A DNA stretch of 38,705 nt. Origin: Actinomycetes bacterium (GTDB taxonomy: Bacteria; Actinomycetota; Actinomycetes; Nanopelagicales; Nanopelagicaceae). Location of the stretch: the NCBI GenBank assembly GCA_023252155.1, contig JAHEXJ010000013.1:1-38705 (forward strand), given 5' to 3'. Made by a program: the position numbers and the translations under genes. Positions 1-38,705 of the stretch are shown piece by piece (the stretch's first letter is position 1; the number at the start of each line of letters is the position of its first letter). A model generated the notes under the pieces. The model saw nothing but the letters and a program-made list of their open reading frames with translations, was not told where the DNA came from and ran no database searches.

Positions 1-3000
1 GGTGATAACAATAAGTTGGGAAGTCTCACGAAGTTCTTCAAACACCGCGAGGAGACGGCCTAAGTTCACGTCGTCGAGTGCGGCTTCAACTTCGTCGAGA
101 ACATAGAACGGACTTGGGCGAGCCTTGAATATCGCAACGAGAAGTGCGACTGCAGTCAAAGACTTTTCTCCACCTGAAAGCAGTGAGAGTCGCTTGACGC
201 GCTTTCCTGGAGGTCGCGCCTCAACGTCGACACCAGTTGTCGTTAGGTCGTCGGGGTTGGTCAAAATCAATTTGCCATCTCCACCAGGGAAGAGACGGGA
301 GAAAATGTCTTCGAAGTGGCGCGCTGTATCCTCGAATGCGTCCATGAAGATTTGTTGGACTCGCTCATCAACTTCCTTGATGATGTCCAAAAGGTCTTTC
401 TTTGTCCGCTTGAGATCCTCAAGTTGCTCGGCAAGGAATCGCAGGCGCTCTTCAAGGGCCGTGTATTCCTCAAGTGCCAATGGATTTATTTTGCCGAGAA
501 GGGCAAGGGAGCGTTCGGTGCTGACGAGGCGTCGCTCTTGTTGTTCGCGGCGATAAGGAACTAGATCGCCGGCAACGACGTTGCCATCCTCGGTTTCAAT
601 GAACGTCGGTACATCATTCTCTGGGCTGTATTCGCTAATCAACGTCGCAACGTCTAGGCCGAGTTCTTCCACTGCCTTTAATTCAAGTTGTTCGATACGC
701 ATCCGTTGTTCGGCGCGAGCAATTTCATCACGATGAACGCTGGATGTGAGTTGTTCGAGTTCGCCAGCAAGTTCGCGAACGCGTGCGCGCACGGTGAGAG
801 TCTCACCCTCCCGAGCCGCACGAGCCTCTTCGAGTCGACCACGTTCGGATGCTGCGTTCGCGATAGAACGTTCGATGTGAATGAGAGATTCGTATGCGGC
901 CTCTGCAATGGCTTGCGAAATGACGGCACCACGTGCACGACCTTCTCTGCGTACGATTGCGTGCTCTGATGCCTCGCGCTCGGCTTGCGCCGCATCTTCA
1001 AGCGCCTTTGCGCGGGTGGCAAGGGACTCAACGCGTTCCTCGCTTGTGCGAACGCTTAGTCGTGCTTCAACTTCAGTTGTGCGCGCCATTGACACTTCGG
1101 CGCGAAGTTCTTCTGCGTGAGCATGGCTTGGTTCTTCCACATCGCCGTGGTGATGAATCTGCTCCTGGGCGATGGCCAACTCTCGCTCGTCGCGTGATTT
1201 CGCTGACCCTGCTTCGGTGATTGCGGCGTTGAGTCGTTCGACTTCTGCACGAGCAGACTTCGAATGTTGACCAGCAACTGCCAATTGCTCGGTGAGGGCC
1301 GCAATACGAGCATCGGATTCGTTGAGCTTGCTCAGGGCAACGTCGAATTCGCTCTGTCGCTGCGCAACGTGAGTTTGAGTTGCCGAGATCTCGAAACGCA
1401 AACGCTGGCAATCGTGCGTGACATCGGAAATCTTGCGAGTGAGTTCTTCGATCAGCGCATGAATCTCAATGAGGGATGAAGAAGATTTGGATCCGCCACG
1501 TGCGCGTGACCGAGTGAAGACATCGCCCTCGCGGGTGACCACAGTCAGACCCGGGTGCGAATCAATAATGGACGCTGCCTCACGCGCGCTATCGGCAACC
1601 ACGGTTGTTGCAAGGAGTTCTTGCAATAGGTCGTGAATGTGGGATGAGCGAAAATGCGATGTGATGGCGACCAGGCCAGCAGGAATTGATGCTGCATTTG
1701 CCGAAGAATCAGGGCGGAGAACGAGGAAATCGGCCTGACCTAGGTTTTCAGAGCGAAGAGTTGTGAGCGCCGTAACGGCGGCGCCTAAATCTTGAACAAC
1801 GACGGCATCGGCTAGAGCGCCAAGGGCTGCTGCTGCTGCGCCTTCCCAACCAGAATCGATTTCAACCAGGGATGCGATACTTCCCAAGATGTTGATTCCT
1901 CGAGGGTCGCGCAACAGGGCCGCTGCCCCATCGCGAGATGCCGAAGTCAGGTGCATCGCCTCAAGTTTGGATTCGAGAGCATTTCTTTCGCGGTCTGCAG
2001 CGCGTTCTTGGTCGATCAATTCAGAAAGAGTGGCCTTAATGTCATCCAGAGATTTCTTTGCAGATTCGAACTGTGAATCCAAGCCCAACTCACTTGAATC
2101 AGCACTGGCGATATCCAATTCGAAAGCCGAATATTCACGCATTGCGGATTCAGCACGGGCTTGGGCTTCATCGCGGGCCTTAGTAAGTCTGGAAATTTCT
2201 TCGGTGATTGCATCCAGTCGGGCGGCAAGGGATTTGATGTGTCCTTCTTGCCTTGCTGTGCCTTCTCGTTGATCGGCGAGGGCGCGAAGGGCTGCCGCTA
2301 CGCGATCTTCTTCGGCCTTAAGCTCAGCCTCACTTATTGCAAGGGATGCTGTAGCGGCCTGCAGATGCGCACGTGATGTCTCGACACTTGCACGAAGTTC
2401 GGTTTCTTCCTGTCGCAATAGCGATGCTTCGCGATCCAATGTTTCTGGATCGCGTCCTGCGGTGCGCGCTTCTTCGGCTTCTTCGGCAAGGAAGCGCGAG
2501 CGCTCTTGGGCAAGGCTTTGCGTTCCGCGGAATTTCTCACGAAGGGCATTGAGTTGGTAATACGTTTCTTGCGCCTGAACCAACTTGGGACTATCGACGG
2601 CCATTTGGGCATCAAGTTCGTTTTCGCGCGTTCGTGCAATTTCCAAATTATTCTCGACTATCGCGCGGCGTTCGCGAAGTGCGGTTTCATCCGCTACTTC
2701 TGCATCCAAGGTGCGGGTCAAAGAAATCAAATCATCTGCAAGCAAACGCAATTTCGCATCGCGCAAATCGGCTTGAATTGTCGCTGCCTTCTTTGCGACC
2801 TCTGCCTGTTTTCCTAGAGGTCGAAGTTGTCTGCGAAGTTCGACTGTGAGGTCTTGGATACGCGCCAAGTTGGCCTGCATGGATTCAAGTTTGCGAAGGG
2901 CCTTCTCTTTTCGCTTACGGTGCTTGAGCACGCCTGCGGCTTCTTCAATGAAACCACGACGCTCGTCAGGGTTGGCCATCAAGATCGCATCCAGTTGGCC

Positions 3001-3429
3001 CTGGCCAACAATGACGTGCATTTCTCGGCCGATTCCGCTGTCGCTGAGCAATTCTTGGATGTCCAGAAGTCGCGAAGCATCACCATTGATCTGGTACTCG
3101 CTGGTCCCGTTGCGGAAAAGGATCCGAGAAATCGTCACCTCGGTGTAATCGATCGGAAGGGCGCCATCGGTGTTATCAATCGTTACCGAGACTTCTGCGC
3201 GACCAAGAGGCGCGCGGCCGCTGGTACCGGCGAAGATGACATCTTCCATTTTTCCGCCGCGCAAGGATTTGGCACCCTGCTCGCCCATCACCCAGCTCAG
3301 GGCGTCAACGACATTTGATTTACCCGAACCGTTTGGACCGACCACGCAAGTAATCCCCTGCTCGAGGCGCAGGGTTGTTGAAGAGGCAAAGGATTTGAAC
3401 CCCTTGAGCGTGATGCTCTTTAAATACAC
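1..3429 (-). CDS. smc: Chromosome segregation ATPase SMC (C-terminus cut by window edge)
   Basis: SMC is the ATPase of condensin; with ScpA/ScpB it compacts and segregates the chromosome. Translation gives a GTG-started N-terminus with the Walker A motif GPNGSGKSN near residue 33, then the SMC N-terminal head (EDVIFAGTSGR, YQINGD, GIGREMHVIVGQGQ). A long coiled coil and hinge fill most of the middle. At the other end come the ABC signature LLSGGEK and Walker B (FYVLDEVEAALDD). The frame is open to base 1 and stops at the segment LIVIT just after the D-loop, so only about 40 residues plus the stop are missing from an expected length near 1,180. The gene lies 28 bases after rnc on the same strand, the usual actinobacterial order. 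No frameshift was noticed. Confidence 0.96.
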   Translation of the reverse strand, partial: MYLKSITLKGFKSFASSTTLRLEQGITCVVGPNGSGKSNVVDALSWVMGEQGAKSLRGGKMEDVIFAGTSGRAPLGRAEVSVTIDNTDGALPIDYTEVTISRILFRNGTSEYQINGDASRLLDIQELLSDSGIGREMHVIVGQGQLDAILMANPDERRGFIEEAAGVLKHRKRKEKALRKLESMQANLARIQDLTVELRRQLRPLGKQAEVAKKAATIQADLRDAKLRLLADDLISLTRTLDAEVADETALRERRAIVENNLEIARTRENELDAQMAVDSPKLVQAQETYYQLNALREKFRGTQSLAQERSRFLAEEAEEARTAGRDPETLDREASLLRQEETELRASVETSRAHLQAATASLAISEAELKAEEDRVAAALRALADQREGTARQEGHIKSLAARLDAITEEISRLTKARDEAQARAESAMREYSAFELDIASADSSELGLDSQFESAKKSLDDIKATLSELIDQERAADRERNALESKLEAMHLTSASRDGAAALLRDPRGINILGSIASLVEIDSGWEGAAAAALGALADAVVVQDLGAAVTALTTLRSENLGQADFLVLRPDSSANAASIPAGLVAITSHFRSSHIHDLLQELLATTVVADSAREAASIIDSHPGLTVVTREGDVFTRSRARGGSKSSSSLIEIHALIEELTRKISDVTHDCQRLRFEISATQTHVAQRQSEFDVALSKLNESDARIAALTEQLAVAGQHSKSARAEVERLNAAITEAGSAKSRDERELAIAQEQIHHHGDVEEPSHAHAEELRAEVSMARTTEVEARLSVRTSEERVESLATRAKALEDAAQAEREASEHAIVRREGRARGAVISQAIAEAAYESLIHIERSIANAASERGRLEEARAAREGETLTVRARVRELAGELEQLTSSVHRDEIARAEQRMRIEQLELKAVEELGLDVATLISEYSPENDVPTFIETEDGNVVAGDLVPYRREQQERRLVSTERSLALLGKINPLALEEYTALEERLRFLAEQLEDLKRTKKDLLDIIKEVDERVQQIFMDAFEDTARHFEDIFSRLFPGGDGKLILTNPDDLTTTGVDVEARPPGKRVKRLSLLSGGEKSLTAVALLVAIFKARPSPFYVLDEVEAALDDVNLGRLLAVFEELRETSQLIVIT

Positions 3430-3457
3430 GGGGCAAACCTACCCTAGCCCTGCGTGC

Positions 3458-4117
3458 TCAGTCCGCAGTGGACAGGTTCAATAATTCATAGGCGACACGC
3501 GCCGCAATTTGCTCGGCTTCACGCTTGCTTTTTCCTTGGCCCTCGGCGATGGCTTCTCCGCCAACCATGGCAAAAGCAGTAAAACTCTTGTCGTGGTCTG
3601 GGCCCGTTTCTGTCACAACATATTCAGGGGCGCCTTTGCCTTGAAAGGCCATTAACTCTTGAAGCGCCGTCTTTCCATCCAGTCCCGCGCCCTTTGCTAA
3701 CGCACTCTCCAAAGTTGGCGCAATGAGTTTCATCACTACACGGGCGCTCTCATCGAAACCTTTTTCAAGATAGATCGCACCAATGATTGCCTCGAACGCA
3801 TCGGCGAGCAGAGAGTTCTTATCGCGGCCACCGGTAACTTCTTCGCCCTTGCCTAAGCGAATTGATGCACCTAGCTCGAGAACTCGTGCCACATCCGCAA
3901 GGGCGCGCATGTTCACGACGCCAGAGCGCAGAGGTGAAAGGCGGCTTTCGTCCAGATCGGGAAAACGGGAATACAACTCTTGGGTGACAACAAGGCCCAA
4001 AACTGAATCGCCTAAAAACTCTAAGCGCTCATTAGTTTCTGTCACACCGGATTCGTAAGCAAAAGAACGGTGCGTCAATGCCAACTCCAGTAGTTCTGGG
4101 CTAATGCTTACGCCCAA
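3458..4117 (-). CDS. rnc: Ribonuclease III
   Basis: Cleaves double-stranded RNA, chiefly in rRNA precursor processing. The signature NERLEFLGDSVL lies near residue 28, a second acidic catalytic stretch (LLADAFEAIIGAIYLEKGF) near 103, and a C-terminal dsRNA-binding domain begins around residue 150 and includes the segment GKSKREAEQIAA. The length of 219 aa is slightly short for the family because the first standard start is a TTG at 4117 with no clear ribosome binding site. The frame stays open upstream to CTG codons at 4129 and 4141. The 4141 CTG overlaps the end of rpmF, has a GAGG about 6 bases ahead, and would add the family-like start YSSLTKALG. The true N-terminus is therefore probably a few residues longer. 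It sits between rpmF and smc on the same strand. Confidence 0.95.
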   Translation of the reverse strand: MGVSISPELLELALTHRSFAYESGVTETNERLEFLGDSVLGLVVTQELYSRFPDLDESRLSPLRSGVVNMRALADVARVLELGASIRLGKGEEVTGGRDKNSLLADAFEAIIGAIYLEKGFDESARVVMKLIAPTLESALAKGAGLDGKTALQELMAFQGKGAPEYVVTETGPDHDKSFTAFAMVGGEAIAEGQGKSKREAEQIAARVAYELLNLSTAD

Positions 4118-4142
4118 AGCTTTTGTCAGCGAAGAGTACAGA

Positions 4143-4316
4143 TCAGACCTCGATTACCTGACGACGGTTGTAGGTGCCACAGGTTGGGCAGGCAGTGTGC
4201 TGTAAACGTGGTGATTGGCACTGTGGGCATGCAACAAGGGCTGCTGCGGTGGTTTTCCACTGGCTCCGACGGGAACGGGTCTTGGAGCGAGACATCTTTC
4301 GCTTTGGTACTGGCAC
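4143..4316 (-). CDS. rpmF: 50S ribosomal protein L32
   Basis: Small structural protein of the large ribosomal subunit. The 57-residue product begins (GTG start) VPVPKRKMSRSKTRSRRSQW, the canonical L32 N-terminus. It carries a zinc-ribbon cysteine set, ACPQC then CPTC, near residues 33 and 46, so this is the zinc-binding form. A GAGG sequence lies about 8 bases before the GTG. The stop codon abuts the start region of rnc, suggesting co-transcription. The gap to the upstream DUF177 gene is 109 bases, larger than elsewhere in this cluster, so rpmF may also have its own promoter there. Confidence 0.95.
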   Translation of the reverse strand: MPVPKRKMSRSKTRSRRSQWKTTAAALVACPQCQSPRLQHTACPTCGTYNRRQVIEV

Positions 4317-4425
4317 TTTTTCATTCCTCTTTCTAAATACTTACAGCCCTATAAATCGTAGGTGTTTAGTATCCCCTAAACCCCTCGATTCTTGAAATCG
4401 ACGCCTCTCGTGCAGGCCGATCTAC

Positions 4426-5010
4426 TCAGGGCTCTTCATCGGGGTCGGCCTCTAGCAAATCGCTCAAGCCCGCCCAGCGCGGATCGGTGACCGTGTGGCG
4501 ATGGTCGGGATCGAGAAGGGTCCACTTAACCCCGCAGCGCGGGCAGAGCCCAGGGCAATCAAGTTCGCACAGGGGATTAATCGGCAGGGCCAGAACGATG
4601 GCATCGCGGACTGGAGCGCTCAAATCGATGGTTTCTCCATCGACCATCAGCTCGTCGTCCTCATCCACATCATCGTGAACTTCAGCGGCTCTGCGCTGGG
4701 CTTTGGTGTGAGCCTTCTCGGGGGCATATCGGTAGAGCTCTTGGAAGTTACGGAAGATGGGCATATCCATCGGCTCGAGGCAGCGGATGCATTCTCCCTC
4801 GGCGATCGTCGTAACGTGTGCCGTCACCAAAATGCCCTCAGTGACTGATTCGAGTTTCATGGCGATATGGATGCCTTGGTCTTCGGGAACCCCGATGACG
4901 TCAATACCGATTCGCTCAGGTGCTGGCACGTCAAGGGAGTACTCCCTCATCTCCCCGGCTCGCCTGGGCAGATCGTGGGTGTTGAAAAAGAAAGCCTTCT
5001 GCTTATTCAT
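4426..5010 (-). CDS. DUF177 / YceD family protein
   Basis: A 194-residue YceD/DUF177 protein. In many bacteria this family lies directly upstream of rpmF and is linked to 23S rRNA accumulation; the biochemical activity is not well defined. The N-terminus contains LPRRAGEMREYSLDVPAP, a typical family opening in actinobacteria. Near residue 75 is the CIRCLEP motif, and near residue 148 a second cysteine cluster, CELDCPGLCPRCG, resembles a zinc ribbon. Between them is an acidic stretch (DDVDEDDE). It lies 6 bases after the coiled-coil gene and before rpmF, the standard order. Family assignment is firm; function is inferred only from neighbourhood. Confidence 0.88.
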   Translation of the reverse strand: MNKQKAFFFNTHDLPRRAGEMREYSLDVPAPERIGIDVIGVPEDQGIHIAMKLESVTEGILVTAHVTTIAEGECIRCLEPMDMPIFRNFQELYRYAPEKAHTKAQRRAAEVHDDVDEDDELMVDGETIDLSAPVRDAIVLALPINPLCELDCPGLCPRCGVKWTLLDPDHRHTVTDPRWAGLSDLLEADPDEEP

Positions 5011-5016
5011 CGTCGT

Positions 5017-5496
5017 CTAGTCGTTAGCGAGTTGCGACAAGACATCCTTATCGTCGGCTCCGGCCAGTCGCTCGCGTCCACGGGAAACTGCGTCCATGGT
5101 CTTGTTCAATATTACTTCTAGCGTGGCAAGGCGAGAATCAATGTAGTTCTCGACTTCCTGGCGCTCGCGCTCGGCCATTGCACGTGTCTCATCCAAGATG
5201 CGTTGGGATTCATCACGTGCGGCCTGCACAATTGATGTCTGTTCGACCATGCGCGCAACTTCTTCTCGAGCCATAGCAACTAACTGCTCTGCACTTTGTC
5301 GGCCCTCTTCAACGATGGCGTCGCGAGAGGCAAGAAGATTCTGTGCCTTGGCAAAATCGTGTGGCAGATTGTTGCGAGCTTCGTCTAGCAATTCGAGAAG
5401 CTCGGCGCGGTGAACTACGCATGAGGCCGACAATGGAACGCTCCGCGCTTCCTCAACCATTGTGATGGCTGAGCCCAGTTTCTCAATGGAATCCAT
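5017..5496 (-). CDS. Coiled-coil protein, DivIVA-like / cell-division-initiation type
   Basis: A 159-residue, strongly charged and mostly helical protein. The central part (about residues 40-120) is rich in Glu, Ala and Arg with heptad spacing, for example VEEGRQSAEQLVAMAREE and ILDETRAMAERERQEVENY. No transmembrane segment or catalytic motif is visible. It resembles the short actinobacterial proteins annotated as cell division initiation or DivIVA-domain proteins between coaD and yceD. The classical DivIVA N-terminal membrane-binding motif is not obvious, so a role at the septum is inference. It begins 3 bases after coaD ends and runs into the YceD gene, so it belongs to the same operon. Confidence 0.7.
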   Translation of the reverse strand: MDSIEKLGSAITMVEEARSVPLSASCVVHRAELLELLDEARNNLPHDFAKAQNLLASRDAIVEEGRQSAEQLVAMAREEVARMVEQTSIVQAARDESQRILDETRAMAERERQEVENYIDSRLATLEVILNKTMDAVSRGRERLAGADDKDVLSQLAND

Positions 5497-5499
5497 TAT

Positions 5500-6000
5500 T
5501 CAGTCCCCCGCCGATCGGTTTGTTGTCCCTGCCACTCGTTTGCGAAGTGCTTCATCCACATTGGGAGGAACCATCGTTGAGACGTCCCCGCCAAAGTGTG
5601 CGAGCTCTTTGACAATTGATGAAGATAAGAATGAATGTGTAGGCGAGGTGGCCATGAACATGGTTTCGACCTTGGCCGCTTGGAAGTTGATCTGGGCCAT
5701 CTGCAATTCGTAATCAAAATCGGTAACGGCGCGCAAACCCTTCACAATTGTGGTGACCTTATTTGCTCGGCAGTACTCAACCAACAATCCGTACCAAGAA
5801 TCGATTACCACGTTGGGAAAGTGCTTGGTGTTTTCACGGATCATCGAGATCCGCTCCTCGACCGTAAAAAGGCTTGCCTTGCTCCGGTTTTCAAGGACGG
5901 CGACTATCACCTGGTCGAAGTGGGAAGTTGCCCTCTCGATGATGTCTAAGTGCCCGTAGGTCACCGGGTCGAAGGATCCAGGACATACGGCGCTCTTCAT
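5500..6000 (-). CDS. coaD: Phosphopantetheine adenylyltransferase
   Basis: Catalyses the penultimate step of coenzyme A synthesis, joining ATP and 4'-phosphopantetheine to dephospho-CoA. The 166-residue length is typical. The N-terminus has the nucleotidyltransferase motif PGSFDPVTYGHLDII, with the GH of the T/H-x-GH box. GLRAVTDFDYELQMA near residue 88 and the C-terminal SSSIVKELAHFGGDVS are also diagnostic. The ATG start at 6000 lies 29 bases downstream of the rsmD stop on the same strand, an adjacency common in actinobacteria and firmicutes. Confidence 0.96.
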   Translation of the reverse strand: MKSAVCPGSFDPVTYGHLDIIERATSHFDQVIVAVLENRSKASLFTVEERISMIRENTKHFPNVVIDSWYGLLVEYCRANKVTTIVKGLRAVTDFDYELQMAQINFQAAKVETMFMATSPTHSFLSSSIVKELAHFGGDVSTMVPPNVDEALRKRVAGTTNRSAGD

Positions 6001-6029
6001 GGCTCAAACGCTAGCAATGATTGGTGGTC

Positions 6030-6605
6030 TTATCCATTCTGAGGCAACTTTCCGTAGTAAATGACTGCCTGGCCGTAATTCCGCTCTCTTAAGGGTTCGT
6101 AACCACTTGGCCATTTCATTGCCCCTGATTTGCTCGCGCGTTCAACGGCGATGACGGCGTCCTCTTTCAAAAAGTCGCCAGATCTAAGTTGAACTAGAGC
6201 CTTATATAGCTCGACATCTGAGAAATCGTAGGGAGGATCCAGATAGACAATGTCATATTTTGACGGTGCGGGTATCTCTAGAAACTTCTGAGCAGACATT
6301 GAGTAGAGGTGAAACTCACCTGGCGTTTTTGCTCTTTGAACGAGTTCAGCATTTTTGCTAATGGTCTTGCAAGCCCCGTCATTTTTTTCAACGGCGTGCA
6401 CGAGTCCTGCTCCTCGAGATAGTGCTTCAAGACCAATCGCCCCGGAACCCGCAAAAAGGTCGAGGACATGGAGGGCGGTGAAATCGCCGAACTCGGAGAG
6501 AAGTGAGGAGAAGAGCCCTTCGCGTGCGCGGTCAGAAGTTGGCCTAGTAGCGCCAGCCACGGTAGAAAGGGTGCGCCCCTTAGCAACCCCGGCAATGATT
6601 CTCAT
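6030..6605 (-). CDS. rsmD: 16S rRNA (guanine966-N2)-methyltransferase RsmD
   Basis: SAM-dependent methyltransferase acting on 16S rRNA in the small subunit. The protein (191 aa) starts MRIIAGVAKGR, typical of RsmD. It has the SAM-binding motif VLDLFAGSGAIGLEALSRGA around residues 46-65 and the catalytic motif VYLDPPYDF (the DPPY box) near residue 120. It sits between recG and coaD, the conserved arrangement, with only 15 bases from the recG stop, suggesting one transcript. Confidence 0.95.
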   Translation of the reverse strand: MRIIAGVAKGRTLSTVAGATRPTSDRAREGLFSSLLSEFGDFTALHVLDLFAGSGAIGLEALSRGAGLVHAVEKNDGACKTISKNAELVQRAKTPGEFHLYSMSAQKFLEIPAPSKYDIVYLDPPYDFSDVELYKALVQLRSGDFLKEDAVIAVERASKSGAMKWPSGYEPLRERNYGQAVIYYGKLPQNG

Positions 6606-6620
6606 TTGCCAATTCTATGA

Positions 6621-8792
6621 TCAACCTTTGTCGATGTAATCCGCATTCTCGTCGGCCTGCAAGATTTTGAGTTCGTGGGCCAATGCAGGAAAGGCCGCCA
6701 ATGTCGCATCGTTGTCGATGAGGTTTTGCGCATCGGATCTAGCCTGGTCGATCAAGGATTCATCTCGTAGAACTCGCAAGAGGCGAAGATGTGATCGCGT
6801 TCCTGATTGGCTTACACCAAGCACGTCGCCTTCACGCCGCTGCTCAAGATCAATACGCGATAATTCAAATCCATCCAATGTGCCGGCAACAGCCTCCAAC
6901 CGCGCCCGCGCCGAAGAATCTGCGGGAGCCCCGGTTACGAGCAGACAGAGCCCTGGCGCAGAACCTCGACCGATTCGGCCACGAAGTTGGTGCAGTTGAG
7001 AAACGCCAAATCGATCGGCGTCCATAATCACCACAACGGTGGCGTTTGGGACGTCCACTCCGACTTCAATCACCGTCGTAGAAATCAATACATCGACCTG
7101 ACCTTGCGAGAAGGCCCGCATGGTTTCTTCCTTCGCATCAGTAGGAAGTTGACCGTGCAAAAGTGCGATCCGAAGTCCATTCAACGGTCCTGACTCCAAT
7201 GTGGGAGCCAGATCCTCAACCGATGTGAGTTCAGTTGATTGCGTCCCAAAGAGGAAATCCATGTCAGCATCGGCCGAGCTCGTGGCGTTGATTCGAGGAG
7301 CAACGATGTAGGCCTGATGTCCATTGGCAACTTCTTCACGTATTCGAGACCACGCCCGTTCCACGAAAGCGGGCTTTTCAATTGCTGGAACAACGTGCGT
7401 GGTAATCACCTGTCGCCCACTTGGTAATTCTCTTAATGTGGAAACATCCAAGTCCCCAAATACCGTCATAGCAACTGTTCTGGGGATCGGCGTTGCCGTC
7501 ATTACAAGAACGTGTGGCGGCAATCCTGCCTTCGCCTTCAAAGCGTCGCGTTGTTCAACGCCAAATCGATGTTGTTCGTCGACCACGATAAGACCAAGAT
7601 CTGCAAAGTTGACGGTCTGCGACAAAAGCGCGTGCGTACCAATAACAATTCCCGCTTGGCCAGATTCTGCCAAGGTAAGTGCCTCTTTTCTGGAGAGCGC
7701 ATTTTGCGATCCAGTAATCAGAGTCACCTGCGTAGCGTTCTCCGACCCGCCGAGCATCCCGCCATGAGAAAGTGGGCCCAACAACGAAGTAATTGTGCGC
7801 AGATGCTGCTGGGCTAAAACTTCCGTTGGAGCAAGGAGGGCAGCCTGTCCGCCGCTGTCAACGACAGCAAGCATCGCTCGAAGGGCAACGACAGTTTTGC
7901 CCGAGCCAACTTCGCCTTGAAGAAGTCGATGCATCGGATGGGAAGCGGCAAGATCGCCTTCGATCTCGGCAATCACTTCACGCTGTCCGGCAGTCAACGT
8001 AAATGGCAAATTTCGATCAAACTCTTCAAGTAGGCCACCGTCGCGCACCGGCCGCGATTTTGCATTCAACTTCCGAAGTTCTGCACGTCGAACCACGAGT
8101 AAGAGTTGAAGGAGAAATGCCTCATCAAATGTGAGTCTTTGACGGGCCTGGTCTGCTTGATCAATGTCTTCTGGCTGATGAAGGTGCATGAGGGCTTCCT
8201 TAAGCGTCGGATACCCGTGTTTCTTACGAATCTCCTCGGGGAGGAAATCCTGCACCTCATCCAAAGAATCAACTGCGAGTTTTATGCACTGGGCCAATTT
8301 CCAGGAAGGCATCTTGGCAGTCGCCGGATAGACCGGAAGATATTTGCCGGCAAACTCATCAATTGCGCTGTCGACATCGCTTCCATCTGGAATGAGTTCG
8401 TAATCGGGGTGCGAGAGTTGGCGCTTGCCATTGAAAACTCCAACTTTGCCGGCAAAAAGTCCCTGTCTTCCAAGGCGGAGATCGCGCTCTCTCCAAGCTT
8501 GGTTAAAAAATGTCAACGAAAGTTTTGATGTTCCGTCAGTAACAACGACTTCAAGGATTGTTCCTTTGCGCCCTCGCAATGAGCGAGCATTGGTGCTGAA
8601 AACTTCAGCAAGGATCGTTACTTCATCGCCCTCCTTGAGTTCGGAGATATCAGTCAATTCACCGCGCACCATGTAACGGCGGGGATAGTGGCGAAGCAGA
8701 TCGCCTACGGTGCGGGCGCCAATACCTGACTCAAGCACTTTTGCCGTTCGATCCCCCACTACATCTATCAACTTTGTAGTCAGGTCGGCCAT
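6621..8792 (-). CDS. recG: ATP-dependent DNA helicase RecG
   Basis: Branch-migrating helicase that reverses stalled replication forks and processes recombination intermediates. The 723-residue product has an N-terminal OB-fold wedge domain. Superfamily 2 motifs follow: Walker A GEVGSGKTVVALRA near residue 290, a DExH-type box VVDEQHRFGVEQR near 400, motif III MTATPIPRT, and the motif VI region HQLRGRIGRG near 615. The C-terminal RecG stretch (EGDVLGVSQSG) is intact. The ATG is preceded by AAGGAAGA about 9 bases upstream. A 67-base gap separates it from the cydC stop. Confidence 0.96.
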   Translation of the reverse strand: MADLTTKLIDVVGDRTAKVLESGIGARTVGDLLRHYPRRYMVRGELTDISELKEGDEVTILAEVFSTNARSLRGRKGTILEVVVTDGTSKLSLTFFNQAWRERDLRLGRQGLFAGKVGVFNGKRQLSHPDYELIPDGSDVDSAIDEFAGKYLPVYPATAKMPSWKLAQCIKLAVDSLDEVQDFLPEEIRKKHGYPTLKEALMHLHQPEDIDQADQARQRLTFDEAFLLQLLLVVRRAELRKLNAKSRPVRDGGLLEEFDRNLPFTLTAGQREVIAEIEGDLAASHPMHRLLQGEVGSGKTVVALRAMLAVVDSGGQAALLAPTEVLAQQHLRTITSLLGPLSHGGMLGGSENATQVTLITGSQNALSRKEALTLAESGQAGIVIGTHALLSQTVNFADLGLIVVDEQHRFGVEQRDALKAKAGLPPHVLVMTATPIPRTVAMTVFGDLDVSTLRELPSGRQVITTHVVPAIEKPAFVERAWSRIREEVANGHQAYIVAPRINATSSADADMDFLFGTQSTELTSVEDLAPTLESGPLNGLRIALLHGQLPTDAKEETMRAFSQGQVDVLISTTVIEVGVDVPNATVVVIMDADRFGVSQLHQLRGRIGRGSAPGLCLLVTGAPADSSARARLEAVAGTLDGFELSRIDLEQRREGDVLGVSQSGTRSHLRLLRVLRDESLIDQARSDAQNLIDNDATLAAFPALAHELKILQADENADYIDKG

Positions 8793-8859
8793 GGAGACAT
8801 TCTTCCTTTAGTTGCCCCTAGTTGCCGCTATTTGACCTTAATAGGAGCAATTGAGGTTC

Positions 8860-10413
8860 TTATCGGCGAAGTTGGTAGGTCTCCCCCACGCTTTCCCATC
8901 CCGAGTGAGTGATGACGATCAGGATTCGATGGAGATCAAGAATTCTCCGCTCGATGCGAAGGGAAAGTTCGCGGTCTAAGTGTTCGGTCGGCTCGTCAAG
9001 CACAAGCACATCAGCGCGTGAGAGAAGCGCGCGAGCAAGGCTCAACCGCTTTGCCTCACCTCCCGACAACGTCCGGCCAAATTGGCCAAGAACCGTATCC
9101 AGCCCACTTGGCAATTGCTCCAGCAGGGTGTCGAGTTCGACCAACTTTATGACTTCCACTAATTCTTCGTCAGTAGCAGCAGGTGCGGCGATCTTGAGAT
9201 TTTCCCGCAAAGAAGTGTTGAAAATATGACTGTTCTGAATTGCACCAGCAATGTGTGAACTCTCAAGGCTTCGCATTTCGATTCCGTTTAGGAAAATCTC
9301 CCCGTCATAATCCAGCAATCCAAGAAGTGCCATAGCTAGAGTGGATTTGCCGCTTCCGCTTCGTCCTCTAATGATCAACGTCTGTCCCGCGCAAACAGTG
9401 AAGGAAACTGGCTCCATGAAATGCTCGCCATCGTTCCATCTTGATTGCAGGTTGCGAACTTCAATTTCGGTAATTGGAAGATCGGCTTCCACGAAAGTAT
9501 CACGGGGGTGGCTCTGTGAATTGATAATCTGGGAAACCTCTGCTCGGGCAAGGAGGAGTTTGCCCGCACCAAACAGATTCGGGTACCACATAGTCACCGA
9601 CTCAAACATGACAAGTGGCAAAAATATGAGCATCGCAACTCTCACCGCGGGAATTGTCGATGAGTATTGCTGGGCGAGCCAGGCAAGGATCACTAAAGTG
9701 AACCCGATGGTGGCAGTCGATGCGAATGCGAATAATCGGTTGGCTCGCAATAAAGAATCCTCTGCGTCACGCAGATGATTTTCGAGTTCTCTGGTTCGTG
9801 CGAACCGCTCTTCTAGGTAGCCGTAAAACTGTGCTTCAGCGATTCCGTGAGAGGCTTGTTGGACGACTGACGCGTACTCATTTTCGAGGAGCTCAATTCG
9901 TCGGGCGAAGACTTCGCATCTCGTCTTGATGAAAACTGGAAGAAAAAAAAGTAGAAAAAGTGTTGCGGGCAAAGTCACTGCCATTGAAAGAGGAAGAATC
10001 CAAACGCCAAGTCCGACTGCCGAAACGAGCGTAATCACTCCTGCAATATGTGGAAGAGTGATTCGGAGCTCGTACTCTTGGACTCGCTCCACGTCATCGA
10101 CAACACGCTTAACCAATTTCCCGGATGACAAATCTCGAACGAGTGAAAGGGGATTTGACGTGATCGCATCAAAGAGTTTGACCCGCAGCCCTGAGAGGCG
10201 ATCAAAGACCTGACGGTGGCTCGTTATTCTTTCAAAATAACGAGCAACTGATCTCGAAATTCCAAAGAAGCGCACTCCGACGATTGCCACGCCCAATGTC
10301 ATGAGAGGCGGCTTGAACGAGGCCATCGTTATTAGCCAAGCGCTAGTGACGGTCAGTCCAATGCCAGCTACATATGCGGCGCTACTAAGAAGGTATGGAT
10401 AAATTCTCTTCAC
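8860..10413 (-). CDS. cydC: Heterodimeric ABC exporter subunit CydC
   Basis: Half of the CydDC ABC exporter, which moves thiols such as cysteine/glutathione-type reductants and is needed to assemble cytochrome bd. The 517-residue protein has an N-terminal membrane domain of about 300 residues with several hydrophobic helices. The nucleotide-binding domain shows Walker A GRSGSGKSTLAMALLG, signature LSGGEAKRLSLARAL, and Walker B VLVLDEPTEHLD. The GTG start overlaps the cydD stop by 4 bases, indicating translational coupling. Assignment as CydC rather than CydD rests on order in the operon and on the canonical signature motif; substrate is by family. Confidence 0.88.
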   Translation of the reverse strand: MKRIYPYLLSSAAYVAGIGLTVTSAWLITMASFKPPLMTLGVAIVGVRFFGISRSVARYFERITSHRQVFDRLSGLRVKLFDAITSNPLSLVRDLSSGKLVKRVVDDVERVQEYELRITLPHIAGVITLVSAVGLGVWILPLSMAVTLPATLFLLFFLPVFIKTRCEVFARRIELLENEYASVVQQASHGIAEAQFYGYLEERFARTRELENHLRDAEDSLLRANRLFAFASTATIGFTLVILAWLAQQYSSTIPAVRVAMLIFLPLVMFESVTMWYPNLFGAGKLLLARAEVSQIINSQSHPRDTFVEADLPITEIEVRNLQSRWNDGEHFMEPVSFTVCAGQTLIIRGRSGSGKSTLAMALLGLLDYDGEIFLNGIEMRSLESSHIAGAIQNSHIFNTSLRENLKIAAPAATDEELVEVIKLVELDTLLEQLPSGLDTVLGQFGRTLSGGEAKRLSLARALLSRADVLVLDEPTEHLDRELSLRIERRILDLHRILIVITHSGWESVGETYQLRR

Positions 10414-12026
10414 TCGCCACCCCGATCGACTGCACAGACCAGATCTTCAGGTCCAACGAGGGAGGAATCATGGGTAATACAAATGACCATCGCCCCTCGG
10501 CTTTGTGCAGACCGAAGTGCGTTCATCACCAACATTGAACTTGCCTCGTCCAAGTCTGCAGTCGGTTCATCGGCTACAACGAGCACCGGATTTCGGAATA
10601 AGGCTCGTGCAACTGCAATTCTTCTTATCTGTCCACCGGAAGCAGAATGCGATGCTTCGCCACCTTGTCCGAGATTGGTATCTAATCCTTCGGGTAGGTC
10701 TTTGATGGATAGCCCTGCCATTAAAAGCGCATTCTCAATTTGCACATCGGAGGCGTTGGAATCAATTAGCGCGAATTGCTGTCGGACGCTCCCAGCCGCG
10801 AGCTGAGGATTCTGGGGAATCCAGCCCACCAACTTCTGCCATTGTGCTCGCATCCCGGCATCGAGGGTGAAACCTCCCCTATCAGTATGAACTTCGATAG
10901 GCGCATCAAAGGAAAATCCCAAAATGTTGCCAGCAAAGGTGGTCTTACCCACGCCAGATTCGCCCACAACAAAAAGTAACTGCCCTTTACGAACGCATCC
11001 TGATGAAATTCCTACACCAGCAAGAAATATCCATGAAGGCCAAGAAATGCCAACAATTTCTTGGCTGGGCAGGTTCTCCGAACTTTGATTCGAAGCAGGT
11101 TGCTCCCTAACTTGTTCGAGTTCGCGCAACGACTGCGTTCCATCTTGAGAGGCGTGAAAGAGTGAGGCAGCATTTCGCACTGGAAAATAGACTTCGGGCG
11201 CCAGAACAAGGACAACCAAAGCAGTCTTGAAATCTATTGCGCCCGAGACCAATCGAAGACCGATCGACACTGCAATCACAGCCACAGATAAAGTGGCAAT
11301 GAGTTCTAGGGCGAATGCAGAAAGAAACGAAATTCGCAACACCTTCATTGTCTCATCCGCGTAGGTATCGCCCATCTGGCCGATCCGTTTTGATTGACTC
11401 TTGCTCCGCCCAAAAATCTTCAAAGTGATAAACCCTCGAAGGGAATCCTCGAAGTAAGCCGAGAGGGTTCCGAGGGTCTGCCATTTTTTGACGACGGCTT
11501 CTTCAGAAAATCGGCCAATCAGCGCACCAAAGAGTGGAATCAACGGCAATGTAATCAGAGCGATAAAACCGGAGATCAGATCCTGAGTAAACAAAATAGC
11601 AATCACAACGGTTGGCGTGATTGCGGCAAAAATCATCTGCGGGACAAATCGCCCCAAGTAAATATCAAGGGCGTTCAGGCCCTTGATCAAAATATTGCTA
11701 AGGCTGGCAGCTGACCCAGCCGAATAATTCTCAGCCCTCGAAGTCGTCTCGGTTCTCAGCTCTTGCTTCATCCTGATTGCTTGCACGGAACACCAATAGT
11801 CAAAACGCGATTGAAATACCGCGCGAAGGAGCCAAAGTCCGGTCAAAAGGAGAACAAAGTGCAATGAACGAGGTTTGTGGCCAGTAATGCGGACGATGAT
11901 CTCGGAAATCAAGAATGCGTTGGCCACCACGATGACCGACCAGAACGCCCCTGCGAAAACACTTGCTATTAATAATCTGCGGCCGCTACTCGAAGAGAGC
12001 AGCAGCCGCAGATCAACTGATTTCAC
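10410..12026 (-). CDS. cydD: Heterodimeric ABC exporter subunit CydD
   Basis: Partner of the adjacent CydC, forming the exporter required for a functional bd oxidase. The 538-residue protein has about six membrane helices in its first 300 residues. The ATPase domain carries Walker A VGESGVGKTTFAGNILG and Walker B VLVVADEPTADLDEASS. Its ABC signature reads SASGGQ in place of LSGGQ, a degenerate form that could mean the two ATP sites are unequal, as in many heterodimeric exporters. The GTG start overlaps the cydB stop by 4 bases. The gene order cydA-cydB-cydD-cydC is typical of actinobacteria and firmicutes. Confidence 0.9.
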   Translation of the reverse strand: MKSVDLRLLLSSSSGRRLLIASVFAGAFWSVIVVANAFLISEIIVRITGHKPRSLHFVLLLTGLWLLRAVFQSRFDYWCSVQAIRMKQELRTETTSRAENYSAGSAASLSNILIKGLNALDIYLGRFVPQMIFAAITPTVVIAILFTQDLISGFIALITLPLIPLFGALIGRFSEEAVVKKWQTLGTLSAYFEDSLRGFITLKIFGRSKSQSKRIGQMGDTYADETMKVLRISFLSAFALELIATLSVAVIAVSIGLRLVSGAIDFKTALVVLVLAPEVYFPVRNAASLFHASQDGTQSLRELEQVREQPASNQSSENLPSQEIVGISWPSWIFLAGVGISSGCVRKGQLLFVVGESGVGKTTFAGNILGFSFDAPIEVHTDRGGFTLDAGMRAQWQKLVGWIPQNPQLAAGSVRQQFALIDSNASDVQIENALLMAGLSIKDLPEGLDTNLGQGGEASHSASGGQIRRIAVARALFRNPVLVVADEPTADLDEASSMLVMNALRSAQSRGAMVICITHDSSLVGPEDLVCAVDRGGE

Positions 12027-13069
12027 TGGTGCAATGTATCGAGTACTCCTTGTTCAGGGAATTGAATCTGGGAAGCGCTCACGCGTTTCCTGAAGACCCA
12101 GTAAGTCCACCCTTGATACACAAGCACAATCGGCGTCATTACTACAGCGACGATCGTCATTACCTTAAGCGTGTAATTCGTGCTCGACGCATTGAAAATG
12201 GTGAGATCGAATTGCGCGCCTCTGGAGCTTGGCATCACGCGTGGGTATAGAGCGAAGAACAGTCCGCTAACGAATGTGGCAATGGCGATAGACGATGACA
12301 AGAACGCCCAACCTTCTCGCCCACGGAAGTTAGCCGCGATGCCGCCCACCCAGAACAAAGCGGTGGCAATCGAGAGCACCAAGAACTTGGTGTTGATCGA
12401 TGGCAGCATGAGATTGCTCCAGAGCAAGAACGCAACCGCAGCAACCGCCGCAATCAACCCCAAACGGAGTGCAAGGCCGTGCGCGCGGAGGCGAATCTCC
12501 CCCGCCGTCTTGAGGGCAAGGAAGTGCGCGCCGTGGGTAAGGAAGACCGTCAAAGTGACAACGCCCCCGAGAAGTGCGTAAGGATTTAGGAGGTTAAAGA
12601 ATCCACCGACATATTCAATGGATCCACTTGCAGCCTTTTCTAGCGGTACGCCGCGAACAATATTTGCAAAGGCCACACCCCATAGAAGTGCAGGTAGGAA
12701 GCTGGCAATGACAATTGCCAGATCCCATCGTGCACGCCACGTGCCGTCGCCATGTTTGCTCCGGTATTCAAATGCCACCCCGCGGACAATGAGTGCGACG
12801 AGGATCAAGAACAGCGGCAGATAGAACCCGCTAAACAACGTTGCATACCACTCGGGGAAAGCGGCAAAAGTGGCACCACCTGCTACGAGCAACCAGACTT
12901 CGTTGCCGTCCCAGACTGGGCCAAGGGTTGTAAGCACTGCGCGCCTATCGGCAGCATTGCGAGAGACGAAGGGAAGCAGCATTCCAACACCGAAGTCGAA
13001 TCCCTCGAGAATGAAATATCCCACCCAGAGAACAGCAATTAGCAAAAACCAGACGCTTTGAAATGACAT
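12023..13069 (-). CDS. cydB: Cytochrome bd ubiquinol/menaquinol oxidase subunit II
   Basis: Second membrane subunit of cytochrome bd, which reduces oxygen to water with electrons from quinol and has high oxygen affinity. The 348-residue protein opens MSFQSVWFLLIAVLWVGYFI followed by LEGFDFGVGMLLPF, the CydB hallmark. GPVWDGNEVWLLVAGGATFAA, a second highly conserved CydB stretch, follows near residue 50, then further membrane helices. Length matches the family. It lies 28 bases after cydA and overlaps cydD by 4 bases. Confidence 0.96.
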   Translation of the reverse strand: MSFQSVWFLLIAVLWVGYFILEGFDFGVGMLLPFVSRNAADRRAVLTTLGPVWDGNEVWLLVAGGATFAAFPEWYATLFSGFYLPLFLILVALIVRGVAFEYRSKHGDGTWRARWDLAIVIASFLPALLWGVAFANIVRGVPLEKAASGSIEYVGGFFNLLNPYALLGGVVTLTVFLTHGAHFLALKTAGEIRLRAHGLALRLGLIAAVAAVAFLLWSNLMLPSINTKFLVLSIATALFWVGGIAANFRGREGWAFLSSSIAIATFVSGLFFALYPRVMPSSRGAQFDLTIFNASSTNYTLKVMTIVAVVMTPIVLVYQGWTYWVFRKRVSASQIQFPEQGVLDTLHQ

Positions 13070-13097
13070 TGTTGAATCCTCTCTTGTTTAGCAGTTG

Positions 13098-14501
13098 CTA
13101 GTAGGACATCACGAGTGGGCGGTCAGCTGATCCGCCGACGGAGTCGACGTCATAGTCAACTTCGGGCCTTGGACCAACTTGAATTGTCTTGAAGATTAAT
13201 CCCACTTCAATGACTGCAAGTACGCCGTACAAAAGCGTGAATGCAATAAGGGTGAAGAGGACTGCGCCACTTGAGACGACCTGGCTTACTCCGGCAGAAG
13301 TTTTGATCAATCCAAAGACTGCCCACGGTTGTCGGGCGGTCTCGGTAAAGATCCATCCAAAAGAGTTAGCCAGCAATGGCAAGAACGGCAAGGTCAACAT
13401 CGAAGGAAGAAACCATTTCCCGTGCGGAGTGCCACCTTTTCGCATCTGCCAGAGGGCAAGAAGAGCAAAGATCGCGCCAAGGAAGCCAAAGCCGATCATC
13501 AAACGGAAAGACCAATACGCAAGCGGAATATTCGGTTTGTAATTTCCCGGTCCGTACTGAGATTCATATTTGGCTTGCAAATCGTTGACGCCTTGTACGA
13601 CACCTTTGAAATTGCCAGTTGATAAGAATGACAACATGGAAGGCAAATCAATTTGGAACACCGATCTAGATCCATCAAGTGTTCCGATTGTGAAGAGCGA
13701 GAATGGCGCCGATTCGGTTGTGCTGTAGAGAGCCTCCGCCGCTGCCATCTTCATTGGCTGCTGATCGGTCATAACTCTTGCAGTGAGGTCTCCTGAAAAA
13801 CCAACGAGAACAAAGCTGATCAACATCGCAATGAGTCCGAGTTTGAGAGTTCCTCGCGTCATCTCGATATCTTTTTTCTTCATGACCAACCACGCCGAAA
13901 CTCCAGCGAGAAATGCCGCCCCGGTAAAGGCCGCTGCCGGAATCGTGTGGAAGAAAGTTGCCAGTGCAGTTTTCTGCGTCAGCACCGTGAAGATGTTGGT
14001 CAGTTCTGCTCGGCCCTTCTGCGCATTAATGATGTATCCGACGGGATGTTGCATCCACGAATTCGCGGCGAGAATGAAATAGGCAGATAACAAAGTGCCC
14101 GTGGCCGCGGCCCAAATCGAGGCGAGGTGCAACTTCTTGGGCAACCTGTCCCAGCCGAAAATCCAAAGACCAAGGAAGGTGCTCTCAAGGAAGAAGGCGA
14201 GCAAGCCCTCCATCGCAAGGGGGGCTCCGAAGATGTCGCCAACAAAGCGGCTGTAGGAGGACCAGTTCATTCCAAATTGGAATTCCTGAACTATTCCTGT
14301 GACCACGCCGATGGCGAAATTGATGAGGAAGAGTTTTCCGAAGCATTTGGTGGCCCTTAAATACTTCAGGTTGCCCGTTCGATACCAGGCCGTCTGCAAC
14401 CCTGCTACATAAAAGCCCATCCCGATCGTGATCGGCACGAAGAGGAAGTGATACACGGTGGTTATTGCGAATTGCCACCGCGCCAGATCTAGGGAGTTCA
14501 T
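13098..14501 (-). CDS. cydA: Cytochrome bd oxidase subunit I (short Q-loop type)
   Basis: Haem-bearing subunit of cytochrome bd; binds haems b558, b595 and d and oxidises quinol. I chose the ATG at 14501 because GGAGGG lies 3 bases upstream. An in-frame GTG at 14585 would place 28 non-family residues ahead and overlap a likely operator. The 467-residue protein has candidate haem ligands His18 (VYHFLFVPITIG), His185 (FFHTIPAAAFTG) and Met335 (SFRLMIG), acidic residues Glu98 and Glu106, and the Q-loop Lys251/Glu256 in KMAAAEALYS. The Q-loop is short. The usual GRQPW motif reads ARQPW (residues 389-393), a substitution of the glycine. Confidence 0.96.
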   Translation of the reverse strand: MNSLDLARWQFAITTVYHFLFVPITIGMGFYVAGLQTAWYRTGNLKYLRATKCFGKLFLINFAIGVVTGIVQEFQFGMNWSSYSRFVGDIFGAPLAMEGLLAFFLESTFLGLWIFGWDRLPKKLHLASIWAAATGTLLSAYFILAANSWMQHPVGYIINAQKGRAELTNIFTVLTQKTALATFFHTIPAAAFTGAAFLAGVSAWLVMKKKDIEMTRGTLKLGLIAMLISFVLVGFSGDLTARVMTDQQPMKMAAAEALYSTTESAPFSLFTIGTLDGSRSVFQIDLPSMLSFLSTGNFKGVVQGVNDLQAKYESQYGPGNYKPNIPLAYWSFRLMIGFGFLGAIFALLALWQMRKGGTPHGKWFLPSMLTLPFLPLLANSFGWIFTETARQPWAVFGLIKTSAGVSQVVSSGAVLFTLIAFTLLYGVLAVIEVGLIFKTIQVGPRPEVDYDVDSVGGSADRPLVMSY

Positions 14502-14575
14502 TGACCCTCCTTCAATATTGACCCCGGTTGAGTCAATTCCTGTCCATATTGTGAGTGCTCTGGGAAATGTCGAAG

Positions 14576-14598
14576 GTGTTCCCACCCTGTGGTAACAC
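14576..14598. promoter_or_regulatory. Near-perfect palindrome upstream of cydA, candidate operator
   Basis: The sequence reads GTGTTCCCAC, a 3-base spacer, then GTGGTAACAC. The 10-base arms match at 9 of 10 positions. It lies about 75-97 bases upstream of the cydA ATG on the minus strand and also in the leader side of rpmB. Size and symmetry suit a dimeric repressor or activator. It does not fit the Rex consensus I remember (TGTGAA..TTCACA), so the regulator is unknown. A separate pair GTGAGTG (14551-14557) / CACTCAC (14596-14602) surrounds it. Confidence 0.5.
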
Positions 14599-14613
14599 TC
14601 ACTTGGTCAATAC

Positions 14614-14623
14614 TTACGCGTAA
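14614..14623. promoter_or_regulatory. TTACGCGTAA palindrome between cydA and rpmB
   Basis: A perfect 10-base palindrome in the 257-base divergent region between cydA and rpmB. The same core occurs within a longer palindrome upstream of hup at 19673-19686. Sharing between two promoter regions is the only support for a regulatory role. Elsewhere in this 257-base region the only other clear structures are the operator-like palindrome at 14576-14598 and the rpmB ribosome binding site; no convincing -35/-10 pair was found. Confidence 0.3.
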
Positions 14624-14758
14624 AACCATCAAGGGCCAGCCCTCCTTTCTGTCAAAATTGAGCCAATTAGCCTCAAAGCCCGCCTAGGCGCTACCCTTAC
14701 CCCCGCACAAGAACGAATTACTCAAGCCCCAAACCCAAAACTTTGAAGGAGTACGACG

Positions 14759-14944
14759 ATGGCTGCTAACTGCGATATCTGTGGCAAAGGCCCCAGCTTT
14801 GGCAATAACGTCTCGCACTCCCAAGTCAAGACCCGACGCCGCTGGAATCCAAACATTCAGCGCGTACGCACCCTCGTTGGTGGAACCTCTAAGCGTCAGA
14901 ACGTCTGCACCTCGTGCTTGAAGGCTGGCAAGGTTTCTCGCTAG
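14759..14944 (+). CDS. rpmB: 50S ribosomal protein L28
   Basis: Structural protein of the large ribosomal subunit. The 61-residue product starts [20 protein letters not shown], the standard actinobacterial L28 form, and has CDIC near residue 5 and CTSC near residue 50, so it is the zinc-binding version. GAAGGAG lies about 9 bases before the ATG. It is the first plus-strand gene in the window and is convergent with thiL, 30 bases away, without an evident hairpin terminator between them. In the conserved actinobacterial order rpmB and recG are close; here the cyd operon lies between them. Confidence 0.96.
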
Positions 14945-14974
14945 TTCGCACCGGTTCCGAAGGTCATCCGCGTT

Positions 14975-15904
14975 TCAAATGAAGTGAGTGAAACCTTTCG
15001 GGGTCTTCTCTACTCCCTGTAATTCAACTCCGGTGCCTTGCACGACTTCGCCAATCTCAAATCCTGGCAAATCGATGCCGGCAGCCAGAAATGCGTGATC
15101 TTCTCCCCCGGCGGCAATCCAATCCCATACATCTGCTCCGACTTGGGCGGCCAGACCAGTCAAATCAGCAAAATCCGGATGCAATCGCAATAGATCTGAC
15201 TTGATCACGAACTTAGTTTTTGTGGCCATCGCTCCGGCTTGAATCAGAAGACCATCGCTGACGTCGCACATCGCATGTGCGCCCCGCAAGCTGATCGCTG
15301 CCGGATAAGAAACGCTGGGCGCGCGAAATTGCGCTAGTGCCCGTTCAACGCAACGTGCAGGAGATATCGCACTGACATTGATCTTATGTTGCAAGAGATA
15401 TAGACCTGCGGCAGACCATCCTGGCAAATTCGTTATCACCAACTTGTCCCCGACGTGAGCCCCGGAGCGCAAAATTGGCTCATCGATTTGGCCGATAGCA
15501 GTCATTGAAATCGTGATGACAGGGCCTCGCACAATGTCACCACCGATAACCAGCACATCGCAACTGCGGGCTTCCATCTCAATTCCGCGGGCCAACTCCT
15601 TGATCCAGACCATACTTTCGTGGCCTGTCAATGAGATTGCCACCACTAGATGTTCAGGGGTCGCCCCCATTGCATATACATCGGCCAAGTTCGCAGCGGT
15701 GATCTTCTGCCCGATCTCATCTGGGGTGGACCACTCTCGGCGAAAGTGCACGCCCTCAACGGCCATATCGGTTGTGATTACGCTTTTTTGTAGGGGCGAA
15801 GTGAAAACCGCCGCATCATCTCCTATACCGACGAGTACGCGAGGATCATGGCGAGAAAATATCTTGGATAGTTCGGCAATCACCTCGGACTCGGAAAATT
15901 CCAT
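14975..15904 (-). CDS. thiL: Thiamine-monophosphate kinase
   Basis: Phosphorylates thiamine monophosphate to thiamine pyrophosphate, the last step of cofactor synthesis. The 309-residue protein has the ThiL signatures GIGDDAAVF near residue 22 and TTDMAVEGVHFRREW near residue 40. LADVYAMGATPEH and GGDIVRGP follow at the usual spacing, then CDVSDGLL near residue 213 and AAGGEDHAFLA toward the end. No thiamine riboswitch was recognised upstream. It is divergent from the small Lrp-like gene. The adjacency thiL/Lrp-like/ddl is conserved in actinobacteria. Confidence 0.95.
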   Translation of the reverse strand: MEFSESEVIAELSKIFSRHDPRVLVGIGDDAAVFTSPLQKSVITTDMAVEGVHFRREWSTPDEIGQKITAANLADVYAMGATPEHLVVAISLTGHESMVWIKELARGIEMEARSCDVLVIGGDIVRGPVITISMTAIGQIDEPILRSGAHVGDKLVITNLPGWSAAGLYLLQHKINVSAISPARCVERALAQFRAPSVSYPAAISLRGAHAMCDVSDGLLIQAGAMATKTKFVIKSDLLRLHPDFADLTGLAAQVGADVWDWIAAGGEDHAFLAAGIDLPGFEIGEVVQGTGVELQGVEKTPKGFTHFI

Positions 15905-15998
15905 GGCAACAGCCTACGCGCAGAATTACCCCTGCCAGGTTTGCAGAAAATGCGGTACCGTCGCGCTTAATAGTTCAGTTTATTGAAAGGAACGCCCC

Positions 15999-16235
15999 AT
16001 GTCCGTACAGGCCTACATCTTGATCCAAACAGAGGTCGGGAAAGCATCGAGCGTTGCCCACGCTGTCTCCTCTATCGCCGGTGTAACTCTGGCTGAAGGA
16101 GTGACCGGTCCCTATGACGTCATCATGCGTGCTGAAGCACCAAGCATGGAAGAGTTCGGTCGAGTGATCTTGTCCAAGGTTCAGTCTGTTGCAGGTATTA
16201 CGCGCACACTGACTTGCCCGGTCACCAGCTATTAA
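15999..16235 (+). CDS. Stand-alone Lrp/AsnC ligand-binding (RAM) domain protein
   Basis: A 78-residue protein corresponding to the effector-binding and oligomerisation half of Lrp/AsnC regulators, with no DNA-binding helix-turn-helix. The fold signature is a beta-alpha-beta run: QAYILIQTEVGKASSVAHAV, then the loop GVTGPYDVIMRAEAP, then FGRVILSKVQSVAGITRTLT. GAAAGGAA lies about 6 bases before the ATG. It ends one base before the convergent ddl stop. Such stand-alone RAM proteins bind amino acids or associate with full regulators in some species; here the ligand and partner are unknown. Confidence 0.82.
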   Translation: MSVQAYILIQTEVGKASSVAHAVSSIAGVTLAEGVTGPYDVIMRAEAPSMEEFGRVILSKVQSVAGITRTLTCPVTSY

Positions 16236-17309
16236 TTAATTTCCGAGCACACCATTTTTGCGCGTAAGCGCGCCCTTAATCAGTTGATCAATGATGTCTG
16301 CATAAGTGACGCCTTTTTCTGCCCACAAAGTTGGAAAGACTGAAGTCGGTGTGAATCCTGGCATCGTGTTGAGTTCGTTGATGACGATCTGGCCATCCGG
16401 GCGATAGAAGAAATCCACTCGCGCAAGACCGGCGCACCCAAGGGATGTGAAAGCAAGTGCGGCAAGGCGTTGAATCTCTTTACGATCAGCCTCGGGAATG
16501 TTGGCAGGGACTTTGACACTGGTTCCCTCGTCTAAATATTTGGATTCAAAGTCATAGAAATCAAATTTCTGATCGATGATGATCTCACCTGGATTCGATG
16601 TCCGTACTTCGCCGTCGATCTCCAAAACCGCGCACTCCACTTCCTTGCCGGGGACTCCTTCTTCGACCAATGCCTTGCGATCGAAACGATGGGCCTCGGC
16701 GATTGCAGCGGCCAACGTTTCGGCCGACTTCACTTTGGTTGTCCCGCGACTGGAGCCACCCCGAGATGGCTTTACGAATAATGGGAACGAGAGACGGGAG
16801 ATCAACGACTCGCAAGCCATGCGATTGCTTTCCCATTGCTCGGCGGTTATCACTATTCCTTCGGCCACCTTCATTCCTTGTGCGGCAAATATCGACTTCG
16901 CAAATGACTTGTCCATGCCCACCGCCGACGCCAAAACGCCGCTACCTGCATAGGGAATATTGGCGATTTCGCAGAAACCCTGGATCGTGCCGTCTTCTCC
17001 GTACGGGCCGTGCAACATCGGGAAAATTACGTCAACGCGCAACGCCTTGCCGTTGACTTCAAAACCGCGAATATCGGTGGTGACGGCCTGCGCGGCTTCA
17101 GGAACGATGGGAAGAACTCCATCGACGATGGATAACGGATGATCGTTGGGAATGAGAACCCAGCGTCCTGCCGTACGAGTAATGCCGATCAATATCGGCT
17201 CATAGAGGTCGCGATTGATTGCCGAAAGAATGCCACCGGCCGATATAACTGAGATTTCATGCTCGCTGCTGCGACCACCACAGAGAATCGCGACGACTAT
17301 TTTGCTCAT
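16236..17309 (-). CDS. ddl: D-alanine--D-alanine ligase
   Basis: ATP-grasp enzyme making the D-Ala-D-Ala dipeptide for peptidoglycan. The 357-residue protein has the N-terminal GGRSSEHEISVISA motif and the substrate loop FPMLHGPYGEDGTIQG near residue 98. ATP-grasp residues appear in FPLFVKPSRGGSSRGTTKV. The metal-binding end is DFFYRPDGQIVINELNTMPG followed by FTPTSVFP. The ATG overlaps the gpsA stop by 4 bases, so gpsA and ddl are translationally coupled, as is common in actinobacteria. I see no feature that would predict D-Ala-D-Lac specificity. Confidence 0.96.
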   Translation of the reverse strand: MSKIVVAILCGGRSSEHEISVISAGGILSAINRDLYEPILIGITRTAGRWVLIPNDHPLSIVDGVLPIVPEAAQAVTTDIRGFEVNGKALRVDVIFPMLHGPYGEDGTIQGFCEIANIPYAGSGVLASAVGMDKSFAKSIFAAQGMKVAEGIVITAEQWESNRMACESLISRLSFPLFVKPSRGGSSRGTTKVKSAETLAAAIAEAHRFDRKALVEEGVPGKEVECAVLEIDGEVRTSNPGEIIIDQKFDFYDFESKYLDEGTSVKVPANIPEADRKEIQRLAALAFTSLGCAGLARVDFFYRPDGQIVINELNTMPGFTPTSVFPTLWAEKGVTYADIIDQLIKGALTRKNGVLGN

Positions 17310-18313
17310 TGGATGAATTCCTCGGCATGGGTGCTGATCTCCATGAGGCGATCCAAAGCTTGCACTGGCGTGATCAGCCCGCTGACGACATCTGCAACTG
17401 CTTCGATCACGGGAACCTCAACTCCGACGCGGTGGGCAAGTTCAACGACTGCTCCCGCAGAGGCTACGCCTTCAACTGTCACAGCCACGTGAGCACGGGC
17501 GTATTCCATGGTTCCGCCCTGTCCAAGGGCTTGACCAAAGGTGCGATTGCGGGACAGAGGTGACGAACACGAGGCAACAAGGTCACCAAGTCCTGCAAGG
17601 CCCGCCACGCTAAGCGGGTCGGCGCCATGGGCCGCACCTAGTCTTGCAACCTCGTTGAGGCCCCGGGTGATCAACATTGCTTGGGTGTTCTCTCCGAGGT
17701 CGAGCCCTACAGCGATTCCCACTCCCAATGCAATAACGCTCTTAATCGCCCCGGCCAATTCGCAACCGAGGACATCGGTTGACGTGTAAACGCGGAAGTA
17801 CGGGGTGGTGAAAATTGCCTGCAATTTATGGGCTAATTCGAGTGTCGGGGCCGCCGCGACCGCAGCTGCCGGTTGGCGTTGAACAAGTTCGTTAGCCAGG
17901 TTGGGACCCGTGATGATTGCTACCTTTTCCGGGCTGACCTTCAGCACGTCAATGATTACCTCGGTCATACGCATATGCGTCGAGACTTCGACGCCCTTAA
18001 GGGTGCTTATTAACAGCGCTTCAGGCGGGAAAGAAGTACGCCATTCCTCTAATTTGGGCCGCAACGATTGTGCGGGAATGGCAAGAACGAATGTTTTCGA
18101 ATGCGCCATCGCTTCTGCAATGCTGTTCGTTGCTCGCAACTGCGAAGGCAGAAGCACATCAGGCAAATACTTCTGATTTGAATGCGAGAAATTAATTTCG
18201 TTGACGACATCGAGATCGCGGCCCCATACCAAAACATCATTGCCAGCATCTGCAAGTACTTGCGCCATCGTCGTTCCCCATGAACCCGCACCAAGAACTG
18301 TTACCGGGCTCAT
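17306..18313 (-). CDS. gpsA: Glycerol-3-phosphate dehydrogenase (NAD(P)+)
   Basis: Reduces dihydroxyacetone phosphate to sn-glycerol-3-phosphate, the backbone for phospholipids. The 335-residue protein opens with the dinucleotide-binding motif VTVLGAGSWGTTMAQVLADA. The middle has KGVEVSTHMRMTEV and ITGPNLANELVQRQPAAAV. The catalytic lysine region GAIKSVIALGVGIAVGLDLG lies near residue 190, and AGLAGLGDLVASCSSPLSRN near 240. It overlaps both plsC (upstream) and ddl (downstream) by 4 bases. The plsC-gpsA pairing makes biochemical sense, since GpsA makes the acceptor used in the acylation pathway. Confidence 0.96.
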   Translation of the reverse strand: MSPVTVLGAGSWGTTMAQVLADAGNDVLVWGRDLDVVNEINFSHSNQKYLPDVLLPSQLRATNSIAEAMAHSKTFVLAIPAQSLRPKLEEWRTSFPPEALLISTLKGVEVSTHMRMTEVIIDVLKVSPEKVAIITGPNLANELVQRQPAAAVAAAPTLELAHKLQAIFTTPYFRVYTSTDVLGCELAGAIKSVIALGVGIAVGLDLGENTQAMLITRGLNEVARLGAAHGADPLSVAGLAGLGDLVASCSSPLSRNRTFGQALGQGGTMEYARAHVAVTVEGVASAGAVVELAHRVGVEVPVIEAVADVVSGLITPVQALDRLMEISTHAEEFIQ

Positions 18314-19092
18314 CTATTCTTCCTCTTCTTAAAATTGCCAGTACGTGGCAGATCTGATTGATGCGGATCGAAAATAACTGATGGAGCTTTCTCGCCCCGA
18401 ACTTCTTCCAGCATTGTTGTCAACGTCTTCATCACAAGGGCCGTAGCTTCAACCAACGCTTGTTGATCTTCGAACTTTCCATACCAAGGAGAAAGATCGA
18501 TCGGGTCGCCTGCATGATAGATAATTCTAGTGCGTGGCCACATATGCACTTTCTTGTTATACGGCGGAAGGACTTTCTGAGGTCCCCAACCGATTACAGG
18601 GATCACAGGTGTCTGAGTGATTATTGCCAACCGCGCTATCCCAGTTTTGGCCACCATCGGCCACAAATTCTCATCGCGAGTGAGTGTGCCTTCCGGATAT
18701 ACGCCGATGAGATGGCCCGCTTTTAAGCACGCAATCGCATGATCCAGTGCTTTGCTGGCATCTCCACTTTCGCGATTTACCGGTATCTGTTCGGCAGCGA
18801 AAAGTATGCGTCCAATAATAGGAATTTGAAAGAGTGACTGCTTGCCGATGTAACGCGGAGCTCGTCCGTTGAGATAGAGAAATTGAGTTAAGAAGAGAAC
18901 ATCAGCGTACGAAATATGATTACTTGCAACAATCGCAGGTCCCGTTTTCGGAATCTTCTCGGCGCCGGTCCATTCGTGCTTGCTAATTGCATTGAGAATT
19001 GGAATCAGAATCCGTGCGCAGACAGTGAATGCGCGATTTGTGCCCAATGGATAACCGCTCGGCGGTGAGTACACAATCTCGCGCTCTTGCAC
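18310..19092 (-). CDS. plsC: 1-acyl-sn-glycerol-3-phosphate acyltransferase family protein
   Basis: Acylates lysophosphatidic acid at the sn-2 position to give phosphatidic acid. The 260-residue protein has the acyltransferase NHxxxxD motif as NHISYAD near residue 58. The glycerol-phosphate binding motif YPEGTLTRD lies near residue 134, and a conserved block PVIPVIGWGPQKVLPP follows. A hydrophobic N-terminal helix (about residues 20-37) likely anchors it to the membrane. Start is GTG at 19092. The C-terminal 40 residues are basic and unconserved. It lies after the hup terminator, so plsC-gpsA-ddl is a separate unit, with its promoter in the hup-plsC gap or by read-through. Confidence 0.9.
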   Translation of the reverse strand: MQEREIVYSPPSGYPLGTNRAFTVCARILIPILNAISKHEWTGAEKIPKTGPAIVASNHISYADVLFLTQFLYLNGRAPRYIGKQSLFQIPIIGRILFAAEQIPVNRESGDASKALDHAIACLKAGHLIGVYPEGTLTRDENLWPMVAKTGIARLAIITQTPVIPVIGWGPQKVLPPYNKKVHMWPRTRIIYHAGDPIDLSPWYGKFEDQQALVEATALVMKTLTTMLEEVRGEKAPSVIFDPHQSDLPRTGNFKKRKNR

Positions 19093-19118
19093 GTTGTAAG
19101 AGTAGTGGGTGACAATGC

Positions 19119-19147
19119 AAAACGGGGCTAGTCAATGACTAACCCCG
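19119..19147 (-). terminator. Rho-independent terminator after hup
   Basis: On the minus strand the RNA would form CGGGGUUAGUC, loop AUU, GACUAGCCCCG, followed at once by UUUU. The 11-base stem is fully paired with one G-U wobble. On the plus strand the same position is a C-A mismatch, so the structure points to minus-strand termination, 13 bases past the hup stop. This separates hup from plsC. Confidence 0.85.
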
Positions 19148-19160
19148 CTCTACAACAGGC

Positions 19161-19658
19161 TTACTTCTTCTTTGCAACTTTCTTCGCTGCCTTCTTAGGG
19201 GCTGCTTTCTTTGCAACTTTCTTTGGAGCAGCTTTCTTCGCTGCCTTCTTCACAACTTTCTTCGCTGCCTTCTTAGGAGCGGCCTTTTTCACAACTTTCT
19301 TCGCTGCCTTCTTAGGAGCGGCCTTTACTACAGGCTTTGCAACAACCTTAGGAGCTGGCTTTGGGGCTGGCTCAAGTTTGCGTGCACCTGAAATAACTTC
19401 CTTCAAACCCTTTGCAGGAAGGAAGCGTGGCTTCTTGCTGGCCTTGATCTGGATCGTCTCACCGGTGAATGGATTGCGTCCTTTGCGGGCCTTGCGATCA
19501 ACTTTCTTGAACTTGCCGAAATCGTTGATCATTACATCTTCACCCTTGGCCAGGTTACGAGTAATTGCATCGAAAACGATATCTACAGCGTGTGCTGCTT
19601 CCTTCTTGCTGTCGTTGAAGTGTGGGGTCAACGAGGCAATGAATTGGGCCTTATTCAT
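19161..19658 (-). CDS. hup: HU-family nucleoid protein with lysine/alanine-rich tail (HupS/HupB-like)
   Basis: Histone-like DNA-bending protein with a eukaryotic H1-like tail, a form typical of actinobacteria. I start it at the ATG at 19658, with AAGGGG about 6 bases upstream, giving 165 aa. Residues 1-90 are the HU domain, including MNKAQFIASL, GEDVMINDFGKF and the DNA-contacting GRNPFTGETIQI. The rest, about residues 95-165, is a low-complexity tail of PKKAAKKVVKK-like units. A 39-base direct repeat lies in the tail. The upstream 46 bases are dense in inverted repeats and a strong terminator follows, so the gene is monocistronic. Confidence 0.95.
   Translation of the reverse strand: MNKAQFIASLTPHFNDSKKEAAHAVDIVFDAITRNLAKGEDVMINDFGKFKKVDRKARKGRNPFTGETIQIKASKKPRFLPAKGLKEVISGARKLEPAPKPAPKVVAKPVVKAAPKKAAKKVVKKAAPKKAAKKVVKKAAKKAAPKKVAKKAAPKKAAKKVAKKK
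19251..19326. repeat. Tandem 37-base direct repeat inside the hup tail
   Basis: Two identical 37-base copies (19251-19287 and 19290-19326, period 39 bases = 13 codons) encode successive KAAPKKAAKKVVK units of the Lys/Ala tail. Exact identity, including third codon positions, indicates a recent in-frame duplication or slippage. More diverged copies of the same unit flank it (about 19170-19250). Confidence 0.85.
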
Positions 19659-19672
19659 TAAATTCCCCTTAT

Positions 19673-19686
19673 ATTTACGCGTAAAT
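19673..19686. promoter_or_regulatory. 14-base perfect palindrome ATTTACGCGTAAAT upstream of hup
   Basis: A perfect 14-base palindrome lying 15 bases upstream of the hup ATG, immediately next to the inverted repeat at 19687-19704. Its TTACGCGTAA core also occurs between cydA and rpmB. Position at the start of the transcript suggests an operator. Confidence 0.4.
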
Positions 19687-19704
19687 GTTAAGCAAATGCT
19701 TAAC
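19687..19704. promoter_or_regulatory. Perfect inverted repeat GTTAAGCA-AA-TGCTTAAC upstream of hup
   Basis: Eight-base arms with a two-base spacer, directly abutting the palindrome at 19673-19686. The tandem arrangement of two perfect dyads over 32 bases in front of a nucleoid-protein gene suggests regulator binding, possibly autoregulation. No helix-turn-helix family is assigned. Confidence 0.45.
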
Positions 19705-19857
19705 ACGGTTAGCAATTTACGCAACTTTATAAAGTGAGTCCACCATCGCGTACGCGTGTCGCGCTTATTTCTTTCGCGGTAGTCACTCGCTAAAGATGGT
19801 GAAAATCACTGCTTTTACGGGGTTCAATCCCTCAATAAAAGGTAGAGACTTTGACCG

Positions 19858-20454
19858 CTACTTCACAGGAAGGGTGGCAGGCTTTAATTTTGAGCGTACA
19901 TTTTCAAATGCATCGATCGAATCTGTCTGCTTCAATGTAAGGCCGATGTCGTCCAAGCCCTCCATCAAACGCCAGCGGGTGTAGTCATCTAGCTCGAAAC
20001 CAAGGCTTACACCGTCGTAAGAAACTGTTCTGTCTTCAAGACTTACAGTTATTGCCAGCGCCGGATTGGCCTCAACCGCCTTCCAGAGTGCCTCCACCGA
20101 CTCCTGCGGCAAAATCACAGTCAGAAGTCCGCCTTTTAGGCTGTTGCTGCGGAAAATATCGGCAAATCGCGAAGAAATAACGGCCTTGAAGCCGTAATTC
20201 TGAAGTGCCCATACTGCGTGCTCTCGCGATGACCCTGTTCCAAAATCCTGACCTGCAACCAGAATTGTCGCGGCCTTGAATTCAGCCTTGTTCAAGACGA
20301 ACTCAGGATCCTTTCTCCACGCTGCAAATAGGCCATCTTCATACCCAGAGCGAGTGACCCGCTTGAGGTAGACGGCAGGAATGATCTGGTCTGTGTCTAC
20401 GTTGCTTCGGCGCAACGGCAGAGCCGTGCCGGTGTGCGTGTTGAATTTTTCCAT
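19858..20454 (-). CDS. leuD: 3-isopropylmalate dehydratase small subunit
   Basis: With LeuC it isomerises 2-isopropylmalate to 3-isopropylmalate in leucine synthesis. The 198-residue protein has the swivel-domain signatures [20 protein letters not shown] near residue 12, [20 protein letters not shown] near residue 71, and [19 protein letters not shown] near 92. The ATG is preceded by AGAGAGG. It begins 10 bases after leuC, forming a leuCD operon. The 120-base gap before hup contains no clear hairpin with a T-run. Confidence 0.96.
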
Positions 20455-20464
20455 GATGGCCTCT

Positions 20465-21856
20465 CTACAGATCTGCCGGTGATGACAAGGTGCCGCGAAT
20501 TGCGGTTGCAGCAGCCACTAATGGGCTTACAAGGTGAGTGCGACCGCCTTTTCCTTGGCGGCCTTCGAAGTTTCTGTTGCTAGTCGACGCCGATCGCTCC
20601 CCCGGTGCGAGTTGGTCAGGGTTCATGCCAAGACACATTGAGCATCCGGCATTTCGCCATTCAGCCCCGGCTTCGATGAAGACCTTGTCCAGGCCTTCGG
20701 CCTCTGCTTGCAAACGAACTCGAGCAGAACCAGGCACGACGAGCATGCGAAGGGTTGAAGCGATGTGCTTGCCATCCAAAATGGCCGCGGCAACTCGCAA
20801 GTCCTCAATGCGCCCATTCGTGCAAGAACCCAAGAAAACAGTGTCAATGGCTATCTTCTTCAGCGGTGTCCCGGCCTTGAGATCCATGTACTCCAAAGCG
20901 CGCTCGGCGGCGCCACGTGCTTCCGGATCCTGGATCAGAGCAGGGTCTGGAACGTTCTGGCTGAGAGGCAATCCTTGTGCCGGGTTGGTTCCCCACGTAA
21001 CGAAGGGTGCCAATTCCTCGGCCTTGATCGTGATCTCGCGATCGAAGGTGGCATCGGCATCCGAAGTTAACGTGGTCCAGTAAGCCACGGCCGCATCCCA
21101 ATCTTCGGGTGCGTGAGCTCGTCCTCGGATGTAGTCGAAAGTAGTTTGATCGGGTGCGATCAGTCCTGCGCGAGCGCCGGCTTCAATGGACATGTTGCAC
21201 ACGGTCATGCGACCTTCCATTGAAAGGGCCCGGATGGCACTTCCGCGGTACTCGAGCACGTAGCCTTGTCCGCCACCTGTGCCGATCTCGGCGATAATCG
21301 CCAAAATCAGGTCCTTAGCGGTGACACCAGCGGGCAATTCGCCTTCGACGTTGATGGCCATCGTCTTTGGGCGAACCAAGGGCAATGTCTGGGTTGCGAG
21401 CACATGCTCGACTTCACTGGTTCCGATTCCGAAAGCAAGGGCGCCAAAGGCACCGTGGGTAGAAGTGTGCGAATCGCCGCAGACGATCGTCATACCGGGT
21501 TGAGTGAGCCCCAACTGTGGGCCGACAACATGGACGATTCCTTGGTCGATATCGCCAAGGGAGTGGATACGCACTCCGAATTCGGCGCAGTTGTTGCGAA
21601 GGGTGTCCACCTGGAGTTTGGAAACTGGGTCTGCAATTGGTCTATCAATGTTCTGTGTCGGGGTGTTGTGGTCCTCGGTGGCAATGGTGAGTTCGGGGCG
21701 GCGAACTTTACGGCCGGCCAATCTCAAACCATCGAATGCCTGCGCGCTAGTGACCTCATGAATGAGGTGGAGGTCGATATAAAGCAGATCAGGTTCACCC
21801 TGCACACTTCGAACCACATGTTCATGCCAGATCTTCTCTGCCAATGTCCTAGCCAT
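20465..21856 (-). CDS. leuC: 3-isopropylmalate dehydratase large subunit
   Basis: Aconitase-family catalytic subunit holding a [4Fe-4S] cluster for leucine synthesis. I place the start at the ATG at 21856 because AAGGAG lies 5 bases upstream; a GTG two codons earlier would leave no spacing. The 463-residue protein begins [15 protein letters not shown]. It has [20 protein letters not shown] near residue 130 and cluster cysteines in [14 protein letters not shown] and in [16 protein letters not shown]. Length is normal. It is divergent from the IclR-type regulator with a 58-base shared promoter region. Confidence 0.96.
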
Positions 21857-21882
21857 AACCACTCCTTACCTGACGACTTGCG

Positions 21883-21901
21883 CATCTCATACGTTGAGAT
21901 G
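21883..21901. promoter_or_regulatory. Palindromic operator between leuC and the IclR-type regulator
   Basis: Perfect inverted repeat CATCTCA-TACGT-TGAGATG (7-base arms, 5-base spacer) in the divergent region. It lies just upstream of a likely -10 for the regulator (TAGTAT, 21903-21908) and overlaps the expected leuC transcription start side, so one bound dimer could control both genes. In Corynebacterium and Streptomyces the orthologous regulators (LtbR, NdgR) act on leuCD from this location. Confidence 0.7.
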
Positions 21902-21914
21902 TTAGTATTACATC

Positions 21915-22631
21915 GTGGACAGAAAGAATAGCGGAGTTGGGGTATTAGATAAAGCCGTAGCAATTTTGACGACACTCGAGTCAGGCCCGCACACGCTGGC
22001 CCAACTCGTAGCAGCCACAGGGATTGCACGCCCTACGGCACACCGATTGGCAGTAGCACTCGAATTTCACCGCCTTGTCACTCGCGATCTCAACGGCCGA
22101 TTTGTTCTAGGCCCACGGTCCGGAGAATTGGCAGCAGCCGCAGGTGAGGATCGACTTCTCGCAGCCGCCGCTCCAGCACTTGCCGCACTGCGCGATGCAA
22201 CTGGAGAAAGCGCGCAGTTGTATCGGCGCCAAGGAGACCTTCGCATTTGTGTTGCTGTTGCCGAACGTGTTTCGGGATTGCGCGACTCAGTGCCGATTGG
22301 TTCTGCGCTAACAATGCTCGCGGGATCTGCTGCGCAAGTGCTTCTTGCATGGGAAGACTCCGAACGAATTCACCGCGGCTTAACTAATGCGCGCTTCACC
22401 GCCACACAACTCGCGGCAGTGCGTCGTCGCGGATGGGCTCAAAGCATGGGCGAGCGTGAGGCCGGCGTTGCATCAGTATCTGCGCCTGTACGCGGACCAA
22501 ACGGAAAAGTGATCGCTGCAGTAAGCATTAGCGGGCCGATTGAAAGACTTGGAAGACAACCAGGACGCTTACACGCGGCCGTCGTTGCGGCAACGGCAGC
22601 GCGGCTTTCAGAACATATCGCTAACGTTTAG
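21915..22631 (+). CDS. IclR-family transcriptional regulator of leuCD (LtbR/NdgR-like)
   Basis: A 238-residue IclR-type regulator. The winged helix-turn-helix spans about residues 8-65 (GVGVLDKAVAILTTLESGP, then IARPTAHRLAVALEFHRLV). A C-terminal effector domain follows, with LYRRQGDLRICVAVAERVSG, PIGSALTMLAGSAAQVLLAW and a glycine-rich GEREAGVASVSAPV stretch. Divergence from leuC is the conserved setting of actinobacterial LtbR/NdgR, which repress or tune leucine (and tryptophan or nitrogen) genes. The GTG start is only 6 bases after a TAGTAT element and lacks a ribosome binding site, so the mRNA may be leaderless. Confidence 0.9.
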   Translation: MDRKNSGVGVLDKAVAILTTLESGPHTLAQLVAATGIARPTAHRLAVALEFHRLVTRDLNGRFVLGPRSGELAAAAGEDRLLAAAAPALAALRDATGESAQLYRRQGDLRICVAVAERVSGLRDSVPIGSALTMLAGSAAQVLLAWEDSERIHRGLTNARFTATQLAAVRRRGWAQSMGEREAGVASVSAPVRGPNGKVIAAVSISGPIERLGRQPGRLHAAVVAATAARLSEHIANV

Positions 22632-22654
22632 TACCTAGTCGGAAGGTGTGAGAC

Positions 22655-23305
22655 GTGAGAATCAGTGTATTTGTAGTTGACGACCACGAACTTGTGCGCC
22701 GAGGACTGATTGATCTCATTAGTGCCGAAGATGACCTTGAAGTAGTGGGTCAAGGTGGAAGCGTCCGCGATGCCTTAATCAATTTGGTACCCATCGCTGC
22801 CAACCCACCCCAAGTTGCGGTTCTCGATGTCCGACTACCTGATGGCAACGGAATCGAACTTTGTCGGGAAATACGTTCGCTTTATCCCAATACGCACGTA
22901 CTCATGCTTACTTCATTCTCTGATGATGAGGCACTTCTTGGCGCAGTTCTTGGCGGTGCAAGTGGATTTGTCATCAAGGACATCAAAAATCTCGATCTGC
23001 TCGATGCCATACGCAAAGTCGCGGGCGGAGCCAGCCTGCTTGATCCGTTGATTACAACGATTGTTCGTGGTCGCCTTCGCGACGCAAGCAATCCGGCAGG
23101 TGGCGTGCATGAATTGACGGACCAAGAGCGCAAAGTTCTCGAACACATCGGCGAAGGCTTAACTAATCGTCAAATTGCCAACTCGATGTTTCTGGCGGAG
23201 AAGACAGTCAAGAATTATGTATCCTCTCTGCTATCCAAATTGGGCCTCGAACGCAGAACGCAGGCAGCAGCTCTTGCAGTGAGGCTGGGTCTGGGCAGAT
23301 CCTAA
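22655..23305 (+). CDS. DosR/DevR-like NarL-family response regulator
   Basis: A 216-residue two-component response regulator. The receiver domain (1-120) has the acidic pair DD at 9-10, phospho-acceptor Asp58 in VAVLDVRLPDGNG, and Lys in FVIKDIK near 107. The LuxR-type helix-turn-helix (about 150-210) has LTDQERKVLEHIGEGLTNRQ and MFLAEKTVKNYVSSLLSKLG. The wording of both ends closely follows mycobacterial DosR/DevR, the hypoxia and NO responder. It starts with GTG 23 bases after the leu regulator and converges on a DosS-like kinase, overlapping stop codons by 4 bases. Targets may include the nearby nar genes, but that is inference. Confidence 0.9.
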   Translation: MRISVFVVDDHELVRRGLIDLISAEDDLEVVGQGGSVRDALINLVPIAANPPQVAVLDVRLPDGNGIELCREIRSLYPNTHVLMLTSFSDDEALLGAVLGGASGFVIKDIKNLDLLDAIRKVAGGASLLDPLITTIVRGRLRDASNPAGGVHELTDQERKVLEHIGEGLTNRQIANSMFLAEKTVKNYVSSLLSKLGLERRTQAAALAVRLGLGRS

Positions 23306-24441
23306 AATCTCACTTTCCAGATTGCTCGCGTACCCCCCATGCCTAATTTATTGATTTCAAAACTACCATTTAACTTTTCAGCTCTGGTTGCCAGATTAAG
23401 AAGCCCGCTTCTTGGCACACCATCTTCGAACCCAACGCCATCATCGGTCACTCGGATCTCACAACCAGATATCAAGCAGATTAACTGCACTTCCACGTTC
23501 TGGGCGTTCGAATGCTTGATCGCATTGGAGAGAAGTTCTCTTAAGACAGCAAAAATCTGCTCTGCGATATCTCCCACTAGCACCGTATCAATTGATCCAT
23601 TGAATTCGCAGGAAATATTCATGGGGGAACTGCTTCGCAACGAGTTGATTTCATCCTGAATGCGCGCGCGCAAGGTCCGCCCGCCCATCCGGTCTTGCAA
23701 GGCAAAAACAGTATTTCGTATTTGCTGGACGGTGGAATCCAAATTGTCGATTGCTTCGCGCACCCTCTCAAGATCTCGCACAGGCAATTTGGGATCCTTA
23801 GTGATTGCCTGCAATGACAAGCCTGTTGCGAATAATCGCTGGACAACTAGATCATGCAAATCTTGAGCGATCCGTTCGCGTTCGGCAAGAACTATTACGC
23901 GATGTTGTGCTTCTTGGCCACGAGCGTTATCTATCGCGACTCCTGCTGCCGACGCGAGGGCACTAACCAGTTGCTCATCCTCTTCGGTGAAATCTTCCCC
24001 GCCGCGTTTTTCTGTCAGATAGAGACTTCCGTAGATTTCGTCGCGAATTCGAATCGGCACGCCTAGAAAAGAACTCATTGCAGGGTGTCCAGAAGGAAAA
24101 CCCACCGAAGCGGGGTGCGAACTTATCGGGTTCACACGCAATGTCGTCGGATGGGTGAGAAGGTGGCCTAAGAGCCCTTTGCCTTCGGGGAAAGAAGCCA
24201 TTTCATCGGCCGTTTCCTCGCTGATTCCCACATAGGTAAATTCTTCGAGACTTCCGTCTTTTGCAATGGCACCTAATGCGCCATACGTTGCACCAGAAAT
24301 TGCAACAGCATTTTCAACCAGGCGCCGCAAGGATGCTCTTAAATCCTCGCCTTTGGCGATGTCGATAACTGCCTCAGATAGCGAGGTTAAACGACTCGGG
24401 GCCATCCCCGAAGTCTGCCCTCTCTTATCCGAGTAAGCCAC
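23302..24441 (-). CDS. GAF-domain sensor histidine kinase (DosS/DevS-like)
   Basis: A 379-residue cytoplasmic kinase with one GAF domain (about 30-175). The GAF region has ISGATYGALGAIAKDGSLEE, ISSHPASVGFPSGHPAMSSF and LGVPIRIRDEIYGSLYLTEK, closely resembling DevS/DosT GAF-A, which binds haem. His119 (in SGHPAM) is a candidate haem ligand by memory of that alignment. The transmitter has the phosphorylated His196 in ERIAQDLHDLVVQRL and an ATPase domain with ELLSNAIKHS and DDGVGFEDG. Start is GTG; an ATG 12 codons downstream is possible. It lies 18 bases after the hemerythrin gene on the same strand, forming an operon, and its likely partner is the convergent response regulator. Confidence 0.88.
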   Translation of the reverse strand: MAYSDKRGQTSGMAPSRLTSLSEAVIDIAKGEDLRASLRRLVENAVAISGATYGALGAIAKDGSLEEFTYVGISEETADEMASFPEGKGLLGHLLTHPTTLRVNPISSHPASVGFPSGHPAMSSFLGVPIRIRDEIYGSLYLTEKRGGEDFTEEDEQLVSALASAAGVAIDNARGQEAQHRVIVLAERERIAQDLHDLVVQRLFATGLSLQAITKDPKLPVRDLERVREAIDNLDSTVQQIRNTVFALQDRMGGRTLRARIQDEINSLRSSSPMNISCEFNGSIDTVLVGDIAEQIFAVLRELLSNAIKHSNAQNVEVQLICLISGCEIRVTDDGVGFEDGVPRSGLLNLATRAEKLNGSFEINKLGMGGTRAIWKVRF

Positions 24442-24459
24442 AAGCCTGGACGAGCTGGG

Positions 24460-25239
24460 TTAGCTCTCTCGAACAAACTGAAGTCGCCATACTTCTGGTC
24501 CGCTCTCAAGGTATGCGATGTTGAAACGACCTGGAGTGCGCGCCTCAATCTGATTGAGCAACGGCAAAGGATCGTGAGGTGCAACAAGCACCATGCCTGT
24601 ACCAGCTGCAACCGAATCGAGGGCACCAAAGATGGTTGCGTGACGGATAGCGTGCGGAACTGCGCGAGCATCGAGTTCTGGATAAAGCTCTGAGGAATCG
24701 TCATGTCCGCAGTTGCATTCACCACCGCAGCCATCTTCGGAACTCTCTGTCGATTCTCCTAGGAGTTCGTGCATTCCCTCAAGCAGTTGACCAAGTGAAA
24801 CATCCTTAGAAGCGGCCAATAACGGCAGGATTTGTTCATTTTCCTTCACTAAGTGCGATTCAAAAATTGCTCCTAGCGCTTTTGCCTTTGCGGCAGCAAG
24901 TACCGGCGTGGACGCTAATCGGATCCCCTCAACCAGAGCACTGATTTCGCGGTGTTCGGCAATCATGGCATCCACCAAGAGCCGAGCCGTGGGATCCTCA
25001 TGAGCTTTGGGATACATCGTCGCTTCTTCAGCCAGGGCGTGTGGCATGAGTTCGCTTTCACACCAATCCAACAGCAGCCATGTTGCCTTCAATGAGGCTG
25101 CCTCATCGCCGCTAATAGCCGTATTTAAAAGCCGTTCAATATGACGAGCCAAAGTCGCCGACAGTTGGGCATGGTGCTCCATTACTGCCTCAACTGCCTG
25201 TGCATCCTGCTCGCTACTTGCCACCACAACTGCGCTCAT
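24460..25239 (-). CDS. Hemerythrin HHE domain - DUF2249 fusion protein
   Basis: A 259-residue protein with two domains. Residues 18-145 are a hemerythrin HHE fold with likely diiron ligands in VMEHHAQL, PHALAEEATMYP, AEHREI and ESHLVKENEQILP. Residues 186-259 match DUF2249 (LDARAVPHAIRHATIFGALD to the C-terminus). A short acidic linker (162-184) contains C171, C175 and C177 in DGCGGECNCGHDD. Hemerythrins bind O2 or NO, and HHE-DUF2249 proteins often lie near denitrification or NO-stress genes. I start at the ATG at 25239 because GAGGG lies 7 bases upstream. It is the first gene of an operon with the sensor kinase. Confidence 0.86.
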   Translation of the reverse strand: MSAVVVASSEQDAQAVEAVMEHHAQLSATLARHIERLLNTAISGDEAASLKATWLLLDWCESELMPHALAEEATMYPKAHEDPTARLLVDAMIAEHREISALVEGIRLASTPVLAAAKAKALGAIFESHLVKENEQILPLLAASKDVSLGQLLEGMHELLGESTESSEDGCGGECNCGHDDSSELYPELDARAVPHAIRHATIFGALDSVAAGTGMVLVAPHDPLPLLNQIEARTPGRFNIAYLESGPEVWRLQFVRES

Positions 25240-25294
25240 TCGAATTCCCTCTTCCAACGTGGACTTGAGATGTTGAGCCTTTCGGCGCATCGAC

Positions 25295-25310
25295 CCACCA
25301 AATGCGGTGG
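25295..25310. promoter_or_regulatory. Inverted repeat between hemerythrin and winged-helix regulator genes
   Basis: CCACC, six-base spacer AAATGC, GGTGG, in the 102-base divergent region. For the plus-strand regulator it covers the -35 position, 18 bases ahead of a TACACT -10 (25329-25334) and a GTG at 25342. That placement suits repression, possibly autoregulation by the adjacent regulator, with the hemerythrin-kinase operon under the same control. Confidence 0.45.
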
Positions 25311-25341
25311 ATCCTGCTGAAACTTTACTACACTTTATTCC

Positions 25342-26070
25342 GTGGAAACTAATACTGTGACGCAAAGATCTCCCAAGACCCAATTTGGACCGCTCCCTGG
25401 CCCTTCCCCGATGATGCGCGTTCGCAACCTTTCCAAGGCGAGAGCAAAAATCCTTGAATTTTTATCGCAAGGAACATGCACTGTCGCATCGCTTGCGACA
25501 AAAACGGGGCAGCACGAGAACACCATTCGCGAACATTTGGACGCACTCGTCGAAGACGATCTTGCGATCAGATACCAGTCCATTGAACATTCGCGAGGAC
25601 GACCAGCATGGTTTTACCGCGCCGTGAATGAAACGGATCGGCCGGTCTTCAACGAATACTCCGGATTGGCATCGGCATTGGCCGGATCAATAGCGCGCAC
25701 CAGCTCACATCCAATAGAAGATGCAATTGAAGCCGGTATCTCTTGGGCAAAAGTTCTCGTGACTGAGTCAAGAAAGAACTCCAAGGGTGAAGATGAGAAA
25801 GCGAAGAACGCTATAACATCGCGTCGCAATGTCATCTCCCTTTTCAAAAATTTGGGCTTTGCGCCAAAGCACAATCCTGATCTAAGTAAAATTAAACTCA
25901 CACGCTGTCCGTTACTCGATGCCGCTCGGCAATACCCCGACATAATCTGCAGCGTTCATCTTGGAATCGTCCGCGGTGCACTCGCTGAATTTGGCGCGGC
26001 TCCCGCAGCCGTACTGAAGGCAGAACTAGAACCTTTCGCGCTCAAGGGGGCCTGTCTAGTCAGAATGTGA
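25342..26070 (+). CDS. Winged-helix regulator with C-terminal cysteines (SufR-like, possible Fe-S sensor)
   Basis: A 242-residue predicted regulator of the COG2345/SufR-like type. The winged helix (about 34-95) includes AKILEFLSQGTCTVASLATK, HENTIREHLDALVEDDL and SRGRPAWFYRA. The C-terminal half has C189, C203 (RCPLLDAARQYPDIICSVH) and C238 near the end, with H206. SufR proteins hold an Fe-S cluster with three cysteines at roughly similar places, though the last spacing is wider here. An Fe-S or NO/O2-sensitive repressor is thus likely but unproven. The GTG start is 7 bases after a TACACT -10 and has no Shine-Dalgarno, so leaderless translation is probable. Its 3' end overlaps the convergent channel gene by 15 bases. 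Confidence 0.75.
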   Translation: METNTVTQRSPKTQFGPLPGPSPMMRVRNLSKARAKILEFLSQGTCTVASLATKTGQHENTIREHLDALVEDDLAIRYQSIEHSRGRPAWFYRAVNETDRPVFNEYSGLASALAGSIARTSSHPIEDAIEAGISWAKVLVTESRKNSKGEDEKAKNAITSRRNVISLFKNLGFAPKHNPDLSKIKLTRCPLLDAARQYPDIICSVHLGIVRGALAEFGAAPAAVLKAELEPFALKGACLVRM

Positions 26071-27087
26071 ATTGAGCCAACGACTCCCACGGAAAACCAT
26101 CAAAGAAGTGACAGTCAACCAAACAACGCCTGCGATCCACGTTCCCACGTGACCTATCGTGGTAATGAATGGCATCTTCATTTGCCGTCCGAATAACATG
26201 CTTGCGGTGGAGTACATGCCAAGGGGAAAGACAATGCTCCACAATCCCGTCTCGTATTTCGCCGGCTCGCCCTTCGAGATGTGACGCCAGAACCCAAAAA
26301 CTACGAGAAGTGGAACCCACCAGGTGCCAAAGGCCCACAAGACATAGGTGAATCCGGAAACAAATCCAGTTGTTGCCTGCATGACGGACAGATGCTTGGG
26401 CAATGCGAGAATTCGTGCTCCAGCAAGCACGGTAATTGCTGTTGCGCCCATGTATATCCAGTAGGAGGGGCTGAACGTCTTTGGCTCATTCGATCTTGAT
26501 AGGAGTCGCCAGGTTATGAGCGTGGCCAACATCAAATACAGCAAGACGCCAATACCCCATAAAGCTACAGCGGCCGCACCCAGAAATTCCGTAGCGCGAT
26601 CGTGACCGATGACCGCCGCAACTGCTGCAAGGGATTGGGTAGCAACAACCCAAAGAAACCAACTACCGTTCACCTCCGAGACGACGGGAACATCGCGCCC
26701 GCGAAGAATCAAAGTTCCTGGAATTCCATAGGTGAGGATTAGCCATACTGGAGTGGCTAGTAGTGCCATCAAAATCGTAAGCGTTGGCGCGTTTGACGAG
26801 TAAAGTCGAATTCCTACTACGTTTATTCCCGCAATGATCGTGAAGAAACCAAAAGCTCTGCTTGGCTCGTATACATCCAAGACTATGTCCCCTCGATAAA
26901 GCGCCAGGCGCACAATTATGGCTCCGAGCAGGATTATCAATCCGATGATTGCAACTGAAAGCAGAATGTTTGAAATAGATTGTTGATTGATTGTGTGAAA
27001 AGCGGTTGACACGATGCCCGTTGCCATAACAAAAGCAAACGAGCCAGACGGCATGTGACGAACAGTGCTAGCTAATCGATCGACCAT
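26056..27087 (-). CDS. TDT/TehA-SLAC1 family membrane transporter or anion channel
   Basis: A 343-residue integral membrane protein with about ten hydrophobic helices. The start HMPSGSFAFVMATGIVSTAF is a recognisable TehA/TDT family opening. Further family-like segments are FRGSRWLNSHSD at the C-terminus and FVSGFTYVLWAFGTWWVPLL near 240. The family includes bacterial tellurite-resistance TehA, dicarboxylate/malate and sulfite exporters, and plant SLAC1 anion channels permeable to nitrate. Its position, divergent from narG with a 53- to 86-base shared promoter and with no NarK gene in the window, makes nitrate or nitrite passage a reasonable hypothesis. Substrate cannot be read from sequence. 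Confidence 0.82.
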   Translation of the reverse strand: MVDRLASTVRHMPSGSFAFVMATGIVSTAFHTINQQSISNILLSVAIIGLIILLGAIIVRLALYRGDIVLDVYEPSRAFGFFTIIAGINVVGIRLYSSNAPTLTILMALLATPVWLILTYGIPGTLILRGRDVPVVSEVNGSWFLWVVATQSLAAVAAVIGHDRATEFLGAAAVALWGIGVLLYLMLATLITWRLLSRSNEPKTFSPSYWIYMGATAITVLAGARILALPKHLSVMQATTGFVSGFTYVLWAFGTWWVPLLVVFGFWRHISKGEPAKYETGLWSIVFPLGMYSTASMLFGRQMKMPFITTIGHVGTWIAGVVWLTVTSLMVFRGSRWLNSHSD

Positions 27088-27117
27088 ACTCGAACGCTCT
27101 CAGCCGACGCTCGTCTG

Positions 27118-27142
27118 AAAATAGGGTCTTTGTACCTATTTT
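27118..27142. promoter_or_regulatory. Perfect inverted repeat AAAATAGG-N9-CCTATTTT in the channel/narG promoter
   Basis: Eight-base arms match perfectly across a 9-base spacer. The repeat lies midway between the divergent channel gene (start 27087) and narG. It overlaps a possible TTG start of narG at 27141, which argues for the ATG at 27174. Within it, TACCTAT (27133-27139) fits the NarL heptamer TACYYMT known from enterobacteria, but the opposing half does not, so this may be coincidence. Confidence 0.55.
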
Positions 27143-27173
27143 GAACCGATTAGCGATCAACGAGACTTGTGCC

Positions 27174-30100
27174 ATGGGTAGAGATCTTCAAATAGAGACA
27201 GGCGTGGAAGAAAGTCTCGTTAAGTTCAGCCGGTTCTTCGTCAAAGGTGAAATTTCATCCGACCTTCAAAGTGTCACAAAGGCTGGCGGACGTAGCGGCG
27301 ATGTCTTCTATAGAGATCGTTGGAGTCACGACAAAGTGGTCCGTTCGACCCACGGCGTAAATTGCACTGGATCGTGCTCATGGAAAGTTTACGTCAAGGA
27401 CGGCATCATCACTTGGGAAACACAACAAACTGATTACCCTTCGGTTGGTCCGAATTCTCCTGAATATGAGCCACGCGGATGTCCACGTGGCGCCGCGTTC
27501 TCTTGGTACACCTACTCTCCTACTCGAATTCGCTTCCCCTATATTCGAGGTGTCCTACTTGAGATGTACCGCGAAGCGAAATCGCGCCTTGGAGATCCCG
27601 TCTTGGCATGGGCTGACGTTGTTGACGATCCGGAGCGTCGCAAGAAATATCACCGTGCGCGCGGCAAGGGTGGCCTTGTTCGCGCCAATTGGACTGAGAT
27701 CTCAGAAATAATCGCGGCGGCGCATGTCTACACGATTAAGAAGTACGGCCCCGATCGCGTTTTTGGTTTTTCTCCCATCCCCGCCATGTCGATGGCGTCA
27801 CATGCCGCAGGCGCGCGCTTCATCTCATTAATGGGTGGGTCGATGCTTTCATTTTACGATTGGTACGCCGATTTACCAGTTGCATCACCACAAGTATTCG
27901 GCGATCAAACAGATGTGCCCGAATCTGCAGATTGGTTCAATTCAACCTACCTGATGATGTGGGGTTCGAATGTTCCTGTGACACGGACACCCGATGCCCA
28001 CTTTATGACGGAGGCGCGTTACAGAGGACAGAAAGTTATTGCGGTAAGTCCTGACTATGCAGACAACACCAAGTTCGCTGACGAATGGGTAGCCCCGCAC
28101 CCCGGCACGGACGGTGCGCTTGGAATGGCGATGGGCCACGTTATTTTGAAAGAATTTTTTATCGATCAACAAGTCCCAAGATTCACTGACTATGTGAAGA
28201 AATATACGGATCTGCCTTACCTAGTTTCATTGCGTGAGAAAGACGGCGCATGGGTGCCAGATAAGTTCCTTGTCGCATCCGATCTTGGTGACACTTCCGA
28301 AGGATCGAAATTCAAAACGGTCATGCTCGATTCCAGTACTGGCAAAACTTTCATACCTAATGGCTCATTGGGTCATCGCTACAACGACTCGTCTATGGGC
28401 AAATGGAATTTGGATCTTGAAGGCATTGATCCTTCACTTTCGATCTTTGATAACCCCAATTCCAATCCAGTGACCGTGCTGATGCCTCGCTTTGATATGG
28501 GTCAAGAAGCTGCCGAAAGCGGCGGCGTTTTGCGACGAGGTGTACCGGCAATCCAGATAGGCGCAAAGAAAGTAACAACTGTCTACGACTTGATGTTGGC
28601 CCAATACGGTGTCGGCCGCGAGGGATTAGACGGTGATTGGCCGACTGGATATGACGATCCATCACCGTACACACCATCGTGGCAAGAAGAGATCACAAGC
28701 GTTCCTGCAGTGCAGGCGATTCGAATAGCCCGTGAATTCGCCCAAAATGCGATCGACTCGGAAGGCCGCTCCATGATTCTCATGGGCGCTGGGACAAATC
28801 ATTGGTTCCACTCGGACACTATGTACCGCACGTTCTTAGCGCTCGTCACCCTCACCGGCTGTCAAGGCGTCAATGGCGGCGGTTGGGCTCATTACGTCGG
28901 ACAAGAAAAATGCCGACCGGTAACTGGATGGGCACAACTAGCATTTGGCGCGGATTGGACACGTCCTGCACGCCAGATGATCGGAACGGCGTTCTGGTAC
29001 GTAACCACAGATCAATGGCGCTACGACGCACTAGGTTCGGAATTACTTGCAACTCCACTTGGTGAGAATCGATTTAAAGGCATGGCGGCGATCGATGTGC
29101 TCGCGCAATCTGCCCGAATGGGATGGATGCCCTCTCACCCCTCCCTCGATCGGAATTCACTTGACTTAGTTGACGAGGCGCGGGCGAAGGGAATAGACCC
29201 AGCAGAATACGTCGTCAGTGAATTGAAGAGTGGAAAACTCAAATTCGCAATTGAAGATCCAGATGCACCAGAGAATTGGCCACGAATACTCACTGTTTGG
29301 CGCGCAAACATCCTAGGTTCATCCAGCAAGGGAAATGAATATTTTCTGAAACACCTACTGGGAACGGATAGTTCGGTACGGGCGGAGGAAAACGCACCGG
29401 AAGACCGACCACGAGATGTTAAATGGCGAGAAGACGCTTCAGACGGAAAACTCGATCTTCTCGTGTCTGTCGATTTTCGAATGACAAGTACGGGACTATT
29501 TGGAGATATCTTGCTTCCGGCTGCAACTTGGTACGAAAAACATGATCTTTCAAGTACTGATATGCATCCATTCGTCCACGCATTTACTCCGGCCATCAAT
29601 CCGCCTTGGGAAACCAAAACCGATTACGACATCTTTCAAATGCTTGGGCGGCAAGTCTCGGAACAAGCTAAAAGTCATCTCGGCGAACGCGAAGATCTGA
29701 TGGTTGTTCCACTAACGCATGACACACCAGATGCCATGGCAAACCCCGGTGGAGTGGTGCTCGATTGGCACAAGGGAGAAGTAGAACCTATCCCCGGAGT
29801 GACAATGCCAAAACTTATCGTCGTAAAAAGGGATTACACCCAGATCGGCGAAAAGATGGCGGCCCTTGGCCCGCTCATAGATCAATTAGGAACCAACACA
29901 AAGGGCGTCCCCGTTTCAGTTCTGCCAGAGGTCGAACTTCTTGGACGGACAAACGGTGTGATTTCACATGGCGTTGCAGCAGGCCGTCCATCACTTGCTC
30001 GAGACGTCGATGCTTGCGAAGCAATTCTCGCCCTGTCAGGTACAACAAATGGACGTGTCGCAGTTGCAGGTTTCAGAGCGTTGGAGAAGAGAACCGGTCA

Positions 30101-30857
30101 GCAATTAACTGACTTGGCCTTAGACAATGAAGGCAAGCGCATCACCTTTGCCGATACCCAAACTAGACCCGTTCCAGTAATTACAAGCCCTGAATGGTCG
30201 GGTTCTGAACATGGCGGGCGTCGCTACACGGCATTTGCCATAAACGTAGAACGACTAAAGCCTTGGCACACTCTTACTGGTCGCCAACATTTCTTTGTGG
30301 ATCATGACTGGATGAGCGAACTTGGCGAGCAGATGCCAATCTTCAGGCCGCCACTAAATATGCATCGCATTTTCGGCAATCAGGCAAACGGGGTCGAAAA
30401 GGAAGTCACGGTTCGCTACTTAACCCCGCACTCAAAGTGGTCGATTCACTCCGAGTATCAAGACAATCTCTTTATGCTTTCACTCTCTCGTGGTGGGCAG
30501 GAAATTTGGATGAGCGTCGAGGACGCCGAAACCATCGGAGTAAAAGACAACGAGTGGATTGAGGCTTACAACCGGAACGGTGTCGTGGTTGCGAGGGCAT
30601 GTGTTTCACATCGAATGCCAACCGGGACCGTCTTTATGTATCATGCAAAGGACCGTGTCGTTGACGTTCCACTTGCGGAAACTTCGGGCAAACGTGGCGG
30701 TATCCATAACTCACTTACCCGCCTGATGCTCAAGCCAACCCATCTCATTGGCGGTTATGCGCAATTGACCTTCGCTTTCAACTATCTCGGACCTACCGGC
30801 AATCAGCGCGATGAAGTAACAGTGATTCGTCGTCGATCCCAAGATGTGGAGTACTAA
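27174..30857 (+). CDS. narG: Respiratory nitrate reductase alpha subunit
   Basis: Molybdopterin catalytic subunit of the membrane-bound quinol-nitrate oxidoreductase, reducing nitrate to nitrite on the cytoplasmic side. Numbering from the ATG at 27174 (1,227 aa), the FS0 cluster ligands are His60, Cys64 and Cys68 in STHGVNCTGSCSWKVY, and Cys103 in PRGCPRG. The Mo region is SFYDWYADLPVASPQ followed by DQTDVPESADWF. GGWAHYVGQEKCRP and YLTPHSKWSIHSEYQDN later in the chain are also NarG-typical. There is no twin-arginine export signal. A TTG 11 codons upstream is the alternative start. The stop overlaps the narH ATG by one base. The gene is intact and full length. Confidence 0.97.
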   Translation: MGRDLQIETGVEESLVKFSRFFVKGEISSDLQSVTKAGGRSGDVFYRDRWSHDKVVRSTHGVNCTGSCSWKVYVKDGIITWETQQTDYPSVGPNSPEYEPRGCPRGAAFSWYTYSPTRIRFPYIRGVLLEMYREAKSRLGDPVLAWADVVDDPERRKKYHRARGKGGLVRANWTEISEIIAAAHVYTIKKYGPDRVFGFSPIPAMSMASHAAGARFISLMGGSMLSFYDWYADLPVASPQVFGDQTDVPESADWFNSTYLMMWGSNVPVTRTPDAHFMTEARYRGQKVIAVSPDYADNTKFADEWVAPHPGTDGALGMAMGHVILKEFFIDQQVPRFTDYVKKYTDLPYLVSLREKDGAWVPDKFLVASDLGDTSEGSKFKTVMLDSSTGKTFIPNGSLGHRYNDSSMGKWNLDLEGIDPSLSIFDNPNSNPVTVLMPRFDMGQEAAESGGVLRRGVPAIQIGAKKVTTVYDLMLAQYGVGREGLDGDWPTGYDDPSPYTPSWQEEITSVPAVQAIRIAREFAQNAIDSEGRSMILMGAGTNHWFHSDTMYRTFLALVTLTGCQGVNGGGWAHYVGQEKCRPVTGWAQLAFGADWTRPARQMIGTAFWYVTTDQWRYDALGSELLATPLGENRFKGMAAIDVLAQSARMGWMPSHPSLDRNSLDLVDEARAKGIDPAEYVVSELKSGKLKFAIEDPDAPENWPRILTVWRANILGSSSKGNEYFLKHLLGTDSSVRAEENAPEDRPRDVKWREDASDGKLDLLVSVDFRMTSTGLFGDILLPAATWYEKHDLSSTDMHPFVHAFTPAINPPWETKTDYDIFQMLGRQVSEQAKSHLGEREDLMVVPLTHDTPDAMANPGGVVLDWHKGEVEPIPGVTMPKLIVVKRDYTQIGEKMAALGPLIDQLGTNTKGVPVSVLPEVELLGRTNGVISHGVAAGRPSLARDVDACEAILALSGTTNGRVAVAGFRALEKRTGQQLTDLALDNEGKRITFADTQTRPVPVITSPEWSGSEHGGRRYTAFAINVERLKPWHTLTGRQHFFVDHDWMSELGEQMPIFRPPLNMHRIFGNQANGVEKEVTVRYLTPHSKWSIHSEYQDNLFMLSLSRGGQEIWMSVEDAETIGVKDNEWIEAYNRNGVVVARACVSHRMPTGTVFMYHAKDRVVDVPLAETSGKRGGIHNSLTRLMLKPTHLIGGYAQLTFAFNYLGPTGNQRDEVTVIRRRSQDVEY

Positions 30858-32416
30858 TGAAAGTTATGGCCCAAATGGGCATGGTGATGAACTTAGACAA
30901 ATGCATTGGTTGTCACACGTGCTCGGTTACATGCAAGCAGGCTTGGACTAACCGCACGGGGCTTGAATACGCCTGGTTCAACAATGTTGAAACACGGCCT
31001 GGACAGGGTTACCCGAAACAATATGAGGACCAAGAAAAGGCAAAGGGCGGATGGATCCGCACCAAAGGCGGCCGACTTCGTCTCAAGGGTGGAAGTAAGG
31101 CCCGCCGCTTGCTATCCATCTTCTCAAATCCCCGCATGTTGAACATCAAGGACTACTACGAACCTTGGACTTACGAATATGACAATCTGATCACCGCTCC
31201 CCTAGGTCAACAGACCCCTGTTGCACGGCCCAAGTCGCTACTAACTGGCAAGCCCATGAAGATCGAATGGTCAGCCAACTGGGATGACGATCTAGGTGGC
31301 GGCCCGTCGAATATCGAAAAGGATCCGATACTTCAAAAATTGGCGGAGGATGTCACCACCAAAGTGAAATTGGAATTTGAACAGACTTTTATGTTCTATC
31401 TTCCACGAATTTGCGAGCATTGTTTAAACCCTGCCTGTGTCGCCGCCTGCCCATCAGGTGCAATTTACAAACGAGCAGAAGACGGAATTGTTCTTGTAGA
31501 TCAGCAGCAGTGCAAAGGGTGGCGAATGTGTGTCTCGGCATGCCCCTACAAAAAAATATATTTCAATCACAAGACGGGCAAAGCGGAGAAGTGCACATTC
31601 TGCTACCCGCGTCTGGAAATTGGACAGCCAACTGTATGTGCCGAGACTTGCGTCGGTCGTCTGCGCTATCTGGGTCTCTTTCTTTATGACGCCGACCGAG
31701 TTTTAGAAGCGGCGTCGACAGAAAACGATCAGGACCTTTATGAAGCCCAGATGGACATTATCTTGGACCCACATGATCCAGTCGTTTTAGAAGCCGCTCG
31801 CGCCGATGGCATACCTGAGGATTGGCTAGTCGCCGCACAAAAATCCCCCGTTTATAAATTAGCGAAGGTCTACCGCATTGCCCTTCCACTTCACCCTGAA
31901 TATCGCACTATGCCCATGGTCTGGTACGTACCTCCGCTCTCTCCCATCGTTGATGTCCTTACGGAAACCGGGCATGACGGTGAGGAAGCGGGCAATCTCT
32001 TCGGTGCCATCGAAGCACTTCGCATTCCGTTGGAGTATCTCGCTGAAATGTTTTCCGCGGGAGATGTCGAGGTGGTTACGAAAACGCTTCGTAAACTCTC
32101 CGCGATGCGCTCTTATATGCGTGACATCAATCTAGGTCGAGAGCCTCGACCCGAAATTCCTGCGGCTGTGGGCATGGACGAGGAATCTATCTACGAGATG
32201 TACCGCCTGCTTGCAATAGCAAAATATGAAGATCGCTATGTAATACCTGCCGCGCACACTGAACAAGCCAAAGAATTAGACCACCTTGGATGCTCGCTCG
32301 ACGGTATTGAAGGAGTCGAGAAGTTGGGTGGAGGACCTTTCGGACAATCCTCTGGTAACCCCGTTCCAGTGACGATCGAAAGCTTTCTTGCGATGAAAGA
32401 ACGGCAGACAAAATGA
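30857..32416 (+). CDS. narH: Respiratory nitrate reductase beta subunit
   Basis: Electron-transfer subunit carrying four Fe-S clusters between NarI haems and NarG. The 519-residue protein has the first ferredoxin cysteine set CIGCHTCSVTCKQ near residue 16. A second group is CEHCLNPACVAACPSGA near 184, and a third CKGWRMCVSACPYKKIYFN near 217, where Trp replaces one cysteine as in canonical NarH [3Fe-4S] sites. The fourth is CTFCYPRLEIGQPTVCAETC near 245. The length is typical. The stop overlaps the narJ ATG (ATGA), so narGHJI is a tightly coupled operon. Confidence 0.97.
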   Translation: MKVMAQMGMVMNLDKCIGCHTCSVTCKQAWTNRTGLEYAWFNNVETRPGQGYPKQYEDQEKAKGGWIRTKGGRLRLKGGSKARRLLSIFSNPRMLNIKDYYEPWTYEYDNLITAPLGQQTPVARPKSLLTGKPMKIEWSANWDDDLGGGPSNIEKDPILQKLAEDVTTKVKLEFEQTFMFYLPRICEHCLNPACVAACPSGAIYKRAEDGIVLVDQQQCKGWRMCVSACPYKKIYFNHKTGKAEKCTFCYPRLEIGQPTVCAETCVGRLRYLGLFLYDADRVLEAASTENDQDLYEAQMDIILDPHDPVVLEAARADGIPEDWLVAAQKSPVYKLAKVYRIALPLHPEYRTMPMVWYVPPLSPIVDVLTETGHDGEEAGNLFGAIEALRIPLEYLAEMFSAGDVEVVTKTLRKLSAMRSYMRDINLGREPRPEIPAAVGMDEESIYEMYRLLAIAKYEDRYVIPAAHTEQAKELDHLGCSLDGIEGVEKLGGGPFGQSSGNPVPVTIESFLAMKERQTK

Positions 32417-33060
32417 GCATCGCCACTGCACAGATGATCGCGTCGTCGATGCTCGTCTACCCCGAAAAAGATTTCATGGGCAGACGTGTTGAAATGGAAT
32501 CAATCGCGAAGAAACTCGATCCTGAATGGGGCGAACCCCTCCTTGAGTTCCTAGACATCACTTTCACGATGACATTGGACGAACTGCAACGTCACTACGT
32601 CGAAATCTTCGATATGCGCCGACGATGCTCGCTCTTCCTAACATCGTGGACACACGGTGACACGCGCAATCGCGGTATGGCCCTGATCTACTTCAAGGAG
32701 AAGTACAAGGACGCTGGGATCGTAATGTCAGATGTGGAATTGCCGGATCACTTGGCAGTGGTTCTCGAATTCGCAGCGCTCATTGATCCTCTGGAAGGCA
32801 GCCTGCTTCTTGGCGAGCATCGAGCCCCCATTGAGTTGATCAGAGATGCACTCCGTACGGCAAATTCTCCTTACGTACACGTCCTCGACTCAATCGTGGC
32901 AACGCTTCCTCCCATGACCCCTGAAATCGAAGAGCGTGCGAGGGCACTAGCCCTAAGTGGACCACCCGTTGAATTTGTGGGTATAAGCGGCGCGGTTAAC
33001 GTGGCTCTCGAACCATTTTCGACGATTCCCTCGTTTGCATCTAACGGAGTGAGACTATGA
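32413..33060 (+). CDS. narJ: Nitrate reductase molybdenum cofactor assembly chaperone NarJ
   Basis: System-specific chaperone that holds NarGH during cofactor insertion and membrane attachment; not part of the mature enzyme. The 215-residue, helix-rich protein contains ASSMLVYPEKDFMGR near the start, DELQRHYVEIFDMRRRCSLF near residue 56 and LTSWTHGDTRNRGMAL near 76, all typical of NarJ/TorD family proteins. ELPDHLAVVLEFAAL near 113 also fits. It overlaps narH and narI by 4 bases on either side. Confidence 0.93.
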   Translation: MSIATAQMIASSMLVYPEKDFMGRRVEMESIAKKLDPEWGEPLLEFLDITFTMTLDELQRHYVEIFDMRRRCSLFLTSWTHGDTRNRGMALIYFKEKYKDAGIVMSDVELPDHLAVVLEFAALIDPLEGSLLLGEHRAPIELIRDALRTANSPYVHVLDSIVATLPPMTPEIEERARALALSGPPVEFVGISGAVNVALEPFSTIPSFASNGVRL

Positions 33061-33797
33061 CATCCCTCGACATTCTGCTCTGGTCGGTCCTGCCGTATGT
33101 AGCTATCGGTTCATTCATCTTCGGCTTGGTCTGGCGCTATAAGTATGACAAGTTCAATTGGACCACTCGTTCATCTCAAATATACGAAGGACGAATGTTG
33201 AGAATTGCGAGCCCGCTATTTCACCTTGGCCTTTTTGCGGTCATTGGCGGGCACATCGTCGGCTTGCTTATTCCAAAATCCTGGACCGATGCTTTGGGAA
33301 TCAGCCAAGAGATGTACCACCTGGGCGCAATAACGATGGGTGGTTTTGCCGGGATTGCGACCTTATTGGGAATTACGTTACTCATCTATCGAAGGCGAAC
33401 TACAGACGCTGTATTTGCCGCGACAACTAAGAATGATAAAACGATGTACATCTTTTTAGTTGCAACACTTCTAGCTGGTTGTGCCGCGACGCTGTCTAGT
33501 GCCGGAGTCATTGGTACAGAACACAATTATCGCGAAACGGTTTCTCCGTGGTTCCGTTCCATTCTGCTCCTTCGACCAGATGGGATTCTCATGGCCCACA
33601 CGCCACTTGCATTTCGGATTCACGCCGTTGTAGGAATGCTTCTCTTCATCATCTGGCCCTTCACCCGCCTGGTTCACGCCATGAGCGCCCCGTTCACGTA
33701 TATCTTCCGTCCGCCAATTATTTATCGCACAAGAGATGGGCGAGGCAAACCAGGTAATCGCAAAGCGCGTCCTGGTTGGGAACGTGTTAAATACTGA
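33057..33797 (+). CDS. narI: Respiratory nitrate reductase gamma subunit (cytochrome b)
   Basis: Membrane anchor with two b haems that oxidises menaquinol and passes electrons to NarH. The 246-residue protein has about five transmembrane helices. Candidate haem ligands are His56 and His66 (LFHLGLFAVIGGHIVG) and His189 and His207 (FRIHAVVGMLL, RLVHAMSAPF), almost the spacing of E. coli NarI. The C-terminus is basic (RKARPGWERVKY). The ATG overlaps narJ by 4 bases. The stop lies 9 bases from the convergent S66 peptidase gene, with no visible hairpin terminator. Confidence 0.96.
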   Translation: MTSLDILLWSVLPYVAIGSFIFGLVWRYKYDKFNWTTRSSQIYEGRMLRIASPLFHLGLFAVIGGHIVGLLIPKSWTDALGISQEMYHLGAITMGGFAGIATLLGITLLIYRRRTTDAVFAATTKNDKTMYIFLVATLLAGCAATLSSAGVIGTEHNYRETVSPWFRSILLLRPDGILMAHTPLAFRIHAVVGMLLFIIWPFTRLVHAMSAPFTYIFRPPIIYRTRDGRGKPGNRKARPGWERVKY

Positions 33798-33806
33798 ATT
33801 GGTTCC

Positions 33807-34844
33807 CTAGCAGACCGGCGATTCAAGAAGTTTGAAACTTTGTCTTGAACAATCTATTGCGGCCCGTACTCCCAAGGGGAGAATAAATTGCGGATCGGTA
33901 TGCCCAAAATCCATATTGGTAACGATCGGCAGGTTTCTCCGACCAAATTCACCCTCAATGACACCAAGAATCATCTGATCAAAATCCATTTTCTCAGAGT
34001 CTGAGTAATCCCTTGCTCGGCCAAAAAGTACTGCTGCAACCAGGTCTAGGGCCCCTTGCATTCCGTAATTCCGGAGCATGCGCCGTACCCTTTCAATGCT
34101 TGGTTTCTCCTCAGAAGTTTCGAAAAACAGAACTTTGCCATTCCAAAATTCATTGTGCGGCCAAAAGGGCGTGCCGTTTAAAACCTCAAGGACCTCAATG
34201 CAGCCACCATAAAGTTCTCCAGCCACCAATTCCGAGCCTTGAATGAATCTCCAACCGTCATCTCGTTTGAGTTCCTTCGTTTTTCCCGTGTTCTCAAGTT
34301 TGCGCCAATCAAGGTAGCCATCGCAATAAACACCGAAACCGAAGTATTCGTATTCCTCCTCGACAGAAAAAAGCAATGCCTTAATATGCTGGATGAAAGT
34401 CTCTGGAAGCGCTGCGGCCTGAGAGAATCCGGCCATTACCGAGGGGCCATTGAAAGTGACCAACCCCAACTGGTTGATGAAAGTCAAAAGCGTGGTCGTA
34501 TCCGAGTAGCCCATCAAGATCTTTGGGTTGCCTTTGATCACCTCGCGATCCAAAAACGGAAGAATTCTTATCGCGTCATCTCCACCGATGGAGGAAATGA
34601 TTGCCTTCACTTCAGGATCTAGGAACGCATCGTTGATATCTGCGGCGCGTGCCCGTGGATTGGCGCTGAGAAAACGATCGTCAGCCCTAGCGCTTGGATA
34701 TTCCTTGATCTGAAGTCCAAGGCTCCGCAAGATACTTAAGCCATTCTCATAAATGTGAGGATAGGCGCTTGGACCACCCCAAGATGAACTAACGATTCCT
34801 ACGGTGTCTCCGACACTTAATCTCGGTGGCTTGATGAAATTCAA
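33807..34844 (-). CDS. S66-family peptidase (LD-carboxypeptidase / MccF-like)
   Basis: A 345-residue serine peptidase of family S66, which includes LD-carboxypeptidases of cell-wall recycling and MccF proteins that cleave microcin C-like toxins. The likely nucleophile is Ser114 in LMGYSDTTTLL. The acidic and histidine partners lie in VAGELYGGCIEVLEVLNGTP and TNMDFGHTDPQFILPLG. The N-terminus (LSVGDTVGIVSSSWGG) is family-typical. The length and the GYSDTT form lean toward the MccF-like branch, but the motif alone does not settle it. The start codon is TTG at 34844, 11 bases after the VOC gene stop, with no clear ribosome binding site. Confidence 0.85.
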   Translation of the reverse strand: MNFIKPPRLSVGDTVGIVSSSWGGPSAYPHIYENGLSILRSLGLQIKEYPSARADDRFLSANPRARAADINDAFLDPEVKAIISSIGGDDAIRILPFLDREVIKGNPKILMGYSDTTTLLTFINQLGLVTFNGPSVMAGFSQAAALPETFIQHIKALLFSVEEEYEYFGFGVYCDGYLDWRKLENTGKTKELKRDDGWRFIQGSELVAGELYGGCIEVLEVLNGTPFWPHNEFWNGKVLFFETSEEKPSIERVRRMLRNYGMQGALDLVAAVLFGRARDYSDSEKMDFDQMILGVIEGEFGRRNLPIVTNMDFGHTDPQFILPLGVRAAIDCSRQSFKLLESPVC

Positions 34845-34855
34845 GTGGTCAGCAT

Positions 34856-35260
34856 TTAGGCGTACCCGAACATCTCAACGTTGGGATCAAGACACAAGCA
34901 GAATGGATGTCCCACAGGGTCTAGATAGACGCGGAAATTTGTGCCCGCTTGAAAATCCGATTTCGTCGCTCCCAAAGCGAGGACTCTCTCCTCTGCTACA
35001 TCCAAATCTCTCACATGGAAATCCATGTGCATCTGCTGAGGGACTGGACCCTCGGGCCAAGTAGGGGCAATGTAATTATCGATCTTTTGAAAACAAATTG
35101 CCTCAGTGCCATTACGCAAAAGGCAGTACCACGTAACTTTTTCAGGATCGAAATCTCCCAGCGGTTCCATCTCAAAACCCGTGAGTTTCGAATAGAACTC
35201 GGCAAGGGCTAGTGGATCCGGACAATCAAGGGCCGTGTAGGAATACTTTGCAATTGGCAT
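34856..35260 (-). CDS. VOC (glyoxalase/bleomycin-resistance) family protein
   Basis: A 134-residue vicinal-oxygen-chelate domain protein made of two beta-alpha-beta-beta-beta modules. Visible family features are YSYTALDCPDPLALAEFYSK followed by LTGFEM at the start, MHMDFHVRDLDVAEERVLAL in the second module, and VYLDPVGHPFCLCLD at the end. It could be a metal-dependent lyase or dioxygenase, or a drug-binding protein; the substrate cannot be told. It lies 24 bases from the DinB-like gene and 11 bases from the S66 peptidase, all on the minus strand. Confidence 0.83.
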   Translation of the reverse strand: MPIAKYSYTALDCPDPLALAEFYSKLTGFEMEPLGDFDPEKVTWYCLLRNGTEAICFQKIDNYIAPTWPEGPVPQQMHMDFHVRDLDVAEERVLALGATKSDFQAGTNFRVYLDPVGHPFCLCLDPNVEMFGYA

Positions 35261-35284
35261 GGTCAGAAATTACCCAACATTTTC

Positions 35285-35749
35285 TTACTTGCCTATAGCT
35301 TCCATCATCTGATCCGCGTGAGCGCGCGGATGATTTGTGTAAGCGCGGAGCCAATTCATAACGGTGTAATGGCCCGAGTCCGTGTGGACTCCTGATCGAT
35401 TTAGGTCTTCCATCTTTAGTCGCTTGAGGATGTCCAAACTCGCCGCACGAACGGCCTTGTATACGGCAATCGAATGCTCGATCGGAAGCTCTGTATAACC
35501 AAGGGTCGAATTCTCCGCCCAGAGCGCCTCGTCGTATCCCTGAATGACCGAGCCCGTTGGTTCAGCAATCAGTCTGCGAAGGCGTGCATACGACTGGGCC
35601 TCGCTATCGGCCATGTGGTGGGCGATCTGCCTAGGCGACCAACCATCTGGAATGTGCTTATCCAGATCGGCGGGTGTGACGGTTGCGAATTTTTCAAAGA
35701 AGTACTCAGTCGATGCTTCGTACTCGCGAGCGTAATCGTTGATATCCAT
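35285..35749 (-). CDS. DinB-superfamily protein
   Basis: A four-helix DinB/YfiT-like protein of about 154 residues from the ATG at 35749; a TTG at 35767 would add six residues. The conserved metal-site histidines are in PRQIAHHMADSEAQSY near residue 45 and in NHPRAHADQMMEAIG at the C-terminus. The family includes thiol-dependent transferases that use mycothiol or bacillithiol in actinobacteria and firmicutes. Neither the thiol nor the substrate is known here. It is followed downstream by the VOC gene and preceded by tRNA-Glu. Confidence 0.8.
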   Translation of the reverse strand: MDINDYAREYEASTEYFFEKFATVTPADLDKHIPDGWSPRQIAHHMADSEAQSYARLRRLIAEPTGSVIQGYDEALWAENSTLGYTELPIEHSIAVYKAVRAASLDILKRLKMEDLNRSGVHTDSGHYTVMNWLRAYTNHPRAHADQMMEAIGK

Positions 35750-35784
35750 GTCCCAGAGTGTAGACAAATCGCCTGAGACGGCGT

Positions 35785-35860
35785 TGGTAGCCCCGAAGGG
35801 ATTCGAACCCTCGTAGCTGGCTTGAGAAGCCAGAGTCCTAGGCCGCTAGACGACGGGGCC
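35785..35860 (-). tRNA. tRNA-Glu (anticodon CTC), CCA encoded
   Basis: Cloverleaf on the minus strand: acceptor GGCCCCG pairs with CGGGGCT (one G-U), anticodon stem CTGGC/GCCAG around loop TTCTCAA with anticodon CTC, and T-arm GAGGG-TTCGAAT-CCCTT. Discriminator A at 35788 is followed by a genomically encoded CCA (35785-35787). It reads GAG codons. The nearby gltX encodes the cognate synthetase. Confidence 0.96.
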
Positions 35861-35923
35861 CTAGTGCCTGCGAATCATACAGGGATTGCGCCCTTCGATT
35901 TTCTCCTCCGAACAGGTTGAAAA

Positions 35924-36220
35924 CTACATTTCCATCGCTTCGTAGACTTGCAGACCTGATTTTCCAGGACAAGTTTTGGCGATCTCTACTGCGGCATCCA
36001 TATCCTCCGCTTTTATGATCGTGTAGCCACTCACGGGGCGATTCTCCTGGGTAAGGCTTGATGCACCATTGGCATTAACCAGTCGCCCATCCATCAATGG
36101 ATTACCCATATCCAAAATGCTCCCGCCAATCGTTCCAAACCACTTCATCCACACATCCATGACGTCGTCCGTCGGTTTTTCGTCTGGTTCGGCGTTGTAA
36201 AGTAATACGAATTTCTTCAT
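35924..36220 (-). CDS. YCII-related / DGPF-domain protein
   Basis: A 98-residue protein of the YCII-like (DGPF) fold, with the usual start MKKFVLLYNAEPDEKP and the late block SGYTIIKAEDMDAAVEIAKT followed by CPG. It contains AWMK-like segment VWMKWFGTIGG near residue 24. Related proteins are often fused to or adjacent to ECF sigma factors, but none is present here. The ATG has GGAGAAG about 3-9 bases upstream. It lies between tRNA-Glu and tRNA-Gln. No catalytic role is established for this form. Confidence 0.82.
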   Translation of the reverse strand: MKKFVLLYNAEPDEKPTDDVMDVWMKWFGTIGGSILDMGNPLMDGRLVNANGASSLTQENRPVSGYTIIKAEDMDAAVEIAKTCPGKSGLQVYEAMEM

Positions 36221-36333
36221 GATCTTCTCCGATTTTTGACTGACCCAGGGCCGGATCAGACGTAAAAACGATAAGTGACCGCAGCGGTTTTTGCTAGAGC
36301 GTTGAGATAATAATAAATGAACAGACTACTTTG

Positions 36334-36405
36334 CTGGGGTACCAGGACTCGAACCTAGACTTACTGAACCAGAATCAGCAGGGCTGCCAATTACCCCATA
36401 CCCCA
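36334..36405 (-). tRNA. tRNA-Gln (anticodon CTG)
   Basis: Minus-strand cloverleaf: acceptor TGGGGTA pairs with TACCCCA, anticodon stem GCTGA/TCAGT around loop TTCTGGT with anticodon CTG, and T-arm with GGTTCGAGTCC. The discriminator is G, followed by CAA, so CCA is not encoded, unlike the neighbouring tRNA-Glu. It starts 28 bases after gltX ends, suggesting co-transcription. Confidence 0.96.
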
Positions 36406-36433
36406 AAAGGCGTTCGCAAGGATACCGTAGAAA

Positions 36434-37894
36434 CTACAGCGCCAAGGCCGAGGAAATCCGCTCCAGACAAGCACTTTTGCCCAGTAACTCCATGGATTCA
36501 AATAGCGGAGGCGAAATCGTGCTTCCCGTAACCGCGATTCGCACCGAGCCAAATGCCACACGTGGCTTGAGCCCCATCTCCTCAATCAGCGAAGAGCGAA
36601 GCGCAGATTCGATTGATGAATGAGTCCATTCTGAGAGCGGGATCAATTCTTCAAGACTTCGCGTCAATACAGCTTTGGAAGCGACGTCGCTGACCTTCGC
36701 AACGGATTCGGGATCGACGGCGAAGTCTTTAACGAACAGGAACTTCAGCATCGCTGGAATCTCGCCTAACTTTGTTATGCGCTCTTGGATAATCGGCAAT
36801 GCCGCCTTAACGAGTGCAATCTCCTCCTCTGAACCAGAGATCACCTTTGCATTTTTAAGGAAAGGAAGTGACCAAGTGAGGAAATCTTCAAGATTTAGTG
36901 CGCGAATCTTGTCGCCATTAATTGCTTCAAGTTTTTTCATGTCGAATTTCGCGGGCGAACTGTGAACGCGTTCGACCGTGAAGAGCTCGGTGAGTTCCTT
37001 CATTGTCACGTTCTCGCGATCCTCCCCCGGCGACCAACCAAGCAAGGCAAGGTAATTGCAGATGGCCTCAGGTAGGAATCCCATTTCGCGATACCACGCA
37101 ATGGAGACTTCACCGTTTCGCTTCGATAATTTGGCGTTGTCTTGTCCCATAACGAATGGCAAGTGAGCGAATGTTGGGAAATCCTCATCCTTGAGTCCCA
37201 TCGCCTGATAAACGCGGATCTGCCGCGGAGTAGATGAAAGCAGATCTTCACCACGTAGAACATGGGTCACCTTCATCATCACATCATCAACTGCAACAGC
37301 GAGGGTGTAGAGCGGTGAGCCATCCCCGCGAACTAACACGAAGTCTGGAACAAATTTGTGATCGAAGGAGACTTCACCGCGAATCTGATCTACGAATGTG
37401 GTTTGTCCGTCAGGCATTCGCATTCGGATAACTGGCTTTCGACCCTCTGCACGAAATGCAGCAATGTGGTCTTCGCTCAAATTGCGACATTGTCCGTCGT
37501 AGCCTGGGGCGACATTGGCAGCGCGTTGTGCTTCGCGACGTGCTTCAAGTTCCTCGGCTGTACAGAAACAGTAATAAGCGTCCTTTTGATCAAGGAACTT
37601 CTGTGCCCAATCGGAGTAAATATTGAGTCGTTGAGATTGCCTATAAGGACCGTATGCGCCGCCGACTTCGGGACCCTCGTCCCATTGCAGTCCAAGCCAT
37701 CGAAGAGTGTCGATTGCCGCAGCGATGTATTCATCCGTTACTCGGGTGGTGTCTGTATCTTCGATCCGGAAAATGAACGTCCCACCCGTGTGTCGGGCAT
37801 AGGCCCAATCAAAAAGTGCCGTACGGATATTTCCGACGTGAAGGTCACCCGTTGGTGAAGGGGCGAATCGCACCCGGACTTGTCTTTCAACCAT
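36434..37894 (-). CDS. gltX: Glutamyl-tRNA synthetase
   Basis: Class I synthetase that attaches glutamate to tRNA-Glu and, in organisms lacking GlnRS, also to tRNA-Gln for later amidation. The 486-residue protein begins VRVRFAPSPTGDLHVGNIRT, with HVGN as the HIGH motif, and has RIEDTDTTR near residue 44. The KMSKS equivalent is KLSKRNGEVSI near 255, and a C-terminal anticodon-binding domain follows. A cysteine-containing insertion (YYCFCTAEEL) near 107 is typical of bacterial GluRS. Its ATG overlaps the FAH-family stop by 8 bases. Beside it lie tRNA-Gln and tRNA-Glu. Confidence 0.97.
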   Translation of the reverse strand: MVERQVRVRFAPSPTGDLHVGNIRTALFDWAYARHTGGTFIFRIEDTDTTRVTDEYIAAAIDTLRWLGLQWDEGPEVGGAYGPYRQSQRLNIYSDWAQKFLDQKDAYYCFCTAEELEARREAQRAANVAPGYDGQCRNLSEDHIAAFRAEGRKPVIRMRMPDGQTTFVDQIRGEVSFDHKFVPDFVLVRGDGSPLYTLAVAVDDVMMKVTHVLRGEDLLSSTPRQIRVYQAMGLKDEDFPTFAHLPFVMGQDNAKLSKRNGEVSIAWYREMGFLPEAICNYLALLGWSPGEDRENVTMKELTELFTVERVHSSPAKFDMKKLEAINGDKIRALNLEDFLTWSLPFLKNAKVISGSEEEIALVKAALPIIQERITKLGEIPAMLKFLFVKDFAVDPESVAKVSDVASKAVLTRSLEELIPLSEWTHSSIESALRSSLIEEMGLKPRVAFGSVRIAVTGSTISPPLFESMELLGKSACLERISSALAL

Positions 37895-38681
37895 GAATGC
37901 TTACCTTATTCGTTAGTTCGCCGAGGCCTTCGATTGAAACCGTGACTAATGCTCTTTCGGGCATTGGACCAATGCCTGCAGGGGTGCCGGTCAGGATTAC
38001 ATCTCCGGGAAGCAGAGTCATCACCTGCGTCACAAAATGGATAATGGCCGGAACATTGCTGATCATTTCCGACAATCTTGCAGACTGTTTCACTTCACCG
38101 TTGAGGGTTGTCGTGATTTTCTGGTCCCCCGGAGTGAAATCAGTTTCGATCCATGGTCCAAGTGGGCAGAACGTGTCGAAGCCTTTTGCACGAGTCCACT
38201 GACCATCTTTTTTCTGCAAGTCGCGCGCAGTTACATCATTGCCGATGGTGTAACCGAAGATCACGTCGTGAGCGCGCTCTTTTGGTACGTCTTTGCAGAT
38301 GCGACCAATGACAATTGCGAGCTCGCCTTCAAAGTCGACGCGATCGCTCATGCCTGGCCACACGATCGTGTCATCTGGGCCGATTACAGACGTATTGGGT
38401 TTTAAGAAAATGATCGGCTCCTCAGGAACCTCCCCGCCCATTTCCTTGGCGTGATCGGCGTAGTTCTTTCCGATGCAGACGACCTTGCTACGGGGAAGCA
38501 CGGGAGCGAGCAAACGCACCTGTGAGAGCGGAACGACTTGACCAGTGGGCTTCACGCCTGAATAGAGCGGATCTCCGGTAATAACGGCAATCGAGCCCTC
38601 TCCAAGGACGCCAAATAACGGGTCTTTTCCGAGATCTAGAGCTGGGTCCGCCAAAGCGGGTGAGAATCGGACAATGCGCAT
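37887..38681 (-). CDS. Fumarylacetoacetate hydrolase (FAH) family protein
   Basis: A 264-residue member of the FAH superfamily of metal-dependent hydrolases and isomerases acting on 2-oxo acids. It shows SKVVCIGKNYADHAKEMGG near residue 69 and PIIFLKPNTSVIG near 90. The metal-site acids are in DRVDFEGELAIVIGR (E-x-E) and FGYTIGNDVTARDLQKKDGQ, and the end has LLPGDVILTGTPAGIGPM. In actinobacteria an FAH-family gene regularly lies just before gltX; the substrate is generally unknown. A TACCCT -10-like element ends 6 bases before the ATG and there is no Shine-Dalgarno, so the message may be leaderless. Confidence 0.92.
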   Translation of the reverse strand: MRIVRFSPALADPALDLGKDPLFGVLGEGSIAVITGDPLYSGVKPTGQVVPLSQVRLLAPVLPRSKVVCIGKNYADHAKEMGGEVPEEPIIFLKPNTSVIGPDDTIVWPGMSDRVDFEGELAIVIGRICKDVPKERAHDVIFGYTIGNDVTARDLQKKDGQWTRAKGFDTFCPLGPWIETDFTPGDQKITTTLNGEVKQSARLSEMISNVPAIIHFVTQVMTLLPGDVILTGTPAGIGPMPERALVTVSIEGLGELTNKVSIHG

Positions 38682-38705
38682 GAGGCTAGGGTATCGCGCC
38701 TTAAA

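Follow-up and report, generated by a model that had tools for sequence, protein, structure and literature searches.

The DosR/DosS-type gas-sensing system is best known from mycobacterial dormancy, and in DosS two GAF domains precede the kinase core. For mycobacterial DosR both a stringent consensus, GGGACTTNNGNCCCT, and a weak one, RRGNCYWNNGNMM, have been published (PMC6448022), and the DevR sites nearest to the transcription start are described as overlapping the -35 region (PMC3029386). In Streptomyces the DosR-family regulator OsdR has the consensus AGGGCCGATCGGCCCT, and for narG2 of S. coelicolor an OsdR site, AGGGACCTTCGGCCCC, is predicted at -53, the narG2 operon being reported at a lower level in an osdR mutant at 36 h (PMC5069765).

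We have analysed a stretch of 38,705 nucleotides (the window; contig JAHEXJ010000013.1) from a member of the Nanopelagicaceae, in which a 25-bp box without assigned strand, AAAATAGGGTCTTTGTACCTATTTT (27118-27142), lies between narG and a divergently oriented gene. The arrangement resembles, with differences, the one known for DosR or OsdR and nar genes, and, judged from sequence comparison, the box is likely to be a variant DosR-type activator site for narG which probably serves the divergent gene as well. Its core, GGGTCTTTGTACCT (27124-27137, plus strand), has the 14-bp layout of DosR and OsdR boxes, with the centre between 27130 and 27131. It agrees with the stringent mycobacterial consensus at 8 of the 12 specified bases and with the weak consensus at 8 of 9, a T standing for a G. 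Over the 28 sites found 5′ of narG in the family, agreement with the stringent consensus ranges from 7/12 (G005) to 11/12 (G088 and G090), and the weak consensus is matched in full at 11 sites and at 8 of 9 positions in the other 17. G088 and G090 (loci L155 and L157) carry tandem boxes, the distal one, GGGTCTTAAGTCCC, 37 bp upstream of the proximal one, GGGTCTTTAGACCC, and it is the proximal box that scores 11/12, the distal one scoring 10/12. The box would probably work like a DosR box and be bound by the DosR orthologue, its layout agreeing with the published boxes and its letters being a variant.

A close parallel is that of OsdR and narG2 in S. coelicolor, where likewise a DosR-family regulator, a 16-bp box of the form AGGG-C....G-CC and a nitrate reductase operon near the regulator gene are found together; the 16-mer of the window, AGGGTCTTTGTACCTA, which is the counterpart of the OsdR narG2 site, begins at -51. 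However, 27 transcription units of S. coelicolor have predicted OsdR sites, one of them at osdR itself, according to the same source (PMC5069765), whereas here a search of 21 genomes of the genus placed all 11 sites with 0-1 mismatch at narG, with none in the neighbourhood of the regulator gene. In addition, the core reads GGGTC instead of GGGCC or GGGAC, and the A/T flanks are conserved. With the DosR/DevR boxes of Mycobacterium tuberculosis, as between the divergent narK2 and Rv1738, the box would have in common a NarL-type regulator with the same DNA-contact residues, the overlap with the -35 region, nitrate genes as targets and divergent promoters, but there several boxes act cooperatively, while here a single box stands midway between the start codons and two are present only in G088 and G090. 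The staphylococcal NreC site, too, is a GC-rich palindrome at nar promoters, acted on by a response regulator and involved in oxygen-responsive nitrate respiration; NreB is described as sensing oxygen by an iron-sulphur cluster (PMC8139620), whereas the regulator considered here is nearest to DosR.

The inverted repeat and its conservation in the family

The initial annotation had reported a perfect 8-9-8 inverted repeat centred between two start codons, and both statements are borne out by recalculation: AAAATAGG (27118-27125) and CCTATTTT (27135-27142) are exact reverse complements across a 9-base gap, and the centre of the repeat, 27130, compares with a midpoint of 27130.5 between the start codons at 27087 (minus strand) and 27174 (plus strand). 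A TTG at 27141 shares two bases with the repeat. Four perfect 8-9-8 repeats were found in the 38.7-kb window against 0.59 expected, the expectation applying to one gap length and to DNA of equal composition. With so many of them in the window, a repeat of this kind is weak evidence and was given no weight by itself; it is conservation that gives it significance.

A search with the first 275 residues of NarG gave a match in 29 of 296 genomes of the family; a search for NarG in 21 genomes of the genus gave a match in 12, that in G009 being a fragment of 42 residues only. The DNA 5′ of narG was read in all 29 genomes (in G228 via a second contig, L161), and a near-identical box was present in 28 of them. 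In 27 genomes the box has no more than two mismatches in the 14 specified bases, its centre lying 43 bp from the ATG of narG in 26 and 44 bp in G013; the box of G103, AAATAGGGGCTAAAGACCCTATTT, is more divergent and more symmetrical, and lies 67 bp 5′ of the ATG chosen. Mean pairwise identity over the 27 sites is 0.85 in the 25-bp box, 0.34 in the following 12 bp and 0.40 in the preceding 25 bp, figures to be read with the relatedness of the 27 genomes in mind, by which counts overstate the number of independent events. Invariant columns number 12 of 25 (AA-TAG-GTCT, CC and one T). The arms form 5-8 of 8 possible pairs in 25 of the 27 genomes and 3 of 8 in G088 and G090. Conservation in relatives, which had been put forward as a check on the repeat, is thus well seen in the letters and only partly in the pairing of the arms: judged by the alignment, the conserved unit is the core GGGTCTTTnnACC together with its A/T-rich flanks, and not the 8-9-8 arms. 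On these comparisons the repeat is very probably a regulatory site. A search of plasmids gave no match to 27060-27200.

The one narG-bearing genome that stands apart is G033, in which no site with fewer than four mismatches was found in L158, the 3.8 kb around its narG match, and in which a winged-helix gene lies directly 5′ of narG. In G004, narG (L129, 4129-7696) aligns as two overlapping pieces with an internal stop near the 3′ end, which may be due either to an assembly frameshift or to decay of the gene.

The narG promoter and the divergent gene

The narG gene, encoding the alpha subunit of respiratory nitrate reductase (27174-30857, plus strand; TIGR01580, 1651.8 bits), begins with an ATG whose position is fixed relative to the box. 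Because a consensus search of 26950-27300 found no E. coli-type sigma-70 promoter, -10 hexamers were sought by conservation. With boxes picked by an ATG 43, 44 or 67 bp downstream, the pattern nAnnnT occurs 31 bp from the box centre on the narG side in all 28 genomes, G103 included, while its mean frequency over 42 offsets is 6%. The putative -10 hexamer of the window is GAGACT (27162-27167, plus strand), 6 bp 5′ of the ATG; relative to the start of narG the pattern spans -12 to -7 in 26 of 27 genomes and is one base farther away in G013. Its spacing from the ATG is 6-7 bp in 27 of 28 genomes, and conservation would place the start codon at +1. For comparison, the mycobacterial -10 element is given as TANNNT with VANNNT variants, and 24% of the transcripts of M. 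smegmatis as leaderless (PMC6448022). Since the hexamer is kept at a fixed 31 bp in 28/28, narG is probably leaderless and read from the ATG instead of the TTG. The preference of the initial annotation for the downstream ATG as the narG start is strengthened by the distance of 43-44 bp to the box centre in 27 of 28 genomes, together with the constant -10 spacing.

The box centre being 31 bp before the putative -10 hexamer in every one of the 28 genomes, the box would overlap the -35 region. Because it would lie at about -43.5, and not over the -10 element or the start, activation fits better than blocking. The earlier proposal that the repeat might block or activate both promoters therefore keeps its activating half, and its reference to both promoters seems well placed for the genus and less clearly so elsewhere.

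The divergent gene of the window encodes an anion channel of the SLAC1/TDT type (26056-27087, minus strand; PF03595, E 5.3e-44) and occupies the place held by narK in relatives. Among the other box genomes, all 26 whose sequence reaches far enough have a NarK-type gene divergent from narG, a count from which G005 was left out as its contig ends too soon; for the divergent protein of G015 the best match was TIGR00886, below the cut-off of that model. On the side of the SLAC1-type gene, a possible mirrored -10 hexamer, GAGCGT (27094-27099, minus strand), is located 6 bp before the ATG, which falls exactly at the mirrored +1. A minus-strand nAnnnT is present 30 or 31 bp away from the box centre in 26 of 28 genomes, where the background for a pair of neighbouring offsets is 10.5%; this pair was chosen after the narG-side result had been seen. 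All 11 box genomes of the genus have it, and the two exceptions, G088 and G090, are the genomes with a second box. There is also a second minus-side peak at 41 bp, in 13 of 28 genomes; the full TAnnnT is found there in 12 of 28 (L139-L161), all of one other genus and none of the window's own, and in those 12 genomes it would be a better -10 candidate for narK than the mirrored hexamer. The box might still act on this 41-bp element, over the greater distance. Taken together, action of the box on both promoters appears likely in the genus and less clear elsewhere.

It could also be that narG is the only gene served by the box, with an incidental mirrored hexamer and with the SLAC1-type gene read from another weak promoter, and we hold this to be quite possible, if on the less probable side. 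GAGCGT is a weak -10 element, the better minus-side hexamer at 41 bp is off the mirrored place in 12 of 28 genomes, and at 22 loci with SLAC1 relatives in other bacteria no exact DosR-type core was found in the 130 bp around the gene start. Against this, the mirrored pattern is kept in all 11 box genomes of the genus and in 26 of 28 overall, the SLAC1-type ATG stands precisely at the mirrored +1, and the 41-bp element could still make use of the same box. That the repeat should be a chance palindrome, or else an RNA hairpin or terminator, has next to no probability: the window does contain three further perfect 8-9-8 repeats, but this one is conserved far above its flanks, it lies upstream of both putative transcription starts, and no terminator-like site was found by a consensus search of 26950-27300.

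Several observations concern the genes around the channel. Between the kinase gene and the box, 24460-27087 holds genes for a haemerythrin-DUF2249 protein, a winged-helix regulator and the SLAC1-type channel, and where the window has these genes G015 and similar relatives have NarK-type transporters, so the set looks like a replacement of narK. Relatives of the SLAC1-type and winged-helix genes adjoin narG in L061 and L066, and are on the narG contig in G033. No NarK was found elsewhere in G000 by a search run without a positive control on an assembly that is 83.8% complete. The presence of a SLAC1-type channel in the place of NarK, beside the same site, suggests a role in nitrate or nitrite traffic.

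A DosR-like regulator as candidate binder

A DosR/DevR-like response regulator, the proposed binder, is encoded at 22655-23305 (plus strand). It has a receiver domain (PF00072) and a LuxR-type DNA-binding domain (PF00196), and its nearest solved relative is DevR (3c3w, E 6.7e-69), followed by VraR (1e-36); among NCBIfam models, the 25 listed for this protein all scored below their cut-offs. Asp58 aligns with the phospho-acceptor Asp54 of DosR, and the recognition helix reads E-K-T-[VI]-K-N at all 30 regulator loci, that of the window included. Lys179, Lys182 and Asn183, the residues given as contacting bases in DosR (PMC4082495), are present at all 30 loci.

The adjoining gene (23302-24441, minus strand) encodes a DosS/DosT-like histidine kinase, the proposed sensor, whose GAF region matches DevS-type haem GAF structures with E 1.3e-45 to 4.7e-40, among them 2vzw, which we take to be the DosT structure, and entries for DevS. 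His119 and Tyr141 align with the proximal His149 and distal Tyr171 of the haem pocket, the numbering allowing for 5 extra residues and taking the construct to start at residue 63, and haem binding is predicted. The kinase has a single GAF region, at about residues 33-171, in contrast to the two GAF domains of DosS.

With orthologues of the regulator accepted at E of at most 1e-50, 30 of the 296 genomes have the regulator, 29 have narG and 27 have both, leaving two with narG alone and three with the regulator alone. By contig number, 24 of these 27 have regulator and narG on a shared contig, the others being G003, G005 and G088. With all candidates scored, no regulator orthologue was found in the two genomes with narG alone, of which G014 (a draft, 95% complete) has the box and G033 does not. 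The regulator occurs without narG in G008 (100% complete), G203 and G210; in G008 (L133) the DosR-like regulator and kinase are kept, but neither narG nor a box was found. In G015, a region some kb ahead of the regulator gene (L124 2982-5708) encodes a further NarL-type regulator, 35% identical, and includes a segment with 32% identity to part of NarH, which suggests another redox gene set.

The initial annotation had named two candidate binders, this regulator and the winged-helix regulator, and the former gains by the comparison: with its orthologues in 27 of the 29 narG genomes and its DNA-contact residues kept at all 30 loci, the DosR-like regulator is probably the natural binder. The latter, encoded at 25342-26070 (plus strand; PF01022) and here set aside, is an ArsR-like protein which could bind the repeat and control both promoters; it is a neighbour of the box, it belongs to a regulator family, and its relatives stand beside narG in G033, L061 and L066, but no relative above 100 bits was found in 24 of the 27 other box genomes, only G015, G017 and G250 having one, and that of G015 is about 189 kb from narG. 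Moreover, G033 has the gene without a box in the 3.8 kb read, and in L061 and L066 the 120 bp next to narG are likewise without one, so that binding by this protein is very improbable. Somewhat less remote, though still improbable, is that another response regulator of the NarL family, for example a nitrate-responsive one, is the true binder. G000 has 11 matches to this family and further NarL-type regulators are matched in all genomes of the genus, the box persists in G014 without the DosR-like orthologue, and staphylococcal nar promoters, too, have a GC-rich palindrome, to which NreC is assigned; what speaks for the DosR-like protein instead is its presence in nearly all narG genomes and its linkage to narG in 24 of 27. 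As to the winged-helix gene itself, its ORF overlaps the haemerythrin-DUF2249 ORF of the minus strand head to head at 25342-25383, and one or both true starts are probably further in.

The proposed switch and the box outside narG promoters

With the DosR-like regulator as binder, one can picture the following course of events. A fall in oxygen or the presence of NO would lead the DosS-like haem-GAF kinase to phosphorylate the neighbouring regulator, a dimer of which would then occupy the box, whose position at about -43.5 would overlap the -35 region, and recruit RNA polymerase, giving a leaderless narGHJI mRNA that begins at the ATG. Less certainly, the same site may drive the divergent transporter gene, narK in relatives and the gene of the SLAC1-type channel here. 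Under a 17-bp spacer the -35 regions would fall at 27139-27144 and 27117-27122, that is at the two ends of the box, and because of this two polymerases would hardly fit together; the narG and divergent promoters would accordingly be predicted to fire alternately. A more elaborate picture, which we offer tentatively and regard as rather unlikely in its entirety, is that of a self-contained DosRS module with one strong site, at the nar promoter, in which one box stands between mirrored promoters and one dimer serves either polymerase, alternate firing keeps reductase and transporter in step, and the SLAC1-type channel has taken over the half that belonged to narK, with its ATG at +1.

If the box works as proposed, a family whose genomes are small (listed at 0.6-2.2 Mb) would have its nitrate respiration coupled to DosR/DosS-type gas sensing. 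The switch would seem to be a local one, the genus searched showing a single strong site per genome, and its strict geometry, with one box, a fixed -10 element and a leaderless narG, would make it a compact model for activation by a single response-regulator dimer.

Our survey gave no indication of a wider regulon in the genus: at up to two mismatches the strong pattern has 21 places in 21 genomes, of which all 11 with 0-1 mismatch are narG sites, and the 10 places with two mismatches are fewer than the 23 control matches. A DosR-like pattern found five narG sites and eight other places, seven of them in mechanical ORFs and one intergenic (L171, in G005); two of the seven (L167 and L173) belong to one gene and are accounted for by the peptide that it encodes there, GLKSS. 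The patterns used are narrow, and weaker sites may exist elsewhere. In the window and in ten loci of other genomes (L124-L133), the surroundings of the regulator and kinase genes contain no box at 0-1 mismatch, so there is no sign of the autoregulation known for OsdR. At 26 loci with more distant narG genes (23 of the 137 matching genomes outside the family, with L057, L061 and L066 added, start codons being guessed), an exact GGGnC....GnCCC within 120 bp was found only in L196 (G480), at -80. No paper on this site was found in the open-access literature by title or the start of the abstract.

Elsewhere in the window, ordinary genes for tRNA-Glu(CTC) and tRNA-Gln(CTG) lie at 35785-35860 and 36333-36405, adjoined by an ORF that we take, from its reading, to encode a glutamyl-tRNA synthetase.
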